Shown here piece by piece: positions 1 to 64,000 of a DNA stretch of 64,000 bases. Every line of letters starts with the position of its first letter. The stretch's first letter is position 1. Origin of the DNA: Microbacterium capsulatum. Lineage in GTDB: Bacteria > Actinomycetota > Actinomycetes > Actinomycetales > Microbacteriaceae. The notes below the pieces were generated by a model. It was not told the origin of the DNA, made no database searches, and saw nothing but the letters and a program-made list of their open reading frames with translations. Both the position numbers and the translations under genes were made by a program. The stretch is from NCBI RefSeq assembly GCF_030865425.1, contig NZ_JAVFCB010000002.1, positions 62,001 to 126,000 on the forward strand, given 5' to 3'.

Positions 1-746
1 GCCAGCTGCCGCGGGGCGATCCCGACGGCGAACGTGTTCGCGACGGTGCCGGCGACGGGGTCGATCGCGGCCACGGCGTTCTGCCCGTTCACAGCGGCGT
101 AGAGGACGGATCCGTCGGGCGAGAACGTCATGCCCGCGGTCAGCGCCTTCTGGCCGTTGACCGTCGGCAGCGCGATCTTCGTCCCCGTACCGAGGGAGCC
201 GTCGGCGTTGAACGGATACCGCACCACGCCGGTGGCGACCGGAGCGAAGAGGAACTTGCCGTCGGGGGAGAAGACGGGGGCCTCCTGGCCGACCGTGCCG
301 TCGGAGATCTTCTGGTACGCCATGCCGGAGAATCCGGCCTTGCTCGCCGCGGTCGCGAACGAGGCGGACGCGAGCGTCCCGGCAGCCGCGACCGGCTTGT
401 AGGTCTGCAGGTCGAACACCTGCAGATCGACCGAGCGGTCGGCGCTCGTCGCGACGAGGAAGCGGCCGTCGGGGCTGACCGTCGAGCCCATGATCTTGCC
501 GAAGGGTGTCATCAGGCGGTCGCCGAGGGGCCGGATCGTCTGGTTGGACGCGATCTGCTCGCCGCTGTCGTAGGTCGCGCCCACCTGCTGCTGGCCGAAC
601 GCGATGGTGGAGGCGACCGCCGCGCTGCCGCCGAGCAGCGCGAGGGCGCAGCCGGCCGCGATCACGGTGAGGCCGCGGCGCCCACGGGCGAAGGAGGAGA
701 TTCGGCGCAGGCGGTCAGGCCCGCGCCGAGGGGAATTGCCGTGCAT
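1..746 (-). CDS. Membrane-anchored beta-propeller (YncE-like) protein, partial (C-terminus off the window)
   Basis: The first 248 residues are present and the gene runs off the left edge. Residues 1-25 are basic, residues 26-48 form one hydrophobic segment (signal anchor or uncleaved signal), and the rest is outside the membrane. Repeated blade motifs are visible: SPDGRFLVAT, SPDGKFLFAP and SPDGSVLYAA, the last followed by a GQNAVAAIDP-type strand, typical of YncE/lactonase-like seven-bladed propellers. In actinobacteria such propellers may stand alone or be fused to a phosphoesterase domain; which applies here cannot be seen. The ATG at 746 has AAAGG eight bases upstream. Substrate or ligand unknown. 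Confidence 0.7.
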   Translation of the reverse strand, partial: MHGNSPRRGPDRLRRISSFARGRRGLTVIAAGCALALLGGSAAVASTIAFGQQQVGATYDSGEQIASNQTIRPLGDRLMTPFGKIMGSTVSPDGRFLVATSADRSVDLQVFDLQTYKPVAAAGTLASASFATAASKAGFSGMAYQKISDGTVGQEAPVFSPDGKFLFAPVATGVVRYPFNADGSLGTGTKIALPTVNGQKALTAGMTFSPDGSVLYAAVNGQNAVAAIDPVAGTVANTFAVGIAPRQL

Positions 747-955
747 AGCACTGCCTTTCGGGGATCGTTCCGTCCGACGGGCACGACGACCCAGACGTCG
801 GAGCACGTCGGGAGCGGAGGTGGGGAGGGTTGCTCCGTGACCGGAGCGTTATCGACACTGCTCCCCGGCGGTGCCCTCAGCGCGAACGGCTCGTGAACAT
901 CTCCGGGGCATCCGGTGACGGCTGCCTCTTCGCGCTCCCTCGGCGCCCTTCGGCG

Positions 956-1609
956 TCAGCGCACATCTGCGACGGGCTGGCGCAGGATCGTGCGGCGCCT
1001 CTCCGGCGGGACACGGCGGGCGTCGCTCAGATAGATCTCGTGGTGCGTGCCGGCCAGGCGCAGGCCCTGCGCCGGGATGAAGTCGTGATGCATCCGGTCC
1101 AGGACCGGTGCCTCGTCGTCGAAGGATCCGACGTGCAGTGTCTGCACGCACCGGCCCTCCCCGAGCGCCAGGATCCGGACGTCGTCGAGACGAGAGGGCG
1201 AGTTCTTGGCGCGGACCTGCGCGACGGCGGCGTCGACGAGATCCTCGCCGATCCACTCCGGGATGAGGATCATCATCGTCCAGTCCCAGCGCGACTTGTC
1301 GCGCGCCGTCGTGAAGGCGTCCATGTCGTCCGCCCACCACAGCCCCTCGAGCGGTGGGACGACATGGTCGCGCCCGAGTTCGCGCCTGCTGGCGAACTTC
1401 AGGGCATAGGCGACGGGGTAGAGGGCGGCGAGGGCGTCGGCGTATTCGGCGGCGGTGTTCGGATCGCCGTGGCCGTCGATCGCGAGGTAGCGCTGATCGG
1501 GCAGGTCGACGATCCGGAACCCGCCGCGCCGCGCGCGGTACCCGTCGAGGGACTTCGCGAGGTCGGCCTTCGGGTGGCCGTGCTGCTCCGGGGACGCCAT
1601 GGGCCCCAT
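956..1609 (-). CDS. GyrI-like small-molecule-binding domain protein
   Basis: A 217-residue soluble protein that resembles stand-alone GyrI-like domain proteins (the ligand-binding fold shared with SbmC/GyrI and the C-terminus of AraC/MerR-type regulators). Recognisable features are FRIVDLPDQRYLAIDGHGDPN near the N-terminus (the conserved strand and GxGDPN loop), YPVAYALKF, PLEGLWWADD, WDWTMMILIPEWI and the C-terminal HHEIYLSDARR. It has no DNA-binding domain, so it probably binds a small hydrophobic compound rather than DNA. A second ATG three codons in (1600) is an equally possible start; neither has a strong ribosome site. It is transcribed toward the propeller gene. Confidence 0.75.
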   Translation of the reverse strand: MGPMASPEQHGHPKADLAKSLDGYRARRGGFRIVDLPDQRYLAIDGHGDPNTAAEYADALAALYPVAYALKFASRRELGRDHVVPPLEGLWWADDMDAFTTARDKSRWDWTMMILIPEWIGEDLVDAAVAQVRAKNSPSRLDDVRILALGEGRCVQTLHVGSFDDEAPVLDRMHHDFIPAQGLRLAGTHHEIYLSDARRVPPERRRTILRQPVADVR

Positions 1610-1643
1610 TCCAGCACGGAACGGGGCCCAGGCGCGCGGCGGA

Positions 1644-3059
1644 TCAGAGGGCGCGGAGGATGTCCTCCACGCGCTCCTTGGCGTCGCCGAACAGCATCTG
1701 CGCGTTCTCCCGGAAGAACAGCGGGTTCTGCACGCCGGCGTAGCCGGCGGCCATCGAGCGCTTGAACACGATGACGTTCTCGGCCTCCCACACCCGCAGC
1801 ACGGGCATGCCGGCGATCGGGCTGCCCGGATCCTCGGCGGCGGCCGGGTTCACCGTGTCGTTCGCGCCGATCACGAGCACGACGTCGGTCGACGCCAGGT
1901 CGTCGTTGATCTCGTCCATCTCCTCGACGATGTCGTAGGGGACCTTCGCCTCGGCCAGCAGCACGTTCATGTGCCCGGGCAGGCGGCCGGCGACCGGGTG
2001 GATCCCGAACCGCACCTGCACCCCGCGCTCGCGCAGCTTTGCGCTGAGCTCGGCGACCGGGTACTGCGCCTGCGCGACGGCCATGCCGTAGCCGGGGGTG
2101 ATGATCACGCTCGAGGCGTTCTGCAGCAGGGTCGCCGCCGCCTCCGCCTCGACCTCGCGGATCTCGCCCTCCTCGGTGTCGCCGCTCGAGGTCGGCGCGG
2201 CGATCCCGAACCCGCCGGCGATCACGGAGACGAAGGACCGGTTCATCGCCTTGCACATGATGTACGACAGGTACGCACCGCTCGATCCGACGAGCGCGCC
2301 GGTGACGATGAGCAGGTCGTTGTTCAGCAGGAAGCCCGCAGCCGCGGCCGCCCAGCCCGAGTAGCTGTTCAGCATCGAGATCACGACCGGCATGTCGCCG
2401 CCGCCGATCGACGCGACCAGGTGCCAGCCGAGCAGCAGCGCGAGCACGGTGACGACGATCAGCAGCCAGAGCACCGGGGTCATCACGTACCAGACCGTGA
2501 GCACGACGAACAGGACGAGCGCGCCGAGGTTGAGCACGTTCTTGCCCGGCAGCATCAGCGGCGACGACTTCATCCGCGCGGACAGCTTGAGGAACGCGAC
2601 GATCGAGCCGGTGAAGGTCACCGCGCCGATGAACACGCCGATGAACACCTCGGCGTGGTGGATGTCGCGCAGCGCGCCCGTGAGGTGGTTCTCCCCGAGA
2701 GCGCCGTTCCAGCCGACGAGCACCGCGGCGAGGCCGACGAAGCTGTGCAGCAGCGCGATGAGCTCGGGCATCCCGGTCATCGCGACGACGCGCGCGCGCC
2801 ACAGCCCGATCGATCCGCCCACGAGGACGGCGACGAGGAGCAGGACCGATCCGATCGCGAGCGATCCGGATCCCCAGGCGTCGACGACGACGGCCCAGAC
2901 CGTGGCGATGAGCGCGATGACCATGCCCGCGATGCCGTAGCCGACGCCCGCACGGGCGGTCTCGTGCCGGCTGAGGCCGGCCAGGCTCATGATGAACAGC
3001 AGTGCCGCGACGAGGTACGCGGCTCCGGCGATGGACGCCGGGGTCAGCAGGGTCTCCAC
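1644..3059 (-). CDS. pntB: NAD(P) transhydrogenase subunit beta
   Basis: Beta subunit of the proton-translocating nicotinamide nucleotide transhydrogenase, which uses the proton gradient to make NADPH from NADH. The 471 residues match the usual length of about 460. The N-terminal half is a run of about eight to nine membrane helices (domain II). The C-terminal soluble domain III binds NADP(H): [37 protein letters not shown] and [10 protein letters not shown] are the family landmarks, followed by [20 protein letters not shown] and the final [11 protein letters not shown]. It follows pntA with only three bases between them, so the two are co-transcribed. Confidence 0.95.
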
Positions 3060-3062
3060 GCG

Positions 3063-4655
3063 TCAGGCTCCCGTCTTCTCGGACCGGGCGGCCGGGGCGG
3101 CACCCTGATCCGTCTTCGGGGCAGCGCCCCGTGCGAACATGGCGAGCATGCGGCGGGTCACCGCGAAGCCGCCGAAGATGTTGATGCTGGCCAGCAGCAC
3201 GGCGACGGCGGCGAGGATCTGCACGACGAGCGTCTCGCCGGTCAGCTGCAGCATGGCGCCGACGACGATGATGCCGGAGATCGCGTTGGTCACGCTCATC
3301 AGCGGGGTGTGCAGGGCGTGCGCGACCTTGCCGATGACGTAGAAGCCGACGACGATCGCGAGCACGAGCACGGTGAAGTGCTGCGGCAGCGGGGCCGGGG
3401 CGAACGCGTTCACCAGGAACAGCGCCGCGATGCCGATCGCGACGAGGCCGGCCCGCTTCGCGGCGGACATCGGCTGCTTCACAGGAACGTCGGCCGCCGG
3501 TGCGGCGGCGGGCGCCGCCGGCGGCGCCACGGACACCTGCACCGGGGGCGGCGGCCAGGTGATCTCGCCGTCCCTGACGACGGTGAACGAGCGCTGCACG
3601 ACGTCGTCGAAGTCGAGCACGACGGCGCCGTCCTTACCGGGCGTGATGAGCTTGATCAGGCTCGCCACGTTCGTGCTGTACAGCTGGGAGGCCTGCGCGG
3701 GCAGGCGCGAGGCGAGGTCGGTGTAGCCCAGGATCACGACGCCGTTCGGCGTCACGATGCGCTCGCCGGCGACGGAACCCTCGACGTTGCCGCCCTGGCC
3801 CGCGGCCATGTCCACGATGACGCTGCCGGAGCGCATGCTCGCGACGTCGGCCGCAGTGATCAGGCGCGGCGCGGCGCGGCCCGGGATGAGCGCGGTGGTG
3901 ATGATGATGTCGACCTCGGCGGCCTGCTCGGAGTAGATCTCCGCGGCGCGGCGGTCGTAGGCCTCGCTCGTGGCCTTGGCGTAGCCGTCGGTGGACTGCT
4001 CGACCTCGACCTCGACCTTCAGGTACTCGCCGCCGACGGACTTGACCTGGTCGGCGACCTCGGGACGCGGATCCGTCGCTCGTACGATCGCGCCGAGGCT
4101 GGAGGCCGCGCCGATCGCGGCGAGCCCGGCGACGCCGGCACCGGCGATGAGGACCTTGGCCGGCGGGACCTTGCCCGCCGCGGTCACCTGGCCGGTGAAG
4201 AAGCGGCCGAACTCGTGCGCCGCCTCGACGATCGCGCGGTAGCCGGCGATGTTCGCCATCGAGGTCAGCACGTCCATGGACTGGGCGCGCGAGATGCGCG
4301 GCACGGCATCCATCGCGAGAGCCGTCACGCCGCGTGCGGAGAGGGCGGCGAGCAGGTCGGGCTGGAACGCGGGAGCCATCAGACCGACCACGATCGCGCC
4401 GGGGCGCAGGGCCTGCACCTCGGCGTCGACCGGAACGTTGACCTTGAGCAGGATGTCGCTCTGCAGCGCCTCGGCGGCGTCGACGATCGCGGCGCCCGCC
4501 TCGGCGTACGCGTCGTCCGGGAACGCCGAGAGCGCGCCGGCGCCGGCCTGCACGGCCACGTCGTAGCCCAGCGCGATGAGCTGCTTGACCGTCACCGGGG
4601 TCGCCGCGACCCTCGTCTCGGGCGGTTGCTCGGTCACGATTCCGATGCGCGTCAT
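3063..4655 (-). CDS. pntA: NAD(P) transhydrogenase subunit alpha (single-chain)
   Basis: Alpha subunit of the transhydrogenase with both parts in one chain of 530 residues. Residues 1 to about 385 are the soluble NAD(H)-binding domain I, with [18 protein letters not shown] as the Rossmann loop and [18 protein letters not shown] after it. A proline/alanine-rich linker follows, then the short domain II part with about four membrane helices. Some actinobacteria split this subunit in two; here it is fused as in E. coli. The chosen ATG at 4655 (MTRIGIV) has AGGAGAC just upstream; an in-frame start 18 codons earlier lacks homologous sequence. It leads the pntA-pntB operon. Confidence 0.95.
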
Positions 4656-4874
4656 CGTGTCTCCTGTTCGTGTCTTCGGGGGATGCTGACGGGGATGCTG
4701 CCGCGACACCGCGGTGCGCCGCTCCCGGGATTATCGGACTCGGGAGCGGTTCGTGCGAGCGTATCGGAGCGGATCGGCAGGATCAGGCATCCTGCCGGCT
4801 CTGTGTCGGCGAAAGTTCCGTGGAGTTTACGGATCGGGTAAATCGGAGGGTCCGGCGGGCGTAGAGTGCCGATC

Positions 4875-5579
4875 ATGACCTCGGTCCCCGTCTTCGCCGG
4901 GCAGGGCTGGGTGCAGATCGGGGAGCTGCTCCTGGCCTTCGTGCTGAGCGCCCTCGTCGGGCTGGAGCGTCAGCTGCGCGGGCGCAGCGCAGGCATGCGC
5001 ACCCAGGCGATCGTCGGCACCTCCTCGGCGCTGTTCCTGCTCGTGTCGAAGTACGGCTTCTCGGACATGATCGGCGAGCACGTCGGCCTGGATCCGTCCC
5101 GGGTCGCCTCGCAGATCGTGACGGGCATCGGGTTCCTCGGCGCCGGCCTGATCCTGACCCGGCGCGGTGCCGTCCGCGGGCTGACCACGGCCGCGTCGGT
5201 ATGGGAGACCGCGGCGATCGGCATGGCCGCGGGCGCCGGCCTGTGGGTGCTCGCGCTCGCGGTGACGGCGCTGCACTTCGTGATCGCCTACGGGCTGAGG
5301 GCCATCGCCCGTCTGCTGCCGGGCGCCCGGGACAACGAGTTCCAGATCGAGGTCGTCTACCAGGACGGCCGAGGGCTGCTGCGGAACATCCTCACGGCCA
5401 TCACCGGGAGCGGCTGGGCGGTGCGGCGTGCGGAGCCGCAGGACGACGCCGCCGCCGGGACGACGTCGCTCATCCTCGACCTGACAGGAAGCACGAGCCC
5501 GGATGCCCTGCTCGCCGCGGTCGCCGAGATCGACGGGGTCCGCAGCGTGCAGATCCTCGGGGAGGACGAGCGCGAGTAG
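4875..5579 (+). CDS. MgtC/SapB family membrane protein
   Basis: A 234-residue inner-membrane protein. The N-terminal 150 residues hold four to five hydrophobic helices with the MgtC signature: LSALVGLERQLRGRSAGMRTQAIVGTSSALF, then GIGFLGAGLI and VRGLTTAASVWETAAIGMAAGAG. The C-terminal 80 residues form a soluble ACT-like domain, as in longer MgtC proteins. MgtC proteins modulate F-type ATPase activity and help growth at low magnesium or in acid; the role here is inferred only from the family. It is divergent from pntA, with a 219-bp shared upstream region. The ATG at 4875 is preferred over a GTG three codons earlier. Confidence 0.85.
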   Translation: MTSVPVFAGQGWVQIGELLLAFVLSALVGLERQLRGRSAGMRTQAIVGTSSALFLLVSKYGFSDMIGEHVGLDPSRVASQIVTGIGFLGAGLILTRRGAVRGLTTAASVWETAAIGMAAGAGLWVLALAVTALHFVIAYGLRAIARLLPGARDNEFQIEVVYQDGRGLLRNILTAITGSGWAVRRAEPQDDAAAGTTSLILDLTGSTSPDALLAAVAEIDGVRSVQILGEDERE

Positions 5580-5664
5580 CGCGCGAATCCCGCACCCCCG
5601 GAACGGGCATACCTTTGAGGGGGATCGTCGGCGTGCCACGATCCGACGACGACAGAGGAGCATC

Positions 5665-6201
5665 ATGACCGCACCGGGTCCGGGGGACGACACCGCCGTG
5701 GACGTCACCGAGAAGTTCAAGGGGGCTTTCCGCCACCACCCCGCGGGGGTGGCCCTCGTGTCGGCCATGACCGCGGAGGGGCCGGTCGGCCTCACGCTCT
5801 CCAGCGTCGCCTCGGTGAGCGCGGACCCGGCCGTGCTCGTCTTCTCCGTCACCCGTGCGACGGGCAGCGCCGGAGGGATCCTCTCCGCTCCCAGCATGCT
5901 GGTGCACTTCCTCGTCGCCGGCCAGCAGCCGATCGCCGACGCGTTCGCGCGCTCCGGGGAGCCGCGGTTCACCCCCGAGCAGGGCTGGCAGACCCTCCCC
6001 ACCGGGGAGCCGTTCCTGCCCTCGTCCCGGGTGGCGGTCCGCGGCACGATCCGGGAGACGCACCGGGTCGGCCCGTCGGCGCTCATCCTGCTCGACGTCC
6101 TGGACGTGATCGACGGCACGCCGGGGGCGCCGCTGCTCTACCACGACAGGCGCTACGACAGCCTGGTGTCGTCGGCCGTGGCCGGATCGGCCCAGGGCTG
6201 A
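5665..6201 (+). CDS. Flavin reductase-like (FMN-binding split-barrel) protein
   Basis: A 178-residue protein of the flavin reductase-like domain family, which binds FMN and supplies reduced flavin to partner monooxygenases. Family features are FKGAFRHHPAGVALVSAM, PVGLTLSSVASVSADPAVLVFSV (FMN-phosphate loop), MLVHFLVAGQQPIADAFA and the C-terminal PLLYHDRRY. The ATG at 5665 is preceded by GAGGAG. No two-component monooxygenase lies beside it, so its partner is not evident; the FAD hydroxylase at 16 kb is a single-component type and an unlikely client. Confidence 0.85.
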   Translation: MTAPGPGDDTAVDVTEKFKGAFRHHPAGVALVSAMTAEGPVGLTLSSVASVSADPAVLVFSVTRATGSAGGILSAPSMLVHFLVAGQQPIADAFARSGEPRFTPEQGWQTLPTGEPFLPSSRVAVRGTIRETHRVGPSALILLDVLDVIDGTPGAPLLYHDRRYDSLVSSAVAGSAQG

Positions 6202-6279
6202 GGGTTCGGCCCGGGAGCTGGGTTCGGCCCTGAGCGGAGCGGGCTTGCCAAGGCGCGGGAACGGGAAGAAGGTGGAGCC

Positions 6280-6657
6280 ATGTCGGTGACCCTGATCCTT
6301 CCGCTGTCCGCGCCGCTCGGCGTCGGGCGCATCGTCGCCGTGGACGAGGAGCCCCGAGCGGTGCGGGTCCGCGACCTGACCACCGGCGTCGTCTACCGCG
6401 TGCCGGGATCCGTCCTGCCGGAGCTCGGCGCGCTGCCGTGGCGCGGCAGGGTGGAGGCGTGCACGGTCATGGTGACGGAGGAGGGCGTGGTCACCGAGCT
6501 CGTGCTCGACGCGGTTCCGGGAGGTGCGGTCGATCTGCGCGGCTCGGCGATCGCGCTCGAGGGCGCCGAGGAGGCGGCGGCCGCGGCCAAGGCGCAGGCG
6601 GCGATCTGGGGCGGCACCGACCGTCCGCCGCAGCAGGAGCCCGAGCGCTTCTGGTGA
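6280..6657 (+). CDS. Hypothetical protein (small beta-rich, alanine-rich tail)
   Basis: I do not recognise a family. The 125 residues start with a beta-strand-rich part: APLGVGRIVAVDEEPRAVRVRD, then VYRVPGSVLPELG. A stretch predicted to be helical (GSAIALEGAEEAAAAAKAQAA) follows, and the tail is polar (TDRPPQQEPERFW). There is no signal peptide or membrane segment. It has a good ribosome site (GAAGAAGGTGGAG) and third-position GC typical of the neighbours, which supports a real gene. It is convergent with dnaE2, whose stop lies 36 bases downstream. Confidence 0.6.
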   Translation: MSVTLILPLSAPLGVGRIVAVDEEPRAVRVRDLTTGVVYRVPGSVLPELGALPWRGRVEACTVMVTEEGVVTELVLDAVPGGAVDLRGSAIALEGAEEAAAAAKAQAAIWGGTDRPPQQEPERFW

Positions 6658-6693
6658 GGGCCACGGTGCCGCCCGGCGAGCCGGCCGGCGCCG

Positions 6694-9600
6694 TCATTGG
6701 AAGTCCCGGGAGTGGTGCGCCACGCCCACCCGCAGCGGTTCGAACGCGTCGGCGAGCAGGTTGACGACGCCCTCGGGGGAGCGTTCCAGGATCCCGCGGA
6801 CGATCAGCGCGGGCGACTCCCGGGCGATCCGGCGGTAGCGCGTCCACACCCCCTGCGTGCAGATCACGTTGACGAGGCCGTGCTCGTCCTCGAGGTTGAG
6901 GAAGGTCACGCCACCCGCGGTCGACGGCCGCTGCCGGTGCGTCACGAGCCCCGCCGCCTCGACCCGCCGGCCGTTCTCGTGCGTGCGCAGCGCGGTGGAG
7001 ACGAGCACCCCGCGCTCGTCCAGCGCCGGACGGAAGTGCGCGAGGGGATGGTCGTCCGTGGACACCCCGGTCGCCCAGAGATCGGCGGTGAGGATCTCGT
7101 AGCTGGTCTGGTCGCCGAACAGCGGCGGCTGCACGGCGACGACCGTGTCGGGCAGGTAGCGGGCGCGGTCCTCGGCGGCGGATCCGGCGAGCCAGATCGC
7201 CTCCCGCCGGTGCAGGCCGAGGCTGTCGAAGGCGCCCGCGGTGGCGAGGGCCTCGACCTGGGCCGCGGTGAGGTCCGTGCGGCGCACGAGGTCGTTCAGG
7301 TCGCGGTACGGGCCGCGGGCGTCGCGCTCGGCGACGATCCGCTCGGCCGTCTTCACGCCGATCCCCGTGACCCCGGCGAGCCCGAGCCGCACGGCGAAAC
7401 GGCCGTCGCGCCGGTGCGCGGCGATCTCGTCGGGGGCGCTGCGGTCGAACTCCTTCGGCTTCGTGCCCGTAGGGCGCTTCGGGAGCTGGTGTGCGCACGA
7501 CTCCCGGCCGGTGATCACGGACGCGCCGGCTGCGGCATCCGGATCCAGAGGCTCCAGGGTCTCGGTCGCCCCGGACAGCGCGATGTCGGGCCGTCGCACC
7601 TCGACGCCGTGCCGGCGGGCGTCGCCGGTGAGCGTCGCGGCGGAGTAGAACCCCATCGGCTGGGAGCGCAGGAGACCTGCGAGGAACGCGGCCGGGTAGT
7701 GCAGCTTGAGCCAGGAGCTGGCGTAGACGAGCAGCGCGAAGGAGAGCGAGTGCGACTCGGCGAAGCCGAAGTCGGAGAACGCCTGGATCTGGGCGTAGAT
7801 GCGATCGGCGGTCTCGTCGTCCAGCCCGTGCTCGCGCATGCCGTCGTACAGGCTCTTCCTGATGCTGTCGATCTTCTCCAGCCCCCGCTTGGAGCCCATT
7901 GCGCGGCGCAGGGTGTCCGCCTCGTCGGCCGTGCAGTTGCCCAGAGCGGTGGCCATCTGGATGAGCTGCTCCTGGAAGACGGGGATCCCCAAGGTCCGCT
8001 TCAGGATCGGTTCCAGCTTCGGGTGGGCGTAGACCACGTCCTCCTGCCCGAGCTTGCGGCGGACGAACGGGTGCACCGCGCCGCCCTGGATGGGGCCGGG
8101 GCGGATCAGCGCGATCTGGATCGCGAGCTCGTAGAACTCCCGCGGCTGCAGGCGGGGGAGCAGCCCCATCTGCGCCCGGGACTCGACCTGGAACACCCCG
8201 ATCGTGTCGGCCCGGCAGAGCATGTCGTAGACCGCGGGCTCCTCCTTCGGCAGCGAGTCCAGTGTCCAGTCCTCGCCCGTGGCGTCGCGGACGAGGTCGA
8301 AGCAGTGCCGGAGGGCGGAGAGCAACCCGAGCCCGAGCAGGTCGAACTTCACCAGCCCCATCCAGGCCGAGGAGTCCTTGTCCCACTGGATGACGGTGCG
8401 CTTCTCCATGCGGGCGTGCTCGACCGGGACGACCTCGCCGACCGGACGCTGGGTGAGCACCATGCCGCCGGAGTGGATGCCCAGATGCCGGGGCGCCCGG
8501 AGCAGGGCGTCGGCGTAGGCGACGACGGCGGCGGGGATGTCGTGATCGGAGGTGGCGAGCTCCCCGCGCTCCACCTGGCGCGACCAGGCGTCCTGCTGCC
8601 CGGGGGAGAAGCCGAGCGCGCGGGCCATGTCGCGCACCGCGTTCTTCGGGCGGTACTGGATCACGTTCGCGACCTGTGCGGCGTTCTCCCTCCCGTAGGT
8701 CTCGTAGACCCACTGGATGATCTCCTCCCGGCGCCCGGAGTCGAAGTCCACGTCGATGTCGGGCTCCTCGGTGCGGGTCGTGGCGAGGAAGCGCTCGAAC
8801 GGAAGGTTGAAGAAGATCGGATCCACCGCGGTGATGCCGAGCAGATAGCAGACCGCGCTCGCCGCGGCGGATCCACGGCCCTGGCAGAGGATCCCGAGCT
8901 CCCTCGCCTTGTCCACGATGCCGTGCACGATGAGGAAGTAGCCGGGGAAGTCCTTCTCCTCGATCACGTCCAGCTCCCGCTCGATGCGGGCGCGCCCCGC
9001 GTCGGTGAGATCCGGGTAGACCGAGGGCACGGCGGCCCAGACCAGGGCGCGCAGGTGGCTCATCGGCGTCTCGCCTTCGGGCACCGCCATCGTCGGCAGC
9101 GCCGGCTTGGCGCGGCGCAGTGGGAAGGCGCAGGCCTCGGCGATCTCCAGCCCGTGCGCGATCGCCCCGGGGTACCGGGCGAAGCGGGCGGTCATCTCCG
9201 CCCCCGAGCGCAGGTGCGCGGATCCGTGCGCGGGCAGCCACCCCTCCAGCTCCCGCATGCTCCGCGTGGCGCGCACGGCGGCGACGGCCTCGGCGAGGGC
9301 GGCATCCCCCGGCGCCGCGTAGTGCACGTTGTTCGTCGCCACCACGGGCAGCCCGTGCGTGACGGCGAGGGCGGCGAGGGCGTCGTTGCGGCGGGTGTCG
9401 AGCGGATCGGAGTGGTCGATCAGCTCGACCGCCACCCGGTCCGCGCCGAACAGCTCGACGAGCAGGCGCAGCGCCCGCTCGGCGCCCTCCGGCCCCTCCT
9501 GTTCGTAGGCTGTGCGGACGGAGCCCTTGCGGCAGCCGGTGAGGATCGTCCAGTGCCCCTCCGCGCGGTTCGCCAGGGACTCGATCCCGTAGAGCGGACG

Positions 9601-10116
9601 GCCCTTCTCGCCGCCGCGCAGCTGCGCCTCGGTGATCGCCGCGGACAGGCGGTGATACCCCTCCTCGCCCCGGGCGAGCACGAGCAGGTGCTCGCCGAGC
9701 GGATCCGCTGCGCCGCCCCGCGCCGGAGTCGGGGAGCGGTCGCCGCCGCCGAGCGACAGCTCCGCGCCGAACACCGTCTGCAGCTCCGGGGCGAGCTCGG
9801 CGGCCTCGCCGAAGCGCGCCGCGCCGTAGAAGCCGTCGTGGTCCGTGATCGCCAGCGCGGTGAGGCCGAGCCGCTGGGCCTCGGTGATGAGGTCCTCGGG
9901 CGAGGAGGCGCCGTCGAGGAAGGAGTAGGAGGAGTGCGCGTGCAGCTCGGCGTAGGGGGTCGCGTCCGTCGGGCGCTCGATGTCGCCCAGCCGGATCGGG
10001 GGCCGCTTGCTCATCCGGGACGGCGCGTCCACCGGCGCCTCCTGATGCAGGGGCGTGCGGCCGCTGAGCGTGCGCTCCAGCTCGGCCCACGACATGTCCG
10101 GGTTGTGCCAGCCCAT
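6694..10116 (-). CDS. dnaE2: Error-prone DNA polymerase (ImuC/DnaE2)
   Basis: C-family DNA polymerase used in SOS-induced translesion synthesis with ImuA and ImuB. The 1140 residues match the usual length of about 1050-1150. The PHP domain is at the start (YAELHAHSSYSFLDGAS, histidines at 59-61), the catalytic PDIDVDFDSGRREEII motif lies near residue 450, and QIALIRPGPIQGG and a C-terminal OB fold (GLVTHRQRPSTAGGVTFLNLEDEHG) follow. The start overlaps the imuB stop as TGATG, which implies translational coupling. A much longer reading frame upstream is not used because it overlaps imuB completely. Confidence 0.95.
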   Translation of the reverse strand: MGWHNPDMSWAELERTLSGRTPLHQEAPVDAPSRMSKRPPIRLGDIERPTDATPYAELHAHSSYSFLDGASSPEDLITEAQRLGLTALAITDHDGFYGAARFGEAAELAPELQTVFGAELSLGGGDRSPTPARGGAADPLGEHLLVLARGEEGYHRLSAAITEAQLRGGEKGRPLYGIESLANRAEGHWTILTGCRKGSVRTAYEQEGPEGAERALRLLVELFGADRVAVELIDHSDPLDTRRNDALAALAVTHGLPVVATNNVHYAAPGDAALAEAVAAVRATRSMRELEGWLPAHGSAHLRSGAEMTARFARYPGAIAHGLEIAEACAFPLRRAKPALPTMAVPEGETPMSHLRALVWAAVPSVYPDLTDAGRARIERELDVIEEKDFPGYFLIVHGIVDKARELGILCQGRGSAAASAVCYLLGITAVDPIFFNLPFERFLATTRTEEPDIDVDFDSGRREEIIQWVYETYGRENAAQVANVIQYRPKNAVRDMARALGFSPGQQDAWSRQVERGELATSDHDIPAAVVAYADALLRAPRHLGIHSGGMVLTQRPVGEVVPVEHARMEKRTVIQWDKDSSAWMGLVKFDLLGLGLLSALRHCFDLVRDATGEDWTLDSLPKEEPAVYDMLCRADTIGVFQVESRAQMGLLPRLQPREFYELAIQIALIRPGPIQGGAVHPFVRRKLGQEDVVYAHPKLEPILKRTLGIPVFQEQLIQMATALGNCTADEADTLRRAMGSKRGLEKIDSIRKSLYDGMREHGLDDETADRIYAQIQAFSDFGFAESHSLSFALLVYASSWLKLHYPAAFLAGLLRSQPMGFYSAATLTGDARRHGVEVRRPDIALSGATETLEPLDPDAAAGASVITGRESCAHQLPKRPTGTKPKEFDRSAPDEIAAHRRDGRFAVRLGLAGVTGIGVKTAERIVAERDARGPYRDLNDLVRRTDLTAAQVEALATAGAFDSLGLHRREAIWLAGSAAEDRARYLPDTVVAVQPPLFGDQTSYEILTADLWATGVSTDDHPLAHFRPALDERGVLVSTALRTHENGRRVEAAGLVTHRQRPSTAGGVTFLNLEDEHGLVNVICTQGVWTRYRRIARESPALIVRGILERSPEGVVNLLADAFEPLRVGVAHHSRDFQ

Positions 10117-11702
10117 CAGTGATACCTCCCTTCGGCCCACCAGCGTCCGCCACCGGCTCCGCCGGCACCGGCTTCGGCGACGTACATCACCAGCCAGGCG
10201 CGCTCCTGCACGTCGACGATCTGCAGGCGCTCGCCGCGCCGGATCCCCGCCGGATCGCCGCGCCGGTCCCGCACCGACCACGGACCCGCCCAGGACAGCA
10301 CGGGGCAGGAGTCCACGGCCGCCGGCGCCGCGGTGAGCAGCCCTCGCTCGTCGACGCCGACGTCGGCGCCGTCCGCCGCGGTCACCGCGATCGGCCGGAG
10401 CGGCACGAACACCTCGGCGGGCAGCGGATCCGGCAGCTGCCCCGGCCAGGGCTGATCCGCCGGCCGGGCCGGGACCACCCGCTCGCCCCACGGCGTGAGC
10501 TGCTGCCGGTCGGCGAGCAGGCGCCCGCCCGCGACGACGCCGGTGACCACGCCCTCGTGCCCGAGCAGCGTCTGCACCCGGGAGACGGCGTGGTGCAGCC
10601 GCTCGTCGGGGCCCGATCCGAACAGACCGGGCTGATGGTGCGCGGCGTCGTCGACGGCGACCGGGGCGATCCGCACCCGGGCGATGCCGCGGAACCGGTG
10701 CGCCTCGTCGTCGTCGCCGCGGGCCTCGTCCGCGAGCGACTCCAGCTGCCAGCGCACCCGGTCGACGAGATCGGAGGCCTCGAAGCATGTCGGGTGCAGC
10801 CAGGTGCGCGAGGTCACCCGCTCGTCGTCGTCGGTGAGGTCGATCCGCACCTCGGTGCACACCAGCGACGCCTCGGCGAGGGCCAGGATCACGGCGTCGG
10901 CGCTCTGCCGGACCGCGAACGCGATCTGATCCGACTGGCCGAGGGGGGACTCGAACTCGACCTCGGCGGCGAGCTCCGGATCCGCCGGCCGCGGCACCAC
11001 CGGTCGGGAGTCCGCGCCCGCGGCCAGGGCGTGCAGGCGCGCACCGCGCTCGCCGAAGCGATCCCTGAGGCGTGCGGCGCCGAGGGCGGCGAGATCGCCG
11101 AGCGTGCGCACGCCCAGGCGGAGCAGCAGCGCGGTGATCTCCTCGTCACCCCGCTCCCGCTGCGCCAGGGCCTGCACGGGCAGCGGGGCGAGGAACGCGG
11201 CGGCCTCGCCCGGGGCTACCACGAGCGCCGGATCCGCCCCGCGCGCGGCGAGCTCCGCCGTGAACGGCCCGTCGGCGATCCCGATCCGCACCTCGGGATG
11301 CCCCGCCGCGGCGAGGAGCGCGTGCAGCGTGCGGGCCGCCTCCTGCTCCCCGCCGTGATAGCGGGCGACGCCGCGGGCGCGGAGCAGGGCGAGGCCGGGG
11401 CGGAGCAGCTGCGCGCCGGGCGCGTGCGCCTCGATGTGGCGCAGCACGGGCAGGAAGGCGCGCTCGTCCCGCGCCGGATCGGCGGGGAGGATGCGCAGAG
11501 CGGGCAGCAGTCCCTGCGCCTCGCGGCGACGCTGCCCGATCCGCACGCCCTGGGCGCGGGCCGCCGCGCTGCAGGCGACCACCCGGTTCGCGTGCAGGAT
11601 CGCCGCCGGCTCCGCGGCCTCGTCGCCGAGCGCCGCCCGCAGCGGCCAGTCCGGGAACCACAGCACGATCACGCGGACCGGGACGCGGGCTGCGGCGTTC
11701 AT
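10116..11702 (-). CDS. imuB: ImuB, inactive Y-family polymerase-like mutasome protein
   Basis: A 528-residue Y-family homologue that lacks the catalytic acids: the position of the usual DMDAFF motif reads VLWFPDWPLRAAL, and the SIDE-like motif is also absent. In the family ImuB is an adaptor that brings DnaE2 to the sliding clamp. A QPGLF sequence near residue 356 resembles a beta-clamp-binding motif of the QxxLF type, which fits this role. The little-finger region and the C-terminal OB-like region (VRDRRGDPAGIRRGERLQIVDV) are present. Both ends overlap neighbours (ATGA with imuA, TGATG with dnaE2), so the three proteins are coupled in translation. Confidence 0.92.
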   Translation of the reverse strand: MNAAARVPVRVIVLWFPDWPLRAALGDEAAEPAAILHANRVVACSAAARAQGVRIGQRRREAQGLLPALRILPADPARDERAFLPVLRHIEAHAPGAQLLRPGLALLRARGVARYHGGEQEAARTLHALLAAAGHPEVRIGIADGPFTAELAARGADPALVVAPGEAAAFLAPLPVQALAQRERGDEEITALLLRLGVRTLGDLAALGAARLRDRFGERGARLHALAAGADSRPVVPRPADPELAAEVEFESPLGQSDQIAFAVRQSADAVILALAEASLVCTEVRIDLTDDDERVTSRTWLHPTCFEASDLVDRVRWQLESLADEARGDDDEAHRFRGIARVRIAPVAVDDAAHHQPGLFGSGPDERLHHAVSRVQTLLGHEGVVTGVVAGGRLLADRQQLTPWGERVVPARPADQPWPGQLPDPLPAEVFVPLRPIAVTAADGADVGVDERGLLTAAPAAVDSCPVLSWAGPWSVRDRRGDPAGIRRGERLQIVDVQERAWLVMYVAEAGAGGAGGGRWWAEGRYH

Positions 11703-12508
11703 CCCGCCACCGGCAGGAGGGATGCGGTGCGGAGCGGGGCGGGCGTCTCGCGGACGGCGGCCGGACGGGGGAGCGGGACCAGCCGGGGCGTCTCCACGGC
11801 CTCGATCGTGCCGTGGCTGCCGGGCAGGCGCACGCGCACGCTCTGCGGCTGCGGCGACCGCCGGGTGCGCGCGGTGACCGTCACCTCGCACTGCTCGAGC
11901 GCTCCCCAGCCGGATCCGAGGCCCTGCCAGTGCGGATCGTGCACGCGGATCGACCCCTCGCTCTGCGGCCACTCCGTGGCGGCTCCGGCCCCCGAGACTC
12001 CGGCCCCCGAGGCACCGGCCCCCGAGACGACGAGCAGGGTGCAGCCGCGGTCGCGCAGCCGCGCGCCCAGCCGGGATGCCTCGGCGTCGCGGATCGGCGT
12101 GCAGGGGCGGATCGCGATGAGCGGGACCACCTCGGAGAGCGTGGAGACGACCGAGAGCCAGCGCGGCCCCGGTTCGGGGACGAGCAGCAGCCGGCTCAGT
12201 TCCACGCCGTGCCCCGCGAGCGCCTCCACGCCCAGGGTGGGTATGCCGACGGCCGCGCACCACGCGCCTGCGGCGGAGACGGGGGCGAGCAGCGCCGCGA
12301 TGAGCCCCGGGGAGGCGGAGACGGAGTACGTCGTGCCGACCTGCAGGCCGCCCTCGGGGAGGATCGACTCCAGGGCGGGGGAGACGGGGATCAGCGGCAG
12401 ATCGCTGCGGCGGCGCTGCATGCGGGTGATCTCCCGGCGGAGGCGCAGCACCTCCCCGGCCCGCGTGTCGGCGGCGGGGGCCATCATGGAACCGAGAGCC
12501 ATCCCCAT
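11699..12508 (-). CDS. imuA: ImuA-like SOS mutagenesis protein (RecA-fold)
   Basis: First gene of the mutasome operon. The product is about 269 residues and resembles the actinobacterial ImuA' proteins, which share the RecA fold but lack most of its catalytic motifs. It carries LRLRREITRMQRRRSDLPLIPV, then SILPEGGLQVGTTYSVSASPGLIAALLAPVSAAGAWCAAVG, where a RecA Walker loop would be. Several ATGs are in frame (12517, 12508, 12502, 12487, 12484). I chose 12508 because GAGG lies nine bases before it; the LexA-like box is immediately upstream. The C-terminal residues overlap the start of imuB by four bases. Confidence 0.82.
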   Translation of the reverse strand: MGMALGSMMAPAADTRAGEVLRLRREITRMQRRRSDLPLIPVSPALESILPEGGLQVGTTYSVSASPGLIAALLAPVSAAGAWCAAVGIPTLGVEALAGHGVELSRLLLVPEPGPRWLSVVSTLSEVVPLIAIRPCTPIRDAEASRLGARLRDRGCTLLVVSGAGASGAGVSGAGAATEWPQSEGSIRVHDPHWQGLGSGWGALEQCEVTVTARTRRSPQPQSVRVRLPGSHGTIEAVETPRLVPLPRPAAVRETPAPLRTASLLPVAG

Positions 12509-12519
12509 GGAAACCATCC

Positions 12520-12535
12520 TCGAATATCTCTTCGA
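12520..12535. promoter_or_regulatory. LexA (SOS) box in front of imuA-imuB-dnaE2
   Basis: The 16-bp sequence reads TCGAAGAGATATTCGA on the coding strand, a perfect 5+5 palindrome that matches the actinobacterial LexA consensus TCGAAC-N4-GTTCGA at 10 of 12 specified positions. It sits 11 bases before the chosen start of imuA. The imuA-imuB-dnaE2 genes are LexA regulon members in other actinobacteria, so a functional site is likely. The deviations are the two innermost consensus bases, which may weaken binding. Confidence 0.75.
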
Positions 12536-12709
12536 ATAATGCAACTGATGTGATGAAGATAGCTCGTACATCCGACATTCCCGGATGGGTGTGGGGGCGG
12601 TCCGCTCGAGGAGGGGAGCTGGTCGAGGACGGACGTGTGCTCGTCCGATCCGCCGGAGAGTTCTCCACAGCCCCGCACACGGCGCACGGGGATCTGACAG
12701 CCTTCCTGC

Positions 12710-13180
12710 ATGGACCTCCACGTCGCGATCCTCGTGCTCGCGCATCTCGCGGTGCTCGGGGTCGGGGTCCGGCTCATCGCGATCGACATCGCCACGCACC
12801 GGCTCCCGGACCGGATCGTGCTGCCGACCCTGGCCGGCGCGATCGCACTGCTCGTCGTCGAGGCGCTGCTCACGGGCGAGCCCCGGCCCCTCACCGGCGC
12901 CCTGTGGGGGATGCTGCTGCTCGGCGGGTTCTACGCGGCCCTCCGCCTCCTCAGCCGCGGCGGCATGGGCGGCGGGGACGTCAAGCTCGCGGCGCTCGTC
13001 GGACTGGTCCTGGGCCGCGACGGCGGGCAGGCGCTGCTCGTCGGCGCGGCGGCCGCGTTCGTGCTGGGCGCCGTGCACGCCCTCGGGCTCATCGTGCTGC
13101 GCCGCGCCGACCGCGGCACGCACATCGCCTTCGGGCCGTGGATGATCGTCGGCGGCGTCCTCGGCGTCGCCGCGGCGTGA
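12710..13180 (+). CDS. Prepilin peptidase (A24 family, short form)
   Basis: A 156-residue membrane aspartic peptidase that would cleave type IV-like prepilin leaders. It has the two expected aspartates: D26 in AIDIATHRLPD and D90 in the GGGDVK motif, with about five hydrophobic segments. It lacks the N-terminal methyltransferase domain of PilD, like TadV/FppA-type and many actinobacterial enzymes. No pilin or secretion ATPase gene is adjacent. It is divergent from imuA and has only a weak ribosome site. Confidence 0.85.
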   Translation: MDLHVAILVLAHLAVLGVGVRLIAIDIATHRLPDRIVLPTLAGAIALLVVEALLTGEPRPLTGALWGMLLLGGFYAALRLLSRGGMGGGDVKLAALVGLVLGRDGGQALLVGAAAAFVLGAVHALGLIVLRRADRGTHIAFGPWMIVGGVLGVAAA

Positions 13181-13253
13181 ACACACGGAGACCACCCGAG
13201 GAACCGCTGCGCGGAGCGGCGCCATCGGGGCGCTCCGGGGCTAGGGTGAGGGC

Positions 13254-13466
13254 ATGGCACTCGCACGCCTCCACGGCGGCCCGCTGGACGGGCAGATCAT
13301 CCCCCTCGGTGCGGCGGACGACAAGCTGATCGTCCCCTACAGCGAGACCCAGGTGGTGTACAGCCGCCGGGTCGAGCCGAAGGGCACCGGTGCGCACGAC
13401 GGTCCGACCACGGTCGACTACTGGTACGACGAGTCCCTCGAGGACATCGACCCGTCCGATGTCTGA
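13254..13466 (+). CDS. Small conserved-looking hypothetical protein
   Basis: A 70-residue soluble protein of unknown role. It starts ALARLHGGPLDGQIIPLG and ends DYWYDESLEDIDPSDV. The HGGPLDG motif followed by beta strands and a VYSRRVEPKGTG segment resembles short actinobacterial proteins of unknown function. Its last eight bases overlap the start of the CYTH gene, indicating one transcript and probable coupling. No catalytic motif is visible. Confidence 0.65.
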   Translation: MALARLHGGPLDGQIIPLGAADDKLIVPYSETQVVYSRRVEPKGTGAHDGPTTVDYWYDESLEDIDPSDV

Positions 13467-14073
13467 ACCCTCGCGCACCTTCGAGATCGAGGTCAAGTAC
13501 GACGTCGACGCCGCGACGCCGCTGCCGGACTGGAGCGTGATCCCCGGGGTCGACGCGGTGACGGAGGGCGAGGCCCGCGCGCTCGACGCGCAGTACTTCG
13601 ACACCGCGGGCACGGTGCTCGGCCGCGCCGGGGTGGCCCTGCGGCGCCGTACCGGCGGCCCTGACGCGGGGTGGCATGTGAAGGGACCGCGCGACGGCGA
13701 CGGCCGGCTCGAGCTCGGCTGGCCGCTCGGCGAGGGCGATGGTCCTCCCGAGCCCGTGGTCGCGGTGATCTCCGAGTGGACGACGGATCCGCTCACCCCG
13801 CTCGCCCGCATCGAGAACGCCCGCACCGCCTATCTGCTGACCGGCCCCGCCGGCGTCGTCGCCGAGTTCGTCGACGACCACGTCCGTGCGACGGACCTCC
13901 GCGGCGGGGTGCGGCGCGAGTGGCGCGAGTGGGAGATGGAGCTGGGCCCCGCCGCCCCCGCCGACAGCGCAGGCCGGGCGGCCTTCTTCGCCGCGGTGGA
14001 GCAGGCGGTCCGTGCGGTCGGCGGTCGCGAGTCCGCCTCGGGATCCAAGCTCGCGCGGGCCCTCGGCTTCTGA
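13459..14073 (+). CDS. CYTH domain protein
   Basis: A 204-residue protein of the CYTH (CyaB-thiamine triphosphatase) superfamily, which acts on phosphorylated compounds within a beta-tunnel and needs divalent metal. The defining ExExK motif is present as EIEVK (E9, E11, K13). Further tunnel-type motifs are AQYFDTAG, ALRRRTGG, WHVKGPRDG and the paired acids in EWREWEMELG. Many actinobacterial members are annotated only as CYTH domain proteins; short-chain triphosphate hydrolysis is possible but not shown. The ATG lies within the end of the preceding small gene. Confidence 0.88.
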   Translation: MSEPSRTFEIEVKYDVDAATPLPDWSVIPGVDAVTEGEARALDAQYFDTAGTVLGRAGVALRRRTGGPDAGWHVKGPRDGDGRLELGWPLGEGDGPPEPVVAVISEWTTDPLTPLARIENARTAYLLTGPAGVVAEFVDDHVRATDLRGGVRREWREWEMELGPAAPADSAGRAAFFAAVEQAVRAVGGRESASGSKLARALGF

Positions 14074-14149
14074 TCCGCGCCCGCTGAGCGCGTCGTGCCG
14101 TGGACGCAAGCCCCTTCCGGGCGGGCAGGCCTCGTGCTTGAGTGGGACC

Positions 14150-15343
14150 ATGAGCAGCCCGGCCATCCTGAGATCCCTGCGGACGGTCGTGCCCGACACG
14201 GTCCTGCACCAGAACGAGGTGCGCGACGTCTTCGCCGCTCAGCCGGGGCTCGGCCGCCTCGCCCGGCGGATCGTCACGGCCTCGTTCGACGGTTCGGGGA
14301 TCGACACCCGACGGACGGTGATCGATGAGCTGTCGCTGACCGCCGAGCCGGAGTCGCCCCGGTTCTTCGACCGCGCCTCGGGGCTGCTGCTCTCTCCGGG
14401 GACCGCGGACCGCAACGACCTCTACGTGCGTGAGGCCGGCCGGCTGTTCGTCGCCGCCGCGCGCGCCGCCCTGGACGCCGACCCCGGCATCGTCGCCGCA
14501 GACATCACGCACGTCATCACCGTGTCCTGCACGGGCTTCCACGCCCCGGGGCCGGAGTACGGGATCGTCCGCGCCCTCGGGCTCGCGGACTCGGTGCAGC
14601 GCTACCACCTCGGGTTCATGGGCTGCTACGCGTCGCTGCCGGCGCTGCGCGCGGCGAACCAGTTCTGCGCCGCGGATCCGGACGCCGTGGTGCTCGTCGT
14701 CAGCGTCGAGCTGTGCACGCTGCATCTGCGCTCCTCCGAGGACCCGGACGTGATCGTCGCATCCTCGCTGTTCGCGGACGGCGCGGCCGCGGGGATCGTC
14801 ACCGCGCGCCCGCCCGGATCCGCGGCTCCCGGGCTCCTCCTGGACCGGTTCCACACCGCGATCGCCCCGCAGGGCGAGAAGGACATGGCATGGACGATCG
14901 GTGATCGCGGATTCGAGATGATCCTGTCGACCGCCGTACCGCAGATCATCGGCGAGACCATCGTCGACGCGCTGCGCCCGCTGTACGCGGACGGGCGGGA
15001 TCCGGGCGATCCCGGCGCCGGGTCGCTGGGCGCGGCCTTCGATGACGGCAGGATCGGCGAGGAGGTCCGGCACTGGGCGATCCACCCGGGCGGGCGCAGC
15101 ATCCTCGACCGGGTGCAGGACCGGCTGCATCTCAGCGACGCGCAGCTGCGCCCGGCCAGGGAGACCCTGCGCACGCTCGGCAACATGTCCAGCGCGACCG
15201 TGCTGTTCGTGCTGCAGCGGATCCTCGAGGAGGAGGAGGGCGTGCGGGACGGCGAGAGGGTGGCGGCGATGGCGTTCGGCCCCGGGCTGACCGCGGAGAG
15301 CGCGCTGATGACGGTGGTCGCCCCCGGCGGCGATGGGCGCTGA
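14150..15343 (+). CDS. Type III polyketide synthase (alkylresorcinol/alkylpyrone synthase-like)
   Basis: A 397-residue chalcone-synthase-like enzyme that extends an acyl starter with malonyl-CoA and cyclises it. The triad is visible: C127 in VSCTGFHAPGPE, H312 in WAIHPGGRSIL and N345 in LGNMSSATVLF. The ATG at 14150 starts the conserved SSPAILRSLRTVVPDTVLHQ; an upstream extension is antisense-like and unsupported. The stop overlaps the next start by 11 bases, followed by a methyltransferase and an FAD hydroxylase. That order matches srsA-srsB-srsC of Streptomyces griseus (phenolic lipids), so a long-chain alkylresorcinol product is a reasonable but unproven inference. Confidence 0.9.
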   Translation: MSSPAILRSLRTVVPDTVLHQNEVRDVFAAQPGLGRLARRIVTASFDGSGIDTRRTVIDELSLTAEPESPRFFDRASGLLLSPGTADRNDLYVREAGRLFVAAARAALDADPGIVAADITHVITVSCTGFHAPGPEYGIVRALGLADSVQRYHLGFMGCYASLPALRAANQFCAADPDAVVLVVSVELCTLHLRSSEDPDVIVASSLFADGAAAGIVTARPPGSAAPGLLLDRFHTAIAPQGEKDMAWTIGDRGFEMILSTAVPQIIGETIVDALRPLYADGRDPGDPGAGSLGAAFDDGRIGEEVRHWAIHPGGRSILDRVQDRLHLSDAQLRPARETLRTLGNMSSATVLFVLQRILEEEEGVRDGERVAAMAFGPGLTAESALMTVVAPGGDGR

Positions 15344-16055
15344 CCTCTCCGCGCGCGCCGTCGACGCGCCTGAACTCATGGACGATCCGGACGCGGATCA
15401 GCGGACGCTCGATCGCACCTACGAGCTGTTCCGGCTCGTGAACACGGTGGTCTCCCGGCCGGGAGCGCTGTACCGGAGGGACGTCCGTCCCCGCGCGCGG
15501 GCTGGCCGGGTGCGGATCCTGGACGTCGGCGCGGGTGGCGGCGACCTCTGCCGCGCCCTCGCCCGGCGGCTCGCGCGGGACGGGCTGGACGCGGAGATCA
15601 CCGCGCTCGACGCGGACGAGCGGGCGACCCGCTGGGCCGCGGCCCACGACGGCGGTGCCGGCGTCGTCTACCGCTGCGCGCGGTCCGCGGAGCTGGTCCG
15701 TGCCGGCGAGCGCTACGACGTCGTGCTGTCCAACCATGTGCTGCACCACCTCGCCGCGGACGAGCTGCAGGGGCTGCTGGAGGACAGCCGCCGCCTCGTC
15801 GGACCGGACGGGCTGGTCGCGCATCACGACATCGCCCGCGGCCGGATCGCCTACGCGCTGTTCGCCGCGGGAAGCCTGCCGTTCGCCCGGAACGTCCTGT
15901 CCGGATCCTTCATCCGCGCGGACGGGCTGACCAGCATCCGCCGCTCGTACACCGCGGCGGAGCTCGCGGACCTCGCGCCGGACGGATGGCGCGTGCTGCG
16001 GGAGGCGCCCGCGCGCCTGCAGCTGCGGTGGGAGCCGCGCGATGCCCGACCATGA
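15333..16055 (+). CDS. Class I SAM-dependent methyltransferase of the type III PKS operon
   Basis: A 240-residue methyltransferase. The SAM-binding motif ILDVGAGGGDL is at residues 62-72, and SNHVLHHL is the motif IV region. It overlaps the PKS gene by 11 bases and the hydroxylase by 14, so the three proteins are probably made together. In the analogous srs operon the methyltransferase modifies a phenolic hydroxyl of the alkylresorcinol, and the same role is inferred here. The region after residue 150 has a histidine-rich HHDIARGRIAYALF segment typical of this subfamily. Confidence 0.88.
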   Translation: MGADLSARAVDAPELMDDPDADQRTLDRTYELFRLVNTVVSRPGALYRRDVRPRARAGRVRILDVGAGGGDLCRALARRLARDGLDAEITALDADERATRWAAAHDGGAGVVYRCARSAELVRAGERYDVVLSNHVLHHLAADELQGLLEDSRRLVGPDGLVAHHDIARGRIAYALFAAGSLPFARNVLSGSFIRADGLTSIRRSYTAAELADLAPDGWRVLREAPARLQLRWEPRDARP

Positions 16056-17166
16056 GGTGATCGTCGTCGGCGCGGGCCCGGTGGGCCTGCTGCTGACGTG
16101 CCTGCTCGCGCAGGAGGGTGTCGACGTCCTGCTCTGCGAACGGCACGAGGGGGCCGACACGCGCAGCAGGGCGATCGGGATCCACCCGCCCGGGCTGGAC
16201 GCGCTCGACCGGGTCGGAGTCGGCGCCGCCGTGCGCGCCGAGGCGCTGTCGCTCGAGGGCGGCGACGTGCTGTGCCGGGGCAGGATCCTCGCCTCGCTCG
16301 CCTTCTCGCCGGACCGGCCCGTGCTGGTGCTCCCGCAGCAGCGCACGGACGCGCTGCTGCGCGCCCGGCTGACGGAGCTGTCCGCCGCCGCGATCCGCCT
16401 CGGCGGCGCGGCCCGGGCGATCCGGGACGAGGGCGACTTCGTCCGGCTGAGCGTCGACGCGCTGCACAGGCGGCACGAGCTCACCGCGTCGTTCGTCGTG
16501 GTCGCCGACGGCGTGCGCAGCGGCCTCCGGCAGGATCTCGGGATCCGCTGGCGGCGGCGTCCCGGCCGCGGCTCGTATGCGATGCTCGACGTGCCCGATC
16601 CCGCCGCCGGCGTTCGGGCGCAGCTGCACCTCGAACCGGGTGGGGTCGTCGAGTCCTTCCCGCTGCCTCGCGGCGGCCGGCGATGGGTGGTGCGGGAGAG
16701 CGGCCACGCGTCCCCGGAGCTGCGCACGGCGGACGGGTTCCGGCGGGCGATCGAGGAGCGGATCGGGGCGCGCGTCGCGATCGACGACGAGGCGCGGCCG
16801 GTGCGCTTCCTCGCCGCGCAGCACCTCGCCCGCATGTCCGCCCGCGGCCGGGTCGCGCTCGTGGGGGACGCGGCGCACGAGGTCAGCCCGATCGGCGGGC
16901 AGGGGATGAACCTGGGCTGGATCGACGCGGAACGGCTCGCGCCCGCGATCCTGCACGCCCTCGCCGGGCGCCCCGACCTCCGGGAGTACGCCCGACGGAC
17001 GTCCCGCTCCGCGCGGTCCGCGCAGGGGCGATCCGCGTTCTACATGTGGATGGGCGCCCCCGTGAGCGGCCTGCCCCTGGTCGCACGCGATGTGCTCATC
17101 CGCACCCTCGGTGCGGCCCCGCTGCGCACCTGGGCGACCGGCCTGATCACCATGCGCGGGCTCTGA
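16042..17166 (+). CDS. FAD-dependent monooxygenase (phenol hydroxylase type) of the PKS operon
   Basis: A 374-residue group A flavoprotein hydroxylase. The dinucleotide motif VVGAGPVGLLL starts the protein, a DG-type motif VVVADGVRSGLR is central, and the GD motif VALVGDAAHEVSPIGGQGMNLGWIDA lies near residue 275. These bind FAD and NAD(P)H for aromatic ring hydroxylation. It is the last gene of the PKS operon; SrsC of S. griseus has the equivalent place and converts alkylresorcinols toward quinones. It has no membrane segment. A strong terminator follows. Confidence 0.88.
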   Translation: MPDHEVIVVGAGPVGLLLTCLLAQEGVDVLLCERHEGADTRSRAIGIHPPGLDALDRVGVGAAVRAEALSLEGGDVLCRGRILASLAFSPDRPVLVLPQQRTDALLRARLTELSAAAIRLGGAARAIRDEGDFVRLSVDALHRRHELTASFVVVADGVRSGLRQDLGIRWRRRPGRGSYAMLDVPDPAAGVRAQLHLEPGGVVESFPLPRGGRRWVVRESGHASPELRTADGFRRAIEERIGARVAIDDEARPVRFLAAQHLARMSARGRVALVGDAAHEVSPIGGQGMNLGWIDAERLAPAILHALAGRPDLREYARRTSRSARSAQGRSAFYMWMGAPVSGLPLVARDVLIRTLGAAPLRTWATGLITMRGL

Positions 17167-17218
17167 CCCTTCGGCATGCTCAGGGGCCGCCCCTCAGCAA
17201 CGCACGAAGGCAGCGACG

Positions 17219-17261
17219 CACGAGGGCCCGGCCACGCGTGCAGCGTGACCGGGCCCTCGTG
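17219..17261. terminator. Bidirectional terminator between the PKS operon and lpd
   Basis: An inverted repeat of two 19-base arms (17219-17237 and 17243-17261) with a five-base loop and a single G-T-type mismatch. It lies between two convergent genes, so it can stop transcription from both sides. GC-rich, without a long T tract, as usual in actinobacteria. Confidence 0.8.
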
Positions 17262-17277
17262 AGGCGACCGGATCCGA

Positions 17278-18675
<1,398 letters not shown>

Positions 18676-18794
18676 GGCCCCATGGTAGCGTCCGCCGGAC
18701 CGTGCCCCGAGCCGAGCCGTCACCGGGAGGAATGCGGCTGTTTCGAGCGGGCCGGCATCCGATAGTCTGGAACGCCAGAGGAGGGGTGCACACT

Positions 18795-19277
18795 GTGACT
18801 GAGAACGACGTTCCCGAAGGCGCCGTCCGTCGCCGTGGTGGCGGTGAGACCGCGCACGACACCACGCAGACGTTCGGGCACGACTCCGACCTGTCCTTCG
18901 TCCCGTTCGGTGCCGACCTCACCGAGGTGGAGCAGTCGGCGATCGCCGCGCTGCCGTCCGGATCCGCCCTGCTGCTGGTGCGCTCCGGCGCGCTCGCCGG
19001 CGCCCGGTACCTGCTGGACACCGGCGTCACCACCGTCGGCCGCCACCCCGAGGCGGACATCTTCTTCGACGACGTGACCGTTTCGCGCCGGCACGCCGAG
19101 GTGATCCGCACCGGCACCGTGTTCGAAGTCGTCGACCAGCGCTCGCTGAACGGCACCTACGTGAACGGCGAGCGGGTCGACCGCAGCGAGCTGCGCAACG
19201 GGTACGAGATCCGGGTGGGCAAGTTCCGGCTGAACTTCTTCGCCTCGCCCGCCGATCTCGCCGCAGCAGGCGCCTGA
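18795..19277 (+). CDS. garA: FHA domain protein, GarA/OdhI-like
   Basis: A 160-residue phosphopeptide-binding protein. The FHA domain occupies about residues 78-150 ([24 protein letters not shown], then [13 protein letters not shown]). The N-terminal tail carries threonines at 23-24 and 26 (HDTTQTF), resembling the ETTS-type sites that Ser/Thr kinases phosphorylate in GarA and OdhI. In the family the protein inhibits 2-oxoglutarate dehydrogenase until phosphorylated. A PknL-like kinase is encoded at 39.5 kb, but GarA is usually a PknB/PknG substrate. Start is GTG with GAGGGG upstream. Stop and next start overlap by one base. Confidence 0.85.
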
Positions 19278-19954
19278 TGGCGGCCTCGGCCGCGGAGCGT
19301 TCCGCCCCGTCGGGGCTTTTGAGCATCGGGCAGGTTCTCGCCCGGCTCACCCCGGAGTTCCCGGACGTGCGTGCCTCGAAGCTCCGCTTCCTGGAGGAGA
19401 AGGGCATCGTCACACCGGTGCGCACCGCCTCCGGGTACCGCAAGTTCTCCGGATCCGATCTCGAGCGGATCCGCGTCGCCCTCACCCTGCAGCGGGACCA
19501 GTACCTGCCGCTGAAGGTCATCCGCGAGCACCTCGACGCGGTCGACGCGTCCGGCGCCGCCCCCGAGCTGCCCGCCTCGATCGTCGCGGGCCCGCGCCGG
19601 TACCGCCGGGACGAGCTCATCGCCGCAGCGGGTGCGTCGTCCGCGCTGCTCGGCGACGCGGTGACCAGCGGCATGCTGCCGGCCGTGGAGGCGTATCCCG
19701 AGTCCGCCGTCTCCCTGCTGCGCGCGCTCGTGGCCCTGGACGGGCACGGGATCGGCCCGCGGCACCTGCGTCCGCTGCGGCAGAGCGCCGAGCGGGACAT
19801 CGCCCTCGTGCAGTCCGCGCTGTCCGCGCTGCTGCGCCGCACCGACACTCCGTCGCGTGCGCGGGCGAGCGAGATGGCGCCGGAACTGGCGTCCCGCCTC
19901 GACGAGGTGCGCTCGCTCCTGGTCAAGGACGGCATCGGCCGGCTGCTGTCGTAA
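19277..19954 (+). CDS. ftsR: MerR-family regulator FtsR (Rv1828-like)
   Basis: A 225-residue MerR protein directly downstream of the FHA gene, the same pair as Rv1827-Rv1828. The winged helix is at residues 14-80 (LLSIGQVLARLTPEFPDVRASKLRFLEEKGIV, then RTASGYRKFSGSDLERI). In Corynebacterium the orthologue FtsR controls ftsZ. The C-terminal domain is the larger, ligand-independent type of this subfamily rather than a metal-binding tail. The ATG overlaps the FHA stop (TGATG), so the two are coupled. Confidence 0.82.
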   Translation: MAASAAERSAPSGLLSIGQVLARLTPEFPDVRASKLRFLEEKGIVTPVRTASGYRKFSGSDLERIRVALTLQRDQYLPLKVIREHLDAVDASGAAPELPASIVAGPRRYRRDELIAAAGASSALLGDAVTSGMLPAVEAYPESAVSLLRALVALDGHGIGPRHLRPLRQSAERDIALVQSALSALLRRTDTPSRARASEMAPELASRLDEVRSLLVKDGIGRLLS

Positions 19955-20035
19955 CGAACTGATTGCGACACACCCCCGGGCCGGAGCGGATGTCATTGTC
20001 GCGGGTCCCGCGCCGGTCTACCGTTGAGCTATCGA

Positions 20036-20056
20036 CCTTCACGCAGTGCTTGAAGG
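20036..20056. promoter_or_regulatory. Dyad upstream of the second MerR gene
   Basis: CCTTCA and TGAAGG arms flank a nine-base spacer, 33 bases before the start of the MerR gene at 20090. The symmetry and position suggest an operator, perhaps for autoregulation by that MerR protein. No clear -35/-10 pair could be placed on it. Confidence 0.4.
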
Positions 20057-20089
20057 AACGCCGTACCGGGAAGACCAGAAGGAGAAGGC

Positions 20090-20638
20090 ATGAGCGCCGA
20101 GGAACGGGGCGACGCACCGTCGTCGTTCGGGGACGATCTCCTCTTCACGGACGGGCTTCCCGCGATGGACGACGAGGTCGGCTACCGCGGTGCGGTGGCC
20201 GCCCGGGCGGCGGGCATCACCTACCGCCAGCTGGACTACTGGGCGCGTACCGAGCTGGTCGTCCCGACCGTCCGCGGCGCCAGCGGATCCGGCTCGCAGC
20301 GCCTCTACGGCTTCCGCGACATCCTCGTGCTCAAGCTCGTCAAGGAGCTGCTGAACACCGGCATCTCGCTGCAGCAGATCCGCACCGCCGTCGACCAGCT
20401 CCGTGCGGCCGGCATCCGCGACCTCGCGGGCACGACGCTCATGAGCGACGGCGCGTCCGTCTACCTGTGCACCTCGAACGACGAGGTGATCGACCTGCTC
20501 AGCCGCGGCCAGGGCGTCTTCGGGATCGCGGTCGGCAAGGTCTTCCACGAGGTCGAGGCGACGCTGGTGGAGTTCGACGCGCTCGTCCCGGAGGCCGAGG
20601 ACGACCTCGCCGCGCGCCGCGCGCGCCGCTCCGCCTGA
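20090..20638 (+). CDS. MerR-family transcriptional regulator (Rv1830-like)
   Basis: A 182-residue MerR protein, the second of the garA-region regulators. The HTH is at residues 32-68 (YRGAVAARAAGITYRQLDYWARTELVVPTVR, then SQRLYGFRDILVLKLVKELL). The region around 100-150 (TTLMSDGASVYLCTSNDEVIDLLSRGQGVFGIAVG) is typical of Rv1830 orthologues. In mycobacteria a DUF151 gene separates the two MerR genes; here a 135-bp intergenic region does. An AGAAGGAGAAGG ribosome site precedes the ATG. Confidence 0.85.
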   Translation: MSAEERGDAPSSFGDDLLFTDGLPAMDDEVGYRGAVAARAAGITYRQLDYWARTELVVPTVRGASGSGSQRLYGFRDILVLKLVKELLNTGISLQQIRTAVDQLRAAGIRDLAGTTLMSDGASVYLCTSNDEVIDLLSRGQGVFGIAVGKVFHEVEATLVEFDALVPEAEDDLAARRARRSA

Positions 20639-20653
20639 GCGCACCGGACCCTA

Positions 20654-20692
20654 CGAGAAGAGCCGGTCCCCCGAGGGGACCGGCTCTTCTCG
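20654..20692. terminator. Strong bidirectional terminator between merR and parA
   Basis: A perfect inverted repeat with 18-base arms (20654-20671 and 20675-20692) and a three-base loop. It lies between convergent genes. It is among the strongest hairpins in the window. Confidence 0.88.
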
Positions 20693-20709
20693 TTCGTGGG
20701 GGTCGCGGC

Positions 20710-21528
20710 TCAGACGCGGGTGTCCTCCGGCAGCGCGATCCGGCCGGTGCGGATCACCCGGTCCAGCAGCGTGTCGAAGTCGGCGGCGAGCTCCTGCGCG
20801 GAGTCGCCCGGCCAGATGTGCAGCGGCTTCGCAGCGCCCTGGGCCTGCTGCAGCGAGGTGCGCTCGGGCAGCTGGGGGCTCAGCACGAGCGGGCCGAACA
20901 TGTCGCGCAGCTCCTTGATCCGGAACTGGTGCTCGATCGACTGCGGGCGGACCCGGTTCACGACGATGCCGAGCGGCTGCAGGCGGGGGGAGAGGCCGCG
21001 GCGGATCTCCTCGATCGCGCGCAGGGCGCGGTCCGCGGCGGCGACCGAGAACAGGCCGGGCTCGGTGACGACCATGACACGGTCGCTCGCGGCCCACGCG
21101 GTGCGGGTGAGCGCGTTCAGCGAGGGGGCGCAGTCGATCAGCACGAGGTCGTAGTCGGCCTCGACGGCGGCGAGCGCCTCCTCGAGCTTCCAGACGTCGC
21201 GGACGCTCGGGTGCGGGCCGTCGAAGTTGATCGCGGACGGGCTGCCGATGAGGACGTCGATCGTGCCGGGGTGCACCTTCGCCCAGCCCGAGGACGTGAT
21301 CGCCTGACGGACCACCTTCTCCTTCGGGTTGGCGAGGACGTCGGCCACGTTGAGCCGGCCGGCGACCTGGATGTCCATGCCGGTGGAGACGTCCGACTGC
21401 GGGTCGAGGTCGACCACGAGCGTGCGGACGCCACGGGCGAACGCCGCCGAGGCGAGACCGAGGGTCACGGTCGTCTTGCCGACACCGCCCTTGAGGGAAC
21501 TGACGCTGAGTACGTGCACGAAGACCAC
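20710..21528 (-). CDS. ParA-family ATPase
   Basis: A 272-residue ParA/Soj-type ATPase with the deviant Walker A motif [11 protein letters not shown] (residues 10-20), the switch DLDPQSDVSTG and Walker B LVLIDCAPSLNALT. There is no HTH and no parB gene beside it, so it is probably not the main chromosome segregation ParA, which usually sits by the origin with parB. It is divergent from pyc. The GTG at 21528 has GGGAAGG four bases upstream; a second GTG three codons in is also possible. Confidence 0.85.
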   Translation of the reverse strand: MVFVHVLSVSSLKGGVGKTTVTLGLASAAFARGVRTLVVDLDPQSDVSTGMDIQVAGRLNVADVLANPKEKVVRQAITSSGWAKVHPGTIDVLIGSPSAINFDGPHPSVRDVWKLEEALAAVEADYDLVLIDCAPSLNALTRTAWAASDRVMVVTEPGLFSVAAADRALRAIEEIRRGLSPRLQPLGIVVNRVRPQSIEHQFRIKELRDMFGPLVLSPQLPERTSLQQAQGAAKPLHIWPGDSAQELAADFDTLLDRVIRTGRIALPEDTRV

Positions 21529-21542
21529 GTTACCTTCCCCTA

Positions 21543-21583
21543 GGCTGAGGAAACACTCAGCCCCCCGATGCGCGATTTGCGCA
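21543..21583. promoter_or_regulatory. Two short dyads in the parA-pyc divergent intergenic region
   Basis: GGCTGAG/CTCAGCC arms with a six-base spacer (21543-21562) and TGCGC/GCGCA arms with a five-base spacer (21569-21583) fill most of the 74-bp gap between two divergent genes. Either could be an operator; no regulator is identified. Confidence 0.35.
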
Positions 21584-21602
21584 ACCAGTGTTCGAGGTGC
21601 CC

Positions 21603-24600
21603 ATGTTCCAGAAGATCCTTGTGGCCAACCGCGGCGAGATCGCGATCCGCGCGTTCAGAGCGGCGTTCGAAGTGGGGGCGCGCACGGTCGCGGTGTTCCC
21701 CTGGGAGGACCGCGGATCCATCCACCGTCAGAAGGCGGACGAGTCGTATCAGATCGGCGAGGTCGGCCATCCGGTGCGCGCCTACCTCGACGTGGACGAG
21801 ATCATCCGCGTGGCGCGGGAGAGCGGCGCGGACGCCATCTACCCGGGCTACGGCTTCCTCTCGGAGAACCCGCAGCTGGCCGCGCGCGCCGCGGAGCACG
21901 GGATCGCCTTCATCGGGCCGCCCGCGCACGTGCTGGAGATGGCCGGCAACAAGGTCACCGCGAAGCACCACGCGATCGCCGCCGGCGTGCCGGTGCTCCG
22001 CTCGACCGAGGCCTCGGACGACGTCGACGAGCTCGTCGCCCAGGCGGAGGGGATCGGCTTCCCGATCTTCGTCAAGGCCGTCGCGGGCGGCGGTGGGCGC
22101 GGCATGCGCCGGGTGGAGTCGATCGGCGAGTTGGCCCCGGCGCTGGCCGAGGCCATGCGCGAGGCGGACAGCGCGTTCGGCGATGCCCGGGTGTTCCTCG
22201 AGCAGGCGGTGCGGCGCCCCCGGCACATCGAGGTGCAGGTGCTCGCGGACGCCACAGGGCACACCGTGCATCTGTTCGAGCGGGACTGCTCGGTGCAGCG
22301 CCGCCATCAGAAGGTGGTCGAGATCGCCCCGGCGCCGAATCTCGACGACGCGATCCGGAAGTCCCTGCACGGCCACGCCGTCGCCTTCGCCCGCTCCATC
22401 GGGTACGTGAACGCGGGCACGGTCGAGTTCCTCCTGGAGACCGAGGGGGAGCGGGCCGGCGAGGTCGTCTTCATCGAGATGAACCCGCGGATCCAGGTCG
22501 AGCACACGGTGACCGAGGAGGTCACCGACGTCGATCTGGTGCAGTCGCAGATGCGGATCGCGGCCGGCGAGACGCTGTCCGACCTGGGGCTGGACCAGGA
22601 CAGCATCCAGCTCCGCGGCGCCGCGCTGCAGTGCCGGATCACCACGGAGGACCCGGCGCAGGGCTTCCGGCCCGACACCGGGCGCATCACGACCTATCGC
22701 TCACCCGGCGGCGCCGGCATCCGCCTCGACGGAGGCACCACCGCGGCCGGCTCGCATATCAGCCCGCACTTCGACTCGATGCTCGCGAAGCTCACCTGCC
22801 GCGGCCGGGACTTCCCGGCGGCGGTCGCGCGCGCCAAACGCGCTCTCGCCGAGTACCGCATCCGCGGCGTCGCCACCAACATCCCGTTCCTGCGTGCCGT
22901 GCTCGACGACCCGGCGTTCGTCGCCGGCGACGTGTCCACGCTGTTCATCGAGGAGCGGCCGGAACTGCTGACCAGCAACCCGTCCAGGGACCGGGCGACC
23001 CGGCTGCTGAACTGGCTCGGCGACGTCACGGTGAACAAGCCGTACGGGGAGAAGCCGCTGTCGCCCTCGCCGGGCAGCAAACTCCCGAAGATCGACTTGA
23101 GCGGCGAGCCGCCGGCGGGCTCCCGCGAGCGGCTGCTGCGGCTGGGCCCCGAGGGCTTCGCGCGGGCCCTGCGCGAGCAGACCGCGCTCGCGGTGACCGA
23201 GACGACCTTCCGCGACGCCCATCAGTCCCTCCTCGCGACGCGCGTGCGCACCCGCGACCTGGTGCGCGTCGGCCCGCACGTGGCCCGGATGACGCCGCAG
23301 CTGCTGTCCGTCGAGGCGTGGGGCGGTGCGACCTACGACGTCGCGCTGCGCTTCCTCGCCGAGGATCCGTGGGAGCGCCTCGAGGCGGTGCGCACGGCGA
23401 TGCCGAACATCCCGATCCAGATGCTGCTGCGCGGACGCAACACCGTCGGGTACACGCCGCGGCCCGTCGAGGTCACGAATGCCTTCGTGCGCGAGGCGGC
23501 GTCGACCGGGGTGGACATCTTCCGCATCTTCGACGCGCTCAACGACGTCTCCCAGATGCGCCCCGCGATCGACGCCGTGCGGGAGACCGGCACCGCGGTC
23601 GCCGAGGTCGCACTCTGCTACACCGGCGACCTGCTGGATCCGGCGGAGAGCCTCTACACCCTCGACTACTACTTGCGTCTCGCGGAGCAGATCGTCGACT
23701 CCGGTGCGCACATCCTGGCGATCAAGGACATGGCGGGGCTGCTCCGGCCCGCGGCCGCCGCGCGACTCGTCACCGCGCTGCGCGAGCGGTTCGACCTGCC
23801 CGTCCACCTGCACACGCACGACACCGCGGGCGGGCAGCTGGCGACGCTGCTGGCCGCCAGCGCGGCCGGCGTCGACGCCGTCGACGCCGCCGCCGCGCCG
23901 ATGTCCGGCACGACGAGCCAGCCGTCGCTGTCGGCGCTCGTCGCGGCCCTCGCGCACACCGAGCGCGACACCGGACTCGATCTGCAGGCGGTCGGCGACC
24001 TGGAGCCGTACTGGGAGGGCGTGCGCCACCTCTATCGCCCCTTCGAGTCGGGGCTGCCCGCGCCGACGGGACGCGTGTACCACCACGAGATCCCGGGAGG
24101 GCAGCTGTCGAACCTGCGGCAGCAGGCCATCGCGCTGGGCCTGGCGGACAGCTTCGAACGCATCGAGGACATGTACGCCGCCGCGGATCGGATCCTCGGC
24201 CGGATCCCCAAGGTCACTCCGTCCTCGAAGGTCGTCGGCGACCTCGCCCTGGCGCTCGTGGCCGCCGGAGCCGACCCTCGGGACTTCGAGCAGAACCCAC
24301 AGAACTACGACATCCCCGATTCGGTGATCGGATTCATGGCCGGCGAGCTGGGAGACCTGCCCGGCGGATGGCCGGAGCCGTTCCGCACGAAGGTGCTGGC
24401 GGGACGCCGGGTGTCGATCGACGTCGTCCCGATCACCGCGGAGGAGCGGCGTGCGCTCGAAGGCGAGAGCCTCGAACGGCGGCAGGCGCTGAACCGCCTG
24501 CTCTTCCCGGGACCGGCGGCGGAGTTCGAGCGCAACCGCGCCGCCTACGGCGATCTGTCCGCACTCGGCACCCCGGACTACCTCTACGGTCTGGTTCCGG

Positions 24601-25010
24601 GCGAGGAGCATGTCGCGGAGATCGATCCCGGCGTGCAGCTCTTCGTGGGTCTCGAGGCCATCGGCGAAGCGGACGAGAAGGGCATCCGCACCGTGATGAC
24701 CACCCTCAACGGCCAGCTGCGGCCGGTGTTCGTGCGGGACCGCTCCCTCAAGGTCGTCGTGCACGAGGCGGAGAAGGCCGACGCGTCCCAGCCGGGCCAG
24801 GTCTCCGCGCCGTTCTCCGGCGTGGTCACGCTGAAGGCCGCACTCGGCGCATCCGTGCAGGCGGGGGAGCCGGTCGCGTCGATCGAGGCGATGAAGATGG
24901 AGGCGGCGATCACCGCCCCTGTCGACGGCGTCGTGGAGAGGCTCGTGATCGCGGCCACGCAGCAGGTCGACGCGGGTGACCTTTTGGTCGTCATCCGCCC
25001 GGCCCGTTAG
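21603..25010 (+). CDS. pyc: Pyruvate carboxylase
   Basis: Biotin enzyme making oxaloacetate from pyruvate, the anaplerotic entry to the TCA cycle. The 1135 residues contain the biotin carboxylase domain (residues 1-450, ATP-grasp loop KAVAGGGGRGMR), the carboxyltransferase domain from about 530 (TETTFRDAHQSLLATRVRT, metal ligands in HLHTHDTAGG), and the biotinyl domain with the acceptor lysine K1098 in EAMKMEA. The ATG at 21603 has GAGG five bases upstream; a GTG five codons earlier is possible but less well placed. Confidence 0.95.
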   Translation: MFQKILVANRGEIAIRAFRAAFEVGARTVAVFPWEDRGSIHRQKADESYQIGEVGHPVRAYLDVDEIIRVARESGADAIYPGYGFLSENPQLAARAAEHGIAFIGPPAHVLEMAGNKVTAKHHAIAAGVPVLRSTEASDDVDELVAQAEGIGFPIFVKAVAGGGGRGMRRVESIGELAPALAEAMREADSAFGDARVFLEQAVRRPRHIEVQVLADATGHTVHLFERDCSVQRRHQKVVEIAPAPNLDDAIRKSLHGHAVAFARSIGYVNAGTVEFLLETEGERAGEVVFIEMNPRIQVEHTVTEEVTDVDLVQSQMRIAAGETLSDLGLDQDSIQLRGAALQCRITTEDPAQGFRPDTGRITTYRSPGGAGIRLDGGTTAAGSHISPHFDSMLAKLTCRGRDFPAAVARAKRALAEYRIRGVATNIPFLRAVLDDPAFVAGDVSTLFIEERPELLTSNPSRDRATRLLNWLGDVTVNKPYGEKPLSPSPGSKLPKIDLSGEPPAGSRERLLRLGPEGFARALREQTALAVTETTFRDAHQSLLATRVRTRDLVRVGPHVARMTPQLLSVEAWGGATYDVALRFLAEDPWERLEAVRTAMPNIPIQMLLRGRNTVGYTPRPVEVTNAFVREAASTGVDIFRIFDALNDVSQMRPAIDAVRETGTAVAEVALCYTGDLLDPAESLYTLDYYLRLAEQIVDSGAHILAIKDMAGLLRPAAAARLVTALRERFDLPVHLHTHDTAGGQLATLLAASAAGVDAVDAAAAPMSGTTSQPSLSALVAALAHTERDTGLDLQAVGDLEPYWEGVRHLYRPFESGLPAPTGRVYHHEIPGGQLSNLRQQAIALGLADSFERIEDMYAAADRILGRIPKVTPSSKVVGDLALALVAAGADPRDFEQNPQNYDIPDSVIGFMAGELGDLPGGWPEPFRTKVLAGRRVSIDVVPITAEERRALEGESLERRQALNRLLFPGPAAEFERNRAAYGDLSALGTPDYLYGLVPGEEHVAEIDPGVQLFVGLEAIGEADEKGIRTVMTTLNGQLRPVFVRDRSLKVVVHEAEKADASQPGQVSAPFSGVVTLKAALGASVQAGEPVASIEAMKMEAAITAPVDGVVERLVIAATQQVDAGDLLVVIRPAR

Positions 25011-25063
25011 CCTGGTCCGGGCGACGCGCTCGTGAACGAGGCGTTCCCGGGGAGAACATCACC

Positions 25064-26860
25064 ATGAGCACAGAACGCAGGAATCCGCATCCCGAGGACG
25101 CCGAGGACACTCTCGGCGTCCTCGACAGCGCGGGTGCCATCGACACGGCCGGCATCGGCCTGCTCGGCGACGCGACCGCGCAGGTCGCGGTCGAGCTGCC
25201 GACCCCGGACGAGGACGACCTCGTCGACGACGACGACGTGATCGGCGGCGAGTCGTACACGGATCTCGTGCTCGACGCGGACGCGCTCGTGCTCGAGGCG
25301 GACGGCATCGGCCGGATCCACGACGGCGCCGACATCGTGATCGAGATCCCTGCGGTGCCCGTCGAGGTCGTCGTCGCCGAGATCGTGGACGACGAGGACG
25401 CCTCGGAGGAGGATTCCGCGGACGACGAGGCGCAGGACGCCCTCGCGACCGCAGTCGCCGATGCGTCGGCGTTCGAGGACGCCTCCGCGTTCGCCGAGGC
25501 CGAGCCCGCGTCCGCTGAGCCGGAGGACGTCGCGCCGGTGGACGCCGTCGAGGACCTCGACGCCGCCGACGACGCGCCGGAGGACGGTGCGGGCGAGGCC
25601 GAGCCCGACGGCGAGGACGCGATCGACGAGCACGAGCCGGACGAGTCGGTGCTCGCGCCGTTCGAGCCCGCCGCGGCCGTCGCGCCCTCATGGCATCCGT
25701 GGCTCGTCGAGGCCGAGGCCGAGGCCGAGGCCGCTGCTGCTGCCGCCGAGCCCGCGGCACCGGTCTTCGCGCCGATGCCGGTCCGGCCGGCGCCGCCCGT
25801 GCCGATGCCCGTCGTCGCCGAGCCCGTGACCGAGGAGGAGATCGTGACCCCCGAACCCGCGCACGTCCCCGAGTCCGAGCTGGCTCCGCGGCGCCTCGAT
25901 CAGTTCGGCGACCGCGAGCGCGAGAGCGCCGACCTGCTGACCGCGGACCGCCTGCTCGACCCGCACCAGCTCGCCAAGCCCGAACCCGAGGGACTGTGGA
26001 GCCACCTGCTCTACACGGTCTCCGGACGCCGGATCAACATCGGCGACGGCAAGCGCGCCAAGGAGCGCAAGGCTCTGAACGCCCGCATCGCGGCCCCGCT
26101 GACCGGCTCGGCCCGGTTCGTGCCGGTGCTGTCCCGCAAGGGCGGGGTGGGCAAGACCACCGTCACCGCCCTGCTCGGGATGGCGCTCGCCGACGCGCGC
26201 GAGGACCGCGTGATCGCGGTCGACGCGAACCCGGACCGCGGCACGCTCGCCGACCGGATCTCCCGCACGACCGGCAAGACCGTGCGCGACCTCGTCCGGA
26301 TCCACGACCAGGTCAGCGGGTACCACGACATCTCGGCCGTGGTCTCCCGCGACGGCACGCGCCTGGACGTGCTCGCGTCCGACGCCGATCCGCACATCTC
26401 CGAGGCGTTCAACGACGTCGACTACGAGCAGGTCGCCTCGGTCGCCGCGCACTACTACTCGCTCGTGCTCACCGACACCGGCACCGGCATCGTGCACTCC
26501 GTGATGGGGGCCACGCTCGACCGGGCCGACACGATCGTGATCGTCGCCGGCCTCAGCGTGGACGAGGCCCGGCTGGCCTCCGAGACGCTCACCTGGCTCG
26601 AGGCGAACGGCCACGCCGACAAGGTGCGCCGGGCGGTCGTGGTGCTCAACCAGTCCACCCCCGGCAGCCCCCTGGTGCGCCTGGACGAGTTGGAGGCGCA
26701 CTTCCGCACCCGTGTCGCGCACGTCCTGCGGATCCCGTACGACCCGCAGATCGCGGCCGGCAGCGCGATCGCCTTCCCGGCGCTGCAGCCGGAGACGCGC
26801 CGGGCCGCGCGCGAGCTCGCCGCGATCGTCGTCGAGGGCCTCCGGGCGCAGGCCGCCTGA
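25064..26860 (+). CDS. MinD/ParA-like ATPase with long acidic N-terminal region (EspI-like architecture)
   Basis: A 598-residue protein. Residues 1-310 are low-complexity and very acidic, with Ala/Pro-rich stretches ([15 protein letters not shown]). Residues 311-345 carry [19 protein letters not shown] and a basic linker, and the ATPase domain begins at about 350 with the deviant Walker [12 protein letters not shown] (357-367). Aspartates at [11 protein letters not shown] and LVLTDTGTG are the other nucleotide-site motifs. The acidic tail plus basic linker plus MinD domain resembles EspI-type ATPases of type VII secretion, but no ESX gene is nearby. Its stop overlaps the def start (TGATG), so it is expressed with deformylase. 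Confidence 0.8.
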
Positions 26861-27351
26861 TGACGGTCCGCGAGATCCGCCTGTTCGGCGACCCGGTGCT
26901 GCGCACGGTCTGCGCGCCGATCGAGACCATCGACGACGGCGTGCGCGCCCTCGTCGCCGACCTCGTCGACAGCGTCGAGCTGCCGGGCCGGGCGGGCGTC
27001 GCCGCTCCGCAGATCGGAGTCTCGCTGCGCGCGTTCAGCTACAACATCGACGGCGACATCGGCTATGTGCTGAACCCGGTCCTCGTCGAGGTGCGCGGCG
27101 AGCCCGTGCCCACGGGCGAGGGCTGCCTGTCGGTTCCCGGTCTCTGGCACGAGGCGCTGCGTTATCCGTGGGCGCGCGTCGAGGGGATCGACCTGGACGG
27201 CGAACCGGTCGAGCTGGAGGGCGAAGGACTGCTCGCGCAGGCGCTGCAGCACGAGACCGATCACCTCGACGGCAAGGTCTATCTCTCCCGTCTGGATCCG
27301 GCGACCCGCAAGGTCGCGATGCGCGAGGTCCGCGAGAGCTCCTGGTTCTGA
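26860..27351 (+). CDS. def: Peptide deformylase
   Basis: Metallo-hydrolase that removes the formyl group from new proteins. The 163-residue product has all three motifs: [11 protein letters not shown] (motif I), EGCLSVPG with the metal cysteine (motif II) and QHETDHLDG with the two metal histidines and catalytic glutamate (motif III). The start overlaps the upstream ATPase stop by one base. Transcription runs into a repeat-and-hairpin region and toward the convergent fadD15. Confidence 0.95.
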
Positions 27352-27355
27352 CACC

Positions 27356-27546
27356 CTTCCGCCGGGGTCGTGAGCGAGGACGCCGGAGGCGACCGAGACG
27401 AACTTCCGCCGGGGTCGTTCAGCGAGGACGCCGGAGGCGACCGAGACGAAATTCCGCCGGGGTCGTTGAGCGAGGACGCCGGACGCGGCCGAGACGAACT
27501 TCCGCCGGGGTCGTTGAGCGAGGACGCCGGAGGCGACCGAGACGAA
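27356..27546. repeat. Four tandem copies of a 47-48 bp intergenic repeat
   Basis: The unit runs from TTCCGCCGGGGTCGTTGAGC through CGAGGACGCCGGAGGCGACC to GAGACGAA; copies begin near 27357, 27404, 27452 and 27500. Copy 1 is one base shorter and copy 3 has a few substitutions. Because the period is 48, one frame stays open and would read a 16-residue repeat (SEDAGGDRDE plus LPPGS), but no start signal or family supports a protein. A related GTTGAGCGAGCGCAGCGAG element lies after the DAHP synthase gene near 38965. Confidence 0.85.
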
Positions 27547-27580
27547 ACGCGGGTTCCCGCAGGACACCGCGTTTCGTCTC
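27539..27580. terminator. Hairpin between def and fadD15
   Basis: GAGACGAAACGCGG (27539-27552) pairs perfectly with CCGCGTTTCGTCTC (27567-27580) across a 14-base loop, at the end of the tandem repeat and between convergent genes. A bidirectional terminator is likely. Confidence 0.65.
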
Positions 27581-27626
27581 GCGCCTCGCTGCGCTCGGGG
27601 CTCGCTCGACGACACCGGGCGAACGC

Positions 27627-29453
27627 TCAGCCCAGTGGGACCGTCGTCGTCGCGGTGGTCTCGTTGTAGATCTCGGCGATCTGCGGGGCGAAGTCCTTCA
27701 GGATCACGTTGCGCTTGATCGACATCTTCGGGGTCAGGTGCCCGCTCGCCTCGGTCCACTCGCTCGGCAGGATCGCGAACTTGCGGATCGACTCGGCGCG
27801 GGAGACCCGGTCGTTCGCGGTGTCGATCGCGCGCTGCACCTCGGCGCGCACGGCGTCGTTCGTCGCCGCGGCGGCCAGCGACATGTCGGCGGGCAGGCCG
27901 TTGTTCGCGAGCCAGCTCGGCAGCATCTCCGGGTCGAGGGTGACCAGCGCCGAGATGAACGGCTTCGCATCGCCCACCACGACCACCTGACCCACGATCG
28001 GGTTGGCGCGGATCGGATCCTCGAGGGCGGCGGGGGAGACGTTCTTGCCGCCGGCGGTGACGATGATCTCCTTCTTCCGGCCCGTGATCGTGAGGAAGCC
28101 CTCGTCGTCGAACGAGCCGAGGTCGCCGGTGCGGAACCAGCCGTCATGGAACGCGTCCGCGGTCGCCTCGGGGTTGTTCCAGTACTCCGCGAAGACGTTG
28201 ACGCCGCGGACCTCGATCTCGCCGTCGTCGGCAAGGCGGATGCCGACGCCGGGCAGGGCGGGGCCGACCGTGCCGATCTTGGACTTGTGCGCGACGTTCA
28301 CGGTCGCCGGGGCCGTGGTCTCGGTCAGGCCGTAGCCCTCCAGGATCACCACGCCGAGGCTGTGGAAGAAGTGCCCCAGGCGTGCGCCGAGCGGCGCGGA
28401 TCCCGAGATCGCGTACGTCACATTGCCGCCCATCGCCTCGCGCAGCTTGGAGTACACGAGCCGGTCGAACAGGGCGAACCTGATCTTCATCCCGAACGGG
28501 ATCTTCGCACCCTCCTCGAGCAGGCGGGAGTGCTCGATCGCGGTGGCCGCGGCCGCGCGGAAGATCTTGCCCTTGCCACCGGACTCGGCCTTCTGCTCCG
28601 CCGAGTTGTAGACCTTCTCGAACACGCGCGGCACCGCGAGCAGGAAGGTCGGCTTGAAGGATCCGAGCGCCGGCAGCAGCTGCTTGGTGTCGGGCTGGTG
28701 ACCGGTGCGGACGCCAGCGTGGATGTCCAGGATCGAGATGAACCGGGCGAACACGTGCGCGGTCGTGATGAACAGGACGGTCGAGGCGCCCGGGGTCGAC
28801 ACGACGTCGTCGAGAGACTTCGCGGCGTTGCGCGACAGCTCGACGAAGTTGCTGTGCGTGAGCACGCAGCCCTTGGGGCGGCCGGTCGAGCCGGACGTGT
28901 AGATGAGCGTGGCGATGTCGGCGCCGTTCGCGATGCTGCGGCGACGCTCGATCTCCTCGTCCGCGACGTCGGCGCCCTGTGCGGTGAGGTGCTCGATCGC
29001 ACCGAGGTGCATCTGCCACACCTCGCGGACGAGGGGGAGGTCGCCGCGCACCTCGTCGAAGCGCGCGAAATGCTCGGGCGACTCGACCATCAGCGCGGTC
29101 GCGCCGGAGTCCTCCAGGATCCACTGGATCTGCGAGGGCGAGCTGGTCTCGTAGATCGGCACCATCACCGCGCCGGCGTAGAACAGTGCGAAGTCGACGA
29201 GTGTCCACTCGTAGGTGGTGCGGGCGAGGAAGCCGACCTTCTCGCCGGGCTGTACGCCGGCGGCGGCGAAGCCCTTCGCGAGCGCAACCACGGCGGCACG
29301 GAAGTCGCTCGCGGCGATGTCGCGCCAGCCCGCGCTGTCCGGCACGGAGAACAGGGCGAGGTTGGGGGTCTTCGCGACCCGCTGTTCGAGGAGGTCGGTG
29401 ATGTTGTCCTCGGGCGCGGCGGGGACGATCGCGGGGACTTCGAACTGGATCAC
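27627..29453 (-). CDS. fadD15: Long-chain acyl-CoA synthetase (FadD15-like)
   Basis: A 608-residue AMP-forming fatty acyl-CoA synthetase that activates long-chain fatty acids. The P-loop LIYTSGSTGRPKG is at residues 183-195, GYGLTETTAP is the A5-type motif, and TGDLGSFDDEGFLTITGRKKEIIVTAGGKNVSP covers the hinge and adenylate-binding motifs. The start is GTG at 29453 with AAGGAG five bases upstream. It is divergent from plsC, so fatty-acid activation and phospholipid acylation genes sit side by side, as in Mycobacterium (Rv2187/Rv2182c). Confidence 0.93.
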   Translation of the reverse strand: MIQFEVPAIVPAAPEDNITDLLEQRVAKTPNLALFSVPDSAGWRDIAASDFRAAVVALAKGFAAAGVQPGEKVGFLARTTYEWTLVDFALFYAGAVMVPIYETSSPSQIQWILEDSGATALMVESPEHFARFDEVRGDLPLVREVWQMHLGAIEHLTAQGADVADEEIERRRSIANGADIATLIYTSGSTGRPKGCVLTHSNFVELSRNAAKSLDDVVSTPGASTVLFITTAHVFARFISILDIHAGVRTGHQPDTKQLLPALGSFKPTFLLAVPRVFEKVYNSAEQKAESGGKGKIFRAAAATAIEHSRLLEEGAKIPFGMKIRFALFDRLVYSKLREAMGGNVTYAISGSAPLGARLGHFFHSLGVVILEGYGLTETTAPATVNVAHKSKIGTVGPALPGVGIRLADDGEIEVRGVNVFAEYWNNPEATADAFHDGWFRTGDLGSFDDEGFLTITGRKKEIIVTAGGKNVSPAALEDPIRANPIVGQVVVVGDAKPFISALVTLDPEMLPSWLANNGLPADMSLAAAATNDAVRAEVQRAIDTANDRVSRAESIRKFAILPSEWTEASGHLTPKMSIKRNVILKDFAPQIAEIYNETTATTTVPLG

Positions 29454-29624
29454 GGCATCTCCTTCGGTACCGGACGGGTACGGGCTTGTCAGGAGTCTAT
29501 GCCACGCGGCGCCTGGGGAGACGGCCTCTACGGTGAGATCCAGTCGCAGAAAGTGTGAAACTGCGTCGCATGTCGCGGAAGTCGGCTCTCGTGCCGCGGA
29601 ACGCCGGGGGATAGACTGCGGGCG

Positions 29625-30335
29625 ATGATCTACTGGTTCATGAAGTACATCGCCATCGGCCCTCTGGTGAAGGCGATCTTCCGGCCGTGGATCGTGGGGC
29701 GCTCGAACGTCCCGACCTCGGGTGCGGCGATCATGGCGAGCAATCACCTGTCCTTCTCCGACTCGATCTTCCTGCCGCTCATGCTGGACCGGAAGATGTC
29801 GTTCCTCGCGAAGAGCGACTACTTCACCGGCCGGGGGATCAAGGGCTGGGCGACCCGGATGTTCATGAAAGGGACCGGCCAGCTGCCGATCGACCGCTCG
29901 GGCGGCAAGGCCTCGGAGGCATCCCTGAACACCGGGCTCACCGTGCTCGGACGCGGCGACCTGCTCGGCATCTACCCCGAGGGCACACGCAGCCCCGACG
30001 GCAAGCTGTACCGCGGCCGCACCGGCATCGCGCGGATGGCGCTCGAGGCGAAGGTCCCGGTCGTGCCGGTCGTGATGGTGGACACGGACGTCGCGATGCC
30101 GACGGGGCAGCGGATCCCGAAGATCATGCGCGTGGGGATGGTCGTCGGCGAGCCCCTGGACTTCTCCCGCTACGCCGGGATGGAGAACGACCGCTACATC
30201 CTCCGCTCCGTCACGGACGAGATCATGGTGGCCCTGCAGCGCCTCGGCGAGCAGACCTACGAGGACGTCTACGCCTCCACGGTGAAGGAGCGGCTGACCA
30301 CCGCGGGCGGCAAGGCCGTCACACACCGCGGTTGA
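29625..30335 (+). CDS. plsC: 1-acyl-sn-glycerol-3-phosphate acyltransferase family protein
   Basis: A 236-residue membrane-associated acyltransferase of phospholipid synthesis. The catalytic NHxxxxD motif is NHLSFSD (H41, D46), and the glycerophosphate-binding motif is IYPEGTRSPDG. RTGIARMALEAKVPVVPV and the downstream block are normal for the family. It corresponds to Rv2182c in the conserved mycobacterial order. In that order the DAHP synthase gene lies close by, but here seven kilobases of transporter and catabolic genes intervene. Confidence 0.9.
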   Translation: MIYWFMKYIAIGPLVKAIFRPWIVGRSNVPTSGAAIMASNHLSFSDSIFLPLMLDRKMSFLAKSDYFTGRGIKGWATRMFMKGTGQLPIDRSGGKASEASLNTGLTVLGRGDLLGIYPEGTRSPDGKLYRGRTGIARMALEAKVPVVPVVMVDTDVAMPTGQRIPKIMRVGMVVGEPLDFSRYAGMENDRYILRSVTDEIMVALQRLGEQTYEDVYASTVKERLTTAGGKAVTHRG

Positions 30336-30412
30336 GGACTCGGCGGGGCGGAGCCCCGGGCGCCAGAGCACCGGTGAGCGCGGAGGCGTTGGGGAACAGA
30401 GCGGGAGGATCC

Positions 30413-31444
30413 GTGCAGGAGAGCGAATCGGGCAGGCGGGTGACGCTCGCCGATGTCGCCGAATTGTCCGGAGTGCACACAGCGACCGTCTCTCGAGCGT
30501 TGAATCCGGCCGCGCGCCTGAAGGTCGCAGCGGAGACTGTGCGCCGGGTGGAAGCGGCGGCGCATGCGCTGGGTTACGTCCCTAACGTCGTTGCGCGAGG
30601 GCTGCGCAAGCGCGCATCGATGACGGTCGGAGTCGTCATCCCCGATCTCACCAATCCGTTCTTCCCTCCCGTCGTCCGCGGCATCGAGGACTATCTCCAG
30701 GTACATGGCTACACGGCCCTGCTCGCCAACACCGACGAGGACGACGATGCTGAGGAAGCCCTGGTCACTTCCTTGCTGGAGAGGCGTGTCGACGGACTGA
30801 TCATGGCGACCGGACGGCACGGCGACCGACCGGTGCTGCGGAGACTGCAGGCCTCGGGAGTGCGGACGGTCATGGTCAACCGCGACGCGAGTCCTCTGCC
30901 GTTCCCCCTGGTCACGGGCGATGACGCCCTCGGGATCGCGGCTGCAGTGGCGCATCTGCACGATCTTGGACATCGCGACATCGTTCACATCGCGGGCCCC
31001 CTGGACCTGTCGACGAGTCTCGTGCGTGCGGACGCGTTCACGGCCGCGGTGCGGGCTCGCCGTGGAATCCGCGGACGGGTGATCGAGGCCTCCGCTCTGA
31101 GCGTGATGGCGGGATCGGAGATCGCGCCGTTCCTGCTCGCGGATTCACCGCCGACCGCGGTCGTCGCGAGCAACGACCTCCTCGCCATCGGCGTGCTACG
31201 AGCGCTGAAGGCGCAGGGGCGCTCCTGTCCCGAGGACCTCGCGATCGTGGGGTTCAACGACATGCCTTTCGCGGAGGATCTCCAGCCGCCCCTGACGACC
31301 GTGCATGTCCCGGGGCAGGCGATGGGAACAGCGGCCGCACGATTGCTCCTCGACGCCCTTGCCGGGGATGCCCCGGGTGCGGGGGCTGTGGTTCTGCCGA
31401 CCTCGCTGATCGTGCGGGGATCCACGGGGCCCGTCCGACGCTGA
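30413..31444 (+). CDS. LacI-family transcriptional regulator
   Basis: A 343-residue repressor. The HTH and hinge occupy residues 9-65 (VTLADVAELSGVHTATVSRALN, then ARGLRKRASMTVGVVIPDL), followed by a periplasmic-binding-like domain with PTAVVASNDLLAIGVLRAL. The GTG at 30413 has GGGAGG four bases upstream; another GTG at 30374 is in frame. Two LacI-type operators just downstream, over the ABC operon promoter, are its probable targets. The inducer is unknown. It may be co-transcribed with plsC. Confidence 0.9.
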   Translation: MQESESGRRVTLADVAELSGVHTATVSRALNPAARLKVAAETVRRVEAAAHALGYVPNVVARGLRKRASMTVGVVIPDLTNPFFPPVVRGIEDYLQVHGYTALLANTDEDDDAEEALVTSLLERRVDGLIMATGRHGDRPVLRRLQASGVRTVMVNRDASPLPFPLVTGDDALGIAAAVAHLHDLGHRDIVHIAGPLDLSTSLVRADAFTAAVRARRGIRGRVIEASALSVMAGSEIAPFLLADSPPTAVVASNDLLAIGVLRALKAQGRSCPEDLAIVGFNDMPFAEDLQPPLTTVHVPGQAMGTAAARLLLDALAGDAPGAGAVVLPTSLIVRGSTGPVRR

Positions 31445-31448
31445 TCCC

Positions 31449-31514
31449 TTGACACCGCGGCGCGCTCGGGTCTTATATGGGTGCAATCGATTGTATTGCA
31501 ATCGATTGCACCCA
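31449..31514 (+). promoter_or_regulatory. Promoter and tandem LacI operators of the ABC-amidohydrolase operon
   Basis: A TTGACA -35 box is at 31449-31454; a TATAT-containing -10 region lies at 31473-31480. Directly downstream are two 14-bp LacI-type sites: TGCAATCGATTGTA (31482-31495) and TGCAATCGATTGCA (31497-31510), with central CG pairs 15 bp apart. Together they form a perfect 16-base inverted repeat (31478-31493 and 31499-31514) around five bases. Repressor bound here would cover the start of transcription. Confidence 0.85.
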
Positions 31515-31544
31515 GTTCCCTGATCTCAGCGAGGAGACCATCCG

Positions 31545-32621
31545 ATGGATTCGCCTTCCCCCGCGGTGTCCGTCCCCGGTGCGCGCCGGGGCACTGTCGC
31601 GTGGGCGAGATACCGGACCGAGATCCGGCTCCTCATCGCCGTCGTCCTTCTCGTGGCACTCTTCATCGTCCTGTTCCCGCAGCAGTTCGGGACCATGAGC
31701 AACGCGGGCAACGTTCTCCGTTATGCGTCCGTGCTGCTGGTAGTCGCGATCGGCCAGATGTTCGCGATCCTCGTGGGCGGATTCGACATCTCTGTCGGAG
31801 CCACGATGGGCCTCGCTTCGACAATCGGCGCGATGGCGATGCTCCAATACGGCACGGTCGCCGGGATCGCCGCGGGAATCGGCGTGGCAGCCGTGGTCGG
31901 GGTCGCCAACGGGATCCTCATCTCGCGGTACCGCGTCAGTCCCTTCATCGCGACCCTCGGCATGATGACATTCGTCGGCGGCCTGGCCAACTCCGTCAGC
32001 GGAGGGCGATCGGTGTTCGGACTGCCCGACTCGTTCGGATGGTTCGGGCGGTTCGACTGGGGTCCTCTGCCCTCCACTACCGGGCTCGCGATCTTCTGCG
32101 GCGCGGCCGCCTGGTTGCTGCTGAGCCGCACGAGGGCGGGCCTGAACATGTACGCGATCGGGGGCGGGCGCCCCACGGCCGTGCTCGCAGGCATACCGGT
32201 GATGCGCACCGAGGTCCTCGCGTACACCACGTGCAGCCTGTTCGCGGGGATCGCCGGCCTCATGCTCGCCTCTCGGGTGGTGATCGGCCAGGCGAGCCTC
32301 GGGTCGGGCTACGAGCTCGAATCCATCGCGACCGCCGTGATCGGCGGCGTGGCGATCGGCGGCGGTGTGGGCCGCATCCTCGGCGTGGTGCTCGGTGTCG
32401 GGCTGCTCAGCCTGATCACAACCGGGATGAACATCGCCGGTCTCTCCGAATTCGTGCAGCAGATGCTCACCGGCGTGGTGCTCATCGTCGCGGTTCTCAT
32501 CGACCGATTCCGCGGCCGCAGCATGCGAGGGCGTGAGCACCCGCAACCTCGCGCCGCCACGACGCCCACGGGCGGCCAGGACCCCGCAGTACCCGAACCG
32601 ATTGAAGTGAGGAAGCCATGA
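31545..32621 (+). CDS. ABC transporter permease, ribose/RbsC type
   Basis: A 358-residue inner-membrane permease with about ten hydrophobic segments. Family motifs are AIGQMFAILVGGFDISVGATMGLAS, VGVANGILISRYRVSPFIATLGMM, and GGVAIGGGVGRILGVVLGVGLL. The C-terminal 40 residues are cytoplasmic and Pro-rich. It is the first structural gene behind the LacI operators, has GAGGAG upstream, and overlaps the binding-protein gene by four bases. Unlike most rbs-type operons, the permease precedes the binding protein and ATPase. Confidence 0.92.
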   Translation: MDSPSPAVSVPGARRGTVAWARYRTEIRLLIAVVLLVALFIVLFPQQFGTMSNAGNVLRYASVLLVVAIGQMFAILVGGFDISVGATMGLASTIGAMAMLQYGTVAGIAAGIGVAAVVGVANGILISRYRVSPFIATLGMMTFVGGLANSVSGGRSVFGLPDSFGWFGRFDWGPLPSTTGLAIFCGAAAWLLLSRTRAGLNMYAIGGGRPTAVLAGIPVMRTEVLAYTTCSLFAGIAGLMLASRVVIGQASLGSGYELESIATAVIGGVAIGGGVGRILGVVLGVGLLSLITTGMNIAGLSEFVQQMLTGVVLIVAVLIDRFRGRSMRGREHPQPRAATTPTGGQDPAVPEPIEVRKP

Positions 32622-33670
32622 ACAAGTCCCGGATCGTGCTTGCCGTCGCGGTCGTCGCGACCGCCGTGTTCGTGCTCGACGGCTGCACGTCCGCGATCCC
32701 GGGTGGCGGGCCGACGTCGGCCGACAGCGCACTCGGCACATCGCTGAAGTGCGATGCTTCTCCCACTCAGCAGGAGTTGCTCGACTACAAGATCCCGCGC
32801 GCGAAGAAGAACTTCGACGTCACCTTGATGCAGGTCAGTTCTGCCGGGTACTACTACCAGGCGATCCAGCAAGGGGCGGAGGAGGCCGCGGCCAAAGCCG
32901 GCGTGCATCTGCAGTCGTACTCGGCCGACGGCTATGCATCGCCTGACCTGCAGCTGAAGCAGATCGGCGATGCGATTGCGCGCGGGACGAACGCGGTCGT
33001 CATGGCGCCATCCGACATCCAGGGGTCCGTGCCGGTGGTCACACGGGCCAGGGACGCAGGCCTACCGGTGGTGAACATCTCGTCCGAGGTCGCGAGCAAG
33101 GACGTCACCATGGTCATGCAGGACGACTACGCCTTCGGGCAGCTCGCCGCCGACCGCGTCGCGAAGGTCGTCGGAGCCAAGGGCGGCAAGGGGATCCTCA
33201 TCGCCGGCCCCGCGAATGCGACCTGGTCGCAACGTCGTACGAAGGGCTTCGAGGACCGGGTGGCGAAGATGTATCCGAACCTGAAGATCGTCGCCGCCCC
33301 GACGCAGAACGTGGATCCCGCCGCGGGTCTGAAGTCGTTCGACGACGCGGTCCAAGCAAATCCTGATATCTCGTGGATCTTCGCGGTCCACTACTACATC
33401 CTGCAGCCGGCATCGCTGCCGACCCAGTACAAAGGGAAGGTTTCTTACATTGCGGGCGGATACGAGCCCGACTCGATCACCGGTCTGAAGAACGGGACGA
33501 TGGACTCCGTCTTCGGCCTCGCTCCACGCTGGATGGGGATCCTCGGCGTCTCTTATGCGGTGGCGCAGCTGAACGGCGAAAAGCTGCCGCGCGTCACGTG
33601 CGTTCCGATCCCGCTGTTCACCGCGAAGGACATCGGCACGCCGTTCGCTGATGCCGAGATCATCCCGTGA
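32618..33670 (+). CDS. ABC transporter substrate-binding lipoprotein (sugar-binding type 1 fold)
   Basis: A 350-residue exported protein. Residues 1-22 form a signal peptide ending in LDGC, with C23 as the likely lipidated cysteine; the D at -2 is unusual for a lipobox. The mature part has the RbsB/periplasmic-binding fold, e.g. GYYYQAIQQGAEEAAAKAGV, ARGTNAVVMAPSD, GLPVVNISSEV. It binds the compound imported by the adjacent permease and ATPase. The ligand is unknown: gene context (deaminase-like hydrolase, RidA, no sugar kinase) suggests something other than a plain sugar. ATGA and GTGA overlaps join it to both neighbours. Confidence 0.9.
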   Translation: MNKSRIVLAVAVVATAVFVLDGCTSAIPGGGPTSADSALGTSLKCDASPTQQELLDYKIPRAKKNFDVTLMQVSSAGYYYQAIQQGAEEAAAKAGVHLQSYSADGYASPDLQLKQIGDAIARGTNAVVMAPSDIQGSVPVVTRARDAGLPVVNISSEVASKDVTMVMQDDYAFGQLAADRVAKVVGAKGGKGILIAGPANATWSQRRTKGFEDRVAKMYPNLKIVAAPTQNVDPAAGLKSFDDAVQANPDISWIFAVHYYILQPASLPTQYKGKVSYIAGGYEPDSITGLKNGTMDSVFGLAPRWMGILGVSYAVAQLNGEKLPRVTCVPIPLFTAKDIGTPFADAEIIP

Positions 33671-35184
33671 CGGTCCCCGCCGAACTTCAGGCGGTCGAGA
33701 TCGGCGTCGTCGGCGTCAGCAAGGCCTATCCCGGGGTCCGCGCGCTCGACAACGTGGACCTCCAGTTCAGGCCTGGCGAGATCCATTCGATCGTCGGCGA
33801 GAACGGGGCGGGTAAGTCGACCCTGGTGCGCATCCTCAGCGGCGTCGAGCACCCGACCAGCGGTTCGGTGATCGTGGACGGCACCGTCCGGCGTCTGCGC
33901 ACACCCGCCGCCGCCCGCCGGGCTGGGATCAGTCTTGTCCCGCAGGAGGCGCAGCTGATCCGGACGTTCAGCGTCGGCAGGAACATCCTCCTCGGCCGGC
34001 AGCACGCGTGGGTGCGCCGAGCGACCCTCACCGGGAGAGAGCGTGCGGTGGTGGCCGAAGCGCTCGTGCGGGTGGGAGCGTCCGGGATCAAGCCAGAGGA
34101 CCCGGCGTCCGCGCTCAGTGCGGCGGGTAACCGGCTCTGTCAGATCGCCGCGACGCTGATCGATCCGGGGCGACTGCTCATCCTCGACGAGCCGACGGCA
34201 GTGCTCGCCGACGCCGACGCCGAAATCCTCCTGGAGCGGCTGGAGAGTCTTCGTGAGGCGGGCATCAGCATCTTGTACGTCAGCCATCGCCTCAGCGAAG
34301 TGATCCGCCTTTCGGATCGCATCACTGTCCTCCGCGACGGGCGCATCGTCGGCTCCTTCGCTCGGGGCGAGGCGGATCGCGCACGCATCCTGCAGCTCAT
34401 GGCCAGACGGCAGGGCACCAGCGCCCCCGCTCGGGTCGAGGCGCCGGTCGATCTTGCTGCGGCAGTGCAGGTGCTGTCGGTGTCCGGACTCTCCTGCGCC
34501 GGCGCGTTCGAGGGAGTGGACTTCGTCGCCCGGGAGGGTGAGGTCGTCGGGATCGCTGGCATCCAGGGATCAGGGCACGGGAGGCTCCTCGACACGATCG
34601 CGGGCGCATGGAGCGCCGACCGAGGAACGGTGTCGGTCGACGGACGGGCGACGTCCGGCTCATTGTGGTCGGCTCTGCGCGCCGGGATCCGTCTCGTGCC
34701 GGAAGACCGTCGCGAGCGGGGCATCGTCGGCGCACAGTCGATCAGCGAGAACCTCTCGATCGGCTACGGCTCGCCGGGGCAGCGGCAGTGGTTCCGGTCG
34801 CGTGCAGCGGAGACGGCCAGGGCCCGGCACGCGATTTCCGAGTTCGGCGTCCGTGCCGCGTCGGCCGAGGTACCGCTGGAGACGCTGAGCGGAGGCAATC
34901 AGCAGAAGGTGGTCATCGCCCGTGTGCTCGCCAGCGGGCCGCGGGTCATGCTCCTGAGCGAACCCACGCAGGGCATCGACGTCCACGCGAAGGCCGAGAT
35001 CCTCCGGACCTTGCGATCCATCGCGCGAGAGCGGCGGATCGCCGTCGTGCTCGCCTCCAGCGAGTTCGAGGAGCTCATCGAGTACGCGGACACCATCCAT
35101 GTGATGCGCCGGGGACGGCTGCGAGTGAGCATGCCAGCGACCGACGCGACCTACGTCGACGTCCTGGAGGCCGCCGTCCCATGA
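33667..35184 (+). CDS. ABC transporter ATPase, double NBD (RbsA type)
   Basis: A 505-residue protein with two nucleotide-binding domains. NBD1 has Walker A GENGAGKST, Walker B LLILDEPTAVL and the switch VSHRL. NBD2 begins near residue 280 with the family's degenerate loop (GIAGIQGSGHG) and has a full signature LSGGNQQKVVIAR. Its Walker B reads LLSEPTQGID, with serine where the conserved aspartate is expected. NBD1's signature is also weak (LSAAGNRLCQIA). Start is GTG overlapping the binding-protein stop. Confidence 0.9.
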   Translation: MTVPAELQAVEIGVVGVSKAYPGVRALDNVDLQFRPGEIHSIVGENGAGKSTLVRILSGVEHPTSGSVIVDGTVRRLRTPAAARRAGISLVPQEAQLIRTFSVGRNILLGRQHAWVRRATLTGRERAVVAEALVRVGASGIKPEDPASALSAAGNRLCQIAATLIDPGRLLILDEPTAVLADADAEILLERLESLREAGISILYVSHRLSEVIRLSDRITVLRDGRIVGSFARGEADRARILQLMARRQGTSAPARVEAPVDLAAAVQVLSVSGLSCAGAFEGVDFVAREGEVVGIAGIQGSGHGRLLDTIAGAWSADRGTVSVDGRATSGSLWSALRAGIRLVPEDRRERGIVGAQSISENLSIGYGSPGQRQWFRSRAAETARARHAISEFGVRAASAEVPLETLSGGNQQKVVIARVLASGPRVMLLSEPTQGIDVHAKAEILRTLRSIARERRIAVVLASSEFEELIEYADTIHVMRRGRLRVSMPATDATYVDVLEAAVP

Positions 35185-35215
35185 ACCACGGTCAGACGAC
35201 ATGAAGGGAATCACG

Positions 35216-36997
35216 ATGAACGCGGAACAGGAAGTGGACGAGCGCCAGAAGGCGGCGCTCGTCGCGGCCGGTCGGGCGCCAGCCGACCGGGTGCTGACCG
35301 GGGCGCGGGTCGTCAACGTGTACACAGGAAGGATCTCCCGCGGCGACGTCGCGATCGCCGGCCCTCGTATCGCTGCGGTGGGGCATGTCGAGCACACCGT
35401 GGACAGCCGCACGGAGATCGTCGACTGCTCCGGGCTCTTCCTCGTCCCCGGCTTCATCGACAGCCATATCCATCTCGGCGGATCCCAGCTCACGATCCAG
35501 CGGCTCGCGGAGGTGCTCGTGCCGCACGGCACGGCGGCACTGTGCACCGACTTCTACGAGCTCGGCACGATCGGCGGCCTTGATGCGGTGCTCCACGAAC
35601 TGGAATCGTCCCGGGGGACAGGTGTCGACATCCTCCTCTCGCCTTTCGTCGCCGCGGTCCTCGGCATCGGGGACTTCGGCAACCTGGGTCGGTTCGGCGT
35701 CGACGACATGATCGCGCTCCTCGAGCACGATGACTGCGTGGAGCTACGCGAGTGGAACTGCTGGTCGGCGTGGCTGCCGATCGAGGATCAGCGTCGGGTC
35801 TATGAGACGGCGCTGCGCCGGCGCCGTACGATCGGCGGCCACCTCGAGGGGCTCGCCGGTCCCACTCTGCAGGCGTCCATCGCACTCGGGATCCGCTCCG
35901 AGCACGAGGCGGTGACCGCGCACGAGGCACTGGAACGAGTGGAACTCGGCGCGACGGTGCAGATCCGCGGCGGGTCCGCAGCGCGGGACTTCGCGGATCT
36001 CGTCCCCGCGATCACCGAACACGGTGCCGACCCGGGGTTGTTCAGCTTCTGCACCGACGAGCAGGAGCTCGCGTCCATGGCCGAGTCCGGGCACATCGAC
36101 CGGCTGGTGCGTCGTGCGATCCGGGAAGGTGTGCCCCCGATCGACGCCGTGCGGATGGCGACACTGAACGCGGCACGCGGCATCGGCGTCGACAACGACT
36201 ACGGATCGATCACACCCGGTCGGGTCGCTTCGATCGTGGCCGTCGAGGAGCTCGCTTCGCTGCCGATCGCTAAGGTGTTCAGCCGTGGCGCGCTCGCCGC
36301 CGAGGACGGGGCTTACCGGCTCGCGCCGCCACCAGCGCAGTACGGACCCGAAGCCCGGGAGTCGATCGTGATCCGCCGTCCGCTCACGCGCGACGACTTC
36401 CTGTTCGAGCTGCCCGACGGCGACATCGAGGTGCGCGTCATCGGCATCACACCCGGCCGGCTGGCCACCGAGGAACGCATCGAGACCGTTGCATTCCTCG
36501 ACGGGCGGCCCCAGGGTGCGGACGGCGTCGCGCGGATCGCCGTCATCGATCGGCATCTGGGCGGCCAGGAGCGCGCCCTCGGGCTCATTCGCGGGCTGGA
36601 CGTCGCAGACGGCGCTGTCGCGATGACGGCCAACCCGGGGATGATGAACCTGGTCGTCGTCGGGGTGGACGAGGACGACATGTGCCTGGCCGCTTCGCGC
36701 GTTGCCGAGTTGGGCGGCGGGTTCGCCGTGGCTGCGCACGGACGTATCCATGCCGAGGTGGCGCTGCCTATCCGTGGGATCGTCAGCGACGCTCCCTCGG
36801 GCGAAGTGGTCGAGCGCTGCATCGCCGTGGAGCATGCGATCCGCGACGCGATGGGCAGCCCGTTCGACGGTTTCATCAGCGCGGCGGGATTCGCCTGCCT
36901 CGCGGTGAGCATCCCCAGTCTGAAGATCACCTCCCGCGGTCTCGCCCGGGTGTCGCGCAGCGAACCCACCGAGGCCGTGCCCTTCCGCATTCGTTGA
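35216..36997 (+). CDS. Divergent adenine-deaminase-like amidohydrolase
   Basis: A 593-residue protein with the adenine deaminase layout: metallo-hydrolase barrel (residues 25-380) and the adenine deaminase C-terminal domain. Retained motifs are PGFIDSHIH, GGHLEGLAG, SEHEAVTAHEAL, the GGSAARDFADL segment, and CTDEQELASMAESGHIDRLVRRAI. Several family motifs are altered: HxESS reads HLGGS, DPHE reads DFYE, and AHDSHN reads ANPGMMN. Those changes include expected metal or substrate residues, so the substrate is probably not adenine. The ATG at 35216 has GAAGGGA seven bases upstream. It lies 31 bases after the ABC ATPase gene. Confidence 0.82.
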   Translation: MNAEQEVDERQKAALVAAGRAPADRVLTGARVVNVYTGRISRGDVAIAGPRIAAVGHVEHTVDSRTEIVDCSGLFLVPGFIDSHIHLGGSQLTIQRLAEVLVPHGTAALCTDFYELGTIGGLDAVLHELESSRGTGVDILLSPFVAAVLGIGDFGNLGRFGVDDMIALLEHDDCVELREWNCWSAWLPIEDQRRVYETALRRRRTIGGHLEGLAGPTLQASIALGIRSEHEAVTAHEALERVELGATVQIRGGSAARDFADLVPAITEHGADPGLFSFCTDEQELASMAESGHIDRLVRRAIREGVPPIDAVRMATLNAARGIGVDNDYGSITPGRVASIVAVEELASLPIAKVFSRGALAAEDGAYRLAPPPAQYGPEARESIVIRRPLTRDDFLFELPDGDIEVRVIGITPGRLATEERIETVAFLDGRPQGADGVARIAVIDRHLGGQERALGLIRGLDVADGAVAMTANPGMMNLVVVGVDEDDMCLAASRVAELGGGFAVAAHGRIHAEVALPIRGIVSDAPSGEVVERCIAVEHAIRDAMGSPFDGFISAAGFACLAVSIPSLKITSRGLARVSRSEPTEAVPFRIR

Positions 36998-37031
36998 TCA
37001 CCCGTCGCCGCACAGAACAGAGGAGTACACC

Positions 37032-37499
37032 ATGCCCGCCATCCCTGCACCGCATCGAGTCGGAAGCGCCGATGTCATCCACCACGACGGGTACGACGAG
37101 ACGATCGTTAGTCCGTTCGTCCCCGCCATCCGTACGGTGTCCGGGGCAAGGCTCGTCTTCGTGAGCGGTGTGACCGGTGCGCCCGTCTACCACGATCATC
37201 CTCACCGTCGGGAGGTGTTCGACACGATCCCCGCCGACATCGCGGGCCAGGTGGCGAACGCGTTCGCGCACCTGGATCTTGCGCTCGCCGCCGCGGGCGC
37301 ACGAAGGACGGACGTCGTCAACCTCGTCCGCTTCTTCACGGACGTGGATGCGGATCAGGACACCGTGAACCGTGTGCAATCGGAGTGGTTCGGTGGCCAC
37401 ATCCCGACGAGCACGTCGGTCGAGGTCACACGGCTGGCCACCGATCCGCGGCTGCGGCTGGAGATCCAAGCCATCGCGGCGGTGGGTGCAGGGGAGTGA
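37032..37499 (+). CDS. RidA/YjgF-family protein
   Basis: A 155-residue member of the RidA (YjgF/YER057c/UK114) family, which hydrolyses reactive enamines or imines released by amine-processing enzymes. Typical segments are VSGARLVFVSGVTG, ANAFAHLDLALAAAGARRTDVVNLVRFFTDV and LRLEIQAIAAVG. The arginine that defines active RidA (in PARS-VEV) is replaced: the sequence reads PTSTSVEV. It therefore belongs with the Rid subgroups of unknown activity. The AGAGGAG ribosome site and short gap make it the last gene of the transporter-amidohydrolase operon. Confidence 0.88.
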   Translation: MPAIPAPHRVGSADVIHHDGYDETIVSPFVPAIRTVSGARLVFVSGVTGAPVYHDHPHRREVFDTIPADIAGQVANAFAHLDLALAAAGARRTDVVNLVRFFTDVDADQDTVNRVQSEWFGGHIPTSTSVEVTRLATDPRLRLEIQAIAAVGAGE

Positions 37500-37577
37500 G
37501 GCCAGGTGGGTGTGACTCCGCCGTCACACACCGGCGCTGAGCGTCGGGGCCCTCCCGGCGCGCCCTAGGATGGGGGA

Positions 37578-38912
37578 ATGCCTCACCCCCTCGACCTCGA
37601 CTCGTGGCGCGCCCTTCCGATCAAGCAGCAGCCGCAGTGGCCCGACGCCGAGCGCGTCTCCGAGGTCTCCGCGCAGATCTCCGCGCTGCCCCCGCTGGTG
37701 TTCGCCGGCGAGGTCGACAACCTGCGCGAGCGGCTCGCCCGCGCCGCGTCCGGGAAGGCGTTCCTGCTGCAGGGCGGCGACTGCGCCGAGACGTTCGCCG
37801 GCGCCACCGCGGACCAGATCCGCAACCGCATCAAGACCGTGCTGCAGATGGCCGTCGTCCTCACGTACGGCGCGTCGATGCCGGTGGTCAAGATGGGGCG
37901 CATGGCCGGGCAGTTCGCCAAGCCGCGCTCGAGCGACACCGAGACCCGCGGTGACGTCACGCTGCCGGCCTACCGCGGCGACATCGTCAACGGCTACGAC
38001 TTCACCGAGGGCTCCCGCGAGGCCAACCCGGGCCGCCTGCTGCAGGGCTACCACACGGCCGCCTCGACCCTGAACCTCATCCGGGCGTTCACCCAGGGCG
38101 GTTTCGCGGACCTGCGTGAGGTGCACTCCTGGAACAAGGGCTTCGCGCAGAACCCCGCCAACCAGCGTTACGAGCGGATGGCCGCCGAGATCGACCGCGC
38201 CATCAAGTTCATGGAGGCCGCGGGCGCCGACTTCGACGAGCTCAAGCGCGTCGAGTTCTTCACCGGCCACGAGGGCCTGCTGATGGACTACGAGCGGCCG
38301 ATGACCCGCATCGACTCGCGGACCCTCACGCCCTACAACACCTCGGCGCACTTCCTCTGGATCGGCGAGCGCACGCGCGAGCTCGACGGCGCGCACGTCG
38401 ACTACTTCTCCAAGATTCGCAACCCGATCGGCGTTAAGCTCGGCCCGACCACGACGACCGACACCGCGCTCGCGCTCATCGACAAGCTCGACCCGAACCG
38501 CGAGCCCGGACGCCTCACCTTCATCACGCGCATGGGGGCCGGGAAGATCCGTGAAGCGCTCCCGCCGCTGCTGCAGGCCGTCAAGGACTCCGGCGCGCAG
38601 CCGCTGTGGGTCACCGACCCCATGCACGGCAACGGCATCACCACGCCGACCGGCTACAAGACCCGCCGCTTCGACGACGTGGTCGACGAGGTCCGCGGCT
38701 TCTTCGAGGCGCACCGCGCGGTCGGCACGTTCCCCGGCGGCATCCACGTGGAGCTCACCGGCGACGACGTCACCGAATGCCTGGGCGGATCCGAGCAGAT
38801 CGACGAGGCCGCTCTCGCGACCCGCTACGAGTCTCTGTGCGACCCGCGCCTGAACCACATGCAGTCGCTCGAGCTCGCGTTCCTCGTCGCCGAGGAGCTC
38901 GAGAAGCGCTGA
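37578..38912 (+). CDS. aroG: Class II 3-deoxy-7-phosphoheptulonate synthase
   Basis: First enzyme of the shikimate pathway (phosphoenolpyruvate plus erythrose 4-phosphate). The 444 residues match the class II, plant/mycobacterial type. Landmarks are FLLQGGDCAETF, KMGRMAGQFAKPRS, YHTAASTLNLIRAFTQGGFADL, GPTTTTD, FITRMGAGKIR, WVTDPMHGNG and GIHVELTGDDVTECLGG. In mycobacteria its orthologue Rv2178c is near the pknL/Rv2175c genes, as here. A hairpin follows the stop. Confidence 0.95.
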   Translation: MPHPLDLDSWRALPIKQQPQWPDAERVSEVSAQISALPPLVFAGEVDNLRERLARAASGKAFLLQGGDCAETFAGATADQIRNRIKTVLQMAVVLTYGASMPVVKMGRMAGQFAKPRSSDTETRGDVTLPAYRGDIVNGYDFTEGSREANPGRLLQGYHTAASTLNLIRAFTQGGFADLREVHSWNKGFAQNPANQRYERMAAEIDRAIKFMEAAGADFDELKRVEFFTGHEGLLMDYERPMTRIDSRTLTPYNTSAHFLWIGERTRELDGAHVDYFSKIRNPIGVKLGPTTTTDTALALIDKLDPNREPGRLTFITRMGAGKIREALPPLLQAVKDSGAQPLWVTDPMHGNGITTPTGYKTRRFDDVVDEVRGFFEAHRAVGTFPGGIHVELTGDDVTECLGGSEQIDEAALATRYESLCDPRLNHMQSLELAFLVAEELEKR

Positions 38913-38960
38913 CACGCGATGGCTCAATGCCGCGGAGCGGCGTTGAGCCACCGTCGTGTC
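38911..38960. terminator. Hairpin terminator after aroG
   Basis: Thirteen-base arms (38921-38933 and 38937-38949) with a three-base loop and one G-T pair; GACACG and CGTGTC further out (38911-38916 and 38955-38960) can extend it. It lies between convergent genes. Confidence 0.75.
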
Positions 38961-39014
38961 GAGGTTGAGCGAGCGCAGCGAGTCGGAACCCCACCATGCG
39001 GGGGAGAGCCGTGA

Positions 39015-39443
39015 TCAGGGGGCGGCCAGCAGCTTCAGGCCGGTCTCCTCGTCGTGGACGCGGGTGAGGCGGTCCCGCCGCGTGGTCAGCAGGACCTCGC
39101 CGGTCAGGCCGATCAGGCACTCCTTGACGTGCCCGCCGAGCACGGAGTAGTCGGCGCGGGAGAACGTGCCGTGCACGTGCCAGAGCGGACGGCCGTCGGC
39201 GTAGGACAGGTTGCCGTGCAGGCCGGTGATCTCGAGCGGCTCCTCGAAGCGCTGCCACCGGTACTGCTTCGCCGCGGGGTCGTAGTACCCGAGTGTCGCG
39301 TTCGCCGCACCGCCGACGATGTCGACCCAGCCCCCGGCCAGGCTCTGCGTCACGGCGAACTCGTCGAGCGTGCGCATCAGCTCCTCGCCCTTGCGGAGCA
39401 CGAGCAGGTGGGTGTCGCTCGACGCGTCGAAGAAGTGCTTCAT
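39015..39443 (-). CDS. PPC domain (DUF296) protein
   Basis: A 142-residue protein consisting of one PPC (plant and prokaryote conserved, DUF296) domain. The motif GLHGNLSYADGRPLWHVHGTFS followed by GGHVKECLIGLTGEVLL is characteristic, with histidines that can bind metal. Bacterial members are often named DNA-binding by analogy with plant AT-hook proteins, but no AT-hook is present here. The protein is probably a small soluble trimer of unknown role. It lies downstream of the kinase gene on the same strand, 43 bases after its stop. Confidence 0.85.
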   Translation of the reverse strand: MKHFFDASSDTHLLVLRKGEELMRTLDEFAVTQSLAGGWVDIVGGAANATLGYYDPAAKQYRWQRFEEPLEITGLHGNLSYADGRPLWHVHGTFSRADYSVLGGHVKECLIGLTGEVLLTTRRDRLTRVHDEETGLKLLAAP

Positions 39444-39486
39444 CTCTGGAGTCTAGCCAGCGCCCCGCGGCGCTCCGGGGAGGACG

Positions 39487-41421
39487 TCAGCCGGAGACGC
39501 GGACCCGGACGTCGGACCCCTTGTCGACCGTCTGGCCTGCGGCCGGATCCGTCCCGGTCGCCGTGAACAGGCTCCACAGCCCCTGCGGCACGCTCGTCGT
39601 CGGGTTCAAGCCCGCGTCGGAGAGCTGCTTCATCGCGTCAGCGAGGTTTTTTTTAGAGACGTCCGGGATCGTCACCGGCTGCGGTCCCTTGGACACGATG
39701 AGCGTGATCGTGTCCCCTGGACGCCAGTTGCCGCCGCCGTTCCGATCGGCGATCCCGATGACCCGGTTCTTCGCGACGGTGTCGCTGTACTGGGTGTTCG
39801 TGTCGGAGTTGACCTTCAGCCTGACCGAGGTGAGCTTGTTCGTGGCGTCCCCGACGGTGAGCCCCGACACGTCCGGCACGGGGCCGAGCGAAACGAGCAG
39901 CTGGATCGCGTCGCCCTCGAAGATCGCGCAGCCCTCTCCGCACTCGTAGGCGGCGCCCCCGGAGCGCGGGGTGACCTCCGCGTTGATCACGAGGCCGTTG
40001 TCGGCGCGGGAGAACATCGGGAAGGAGTCCTGGAGTTTCAGATGGAACGGTGCCAGCGCCTGCTTGGCCTGGTCCTCGGTCATCGTGTCGAGCTTCGGCA
40101 GGTCGTGCTTGGCGGGCCCCGCCGAGATCACCACTGTGACCTTGGCGTTCTTGTCCACGCGCGTGCCCGCGCCGGGATCGGTGCGGATCGCGAGGCCCGC
40201 CTTGACGTCGAGTGAGTTCGCCGTCGTCTGGATCGGGCGCATCCCGTCCTTCGTGATCCGCGCCGCGGCGACGTCCCAGGTCTTGCCGACGACGTCGGGC
40301 ACCGCGAGCTGCGAACCCGGGCCGGACCCGAACCACCAGCCCGCCCCGCCGGCGACGACCGCGAGCAGCAGCACGAGCACGAGGAGGAACGCGCCGCGGG
40401 AGCGTCGCTGCGCGGTCCGGCGGCGCAGCAGCGTCGCGTTGTCCGGGGGAGCGGCGGCCTCCACGGCGGCGGTCGGCGCCGTGGGGACCATCGCGCCGGG
40501 GAGGACCATCGTCTGGTCCCCGGTGTCGCGCAGCGGCACGGCGACGGTCTTCGGCGCGGTCCGGGTGGGGGTGACGCCGAGCTCGTGCTCGATCGCGCGC
40601 AGCCGGTCGAGCATCTCCTGCGCGTCGTTCGGGCGCTCGTCCGGGGTCTTCTCGGTCGCCCACAGCACGAGCTCGTCCAGTTGCTCGGGCACACCGGGAT
40701 TGCGCACGCTCGGGCGCGGCACGGACTCGGTCGCGTGCTGGAACGCGATCTGCATCGGCTGCTCGCCCTTGTACGGCTGCTCGCCGACGAGCATCTCGTA
40801 GAGCATGATCCCGAGCGCGTAGATGTCGCTGCGGGCGTCCGCGGTGCCGCGGGTCACCAGTTCGGGGGCGAGGTAGGCGATCGTGCCCATGAGCTGGGCG
40901 CCGGAGGCGGTGTTCGCGGTCGTCGCACGGGCGAGCCCGAAGTCGCCGATCTTGATCCGTCCGTCCTCGGCCAGCAGGACGTTCTCGGGCTTGACGTCGC
41001 GGTGCACGATGCCGGCCCGGTGCGCGGCGGCGAGGCCGGACAGCACGGCGTCCATGATCGTGATGGTCTGCGGCACGGTGAGCCGGCGCTGCTCGCGCAT
41101 GAGTTCGCGCAGCGTGATCCCCGGAAGGTACTCCATCACGAGGTAGGCGAGCTCGCCGTCCTGGCCCTGGTCGAAGACGTTGACGACGTGCGGATCCGCG
41201 AGGCGTGCGGCGGCCCGCGCCTCCTGGATGAACCGGCTCTGGAAGACGGAGTCGTCGCTGAGGTGGCCGTGCATCACCTTGAGCGCGATGCGCCGCTCGA
41301 GGCGGAGATCCGTGGCGACGTAGACCGTGGCCATGCCGCCGCGCGCGATGCGGGCGCGCACCCGGTATCGACCGTCGACGAGCCGCCCGATGAGGGGGTC
41401 GGCTTGTTGGCTGGTCGTCAC
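39487..41421 (-). CDS. pknL: PASTA-domain Ser/Thr protein kinase (PknL-like)
   Basis: A 644-residue transmembrane kinase. Kinase domain at residues 15-280: glycine loop ARGGMATVY, K48, HRD at 140-142, DFG at 160-162. Linker to 340, membrane helix 344-363, then four PASTA repeats outside (about 371-436, 437-513, 514-579, 581-644) that would sense muropeptides. The third motif block contains a CGEGC insertion. By position (aroG, kinase, Rv2175c-like, polyprenyl synthase) it corresponds to PknL; corynebacterial PknL also carries PASTA repeats while the mycobacterial one lacks them. An eight-adenine run lies in the last PASTA repeat. Confidence 0.92.
   Translation of the reverse strand: MTTSQQADPLIGRLVDGRYRVRARIARGGMATVYVATDLRLERRIALKVMHGHLSDDSVFQSRFIQEARAAARLADPHVVNVFDQGQDGELAYLVMEYLPGITLRELMREQRRLTVPQTITIMDAVLSGLAAAHRAGIVHRDVKPENVLLAEDGRIKIGDFGLARATTANTASGAQLMGTIAYLAPELVTRGTADARSDIYALGIMLYEMLVGEQPYKGEQPMQIAFQHATESVPRPSVRNPGVPEQLDELVLWATEKTPDERPNDAQEMLDRLRAIEHELGVTPTRTAPKTVAVPLRDTGDQTMVLPGAMVPTAPTAAVEAAAPPDNATLLRRRTAQRRSRGAFLLVLVLLLAVVAGGAGWWFGSGPGSQLAVPDVVGKTWDVAAARITKDGMRPIQTTANSLDVKAGLAIRTDPGAGTRVDKNAKVTVVISAGPAKHDLPKLDTMTEDQAKQALAPFHLKLQDSFPMFSRADNGLVINAEVTPRSGGAAYECGEGCAIFEGDAIQLLVSLGPVPDVSGLTVGDATNKLTSVRLKVNSDTNTQYSDTVAKNRVIGIADRNGGGNWRPGDTITLIVSKGPQPVTIPDVSKKNLADAMKQLSDAGLNPTTSVPQGLWSLFTATGTDPAAGQTVDKGSDVRVRVSG
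39647..39654 (-). other. Poly(A)8 tract inside the last PASTA repeat of pknL
   Basis: On the coding strand eight adenines encode K590, K591 and most of N592. AAA is a rare lysine codon in this GC-rich neighbourhood. One base gained or lost brings a stop within three to six codons (reading KKKPR-stop or KKTSLTR-stop), giving a kinase without the fourth PASTA repeat. Confidence 0.7.
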
Positions 41422-41590
41422 GGCAAGATTCTAGGGAGAACTGCCTGTGAGGCCGGGGAGCGGCTCGCATGACGGTGCCGATCCATCGGATCACGATGCG
41501 GTCTCGACCCGCGTCGCGGAGGGGCCTCCGGTGCGGCGCGGAACACGGCTGCGCGTGCGGCGCCGACCGGGCCCTGAGGTGCGGCCCGGA

Positions 41591-42781
41591 TCAGCCGAGC
41601 GAGGCCAGCCAGGCGGTCGCCTGCGGCTCCCACAGCACGTACCGGCCGGGGTAGGCCGAGACCTGCACCGCCTGGGCGACCTCGCCGAAGCCGCGGTTCT
41701 GCCAGTTCGGGATGTCGAGCAGGCCGTTCGTCGTCCTGGTTCCGCGGTAGAACGCCGTGATCGCGTAGTCGCGGTCGGAGATCTGCTCCTTCGTGCCCCA
41801 TCCGGTGCTGGGGCGCTGCTGGAACAGCCCGACCGAGTCGCGATCGCCGCCGGGGTGGTTGGTCAGGCCCGACTCGACCATCGCCGTGGCCAGCGCGATC
41901 ACGATGCCGCGTGCCGGCACGCCGAGCGCCCGGCCGATCTGGATGATGCGCTGCGCGTTCGATGCCTGGTCGGCGTTCAGGGTGACCTGCGGAGCCGTGT
42001 ACGTGTCCGGCTGCGCGGCCGGGGCCGGGGCGGGCGGAGGCGGGGGCACGGCGAGTCGCAGCGTCTGCCCGGGATAGATGATCGCGCCCGGACCGAGGCC
42101 GTTGGCGGTGTACAGCACGGCGACCGTCGTGCCGTGGGCGCTCGCGATGGACCACAGCGTGTCGCCGGCGGTCACCGTGCAGGTCGGGACCGTCGGCGCG
42201 ACGCTCGGGGTCGGCGCCGCGGCGGGCGCGGGGGCGGGGGCGGGCGCGGCGGATCCGCCGAGCTGGATGCTCTGGCCCGGGTAGATGATCGCGCCGGGGC
42301 CGAGGCCGTTCGCGGCGTAGAGGGCGGCGACCGTGGTGCCGTGCGCGTGCGCGATCGACCAGAGCGTGTCGCCCGCGACCACGGTGTATCCCGCGGCGGC
42401 GGCCGGTGCCGGAGCGGCGGCGGGCGCGGCCGTCGCGGCGAGCTGCAGCACCTGGCCGGGATGGATGACCGTCCCGCCGGTGAGACCGTTCACCGCGATC
42501 AGCGTGCTCACGGTGGTGCCGAAGTGGCGCGCGATGTCCCAGAGGGTGTCGCCGTCCTGCACCGTGTAGCTGCCGACGGCGGCCGCGGCGCCCGTGCCGC
42601 TCGCCGCGGACGCGTGCGGCACGGGCGCGAGTGCGGTCCGGAGCAGCTGCGGCAGCGGACGCGGCGCGGGAATCGTCTCCGCGTGCGCGGGGAGGGCTGC
42701 GAGAGCGGTGGCCACGGTCGTCAGCACCGCCGTGGGCACGGCGATGCGGAGAGCGCGGCGGTGGAACGGTGTGGTCGTCAT
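41591..42781 (-). CDS. Secreted protein with three LysM domains and a transglycosylase-like C-terminal domain
   Basis: A 396-residue exported wall protein. Signal peptide at 1-35 ending ALPAHA. Three LysM repeats follow (YTVQDGDTLWDIARHFGTT, YTVVAGDTLWSIAHAHGTT, CTVTAGDTLWSIASAHGTT), joined by Ala-Pro linkers. The C-terminal 110 residues contain ATAMVESGLTN and DSVGLFQQRPSTGWG, a lysozyme/lytic-transglycosylase-like pattern with E303 as the candidate catalytic acid. It would bind and cut peptidoglycan. It is next to the PASTA kinase and divergent from the Rv2175c-like gene. Confidence 0.85.
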   Translation of the reverse strand: MTTTPFHRRALRIAVPTAVLTTVATALAALPAHAETIPAPRPLPQLLRTALAPVPHASAASGTGAAAAVGSYTVQDGDTLWDIARHFGTTVSTLIAVNGLTGGTVIHPGQVLQLAATAAPAAAPAPAAAAGYTVVAGDTLWSIAHAHGTTVAALYAANGLGPGAIIYPGQSIQLGGSAAPAPAPAPAAAPTPSVAPTVPTCTVTAGDTLWSIASAHGTTVAVLYTANGLGPGAIIYPGQTLRLAVPPPPPAPAPAAQPDTYTAPQVTLNADQASNAQRIIQIGRALGVPARGIVIALATAMVESGLTNHPGGDRDSVGLFQQRPSTGWGTKEQISDRDYAITAFYRGTRTTNGLLDIPNWQNRGFGEVAQAVQVSAYPGRYVLWEPQATAWLASLG

Positions 42782-42959
42782 GGATCCCCCGATTCGGACG
42801 GCTTATACCGCATGCGCCTCGTTGCACCGCGATAGAACGACCGTGTCACGGATGGTGACCAGAGTCAATTGCAGTGACATAAGTGAATGCAGGGGCGGAT
42901 GTTACGGGAGGGAACGTCCTGATCGACCGGTCGGGGCCGGGGGATGAGATCATGTCAGG

Positions 42960-43310
42960 GTGTCTGCAATTGAAACGGCCCCTCTTCCGACCGACTGGCT
43001 GACCCTTCCCGATCTCGTCGAGATCCTCGGCGAGTCGCTCGGGCGGGTGCACCGGCTGTTCGACGAGCAGTATCTCGTCGGCTCCCGGCGCAACGGCCCG
43101 CTCGCGGTCCCCGCGCTGTTCCTTCAGGACGACCAGCCGCTGCCGTCCCTGCGCGGCACGATCATCGTGCTGAAGGACGCCGGCTTCTCCGACGACGAGG
43201 TGATCGACTGGCTGCTCGCGGAGGAGGAGTCGATCGGCCGCTCGCCGATCGCCGCGCTCCGCGACGGGCACAAGAGCGAAGTCCGCCGGATCGCGCGCAC
43301 GCTGGCCTGA
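42960..43310 (+). CDS. Rv2175c-family DNA-binding protein
   Basis: A 116-residue protein like Rv2175c, a winged-helix DNA-binding protein phosphorylated by PknL in mycobacteria. It has a TDWLTLPDLVEILGESLGRVHRLFDEQYLVGSRRNG helix-turn-helix half and the family C-terminus (FSDDEVIDWLLAEEESIG). Threonines near the N-terminus (TAPLPTDW) could be phosphorylated, as T9 is in Rv2175c. The PknL-like kinase lies 1.5 kb away, so the kinase-substrate pair is kept. Start is GTG. Confidence 0.85.
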   Translation: MSAIETAPLPTDWLTLPDLVEILGESLGRVHRLFDEQYLVGSRRNGPLAVPALFLQDDQPLPSLRGTIIVLKDAGFSDDEVIDWLLAEEESIGRSPIAALRDGHKSEVRRIARTLA

Positions 43311-43320
43311 TCCGCCGATC

Positions 43321-43344
43321 CGGCTCGTCGGATCCGCCGAGCCG
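43321..43344. terminator. Weak hairpin between Rv2175c-like gene and polyprenyl synthase
   Basis: CGGCTCG and CGAGCCG arms with a ten-base loop, between two convergent genes. Short, so only a possible terminator. Confidence 0.4.
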
Positions 43345-43349
43345 ACTGC

Positions 43350-44435
43350 TCAGGCGGTGCGCTGGGTCGCGTCCCGCGCCAGGCCGCTCAGGATCTCCAG
43401 GGCCGCCGCGTCGAGCGGCGCGTCCTTCAGGGCTTCCTCGCCGTCGGCGGCGTAGTCCGAGATCAGCCGCTCCACGCGGTCGAGCGCGCCGGACTCCACG
43501 ATCGCGGCCTGCAGGCTCACGATCTGATCCGGCGTGAGCAGCGGATCCCCGAGCAGCTCGTCGACGAGCCGCCGGCCCGGGGCGGCGAGCGACTCCCGCG
43601 TCCAGGCGATCAGCAGCGTGCGCTTGCCCTCGCGCAGGTCGTCCCCGGCGGGCTTGCCGGTCACGCGGTGGTCGCCGAAGACGCCGAGCACGTCGTCGCG
43701 CAGCTGGAACGCCATGCCGAGCGGGTGCCCGAAGGCGCGCAGGGCGGCACGCTGCGCCTGATCCGCGCCGGCGATCGCGGCGCCGATCAGCAGCGGCTGC
43801 TCGACGCTGTACCGGGCGGCTTTCAGCGACACCACCCGCAGGGCGCGCTCGGCGTGCTCGTCGTCGTCGTTCACGCTCCACGCCGACTCCTCGGCGATGT
43901 CGAGGAACTGGCCGATCGTCACGTCCCGCCGCATCCGCGCGTACTCGGCGCGCACCGCGTCGGCGTGCGGGCTGTGCGCGATGCCCGACTCCAGCAGGTC
44001 GTCGCTCCAGGCGACGAGCAGATCCCCCAGCAGCACCGAGGCGGCGCGGCCGAATTCGACGGCGTTCCCGCTCCATCTCTTCTCGACGTGCGCGGACTCG
44101 AGCGCGCGGTGCGCCGAGGGGCGGCCCCGTCGGGTGTCCGAATTGTCGATGAGGTCGTCGTGCACGAGAGCGGCGGACTGGAACACCTCGAGCGCCGCGC
44201 AGGCGTCCCACAGGCTCTCCGGCTCGGCGGCGATCCCGCGGGTCCCCGCCACCGCGGCCCAGCCCGCATGGCAGAACCGCGCACGCAGCCGCTTGCCGCC
44301 GTGCAGGGTGTCCTCGGCAGCCGTGACGAAGGCCGCAGCGTCGGGTCCGTAGTCGGCGGTCTCCTCGCGCATGCGCTCGACGAAGAGGCTCAGACGCGCG
44401 GAGACCTGATCGACGACATCGGAACGGGCGGCCAC
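43350..44435 (-). CDS. idsA: Polyprenyl (geranylgeranyl-type) diphosphate synthase
   Basis: A 361-residue trans-prenyltransferase that condenses isopentenyl diphosphate units. First aspartate-rich motif DDLIDNSDTRRG, second LRDDVLGVFGD, plus GGKRLRARFCHAGW and KPAGDDLREGKRT. It corresponds to the idsA2 position of mycobacteria. Chain length cannot be read reliably; residues before the first motif (FQSAALVHDD) lack the bulky aromatics of short-chain enzymes, so a C20 or similar product for quinones, carotenoids or lipid carriers is possible. Start is GTG. Confidence 0.9.
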   Translation of the reverse strand: MAARSDVVDQVSARLSLFVERMREETADYGPDAAAFVTAAEDTLHGGKRLRARFCHAGWAAVAGTRGIAAEPESLWDACAALEVFQSAALVHDDLIDNSDTRRGRPSAHRALESAHVEKRWSGNAVEFGRAASVLLGDLLVAWSDDLLESGIAHSPHADAVRAEYARMRRDVTIGQFLDIAEESAWSVNDDDEHAERALRVVSLKAARYSVEQPLLIGAAIAGADQAQRAALRAFGHPLGMAFQLRDDVLGVFGDHRVTGKPAGDDLREGKRTLLIAWTRESLAAPGRRLVDELLGDPLLTPDQIVSLQAAIVESGALDRVERLISDYAADGEEALKDAPLDAAALEILSGLARDATQRTA

Positions 44436-44572
44436 CCGTCCAGCCTACCGAGCGCGCCGTGCGCGACGACCGGGGACGGGCAGGATCCCCATCCACAACT
44501 CCAAGCTGATTCCCTAGCCCGGTGCTCCTGGGCGCGCGTAGACTGGGCTGAAGATTACCCGAGGGGGACGAA

Positions 44573-44944
44573 ATGCCACTCTCCGAACAGGAGCAGCGTC
44601 TGCTCGACGAGATGGAACGCCATCTCATGCAGAACGACGCCGACGTCGTTTCCGCGCACGCGGGAGACCGCTCGCTCAGCTACCGCAATCTCATCTACGG
44701 CGCCCTGCTGCTGCTGGCCGGCATCGGCGGACTGGTCGTCGGCGTCGTGGTCGGCAACGTCGCGGGCATCATCATCGGCGTCATCGCCTTCGCCGCCATG
44801 CTCGGCGGTCTCATGCTGGCCGTCACCCCCATCCGCAGAGCGGGGGGACGCGGTCCGGGATCCGGGGCGAAGACGAAGGAGTCATCACCCTCGTTCATGG
44901 AGCGCATGAACGACCGCTGGGATCGCCGTCACGAAGGACGCTGA
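44573..44944 (+). CDS. DUF3040 membrane protein
   Basis: A 123-residue protein of the actinobacterial DUF3040 family. The signature MPLSEQEQRLLDEMERHL starts the protein, two hydrophobic helices lie at about 40-83, and the C-terminus is basic (MERMNDRWDRRHEGR). A DUF3040 gene (Rv2169c) stands just before the division cluster in mycobacteria too. Role unknown. It has a GAGGGGG ribosome site and a terminator follows, so it is separate from the mraZ operon. Confidence 0.88.
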   Translation: MPLSEQEQRLLDEMERHLMQNDADVVSAHAGDRSLSYRNLIYGALLLLAGIGGLVVGVVVGNVAGIIIGVIAFAAMLGGLMLAVTPIRRAGGRGPGSGAKTKESSPSFMERMNDRWDRRHEGR

Positions 44945-44977
44945 CACGGGGGAGTAACCCCGCCACAAGACCTCGGG

Positions 44978-45003
44978 GGCCCGGATGCGCATGCATCCGG
45001 GCC
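44978..45003 (+). terminator. Terminator after the DUF3040 gene
   Basis: Eleven-base arms (44978-44988 and 44993-45003) with a four-base loop, followed by TTCGTCGTC. It isolates the division operon from upstream transcription. Confidence 0.75.
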
Positions 45004-45158
45004 TTCGTCGTCTCCGGGTGCGGAATCGCCCGTCCCCCTTTCCCCTCCATTCGGCCCTCCACTTCGCTCCACCGGCCCCTGATCCGCGGAAACCCGCGGG
45101 TCGGGGGCCGTCTTCGTGCGTCGAAGATCCCGATCCGAAGAGCGGAAGGGTATCAAAA

Positions 45159-45188
45159 TGGGGGGAAGTGGAGTAAAGTGGGGGAAAC
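45159..45188 (+). promoter_or_regulatory. MraZ-type operator: three direct repeats upstream of mraZ
   Basis: TGGGGGGAAG, TGGAGTAAAG and TGGGGGAAAC follow each other with a 10-bp period, 33-62 bases before mraZ. MraZ of other bacteria binds such TGGG-type direct repeats to regulate its own operon, so this is the likely autoregulatory site of the division cluster. Confidence 0.78.
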
Positions 45189-45220
45189 GTCGTGGAGCGG
45201 GGCGGAAGGGGGCGAGACGC

Positions 45221-45652
45221 ATGTTGCTCGGCACGCACTCTCCCAAGCTCGACGACAAGGGGCGTGTGATCCTCCCCGCCAAGTTCCGCGAGGACCTGGC
45301 GGGCGGCGTCGTGGTGACGCGTGGCCAGGACCGCTGTCTGTACGTGTTCAGCACGGCGGAGTTCGAGGAGGTGCACGAGCGGATCCGCCAGGCCCCGCTG
45401 AGCAACAAGGAGGCGCGTGCCTTCCTGCGGATGTTCCTCTCCGGCGCCAGCGCCGAGATGCCGGACAGCCAGAACCGGATCACGCTCCCCGCCCACCTGC
45501 GCAACTACGCGGGACTCGAGAAGGAACTGATCGTCACCGGAGTCGGCGCGCACGCCGAGATCTGGGACGCCGCGGCGTGGAACGCGTACGCGGAAGGACA
45601 CGAAGACGCATTCGCCGAGTTGGAGGAGGAGGTGATCCCGGGCCTGTTCTGA
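45221..45652 (+). CDS. mraZ: Division/cell wall cluster transcriptional regulator MraZ
   Basis: A 143-residue AbrB-fold DNA-binding protein with two MraZ half-domains: [22 protein letters not shown] at the start and [22 protein letters not shown] in the second half, each with the DxxGR/DxxNR signature. It represses the operon it leads through repeats located just upstream. The ATG at 45221 follows GGAAGGGGGCGAG; longer in-frame starts lack homologous sequence. Confidence 0.95.
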
Positions 45653-45751
45653 CCCTGGCCGTGACTCCCAGCCGCTCCCACCCCGGCGCACCTTCCCCGG
45701 TGCCGGGTCGAGCGGATGGGGATCAGGGCCCGGGTCGGGCCGAAGGAAGAC

Positions 45752-46705
45752 ATGGACATCCGCAAGATCCACACCCCCGTGATGCTCGACCGCTGCGTCG
45801 AGCTCCTCGCCCCCGCGCTCCAGCACGAGGGGGCGATCCTCGTGGACGCCACGCTCGGCATGGGCGGGCACTCCGAGGCCTTCCTCGAGCGGCTTCCGAA
45901 CATCCGCCTGGTCGGTCTCGACCGGGACACCGACGCGCTGCGGATCGCGGGGGAGCGGCTCGCCCGCTTCCGTGACCGGGTGACGCTCGTGCACACCGTC
46001 TACGACGCGATCGGAGAACACGCCCGCGGCGCCTGCGGCATCCTGTTCGACCTCGGGGTCTCCTCGCTGCAGCTGGACGAGGCCGACCGCGGCTTCGCCT
46101 ACGCCAAGGACGCCCCGCTCGACATGCGCATGGACCAGACCTCGGGCACGACCGCCGCCGAGGTGCTCGCCACGTACAGCGAGGGGCAGCTGCGCCGGAT
46201 CTTCGAGCGCTACGGCGAGGAGAAGCTCGCCGGCCGCTACGCCAGGGCGATCGTGCAGGCGCGGGTGACGACCCCGCTCGAGCGCTCCGGCCAGCTGGTC
46301 GAGCTGCTCCACGACGCCACGCCGGCGGCGGTGCAGCGTGCGGGGCACCCGGCCAAGCGCGTGTTCCAGGCGCTGCGGATCGAGGTGAACCGCGAGCTCA
46401 ACGTGCTCGCGGACGCGATCCCCGCCGCGATGGACGCGCTGACCGTCGGCGGACGCATCGTCGTGATGTCGTACCAGTCGCTCGAGGACCGGCTGGTGAA
46501 GCAGGCGTTCGCCGCGGCCTCCGCCTCGACCGCGCCGGCCGGCCTCCCCGTCGAGCTGCCAGAGCACGCCCCCCGCTTCCGCATCCTCACCAAGGGCGCG
46601 GAGCTCGCCGACGACGCGGAGCGCGCCGCCAACCCCCGAGCCATCCCGGTGCGACTGCGTGCCGCAGAACGTGTGAGAGACGACCAGAGGAGCACGGGAC
46701 GATGA
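45752..46705 (+). CDS. rsmH: 16S rRNA (cytosine1402-N4)-methyltransferase
   Basis: Methylates C1402 in the ribosomal P site. The 317 residues have the normal motifs: [30 protein letters not shown] (SAM site), [40 protein letters not shown] and [15 protein letters not shown]. The ATG at 45752 has GAAGGA upstream; an ATG 12 codons earlier is less likely. The stop overlaps the ftsL-like gene by four bases. Confidence 0.95.
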
Positions 46706-47274
46706 GCCTCGCGGACCCGAACCTGCTGCAACCCGAGTTCGATGAGCAGAGCTCGCGACACCTCCGCGCGGTGGAGCGCCCGTCCCGCCGCCGTCGTCCG
46801 AAGCTGCTGTACGCGCTCGTCGCGCTCGCCGGCGCCGCGCTCATCGGCGGCGCCCAGATCGTCCTGACCATCGCCACGACCCAGGACTCGTTCGTGGTCT
46901 CCAAGCTGTCCATGCAGAACAAGGAGCTGAACTGGGAGGCGCAGGCCGCCGCGCAGGACCTCGACGGCATCAGCTCGCCGCAGGCCCTCGCCGACGCGGC
47001 CTCGGGCATGGGACTCGTGGTCGGCGGCAGCACCAACTACCTGCGCCTGAGCGACGGCCGCGTGATCGGCGCGGCGGGGCCCGCCGCCTGGGCGTCGACC
47101 GTCGACCCCCGCGGCAAGAGCGGCGTCGCCAACGCCCTGGTCCACGACACGCCGTCCAACACGGCCGCGCCCGCGGCGCCCGGAGGCGTACAACCGAACC
47201 CAGGGGCGGCGCCCGCCCCCGATCCGAACGTTCCGCCCACCGCCGAGGGCCTGCCGACGCCGACGATCCGCTGA
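46702..47274 (+). CDS. ftsL: FtsL-like divisome protein
   Basis: A 190-residue bitopic membrane protein in the ftsL position. A basic cytoplasmic N-terminus ends RPSRRRRPK, one membrane helix covers residues 35-58, and the outside part begins with a short coiled-coil-like segment ([23 protein letters not shown]) followed by a Pro/Ala-rich tail. Sequence identity within FtsL is low, so the name rests on position and topology. It overlaps rsmH and precedes ftsI, as in other actinobacteria (Rv2164c). Confidence 0.8.
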
Positions 47275-47332
47275 CCGAGGCGGCCCCCGCACCACCCGAG
47301 ATGACGAACCGCGAGCTCCGGACGGAGATCCC

Positions 47333-49117
47333 ATGACCACCCGCGCGACCCGCACCCCCCGCCGGAGAACCGTCATCGTCCTCGCGGTGATCCTGGCGGT
47401 GATCTGCGGCTTCCTGGTACGGCTCGTCGACATCCAGGTGGTCAGCGCCGCGGCCAACGTGAAGGAGTCCATCGACACCGGGCTCGGCACGACGCGGGAG
47501 ATCGACGGCGCGCGCGGCCGGATCGTGGACTCGAACGGCACCGTGCTCGCGGAGAGCCAGCTCGTGTACGACATCACGATGGATCCGTACGCGATGAAGG
47601 GCCTGGAGGAGGCGAAGACCCCGCCGAAGCTGCCGTGGGCGAAGGCCTCGGACAAGATCGCCGCGATCATCGGTGACACCGGTGACACGGTGCGCAAGGA
47701 GGTCGCGGATTCTCTCCAGGCGAACCCCGAATCGCGCTACGTCGAGCTGAAGAAGGGCGTCAGCACGGATCAGTTCCTCAAGCTGCGCGCCCTCGGTCTC
47801 GTGTACCTGTGGCCGCAGCCGCGCAGCGTGCGGGTGTACCCGAACGGCGCCGTCGCCGGCAACCTCATCGGCTTCATCGCCGGCAACGGCGACCGGGAGG
47901 GCCTCGAGGAGGACCAGAACCAGTGCCTGAGCGCGACGAAGGGCAAGGAGACCTTCCTGCAGGGACGCGACGGGGTGGTCATCCCGGGGAGCCAGAGCAA
48001 GAAGCCCGCCGTCGACGGCGGAACGGTCAAGCTCACGATCAACACCGAGCTGCAGTGGTACCTGCAGCAGATGATCTCCGAGGAGGTCGCGACCCAGGCC
48101 GCGAAGTCCGGCACCGTGACGGTCGTCGAGGTCGGCACCGGCAAGATCCGCGCCGCGGCCGAGTTCCCGAGCGTCGACCCGAACAATCCCGGCGCCTCGA
48201 ACCCAGAGGACCGCGGATCGAGGATCTTCAGCACGAGCTTCGAGCCGGGATCGACGTTCAAGGCGATCACCGCCGCGTCGGTCATGCAGTACGCCGGGGC
48301 CACGCCGGCGACGTCGGTCACGGGGGTGTCCAGCCACATGGTGTTCCCGAACGGCGCGGTCATCAACGACGCCGAGCCGCACCCGACCTACAACTACACG
48401 CTCGCGGGTGCGCTCATCGACTCGTCGAACGTCGCGCTGTCGAAGTTCGGCGACATGGTCACCGACCAGCAGCGCCACGACGAGCTGGTCAAGTTCGGCG
48501 TCGGCTCGAAGACCGCGATCGACTTCCCCGGCGAGGCGGCCGGGGAGATCCACCCGGTCAAGGACTGGGACTACCAGTCGCACTACACCACGACGTTCGG
48601 GCAGTACTTCACCGTCACCGCCCCGCAGGTGGCCAGCGCGTACCAGGCGATCGCGAACGGCGGGGTGAAGATCCCGCTCTCGCTGGTCGAGTCGTGCACG
48701 AGCGGCGACGGGAAGGTCACCGCGCCGCCGGCGGCCAAGCCGCAGCGCGTGCTGGACGCGACCATGGACGCCGAGCTGAGCCGGATGATCGAGAACGTCG
48801 CCGTGCAGGGCGGCGTCTCCGACATGATCCAGGTCCCCGGCTACCGGGTCGCGGCCAAGACCGGAACCGCGCAGAAGCCGGACCCGGTCACGGGCGCGTA
48901 CAAGAACGGGATCTTCTTCACGAGCATGGTCGGCTTCGCCCCGGTCGACAACCCGCAGTACGTGGTCGTGGTCACCCTGGACGAGCCCACTAGGGTAACC
49001 TCGTCTGCGGCCACCGCGCCCGCCTTCCAGAAGGCGATGACGCAGGTGATGAAGACTTATCGCGTGCAGCCGTCGACCGTCCCGATGGAGCCGCTGCTGC
49101 CCAAGTTCTCGCAATGA
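47333..49117 (+). CDS. ftsI: Division-specific peptidoglycan transpeptidase (PBP3/FtsI)
   Basis: A 594-residue class B penicillin-binding protein that crosslinks septal peptidoglycan. One membrane helix (residues 13-35), a dimerisation domain beginning IDGARGRIVDSNG, then the transpeptidase domain with PGSTFK (active-site serine), SSN in IDSSNVALSK and KTGT in AAKTGTAQK. No PASTA repeat at the C-terminus. In most bacteria murE follows; here murF does. Confidence 0.95.
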   Translation: MTTRATRTPRRRTVIVLAVILAVICGFLVRLVDIQVVSAAANVKESIDTGLGTTREIDGARGRIVDSNGTVLAESQLVYDITMDPYAMKGLEEAKTPPKLPWAKASDKIAAIIGDTGDTVRKEVADSLQANPESRYVELKKGVSTDQFLKLRALGLVYLWPQPRSVRVYPNGAVAGNLIGFIAGNGDREGLEEDQNQCLSATKGKETFLQGRDGVVIPGSQSKKPAVDGGTVKLTINTELQWYLQQMISEEVATQAAKSGTVTVVEVGTGKIRAAAEFPSVDPNNPGASNPEDRGSRIFSTSFEPGSTFKAITAASVMQYAGATPATSVTGVSSHMVFPNGAVINDAEPHPTYNYTLAGALIDSSNVALSKFGDMVTDQQRHDELVKFGVGSKTAIDFPGEAAGEIHPVKDWDYQSHYTTTFGQYFTVTAPQVASAYQAIANGGVKIPLSLVESCTSGDGKVTAPPAAKPQRVLDATMDAELSRMIENVAVQGGVSDMIQVPGYRVAAKTGTAQKPDPVTGAYKNGIFFTSMVGFAPVDNPQYVVVVTLDEPTRVTSSAATAPAFQKAMTQVMKTYRVQPSTVPMEPLLPKFSQ

Positions 49118-49165
49118 CCGCCGTCTCCTGATCGGGCGGAAACGCCCCGGAGGATCCTTCACATC

Positions 49166-50578
49166 ATGATCGCGCTGACACTCGGGGAGATCGCCGGACT
49201 CGTCTCCGGCACCCTGCACGCCGTCGGGGATCACGATCCCGCATCCGTCGTGGACGGCGTCGTGGACACCGACTCGCGGCAGATGACCGCGGGCGGCATC
49301 TTCGTCGCGAAGCCCGGCGAGCACACCGACGGTCACCGCTTCGTGGGCGCCGCGATCGCGAACGGCGCCGTCGTCGCGATCGTCGAGCATCTCGTCGACG
49401 AGGAGATCACGCAGATCGTCGTCGGCGACGTGATCGACGCGATCGCCGAGCTCGCCCGCGGGGTCGTCGCGCGCGTCCGGGCCGGAGGCGACCTGCGCAT
49501 CGTCGGCGTCACCGGATCCAACGGGAAGACGACCACGAAGAACTTCCTCGCCCGGATCCTGTCCGACGAGGGCGAGACCGTCGCCCCGATCGCCTCGTAC
49601 AACAACGAGGTCGGTGCCCCGCTCACGATGCTGCGGATCACGGACCGGACCCGGTTCCTGGTCTGCGAGTTCGGCGCGAGCGCGCCGGGCGAGATCGCGC
49701 GCCTCGCGGGCCTGGTGCACCCAGACGTCGTCATCGAGCTGATGGTGGGCCTCGCGCACGCCGGGGGCTTCGGCGGCATCGAGGAGACCGCGCGGGCCAA
49801 GGCCGAGCTCGTGGCGGCCGCCGCGCCCACCGGCACCGCGGTGCTGAACCTGGACGACCCCCGCGTCTCCGCGATGGGCGCGGGCGCCGAGGAGCGCGGC
49901 CTGCGCATCATCGGCTTCGGCCAGAGCCCCGCCGCCGACGTCCGCGCCTCGGACATCGAGGTGACCGCTTCCGGCACGTCGTGCGTGGTGCACGTCGACG
50001 GACAGGCGATCGCCCTGCGCCTTCAGGTGCTCGGCGCCCACCACGTCAACAACGCCCTCGCCGCGATCGCCGCGACCGGCGCCCTGGGCGTCGCCCCTGC
50101 GGACGCCGTGGCGCGCCTGGAGACCGTGGAGATCGCCGAGCGCTGGCGGATGCAGCCGATGGGCGGCGACGACGTGCGCATCATCAACGACGCGTACAAC
50201 GCGAGTCCCGATTCGATGGCGGCGGCCCTGCGCACGCTCGCGCAGATCACCGGACCGGGCGAGCGCACCGTCGCCGTGCTCGGCGCGATGAGCGAGCTGG
50301 GCGAGTCGGCCGGCGACGAGCACGACCGGATCGGCCTGCTCGCGGTGCGCCTGAACATCCAGCGCATCGTGGTCGTCGGCGCCGACGCCCGGCGCCTGTT
50401 CCTGGCCGCGGTGGGGGAGGGATCCTGGGACGGCGAGGCCGTGCACCTGCCCGACGCCGACGCCGCGTTCGACTACCTGAAGGACGAGCTCCGTCCCGGC
50501 GACCGGGTGCTGGTGAAGTCCTCGAACTCCGCCGGACTCAGGTTCCTCGGCGATCGTCTGGGAGAATCGTTCTCGTGA
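49166..50578 (+). CDS. murF: UDP-N-acetylmuramoyl-tripeptide--D-alanyl-D-alanine ligase
   Basis: Adds D-Ala-D-Ala to the muramoyl tripeptide. The 470 residues include the N-terminal uridine-binding part, the P-loop GVTGSNGKTTTKNFL, the LGAHHVNNALAAIA segment and the C-terminal IINDAYNASPDSMAAALR motif. GGAGGATC lies upstream. Its TGA overlaps the GTG of mraY. Confidence 0.94.
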   Translation: MIALTLGEIAGLVSGTLHAVGDHDPASVVDGVVDTDSRQMTAGGIFVAKPGEHTDGHRFVGAAIANGAVVAIVEHLVDEEITQIVVGDVIDAIAELARGVVARVRAGGDLRIVGVTGSNGKTTTKNFLARILSDEGETVAPIASYNNEVGAPLTMLRITDRTRFLVCEFGASAPGEIARLAGLVHPDVVIELMVGLAHAGGFGGIEETARAKAELVAAAAPTGTAVLNLDDPRVSAMGAGAEERGLRIIGFGQSPAADVRASDIEVTASGTSCVVHVDGQAIALRLQVLGAHHVNNALAAIAATGALGVAPADAVARLETVEIAERWRMQPMGGDDVRIINDAYNASPDSMAAALRTLAQITGPGERTVAVLGAMSELGESAGDEHDRIGLLAVRLNIQRIVVVGADARRLFLAAVGEGSWDGEAVHLPDADAAFDYLKDELRPGDRVLVKSSNSAGLRFLGDRLGESFS

Positions 50579-51690
50579 GGTCCCTGCTTACGTCCGCCGC
50601 GATCTCCCTCGCCTTCACGCTCCTGCTGACGCCGGTCTTCCTCCGGCTGTTCCGGAAGTGGGGCTGGGGACAGGTCATCCGCACCCCCGAGGCGATCGAG
50701 AACCCGAGCCACCACGCCAAGCGGGGAACCCCGACCATGGGCGGCGTGATCTTCATCGTAGGAACGATGGTCGGCTACGGCATCGGCACGTTCACCGGCG
50801 GCAGCTACCCGACGATCTCCGGCCTGCTGGTGATCTGGCTGATGGTCGGCTTCGGCGCCGTCGGCTTCATCGACGACTACATGAAGCTCCGCCAGCAGCG
50901 CAGCCTCGGCCTCTCGGGTTGGCGCAAGATCATCGGCCAGGTGCTCGTCATGGTGCCGTTCGGGATCGTCGCGCTGACCGTGCGCAGCGCCTCCGGCAAC
51001 ACCCCGGCGAGCGGCTTCGTGTCGCTGTTCCGCGACATCCCCGTGCTGTCCCTGTTCGCGCTCGGCCCGATCGTCGGCTGGCTGCTGTACCTCGCCTGGC
51101 TCTCGGTCATCGGGATCGCCACCTCGAACAGCGTGAACCTCACGGACGGCCTGGACGGTCTCGCCGCCGGCTCCGGCGTGTTCGTGATCGGCTCCTACAG
51201 TCTGGTCTCGTTCTGGCAGTTCAAGCAGTCCTGCGCGGGGGAGAACCTGTCCCCGTCGTCGCTGGCCGGCTGCTACGACGTCGCGCACCCGTTCGACCTC
51301 GCCGTGATCTCCGCGTCCTTCGTCGGGGCGCTGATCGGCTTCCTGTGGTGGAACGCGCCCAAGGCGAAGGTCTTCATGGGCGACGTCGGCTCGATGGCGA
51401 TCGGCGGAGTGATCGCGGCCCTCGCGATCCTCACCCGCACCGAGCTGCTGCTCGTGCTGCTCGCGGGCGTCTTCATCATCGCGCCCGGATCGGTCATCGT
51501 GCAGCTGACGTACTTCAAGCTCACCCGCGGCAAGCGGCTGTTCCTGCAGAGCCCGTTCCACCATCACCTCGAGATGCGCGGCTGGCCCGAGGCGACGATC
51601 GTCGTGCGGATGTGGATCATCGCAGGCCTGCTCTCGGTGTCGGCGTTCGGCCTCTTCTACGTCGAGTGGCTGAGGCTCACCAGCTCATGA
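50575..51690 (+). CDS. mraY: Phospho-N-acetylmuramoyl-pentapeptide-transferase
   Basis: Integral membrane enzyme that makes lipid I. The 371 residues contain about ten membrane helices and the MraY motifs TPTMGGVIFI, GAVGFIDDYMKL (catalytic aspartates), SNSVNLTDGLDGLAAG, AKVFMGDVGSMAIGG and QSPFHHHLEMRGW. Start is GTG overlapping murF; its stop overlaps murD by four bases. Confidence 0.95.
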   Translation: MRSLLTSAAISLAFTLLLTPVFLRLFRKWGWGQVIRTPEAIENPSHHAKRGTPTMGGVIFIVGTMVGYGIGTFTGGSYPTISGLLVIWLMVGFGAVGFIDDYMKLRQQRSLGLSGWRKIIGQVLVMVPFGIVALTVRSASGNTPASGFVSLFRDIPVLSLFALGPIVGWLLYLAWLSVIGIATSNSVNLTDGLDGLAAGSGVFVIGSYSLVSFWQFKQSCAGENLSPSSLAGCYDVAHPFDLAVISASFVGALIGFLWWNAPKAKVFMGDVGSMAIGGVIAALAILTRTELLLVLLAGVFIIAPGSVIVQLTYFKLTRGKRLFLQSPFHHHLEMRGWPEATIVVRMWIIAGLLSVSAFGLFYVEWLRLTSS

Positions 51691-53249
51691 CCGCCGTTCA
51701 TCGCGACGGACGCAGCCTGGATGCGCTGGTCAGCTGGAACGCGGACTGGCGGGGCCTGAAGGTCGCCGTGCTCGGGCTCTCCGTGACCGGGTTCTCCGTC
51801 GCCGACACGCTCGCCGAGCTCGGCGCCGACGTGCTCGTGCTGTCCGAGAGCGCGAGCGAGGACCACGCGCGTCTCATCCCGGTCATCGGCGCGCGGCTGC
51901 AGCTCGGCGACCTCGGATCCGTCCCCGCGGAGCTCGTGGACTTCGCGCCGGACGTCGTCGTCGCATCGCCCGGCTTCCCGCCCTCGCACCCGGTGATCGA
52001 GTGGACCAGGGCGCAGGGCATCGCCCTGTGGGGCGACATCGAGCTCGCCTGGCGTGTGCGGGACAAGGTGCTCCGCGCCGACGGCACCCCCGCCGAGTGG
52101 CTGTTCATCACCGGCACCAACGGCAAGACCACGACCACGCAGCTCACCGCGACGATGCTCCTCGAAGGCGGTCTGCGTGCCGCCCCGTGCGGCAACATCG
52201 GCGTGCCGGTTCTCGACGCCGTGCGCGATCCCGAGGGCTTCGACGTGCTCGTCGTCGAGCTGTCCAGCCACCAGCTCTGGTACCTCGGCCTCACGGATCC
52301 GGTCGCGCAGCCGGTGCCGTACGCGACGACCTGCCTCAACCTCGCCGACGACCACCTCGTCTGGCACGGCAGCGCCGCGGCGTACCGCGACGCGAAGGCG
52401 CTCGTCTACCGGAACACCCGGGTCGCGTGCGTGTACAACAAGGCCGACGCCGCGACCCTGCACATGGTCGAGGTGGCGGACGTCGTGGAGGGGGCGAGGG
52501 CGATCGGCTTCGGACTCGGGATCCCCGGTCCCAGCGACCTCGGCGTCGTGGAGGGGATCCTCGCGGATCGGGCCTTCCTCGACGACCGCCGCAACAGCGC
52601 GCTCGAACTGACCACGGTCGAGGCGCTCGCGGAGCACGGGCTGAGCGCCCCGCACATCGTGCAGAACATCCTCGCCGCGGCGGCGCTGTCGCGCTCGCTC
52701 GGCGTCGAGCCCACCGCGATCCGCGCCGCGCTCGAGGGCTTCCGCCTCGACCCGCACCGGATCGAGGTCGTCGCCCGCGCCGCCGGGGTCACCTGGGTCG
52801 ACGACTCCAAGGCGACGAACCCGCACGCGGCGCAGTCGTCCCTGCGCGCGTTCCCCGGCGCGATCTGGATCGTCGGCGGCGATCTGAAGGGCGTCGACCT
52901 GTCCGATCTCGTCGCCGGAGCGGGCGCCACGGTCCGCGCCGCGCTCGTGATCGGCGTCGAGCGCGATGAGGTGCTGGGGGCGTTCGCACGACACGCGCCG
53001 GCGGTGCCGGTGATCGAGGTCGTCCCCGGCGACACTGAAGAGGTCATGACCCGCGTCGTCGAACTGGCGGCGGGCATCGCCCGGGATGGGGACACCGTGC
53101 TCCTCGCCCCTGCGGCGGCGTCCTTCGACCAGTTCCGCAGCTACGCGGATCGTGGGGACCGCTTCGCCGAGGCGGTGCGCGGGTGGATCGAAGCGGGGAA
53201 CGCCGGTGACGCAGGTGGCAGGACGCCCGACGGAGGCCTCCACGGCTGA
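51687..53249 (+). CDS. murD: UDP-N-acetylmuramoyl-L-alanine--D-glutamate ligase
   Basis: Adds D-glutamate to UDP-MurNAc-L-Ala. The 520 residues show AVLGLSVTGFSVADTL (uridine-binding), P-loop GTNGKTTTTQL, NIGVPVLDAV, ELSSHQLWYL, HRIEVVA, and WVDDSKATNPHAAQSSL. It overlaps mraY by four bases and its 3' end overlaps the likely ftsW start by about 44 bases. Confidence 0.94.
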   Translation: MTAVHRDGRSLDALVSWNADWRGLKVAVLGLSVTGFSVADTLAELGADVLVLSESASEDHARLIPVIGARLQLGDLGSVPAELVDFAPDVVVASPGFPPSHPVIEWTRAQGIALWGDIELAWRVRDKVLRADGTPAEWLFITGTNGKTTTTQLTATMLLEGGLRAAPCGNIGVPVLDAVRDPEGFDVLVVELSSHQLWYLGLTDPVAQPVPYATTCLNLADDHLVWHGSAAAYRDAKALVYRNTRVACVYNKADAATLHMVEVADVVEGARAIGFGLGIPGPSDLGVVEGILADRAFLDDRRNSALELTTVEALAEHGLSAPHIVQNILAAAALSRSLGVEPTAIRAALEGFRLDPHRIEVVARAAGVTWVDDSKATNPHAAQSSLRAFPGAIWIVGGDLKGVDLSDLVAGAGATVRAALVIGVERDEVLGAFARHAPAVPVIEVVPGDTEEVMTRVVELAAGIARDGDTVLLAPAAASFDQFRSYADRGDRFAEAVRGWIEAGNAGDAGGRTPDGGLHG

Positions 53250-54447
53250 GCGCGGATCCGGGCTCGCCGCGCGGGTGCGACTCGGCAGCGTCTTCCAGCC
53301 GGTGCCGAACGAGTTCGTCCTGATCGCGTCGACCGCGCTGCTGCTGACGATCTTCGGTCTCGTCATGGTGCTCTCCGCGTCCAGCGCGAACGCGGTGAAC
53401 CAGGGCGACGGCCCATATGCGATCGTGCTGAAGCAGGCCCTCATCGCCGTGATCGGGGTGCCGCTGATGTTCCTGATGAGCAGGCTCCCGATCGGCTTCT
53501 ACAAGAAGATGGCCTGGCCGGTGATCATCGTCGCGATCGTCGTGCAGATGCTCGTCTTCACCCCGCTGGGCGTGGAGAACGACGGCAACACGAACTGGCT
53601 CCTCGTCGGAGGGCAGCTGCTGCAGCCCTCCGAGTTCATCAAGCTCGCGCTCGCCCTCTGGGCGGCGTTCATCCTGTGGCGCAAGGAGGAGCTGCTCGGG
53701 CGCTGGAAGCACGTCTACATCCCGCTGCTCCCGGTCGGCTTCCTCGCGATCGGCACGGTGTACGGCGGCGGCGACCTGGGCACCTCGATGGTCCTGTTCC
53801 TGCTGCTGCTCGGCACGATGTTCTTCTCCGGCGTCCGGCTGCGGATCTTCATCCTGCCGATGCTCGCGATCCTCGCCGCCGTGCTCGTGTTCGCCCTGAC
53901 GAACGAGCGGCGCCGGAAGCTGATCTTCAGCATGTTCAGCTCGGAGAGCGACGCCAGCTGCTACCTCACCGGCTGCTACCAGCAGGTGCACGCGATCTGG
54001 GGCATGGCGAACGGCGGCATCTTCGGGCTCGGCCTCGGCAACTCGCACGAGAAGTACGGCTGGCTGCCCGCCGCGTCGAACGACTACATCTTCGCGATCG
54101 TCGGCGAGGAACTCGGCCTGATCGGCTGCGCGGTCGTGCTCGCTCTGTTCGTACTGTTCGCGATCGGCGTGTTCCACATCATCCGCCGCACCGACGACCT
54201 GTTCGTGCGCATCGCGGCCGGCGGCATCGTCGTCTGGATCCTGTCCCAGGCGCTCATCAACATCGGCGTCGTGCTGCGGATCTTCCCGGTGCTGGGCGTG
54301 CCGCTGCCGTTCATGTCGCAGGGCGGCACGTCGCTGCTTTCGGTGCTGCTCGCGTGCGGCGTGCTGCTGTCGTTCGCGCGGACCCTCCCGGCCGACGGCG
54401 CGAAGAGGACGACCGGCCCGGCACGGTCCGGTAAAGTCACCCGGTGA
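53206..54447 (+). CDS. ftsW: Septal peptidoglycan glycosyltransferase FtsW
   Basis: A SEDS-family polymerase of lipid II with about ten membrane helices. The 413 residues include LVMVLSASSANAV, QPSEFIKLALALW, GGGDLGTSMVLFL, YQQVHAIWGMANGGIFGLGLGNS and PLPFMSQGGTSLLSVLLACG. The start is uncertain: the GTG at 53206 (GGGGAA upstream) lies inside murD; a GTG three codons later is also possible. It ends overlapping murG by four bases. Confidence 0.93.
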   Translation: MTQVAGRPTEASTAERGSGLAARVRLGSVFQPVPNEFVLIASTALLLTIFGLVMVLSASSANAVNQGDGPYAIVLKQALIAVIGVPLMFLMSRLPIGFYKKMAWPVIIVAIVVQMLVFTPLGVENDGNTNWLLVGGQLLQPSEFIKLALALWAAFILWRKEELLGRWKHVYIPLLPVGFLAIGTVYGGGDLGTSMVLFLLLLGTMFFSGVRLRIFILPMLAILAAVLVFALTNERRRKLIFSMFSSESDASCYLTGCYQQVHAIWGMANGGIFGLGLGNSHEKYGWLPAASNDYIFAIVGEELGLIGCAVVLALFVLFAIGVFHIIRRTDDLFVRIAAGGIVVWILSQALINIGVVLRIFPVLGVPLPFMSQGGTSLLSVLLACGVLLSFARTLPADGAKRTTGPARSGKVTR

Positions 54448-55517
54448 CCACCTACCTTCTGGCCGGCGGCGGCACCGCGGGCCATGTCAACCCGCTGCTC
54501 GCGGTCGCGGACGCCCTCCGCGCGCGCGATCCCCAGTGCGGCGTGCTCGTGCTCGGCACCAGGGAGGGTCTGGAGGCGCGGCTCGTACCGCAGCGCGGCT
54601 ACGAGCTGCTCACCGTGGACAAGGTGCCGTTCCCGCGCCGGCCGAACGGCGCGGCCCTGGCCTTCCCCGTGCGGTTCCTGCGCGCGGTGCGGCAGGTCCG
54701 CGAGCACATCCGCCGGAACCATGTGGACGTCGTCGTCGGCTTCGGGGGGTACGCCTCGGCCCCGGCCTACGTCGCCGCCCGCCGGGAGCGGATCCCCTTC
54801 GTGGTGCACGAGGCGAACGCCCGCCCGGGGCTCGCGAACGTGCTCGGCGCCCGCAGCGCCGCCGCCGTCGGGGTCGCGTTCCCCGGAACGCCGCTGCGCG
54901 GCGGGACCGTGGTCGGCATGCCGCTGCGCCGTGAGATCGTCGAGCTCGACCGGGCCGCCCTGCGCGCGGAGGCCGCGGCCGAGTTCGGTCTGGACCCGGA
55001 GCGCCCCGTGCTGCTCGTCTTCGGCGGATCGCTCGGCGCGCAGCGTCTGAACGACGCGATCGCCGGATCCCGGCAGAGCATCCTGGACGCCGGGTGGCAG
55101 GTGCTGCACGCGACCGGCGACCGCTCGGACCTCGCCGACCCGGGCGTCGAGGGGTACGCGCTGCGCCGCTACCTCGACCGGATGGACCTCGCGTTCGCGC
55201 TCGCCGACCTGATCCTGTCGCGGTCCGGCTCCGCGACCGTCAGCGAGATCAGCGCCCTCGGCATCCCCGCGATCTACGTGCCGTACGCCGTCGGCAACGG
55301 CGAGCAGAGGCTGAACGCCGCCGCGGCGATCGACGCGGGAGCCGCGATCCTCATCGAGGACGCCGCCCTGGACCCGGACCGGATCCGCACCGAGATCGTC
55401 CCGCTGCTCGGCGACGACGACCGGCGCCGCGCGATGGCCGCAGCCGCCGCGACCGTGGGCTCCCGCACCGGCACCGAGGACCTCATCGCCCTCGTCGACC
55501 GCGCCCTCGCCCACTGA
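54444..55517 (+). CDS. murG: UDP-N-acetylglucosamine--lipid I GlcNAc transferase
   Basis: Peripheral membrane GT28 glycosyltransferase making lipid II. The 357 residues start with LLAGGGTAGHVNPLLAVADALR (G loop 1), followed by GFGGYASAPAYVAA (loop 2), FGGSLGAQRLNDAI (loop 3) and SRSGSATVSEISALGIPAIYVPYA (nucleotide-sugar site). Start is GTG. Confidence 0.95.
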   Translation: MTTYLLAGGGTAGHVNPLLAVADALRARDPQCGVLVLGTREGLEARLVPQRGYELLTVDKVPFPRRPNGAALAFPVRFLRAVRQVREHIRRNHVDVVVGFGGYASAPAYVAARRERIPFVVHEANARPGLANVLGARSAAAVGVAFPGTPLRGGTVVGMPLRREIVELDRAALRAEAAAEFGLDPERPVLLVFGGSLGAQRLNDAIAGSRQSILDAGWQVLHATGDRSDLADPGVEGYALRRYLDRMDLAFALADLILSRSGSATVSEISALGIPAIYVPYAVGNGEQRLNAAAAIDAGAAILIEDAALDPDRIRTEIVPLLGDDDRRRAMAAAAATVGSRTGTEDLIALVDRALAH

Positions 55518-55616
55518 GCGCCGGCCGCCGCAGCGGCGCCCGACCCCTCGCCGACCGGCTCCCGTGCGGCGAGCCAGGGCCGCGTCCCCAGGCACCCGAC
55601 TTAGGATGAATCCGTC

Positions 55617-57017
55617 ATGATCAGACCCGACCTCTCCCTGCCGATCCCGGACCACATCACCGCTGCGCACTTCATCGGCATCGGCGGATCCGGGATGTCG
55701 GGCCTCGCCCGGATGTTCCTCGACGCGGGGATCCGCGTCTCCGGCAGCGACCGCGCCGACAGCGCGAACCTGCATGCCCTCGCCGTGCTCGGCGCCGACG
55801 TCCACGTCGGGCACGACGCCGCGAACCTGGGCGACGCCGACACCGTCGTGCACACCGGGGCGATCTGGCCGGAGAACCCGGAGTTCGTGCTCGCGAAGGA
55901 GCGCGGCCTGCACGTCATCCACCGCTCCCAGGCGCTGCACTGGCTGATCGGCGGCCGCCGCCTCGTCTCCGTCGCCGGCGCGCACGGCAAGACGACCTCG
56001 ACCGGCATGATCGTGACCGCCCTGCTCGAGCTCGGCGCCGACCCGAACTTCGTCAATGGCGGGGTCATCGAGCAGCTCGGCGCCTCCAGCTCCTCCGGGA
56101 AGGACGAGCTGTTCGTCATCGAGGCCGACGAGTCCGACGGCACGTTCCTGCTGTACGACACCTCCGTCGCGCTCATCACGAACGTCGACCCCGACCACCT
56201 GGACCACTACGGATCCGACGAGGCGTTCCACGACGCGTTCGTGACGTTCGCGAACGAGGCCCGTGAGGCGGTCGTCATCTCGAGCGACGATCCGGGCGCG
56301 CTGCGGGTGCGGGCCGGCATCACGCACCCGAACGTCATCTCGTTCGGACTGGCGGAGGACGCCGACCTGCGGATCACCGACGTCGCGACCGACGGCCCGG
56401 TCGCCGCCACCCTGACGTTCCGCGGCGAGAGCGCGCGGATGCAGCTCGCCGTCCCCGGCGTGCACAATGCGATCAACGCCGCCGGCGCGGTCGCCGTGCT
56501 CGGCACCCTCGGCCACGGCCTCGCCGCGTCCGTGCGCGCCGTCGAGGGCTTCGCCGGGACCGTCCGCCGGCTGGAGCTGCACGGCGCGGAGCGCGGCGTC
56601 AGCGTCTACGACGACTACTCGCACCACCCGACCGAGGTGCGCGCCGCGCTCGAGGCCATGCGCACGATCTCCGGCACGGGGCGGATCATCGCGATCCAGC
56701 AGCCGCACACCTACTCGCGCACGCAGCACATGTACCGCGAGTTCGCGGACGTGCTCGAGCACTTCGCCGACCACACCGTGATGCTGGACGTCTACGGCGC
56801 CCGTGAGGATCCGGTCCCGGGCGTGACCGGAGAGCTGGTCAGCGGCGCGTTCGCCGACCCCCGCAACGTGCACTACGTGGCGGACTGGCAGCAGGCCGCG
56901 GACTACACGGCGACCGTCGCACGCGACGGCGACGTCGTGATCACCCTCGGCTGCGGCAACGTCTACCAGATCATCCCGCAGGTGCTCGAGGCGCTGCGCA
57001 CGACCGCCGAGGGCTGA
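55617..57017 (+). CDS. murC: UDP-N-acetylmuramate--L-alanine ligase
   Basis: First amino acid ligase of the peptidoglycan stem. The 466 residues contain [20 protein letters not shown], the P-loop [22 protein letters not shown]-type [28 protein letters not shown] and [15 protein letters not shown]. It is preceded by a 99-bp gap, the longest within the murF-ftsQ stretch, which could hold an internal promoter. Confidence 0.95.
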
Positions 57018-57019
57018 GC

Positions 57020-58012
57020 ATGCGGCGGCCGTCCCCGATCCCGCAGCAGGCGCCGCCGGTCGAACCGGCGGAGTCCGCCCGCCCGGCGACGACGGTCGCC
57101 GGGCGGATCCCGGTCTCCGGGGAGTCCGTGGGCGGGGCCGGACGCGGCGTCCAGGGCGAGAGGACTGGCTTCGCCGTCCCGATCCGACTCGACGAGCGGA
57201 TCCCGGCCGGGACTGCGCATGAGCGCGCGATCGACGGGGGCGGAGGGTCCGACGGCCCCCTCACGGCGCGGGACCTGTGGCAGGCCGCGAAAGCGCGCCG
57301 AAAAGTCCTCCGGGCGGAGATCCGCCGGTTCACGCAGCGCTCGCGCCGGCGCCGGATCGGCTGGCTCGTCGGCGTGCTGGCCGCGCTGGTCGTCGTCGGA
57401 GGGAGCGTGGCCGCCGCGTACAGTCCGCTCTTCGCGGTGCAGACCATCACCGTGCAGGGCACGAGCGCGCTGCGGGCCGCGGACGTGCAGAAGGCACTGG
57501 AGGGCGAGATCGGCACGCCCCTGGCGCTCGTCGACTCGAACGCCGTGAAGGCGGCGCTGGTCCGGTTCCCGCTCATCGAGACCTATCAGCTCGAGGCGCA
57601 CCCGCCGCACGACCTCGTGGTGCGGATCGTCGAGCGCACGCCCGTCGGCGTCGTGCACTCGGAGGGCGGGTTCACCGTGGTCGACGCGGCGGGCGTCGCG
57701 CTGTCCACGACCCCGCAGCGCCCGGCCGGGTACGCGCTGATCGACATCAAGGGCGGCACGAACGCGGCGGCCTTCGCCGCCGCCGGCACGGTGCTGCGCA
57801 CGCTCCCCGCGGAGCTGCGCAAGCAGGTCGACGGCGTCACGGCCGCGACGCCGGACGACGTCGCGCTGCAGCTGACCGGTGGCGCGAAGGTCGTGTGGGG
57901 GAGCGCGGACCAGTCCGCGCTGAAGACCCTGACGCTGCAGCGGCTGATAGCCGCGAAGCCGGATCAGTCGCTCTACGACGTCTCCTCGCCGGGCGTCGGC
58001 GTCGTCGGCTGA
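57020..58012 (+). CDS. ftsQ: Divisome protein FtsQ
   Basis: A 330-residue bitopic membrane protein. A long Pro/Gly-rich, then basic cytoplasmic tail (to about 112) precedes one helix (WLVGVLAALVVVGGSVAAAY), the POTRA domain (LFAVQTITVQGTSALRAADVQKALEG) and the FtsQ beta domain. It connects the early and late division proteins. It starts two bases after the murC stop. It ends about 210 bp before ftsZ. Confidence 0.9.
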   Translation: MRRPSPIPQQAPPVEPAESARPATTVAGRIPVSGESVGGAGRGVQGERTGFAVPIRLDERIPAGTAHERAIDGGGGSDGPLTARDLWQAAKARRKVLRAEIRRFTQRSRRRRIGWLVGVLAALVVVGGSVAAAYSPLFAVQTITVQGTSALRAADVQKALEGEIGTPLALVDSNAVKAALVRFPLIETYQLEAHPPHDLVVRIVERTPVGVVHSEGGFTVVDAAGVALSTTPQRPAGYALIDIKGGTNAAAFAAAGTVLRTLPAELRKQVDGVTAATPDDVALQLTGGAKVVWGSADQSALKTLTLQRLIAAKPDQSLYDVSSPGVGVVG

Positions 58013-58154
58013 CCGCGCTCGAGCGCGTCCCGCCGACGGAAGAGGTCGGTGGGGCACGAATCTCGCGATGGATCCCGGACACGCGCGTGTCGCTTGGCCC
58101 CGGCATGCCCCGCGCCGCTTACCTTCGATCCAGAGAAAGCAATACCGGGAAATA

Positions 58155-58180
58155 CTTTAACCTTCTGGCTGAGGTTTAAG
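58155..58180. promoter_or_regulatory. Dyad upstream of ftsZ (candidate FtsR operator)
   Basis: CTTTAACCT and AGGTTTAAG arms (8 of 9 paired) flank an eight-base spacer, and the right arm continues into a second AGGTTTA copy (58179-58185). It is an AT-rich island in the 210-bp ftsQ-ftsZ gap, about 43 bases before the start codon. A MerR-type FtsR, known to control ftsZ in Corynebacterium, is encoded at 19277-19954. Confidence 0.5.
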
Positions 58181-58222
58181 GTTTACCCCCGGCTCAAGGC
58201 TCGGAATACATCGGAGGACGGG

Positions 58223-59389
58223 ATGAGCCAGAACCAGAACTACCTCGCCGTGATCAAGGTCGTCGGTGTCGGCGGTGGTGGCGTCAACGCTGTCAACCGC
58301 ATGATCGAGCTCGGCCTGCGTGGCGTCGAGTTCATCGCCATCAACACCGATGCGCAGGCGCTGCTCATGAGCGATGCCGACGTCAAGCTCGACGTCGGCC
58401 GCGACCTCACCCGCGGCCTCGGCGCGGGCGCCGACCCCGAGGTGGGTCGCCGTGCCGCCGAGGATCACGCCGAGGAGATCGAACAGGCGCTGACCGGCGC
58501 CGACATGGTCTTCGTGACCGCGGGCGAGGGCGGTGGCACCGGCACGGGCGGCGCCCCGATCGTCGCGCGCATCGCGAAGTCGATCGGCGCCCTCACCATC
58601 GGCGTCGTCACCAAGCCGTTCTCGTTCGAGGGCCGCCGCCGCCAGTCCCAGGCCGACGCCGGTGTCGCCAAGCTGAAGGAAGAGGTCGACACCCTCATCG
58701 TGGTGCCGAACGACCGCCTCCTGGAGATCAGCGACCGCGGCATCTCGATGATCGAGGCTTTCGCCACGGCCGACCAGGTGCTCCTCGCGGGTGTGCAGGG
58801 CATCACCGACCTGATCACGACCCCCGGTCTCATCAACCTCGACTTCAACGACGTCAAGTCGGTCATGCAGGGCGCCGGTTCCGCGCTCATGGGCATCGGC
58901 TCCGCGCGCGGCGCGGACCGTGCGATCAAGGCCGCCGAGCTCGCCGTGGAATCCCCGCTGCTCGAGGCGTCGATCGAGGGCGCGCACGGAGTGCTGCTGT
59001 CGATCCAGGGCGGATCGAACCTCGGTATCTTCGAGATCCACGACGCCGCCGACCTCGTCAAGGAGGCCGCGCACCCCGAGGCGAACATCATCTTCGGAAC
59101 CGTGATCGACGACACTCTCGGCGACGAGGTGCGTGTCACGGTGATCGCCGCGGGCTTCGACAGCGGCGAGCCGAAGATGCGCCTCGACCCGCAGATCTTC
59201 TCCCGCACGACCCCGGTCGCCGCCGAGAAGCCCGCCGTCACGATCGAGGAGCCCGTCGCCGAGGAAGAGAGCGCAGAGGAGCCGCGCACGGCCGTGCCCG
59301 TCGGCGCCTCCGTGATCGCCCCCGTGCACACGAGCATCGAGCCCGCCTTCGACGAGAGCGACCTCGACATCCCCGAGTTCCTGAAGTGA
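58223..59389 (+). CDS. ftsZ: Cell division GTPase FtsZ
   Basis: Tubulin-like GTPase forming the Z ring. The 388 residues begin with [18 protein letters not shown], the tubulin signature is [15 protein letters not shown], and [19 protein letters not shown] is the T7 loop region. A variable acidic linker leads to the C-terminal peptide DLDIPEFLK, which binds SepF in actinobacteria. TCGGAGGAC precedes the ATG. Its stop overlaps the yggS start. Confidence 0.97.
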
Positions 59390-60069
59390 CCTCGCTGGCC
59401 GAGCGGCTGTCCGCGATCGACGCAGGGATCGCGGACGCCGCACGGCGGGCAGGGCGGGACGCGGGCGGGATCACCCGGATCGTGGTGACGAAGTTCCACC
59501 CCGCCTCGCTGGTGCGGGAACTGCACGGGCTCGGCGTCCGCGAGGTCGGCGAGAACCGGCAGCAGGAGCTGTCCGCGAAGGCCGGAGAGCTGGCCGATCT
59601 GGACGACCTGCGCTGGCACTTCATCGGCCAGGCGCAGACGAAGAAGGCGGGTGCGATCCGCCGGGCCGCGGCCGCCGTGCACTCGGTCGACCGCGACCGC
59701 CTCGCCGACGCGCTCGACCGCGCGGCCGTGGATGACACCCGGCTGGATGTCCTGCTGCAGATCAACCTGACCGAGGATCCGGGTCGCGGGGGAGTCGCCC
59801 CCGCCGATCTGGAGCGCCTCGCGGAGTACGTCCTGGCGCTGCCGACCCTGAAGCTGCGCGGCGTGATGGCCGTGGCGCCGCTGGACGAGGATCCGGCCGC
59901 CGCGTTCGCGCGCGTGCACGACTTCTCGCTGCGGCTGAGGGCCGTCGCCCCCGACGCGGACTGGATCTCCGCGGGGATGACCGGCGACTACGCCGAGGCG
60001 ATCGCCGCGGGTGCGACACACCTTCGGATCGGCTCCGCAATCACGGGGCCGCGCCCCGCACAGGGTTAA
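59386..60069 (+). CDS. YggS-family PLP homeostasis protein
   Basis: A 227-residue single-domain, alanine-racemase-fold protein that binds pyridoxal phosphate (K36 in VVTKFHP) and maintains PLP balance. Other landmarks are [45 protein letters not shown] and the phosphate-binding [12 protein letters not shown]...[11 protein letters not shown]. It starts with GTG inside the ftsZ stop. In mycobacteria yfiH separates ftsZ and yggS; it is missing here. Confidence 0.92.
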
Positions 60070-60110
60070 CCTCGACCACAGAACCGCACCCCTAACTTTC
60101 GGAGGACATG

Positions 60111-60605
60111 ATGGGGAACCCGCTGAAGAAGACCATGGTGTACCTCGGCCTCGCCGATGAGGAAGAGGTCTACGAGCAAGAGGCCCCCGCGGCCGCAGCG
60201 GCGCCCATCCGTCGCGAGGAATCCCACCGCCGGGAGGAGTCGCACCGTCGCGAGGAGTCGAAGCCGGCTGCTCCGATCACGCCTCTCCGTCGTCCGACCG
60301 CCGTGCGTCAGCCGGCCGCCGGTGCGGTCAACGAGATCCTCACGGTGCACCCCAAGCAGTACCGCGACGCCCAGGTGATCGCGGAGAGCTTCCGCGAGGG
60401 CATCCCGGTCATCATCAACCTCTCGCAGATGAGCGACGCCGACGCGCGCCGGCTGATCGACTTCGCGAGCGGCCTCTCCCTCGGCCTCTACGGGCGCATC
60501 GAGCGGGTCACCAGCAAGGTCTTCCTGCTGTCGCCCGAGAGCATCGCGGTGTCGGGCCAGGGCGGGATCGCCGGGGGCGACGAGCCCGCGCTCGCACACT
60601 CCTGA
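60111..60605 (+). CDS. sepF: Cell division protein SepF
   Basis: Membrane anchor of the Z ring in actinobacteria. The 164 residues start with an amphipathic segment ([14 protein letters not shown]), continue through a charged linker with three tandem HRREES units (residues about 36-52), and end with the SepF core ([47 protein letters not shown]). A double ATG is present; the second, at 60111, has GGAGG at the better spacing. Confidence 0.93.
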
Positions 60606-60608
60606 CGG

Positions 60609-60914
60609 GTGATCTCACTGTCCGTGATCTCGGTGATCGCAGGAGTGCTCAACGTGCTGCTGCTGCTGTACCTGCTCACGCTGTTCGTGCGTCTGGTCCT
60701 CGATTACATCCCCATCTTCAATCGTGGATGGCGACCCAGCGGTGCAGGGCTGATCGCCGCGGAAGTCGTCTACACGATCACGGATCCTCCGATCAAGCTG
60801 TTCCGGCGCCTCATTCCTCCGCTGAGGCTCGGACCGGTCTCGCTCGACCTCGGGTTCACGCTCACGATGCTCGTCGTGCTGATCCTGATGGCGATCACCC
60901 GGTCATTCATCTGA
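60609..60914 (+). CDS. YggT-family membrane protein
   Basis: A 101-residue membrane protein with two hydrophobic segments, each followed by YggT motifs: LFVRLVLDYIPIF and VVYTITDPPIKLFRRLIPPLRLGPVSLDLGFTL. It stands between sepF and wag31 in nearly all actinobacteria and probably helps place the divisome or polar growth machinery. The start is GTG, three bases after the sepF stop. Confidence 0.92.
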   Translation: MISLSVISVIAGVLNVLLLLYLLTLFVRLVLDYIPIFNRGWRPSGAGLIAAEVVYTITDPPIKLFRRLIPPLRLGPVSLDLGFTLTMLVVLILMAITRSFI

Positions 60915-61049
60915 CCCCGCCCGCCCGGGCCGGGTGTCGCCTTTCGCGGCACTCGGATCGGGCGGCTATGCTTTTCTGAAGGTGCGCGCCCAGGGGCAAG
61001 CGCCATTGTCCCCCCGGCCACCGAGAACTCATCGAAAGAGGAGCCACCC

Positions 61050-61613
61050 ATGGCACTGACCCCGGATGACGTCGTCACCAAGCAGTTCCAGCACGTCCGT
61101 TTCAAGGACGGCTTCGACCCGGACGAGGTCGACGACTTCCTCGACGAGGTGGTTCTCGAGTGGCGCAAGGCGCTGGATGAGAACACTGAGCTGAAGGCCA
61201 AGCTCGCCGCCTACGAGTCCGGCGAGAAGGCTCCCGCGGCTCCGGCCGCCCCCGCGCCCGTCGCGGCCGCTCCGGCTGTCGGGGGTGCCCCGTCCAACGC
61301 GACCGCCGGCATCATCGAGCTGGCGCAGCGCCTGCACGACGAGCACGTCGCCGAGGGCAAGTCGCAGCGCGACCAGCTCATCGCCGACGCGAAGGCTCAG
61401 GCCGCGAAGATCCTCGCCGACGCCGAGCAGAAGCAGCGCGAGGAGACCGCCCGTCTCGAGCGCGAGCGCAACGTGCTCGAGGGCAAGATCACCGAGCTGC
61501 ACGACTTCGAGCGCTCCTACCGCACCCAGCTCCGCGGCTACATCGAGGGCCAGCTCCGCGACCTCGATGAGAAGGGCGGCCCCTCGGTGGAGTCCGCCGC
61601 AGCGGCTCACTAA
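61050..61613 (+). CDS. wag31: Polar growth/division protein Wag31 (DivIVA)
   Basis: A 187-residue coiled-coil protein that marks cell poles and directs wall growth. The DivIVA N-domain ([32 protein letters not shown]) binds membranes; an Ala/Pro-rich linker follows at about 58-80, then a long coiled coil with [44 protein letters not shown] ribosome site precedes the ATG. The 135-bp upstream gap probably contains its own promoter (a TATGCT-like -10 near 60966). Confidence 0.95.
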
Positions 61614-61622
61614 GGAGGCCTG

Positions 61623-62213
61623 TTGGCCCGGCGTCAACCGCTTCGCGGCTCGGCGGCCGGCGCGATCATCGCGATTCTCGCGGTGATCGTGCTGGCCGCC
61701 GACCAGTTTGTGAAGTACCTCACGATCACCCACCTGCCGCTGCAGAAGCCGGTGCCGGTGCTCGGCGAGTTCCTCCAGTTGTTCTACGTGCGCAACGCCG
61801 GAGCGGCGTTCTCGCTCGGCGAGAGCGTCACCTGGATCTTCACTATCGCGCTGGCCGTGGTGGCCGTCGTGATCGTGTGGAAGGCGTTCTCGGTGCGCGC
61901 CCGCCTGTGGGCGGTGGTGCTCGGCGCGCTGCTCGGCGGTGTGCTCGGCAACCTGACCGATCGCATGTTCCGCGCCCCCGGCTTCCCGGTCGGCCACGTC
62001 GTCGACATGATCTCGATGCCGTGGATGATCCCCGCGATCTTCAACGTCGCCGACATGTTCATCGTCACCGGCATGATCTCGATCGCGCTCCTGGTGATCT
62101 CCGGTCTCCGCCTCGACGGCACGCGCGATCGCGACGCCAAGGCCGAGCCGGTCGCGGACGCGCCCTCCGGATCCGGATCCGCCGAGCAGGGCTCTGCGGG
62201 GACCGAGGCCTGA
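61623..62213 (+). CDS. lspA: Lipoprotein signal peptidase II
   Basis: Membrane aspartic protease that cleaves prolipoproteins at the lipidated cysteine; the binding lipoprotein at 32.6 kb would be a substrate. The 196 residues have four membrane helices, with catalytic aspartates in GNLTDRMFR and [11 protein letters not shown] and the motif [12 protein letters not shown]. The start is TTG at 61623, decided by a perfect AAGGAGG four bases upstream that begins in the wag31 stop. The last 35 residues are a polar tail. Confidence 0.92.
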
Positions 62214-62215
62214 GC

Positions 62216-63139
62216 GTGGAGTCCCGCACCCTGCCCGTCCCGGACGGACTGGACGGCGTCCGCGTCGACGCCGCTCTCGCGAAGATGCTGGGGTTCTCCC
62301 GCACCTTCGCGGCCGAAGTGGCCGAGGCCGGGGGAGTGTCCCTCGACGGCGTCACGCTCGGCAAGTCCGATCGGCTGCGTGGCGGGGGCTGGCTCGAGGT
62401 GGAGTGGCGTCCCAGACAGGAGCCGCGGATCGAGCCGATCCCGGTGCCCGACCTCGGGATCGTCTACGACGACGACGACATCGTGGTGGTCGACAAGCCG
62501 TCCGGCGTGGCGGCGCACCCGTCCCTGGGCTGGGAGGGACCGACGGTGGTCGGCGCCCTCGCCGCCGCGGGGTTCCGGATCGCCACGAGCGGCGCGCCCG
62601 AGCGGCAGGGCGTCGTGCACCGTCTGGACGTGGGCACGAGCGGCCTGATGGTGGTCGCGAAGACCGAGACCGCCTACTCCGTGCTCAAGCGCGCCTTCAA
62701 GGAGCGCACGGTCGAGAAGATCTATCACGCCGTCGTCCAGGGCCACCCGGATCCGCTCGCCGGCACGATCGACGCCCCGATCGGGCGGCACCCGAACCAC
62801 TCCTGGAAGTTCGCGGTCATCCCCGACGGCAAGCCCTCGGTCACGCACTACGAGACCCTCGAGGCCTTCCCCGGTGCCTCGCTGCTGGAGATCCACCTGG
62901 AGACCGGCCGCACGCATCAGATCCGCGTGCACATGGCCGCGCACCGGCACCCCTGCGTCGGTGACCCGCTCTACGGCGCGGACCCGACCCTGTCCGCCCG
63001 GCTGGGGCTCACCCGGCAGTGGCTGCACGCGCACCGCCTCGAGTTCGCGCACCCCGCGACCGGTCAGTGGGTGCGGACGGAGTCGCCGTACCCCGCCGAT
63101 TTTCAGCACGCGCTGGACGTGCTCCGCGGCGAGGCCTGA
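62216..63139 (+). CDS. RluA/RluD-family pseudouridine synthase
   Basis: A 307-residue RNA pseudouridine synthase, probably modifying 23S rRNA. Residues 10-65 form an S4-like RNA-binding domain; catalytic D138 is in [12 protein letters not shown], with [14 protein letters not shown] and [26 protein letters not shown] downstream. The GTG start is two bases after the lspA stop, the usual actinobacterial arrangement (Rv1539-Rv1540). Confidence 0.92.
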
Positions 63140-63152
63140 GCGCCGAACGCGG

Positions 63153-63752
63153 TCAGAGCGCCAGCGCGTCCGTGGCGGCGATCGCCCCGTCGAGGCTCGC
63201 CTCGAGGTAGCGGACGACGGTCTCGGGTGCGACATCCCGGTCGATCACGAGACTGATCAGGGTCTCCTCGGTGAAGGACACCCACGCGCGCAGGGCCACG
63301 CGCAGTGCGGGAGTGTCCGGCCTGCCGAGCTCGGTGAACGCCTCGAGGAGCCGATCCGCGTTCAGATCCCGGGACTCGTCGACGACCCGGCGGACGGCGG
63401 GATCCCCGCTCGCGATCCCGCGCACGAGCGAGTGGAACGTGCGCGGGTGCTGCTGCACGAACTCGGTGATGCGCAGCAGGGTATCCCTGATGCGCTCGTG
63501 GGGCGCGAGCTCGGGCCGCGGTTCCGAGGCGACCAGCAGGCTGTCCCGCGCCATCGTCACGACCGCCAGGTGCATGCCCTGCCGGGTGTCGAAGTAGTGG
63601 AACAGCAGCGGGCGGGAGACGCCGGCCCGCTGCGCGAGAACGTCCATCGTCAGCTCGTCGAGACTGTGGTCGGCGAGGAAGTTGACGCCGGTGGCCACCA
63701 GCTGGGCGCGGCGCTCCGCGGGGCTGAGGCGGGCGCGGCGCGGGTCGGGCAT
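63153..63752 (-). CDS. TetR-family transcriptional regulator
   Basis: A 199-residue repressor. The HTH is at residues 14-60 (AERRAQLVATGVNFLADHSLDELTMDVLAQRAGVSRPLLFHYFDTRQGMHLAVV), followed by a helical ligand domain with RDSLLVASEPRPELAPHERI. It is divergent from the gene at 63874. The palindrome between them sits on that gene's promoter, so it is the probable target. The ligand is unknown. Confidence 0.9.
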   Translation of the reverse strand: MPDPRRARLSPAERRAQLVATGVNFLADHSLDELTMDVLAQRAGVSRPLLFHYFDTRQGMHLAVVTMARDSLLVASEPRPELAPHERIRDTLLRITEFVQQHPRTFHSLVRGIASGDPAVRRVVDESRDLNADRLLEAFTELGRPDTPALRVALRAWVSFTEETLISLVIDRDVAPETVVRYLEASLDGAIAATDALAL

Positions 63753-63794
63753 GCCACGAGCCTAGCGGCGGATCCGCGGCCCGGCGGGCGCGAT

Positions 63795-63823
63795 ATTGAC
63801 TGTGAGTCAATTAGCAATATACT
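63795..63823 (+). promoter_or_regulatory. TetR operator overlapping the promoter of the gene at 63874
   Basis: A perfect palindrome with seven-base arms, ATTGACT-GTG-AGTCAAT (63795-63811), contains the -35 box TTGACT (63796-63801). A -10 box TATACT lies at 63818-63823 after a 16-base spacer. Repressor binding here would block RNA polymerase directly. Confidence 0.8.
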
Positions 63824-63873
63824 CTGAGGGTCGGGCGTCGCCACCGCAGTCGGCGCCCCAGTCTGGAGGATCG

Positions 63874-64000
63874 ATGAAGTTCTCGAAGTCCGAGCGTCTG
63901 CGCAAGATCGGCTCGTCCCACGCCGGGCGCATCGCGCTCGTCGCCGTTCCCGCCGGTGTCGTCGCCGCCGTCCTGATGGGGGGCGTCGCGCAGGGAGCCG
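63874..64000 (+). CDS. Exported DUF6230-like protein, partial (N-terminus only)
   Basis: The first 42 residues are present; the gene runs off the right edge. A basic start (MKFSKSERLRKIG) is followed by a hydrophobic segment (IALVAVPAGVVAAVLMGGVAQGA), as in secreted or membrane proteins of the actinobacterial DUF6230 type, which are usually followed by a DUF6114 gene. The family call rests on this short stretch only. GGAGG precedes the ATG. Regulation by the divergent TetR is likely. Confidence 0.6.
   Translation, partial: MKFSKSERLRKIGSSHAGRIALVAVPAGVVAAVLMGGVAQGA

Follow-up and report, generated by a model that had tools for sequence, protein, structure and literature searches.

The 593-residue protein P0001, encoded at 35216–36997 on the forward strand of the 64,000-nucleotide stretch of Microbacterium capsulatum DNA analysed here (the window), is a real, conserved and probably active variant of the adenine-deaminase-like amidohydrolases. 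The reading that we favor, with a probability of roughly 0.7, is that P0001 is an active two-metal hydrolase with the adenine deaminase fold that acts on an imported nitrogen compound other than adenine. The first-pass annotation had likewise suggested that the protein may be a different hydrolase or deaminase, with the imported compound as its substrate. The idea of another activity fits the five-gene run conserved in a second organism, the operators unique to the operon and the family score below cut-off that are described below, while the word "imported" was drawn from gene order alone.

The gene lies in a run of six on the forward strand. The first encodes a LacI-family regulator of 343 residues with a probable GTG start (30413–31444; PF00356 and PF13377 on 30422–31444). 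It is followed by two LacI-type operators: TGCAATCGATTGTA at 31482–31495, with one mismatch to TGCAATCGATTGCA, and the perfect palindrome TGCAATCGATTGCA itself at 31497–31510, 15 bases after the first. Then come a CUT2-type (ribose-like) ABC permease (31545–32621; PF02653), a CUT2-type substrate-binding protein (32618–33670; PF13407), a CUT2-type double ABC ATPase (33667–35184; PF00005 in two stretches), P0001 (PF13382, PF01979 and PF07969) and a Rid-family protein, P0006 (37032–37499; PF01042). The binding protein is closest to ribose-type proteins. The nearest solved chains to it carry sugar-binding names, so the imported compound may be sugar-like, a point that counts against the reading we favor. 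The run is flanked upstream by what we take to be lipid-type genes and downstream by what we take to be a DAHP-synthase-like gene. Promoter and terminator scans of 30300–37650 found neither.

PF13382 (Adenine_deam_C) matches P0001 residues 416–581 with E = 5e-36, and the PF01979 match, at 68.2 bits with a gathering cut-off of 25, places the protein in the amidohydrolase superfamily. An AlphaFold2 model from 45 sequences has a mean pLDDT of 90.5 and a pTM of 0.92, with values below 50 at residues 184–187. VIA-align superposed the model on 3nqb_B with Z = 42.1 and an rmsd of 2.8 over 575 residues at 27% identity; the next fold families were NagA (Z 22.3), isoaspartyl dipeptidase (21.6) and enamidase (20.6). 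The adenine deaminase layout, C-terminal domain included, that had been read from the letters is borne out by the PF13382 match and this superposition, and the structure prediction that had been proposed as a check gave a confident model that superposes on adenine deaminase 3NQB, with the six metal ligands kept by alignment. By its sequence score, P0001 is not an adenine deaminase under the NCBI curated rule, since it reaches 320 bits against TIGR01178, below the equivalog cut-off of 472.5. The controls, E. coli AdeD (841) and all four canonical-motif proteins (573–612), pass. The homologue from Nocardioides soli (313) and the relatives at loci L084 (376), L085 (358) and L086 (331) also fall below the cut-off, as does one SEC-type protein (372).

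Where adenine deaminases have HxHxE, DPHE and AHDxHN, P0001 reads HIHLG, DFYE and NPGMMN, within SHIHLGGS (residues 83–90), CTDFYE (110–115) and TANPGMMN (471–478). G88-G89 (35477–35482) stand in place of the Glu-Ser of HxHxES, D112-F-Y-E115 (35549–35560) in place of DPHE, and N473-PGMM-N478 (36632–36649) in place of the AHDSHN of the C-terminal domain. The first two replacements read exactly as originally described (HxESS to HLGGS, DPHE to DFYE); the third is real, with the six-for-six correspondence being NPGMMN rather than ANPGMMN. According to the accessible text on YerA (PMC12133300), its two metals, placed with AlphaFold 3, are held by His87, His89, Glu179 (bridging), His210, His231 and Asp283. 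These align with P0001 H84 and H86 (H84-I-H86, 35465–35473), E179 in ELREWN (35750–35752), H209 (35840–35842) in GGHLEG (207–212), H230 (35903–35905) in SEHE (228–231) and D281 (36056–36058) in CTDE (279–282), the last of which is also the general base by homology; the Arg251 equivalent is kept as well. Retention of the GGHLEG and SEHE histidines and of the CTDE aspartate, noted at first sight of the sequence, is confirmed by the alignment; the retained E179 and Arg251 equivalents went unmentioned there. As aligned, then, the catalytic metal site of P0001 is complete in its residues. The loss of several defining motifs, as the first-pass annotation put it, holds for the three replaced stretches, but all six catalytic metal ligands are in their usual places. 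The glycines for Glu-Ser, the Phe-Tyr pair and the Pro-Gly-Met-Met in place of the histidine loops could leave a pocket that is roomier and less polar.

These positions were compared in 167 COG1001 rows, a set that excludes the repeat loci L001, L084–L091, L117, L172, L174 and L175, matches spanning fewer than 300 residues and frames below 450 aa, and that still holds five near-duplicate pairs; the later L181 and L182 are of the IEY type. E179, H230 and D281 are invariant (167/167), and H84 and H86 are present in all 166 non-gap rows. The H209 position is His in 136 rows and Cys in 31, and the R251 position is Arg in 150. The Glu of HxHxE is missing solely in three GG-type and two YHS-type rows, out of 166 without a gap. 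The DPHE histidine and the second histidine of AHDxHN occur together in 115 rows and are missing together from the other 52; no row has one without the other, which suggests that they form one functional unit; we infer that this unit is the third-metal site of Atu4426. The six ligands are kept, with the other motifs partly or wholly replaced, in the window/N. soli pair, the YHS and IEY types and YerA, and the SEC type is changed further, with Cys for one metal ligand. Such losses are not confined to P0001: all three stretches are also replaced in YerA and in two YHS-type proteins, and two of the three in the SEC and IEY types.

The N. soli homologue (L092) has 59% local identity to P0001 and 57.5% over 593 globally aligned positions, and 53 of 56 active-site motif residues are identical between the two; none of 20,000 random window placements reaches 53 identities (maximum 50), so the shared motif letters exceed what chance would give. 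The five genes from permease to Rid protein occur there in the same order, with identities of 62% for the permease, 68% for the binding protein, 53% for the ATPase, 59% for the Ade-like protein and 77% for the Rid-like protein. Immediately upstream of that operon, a 2-oxoacid dehydrogenase is represented by a fused E1 gene and an E2 gene; genes for an aldehyde dehydrogenase, a VOC protein and a GntR regulator lie farther away. Could P0001 nevertheless be a pseudoenzyme or a decaying gene? Three motifs otherwise conserved in the family deviate, and dN/dS between P0001 and the N. soli protein is about 0.5, a value made unreliable by codon bias. Set against this are the six ligands and Arg251, the near-identity of the motif residues at a much lower overall identity, the intact frame and an operon kept with its own operators. 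Decay was rejected on the motif conservation with N. soli, and we regard this explanation as extremely improbable; the original view that the gene is unlikely to be decaying is upheld by the motif residues, the five-gene run in N. soli and the operators.

Trees were made on chosen subsets of the alignment, 91 of the 167 rows and sets of 64 and 63 rows. The sister of P0001 is the N. soli protein, with a support of 100. This pair groups with L031 and two YHS-type proteins with SH-aLRT values of 90 (91 rows) and 97 (64 rows); the three GG rows by themselves, L031 and the window pair, receive 29 and 45, and when L031 is left out, the remaining four rows have no starred node of their own. A wider group of GG and YHS types is therefore likely but not certain, given these values, the long branches and the loss of the node without L031. 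Each of the SEC, IEY and YHS types is monophyletic (100). The canonical rows do not come together as a single clade in these trees, where three changes are needed. The COG1001 family tree, which had been proposed as a check, places P0001 with N. soli and then with L031 and the YHS-type proteins, near Ade-like proteins linked to CUT2 importers. We know of no activity, metal content or ligand for any GG or YHS member.

Close relatives occur patchily in the genomes sampled. A scan of genome contigs with P0001 as a single query found no relative; an alignment-based scan with P0001 and P0007 from L031 gave at least 590 stretches, at least 340 of which encode a relative, and the best 80 of the 340 were kept. 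At >50% identity over >200 residues, no further match was found in the genomes of 58 relatives or in 398 family, 396 order, 364 class and 396 phylum genomes, samples that overlap and include the host and in which, for these four ranks, three first-look candidates were scored per genome; among 118 genomes of the N. soli genus, only N. soli matched. The close type of binding protein (E up to 1e-40) occurs in 2 of 246 phylum genomes, the host and G593, in both of which an Ade-like gene is clustered with it; the G593 permease and binding protein are 54% and 46% identical to those of the window. Plasmid records were searched by tblastn with P0001 and its binding protein, with the relatives from L086 and L031 and with the Rid protein; among the best rows listed, nothing exceeded 60% identity, the Ade-like queries having matched 383 to 385 records. 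The GC3 of the six operon genes is 0.79–0.86 (LacI gene 0.788), compared with a mean of 0.92 (sd 0.04) in 37 other called frames of the window, five of which are also below 0.88 and from which frames starting at 27,000–30,400 were excluded. The lower GC3 and the patchy occurrence together suggest, though not strongly, that the operon was acquired from outside.

The adjacent LacI-family gene probably encodes the repressor of the operon. In the host genome of 3,988,377 bases, the only sites with zero or one mismatch to TGCAATCGATTGCA are the two operators before this operon. By count alone, a 12-base half pattern is no commoner in the window than in shuffled sequence, since the 4 matches with up to two mismatches are equalled in 31 of 100 shuffles; the case for the operators is made by the exact palindrome and its genome-wide uniqueness, not by the number of matches. 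A wider LacI regulon was considered and discounted, as just two further sites were found genome-wide, each with two mismatches: the one at C14 is flanked by genes for an oligopeptide-type binding protein and an ATPase, and the one at C11 is near another LacI gene. The cluster in G126 has eight operator-like matches, where 1.35 are expected and none of 200 shuffles has as many, and these include two sites in tandem, spaced by the 15-base step seen in the window. One operator-like site, a weak one (8 of 100 shuffles have as many), precedes the N. soli operon, and no LacI gene was found among the frames called around it; these two observations in N. soli stand against our preferred reading.

What kind of compound might be imported? 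A CUT2 permease profile scores above 50 bits in all four fetched GG/YHS loci besides the window and in 1 of 87 others (L106), a contrast that is inflated because the profile was built from the positive loci and the window, and in which the flanks vary in length. Two canonical loci, L132 and L173, score 37–44 bits against CUT2 permease profiles. At L084, the importer genes are on the other strand, and HyuA, HyuB, an RraA-like aldolase and an FAA hydrolase follow the Ade-like gene. The neighbours at L086 are an FAA-hydrolase-like protein, two OsmC-like proteins (one below the cut-off), two SDRs, an M24 protein and a cupin regulator. Within the favored reading, our tentative choice of substrate class, at somewhat less than even odds and by analogy, would be a cyclic amide, amidine or enamide, that is, an N-heterocycle, because the relatives' neighbours include an ATP-dependent hydantoinase/oxoprolinase pair, an RraA-like aldolase, FAA hydrolases and 2-oxoacid dehydrogenases. 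These neighbours belong to relatives of 33–34% identity, to N. soli and to a distant Rid cluster; of such genes, only the Rid-like one is present in the window.

FAA hydrolases, which occur at L084 and L086 and in the distant Rid cluster of Aminobacter, also enter into a different proposal, in which P0001 would open a ring by something other than simple hydrolysis, such as an iron-dependent oxygenolytic cleavage. The accessible text of PMC7356986 describes KpiC, a PF01979 protein, as an extradiol ring-cleaving enzyme acting on 3,4-dihydroxypyridine, with an FAA hydrolase in its cluster, a warning that oxygen-dependent ring cleavage, too, may fall to the amidohydrolase fold. Of the solved adenine deaminase, the forms 3T81 and 3T8L are iron bound. 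However, the same text puts KpiC closest to enamidase and apart from the adenine deaminases (PMC7356986), no FAA hydrolase or monooxygenase was found in the window operon, and P0001 keeps the full hydrolytic residue set. We consider ring opening of this kind to be very unlikely.

The Rid partner, P0006, is itself altered. It shares PF01042 with RidA/TdcF and RutC, with 36% identity to TdcF over 87 residues, but differs from them in having Ser at the Arg105 position and an extra YHDHPH motif (37188–37205, forward strand; alignment with TdcF). The accessible texts state that RidA and RutC need Arg105/104 and that tested Rid proteins without it had no enamine deaminase activity (PMC4433059, PMC8113886), and about 10% of RidA proteins are said to carry Ser at this position (PMC4433059). 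P0006 thus lacks the arginine that marks RidA. A scheme in which the amidohydrolase makes an enamine that RidA hydrolyses was considered and is weakened by the missing Arg105. Both the Ser and the YHDHPH motif are shared with the Rid proteins of N. soli and of G008, a genome of the same genus as the host; a more distant protein from Aminobacter sp. SR38 (34% identity to P0006) has Gly and YHQHPH. The G008 protein is 72% identical to P0006, and its gene lies between an Amidohydro_3 gene, which adjoins a LIV-type ABC importer, and an M24 gene. G008 yielded no COG1001 match of full length, an observation that stands against our preferred reading. In Aminobacter, the run that holds the Rid gene includes an FAA hydrolase and a CUT2-like importer, and another amidohydrolase lies a few genes further along. 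The Rid branch appears to accompany amidohydrolases of different kinds, and this is our main reason for regarding the operon as a catabolic cassette rather than a purine salvage unit. A more specific and rather doubtful idea is that of a new cassette of two altered enzymes, in which P0001 would open the ring of an imported N-heterocycle and the Arg105-less, histidine-bearing Rid protein would resolve the unstable product through a novel chemistry, possibly with the assistance of a metal. The ring opening in such a cassette could be hydrolytic, or with oxygen as reported for KpiC.

Our direct observations concern the residues, the fold in the model, how far the protein is conserved, the operon, and the operator sites and their uniqueness. 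From these, we infer the regulation, metal binding, catalysis, C–N hydrolysis and order of steps in the following mechanism for the two-metal hydrolase that we favor. The CUT2 (ribose-type) ABC transporter would import a small polar nitrogen compound, with the operon repressed by the LacI regulator encoded alongside. In the cytoplasm, metals bound on H84, H86, H209, H230 and D281, with E179 as the bridging ligand, would activate a water molecule, which would attack a C–N bond of the imported compound. D281 would serve as the general base, taking and giving the proton, and R251 may help to bind the compound. The Rid-like protein would then handle the product.

An active enzyme with these changes has a precedent in YerA, an N6-methyladenosine deaminase of COG1001 subgroup 2 according to the accessible text of PMC12133300. 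That text also describes a rough alignment of the Atu4426 ligands with those of YerA and gives the Asp the role of general base; it adds that YerA does not conserve the ligands that hold a third metal in Atu4426, and that YerA Phe91 is crucial. Judging from this precedent, activity can survive replacement of the three stretches, which is accompanied by a change of substrate. By position, Phe91 corresponds to the Glu of HxHxE, where P0001 has Gly88; the stretch around the YerA pocket residue Gln150 is gapped in the P0001 alignment, and the C-terminal domain of YerA aligns without AHDSHN. Part of a plasmid stretch, L183, is 75% identical to part of this domain and reads HAHPF and NDNLF about 1 kb upstream, which would presumably belong to the same gene.

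P0001 might then still be a purine deaminase, acting on adenine or, like YerA/Bh0637, on an N6-substituted adenine or adenosine, with the riboside imported by the ribose-type transporter. YerA has the six ligands and the same three changed stretches and is active in purine deamination, the binding protein has ribose-type nearest relatives, and the host genome holds no further TIGR01178 match at E 1e-15. However, Gly88 stands where YerA has its crucial Phe91, and the one Thermus YerA-type protein in the tree has no supported place beside P0001, although its branch is very long. Furthermore, the HyuAB, RraA, FAA hydrolase and 2-oxoacid dehydrogenase genes near the relatives have no obvious role in purine deamination. 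The six operon genes include no purine gene, whereas adenosine deaminase is present in both IEY and both lone-SEC loci, as found with queries from one locus each. A purine deaminase is therefore, in our estimate, unlikely, and the hydrolase of another nitrogen compound is preferred.

Genes of the P0001 kind are often automatically annotated as "adenine deaminase", yet COG1001 comprises several types in which the six ligands are kept and some or all of the three other motifs are replaced; the type found in the window goes together with a sugar-type importer and with a Rid protein not expected to act as RidA. If its substrate is found, P0001 would provide a worked example of how an adenine deaminase pocket is rebuilt, together with a function for this Rid branch. 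In the accessible literature on COG1001, including PMC13296781, we found no pointer to the P0001 variant, and in that on adenine deaminase, RidA, enamidase and CUT2 importers with an amidohydrolase or hydantoinase, the branch, the importer link and the altered Rid partner were not found.

How does P0001 compare with the systems that are known? With Atu4426 (PDB 3NQB, 3T81, 3T8L) and E. coli AdeD/YicP, it shares the full-length fold, PF13382, the six ligands and the Arg251 equivalent, but it is only 27% identical to 3nqb, has replaced the Glu, the Pro-His and both AHDSHN histidines, falls below the TIGR01178 cut-off and lies in a CUT2 importer operon without a purine gene. Enamidase (PDB 2VUN), which hydrolyses a cyclic enamide according to the accessible text of PMC7356986, a chemistry of the sort that we favor for P0001, shares the amidohydrolase barrel (Z 20.6 as given above), but by fold it ties with many other amidohydrolases and is likened to P0001 on fold alone. 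L031/L084 (G126, a Microbacteriaceae MAG), L052/L085 (G477) and L057/L086 (G593) have CUT2 importer genes nearby and have lost the Glu of HxHxE, as in the window/N. soli pair; they differ in their 33–35% identity to P0001, their other replacement letters and long branches, and, for L084 and L086, in the extra catabolic genes alongside. YerA (Bsu06560)/Bh0637, as described in the accessible text, likewise keeps the two-metal ligands and replaces the same three stretches, but with other letters (Phe91 instead of Gly88) and without a supported grouping with P0001 in the tree. The logic of P0001 is familiar from YerA, but its branch, the link to the importer and the altered Rid partner are without a counterpart in the literature searched.

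The motif YHxHPH is conserved in a branch of the Rid family that is without Arg105, the residue needed by tested RidA proteins. Members of this branch are encoded at 37032-37499 of the window, in the Nocardioides soli locus (L092:11792-12259), in locus L188 from a genome of the host's genus, G008 (L188:9771-10226), and in a further fetched locus (L189:8980-9405). The clusters that carry them hold amidohydrolases of differing kinds together with ABC importers. The G008 cluster (contig C1, 1513000-1532500) contains, besides the Rid gene, an Amidohydro_3 protein, a LIV-type ABC importer, two M24 proteins, and cupin regulators. Elsewhere in the host genome (L194, C14:250000-268000), three consecutive TRZ/ATZ-like amidohydrolase genes, recognised by eye, adjoin an oligopeptide-type ABC binding protein.

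A further Ade-like clade, the IEY type, has DPNG-like and NCPNMN-like motifs in place of DPHE and AHDSHN, respectively, and Met in place of Arg251 (16 rows counted). It occurs in the Microbacteriaceae, the family of the host, and in other actinobacteria (loci L002, L032-L038, L040, L041, L043, L044, L078, L079, L081, L082, L181, and L182). Adenosine deaminase is present in both of the IEY loci that were read with long flanks.

In the SEC type, a second COG1001 paralogue, the metal ligand His209 is replaced by Cys. This paralogue and a canonical adenine deaminase are found within one fetched stretch in 26 of the 91 loci examined (L102, L107, L108, L122, L137, L145, and 20 others).
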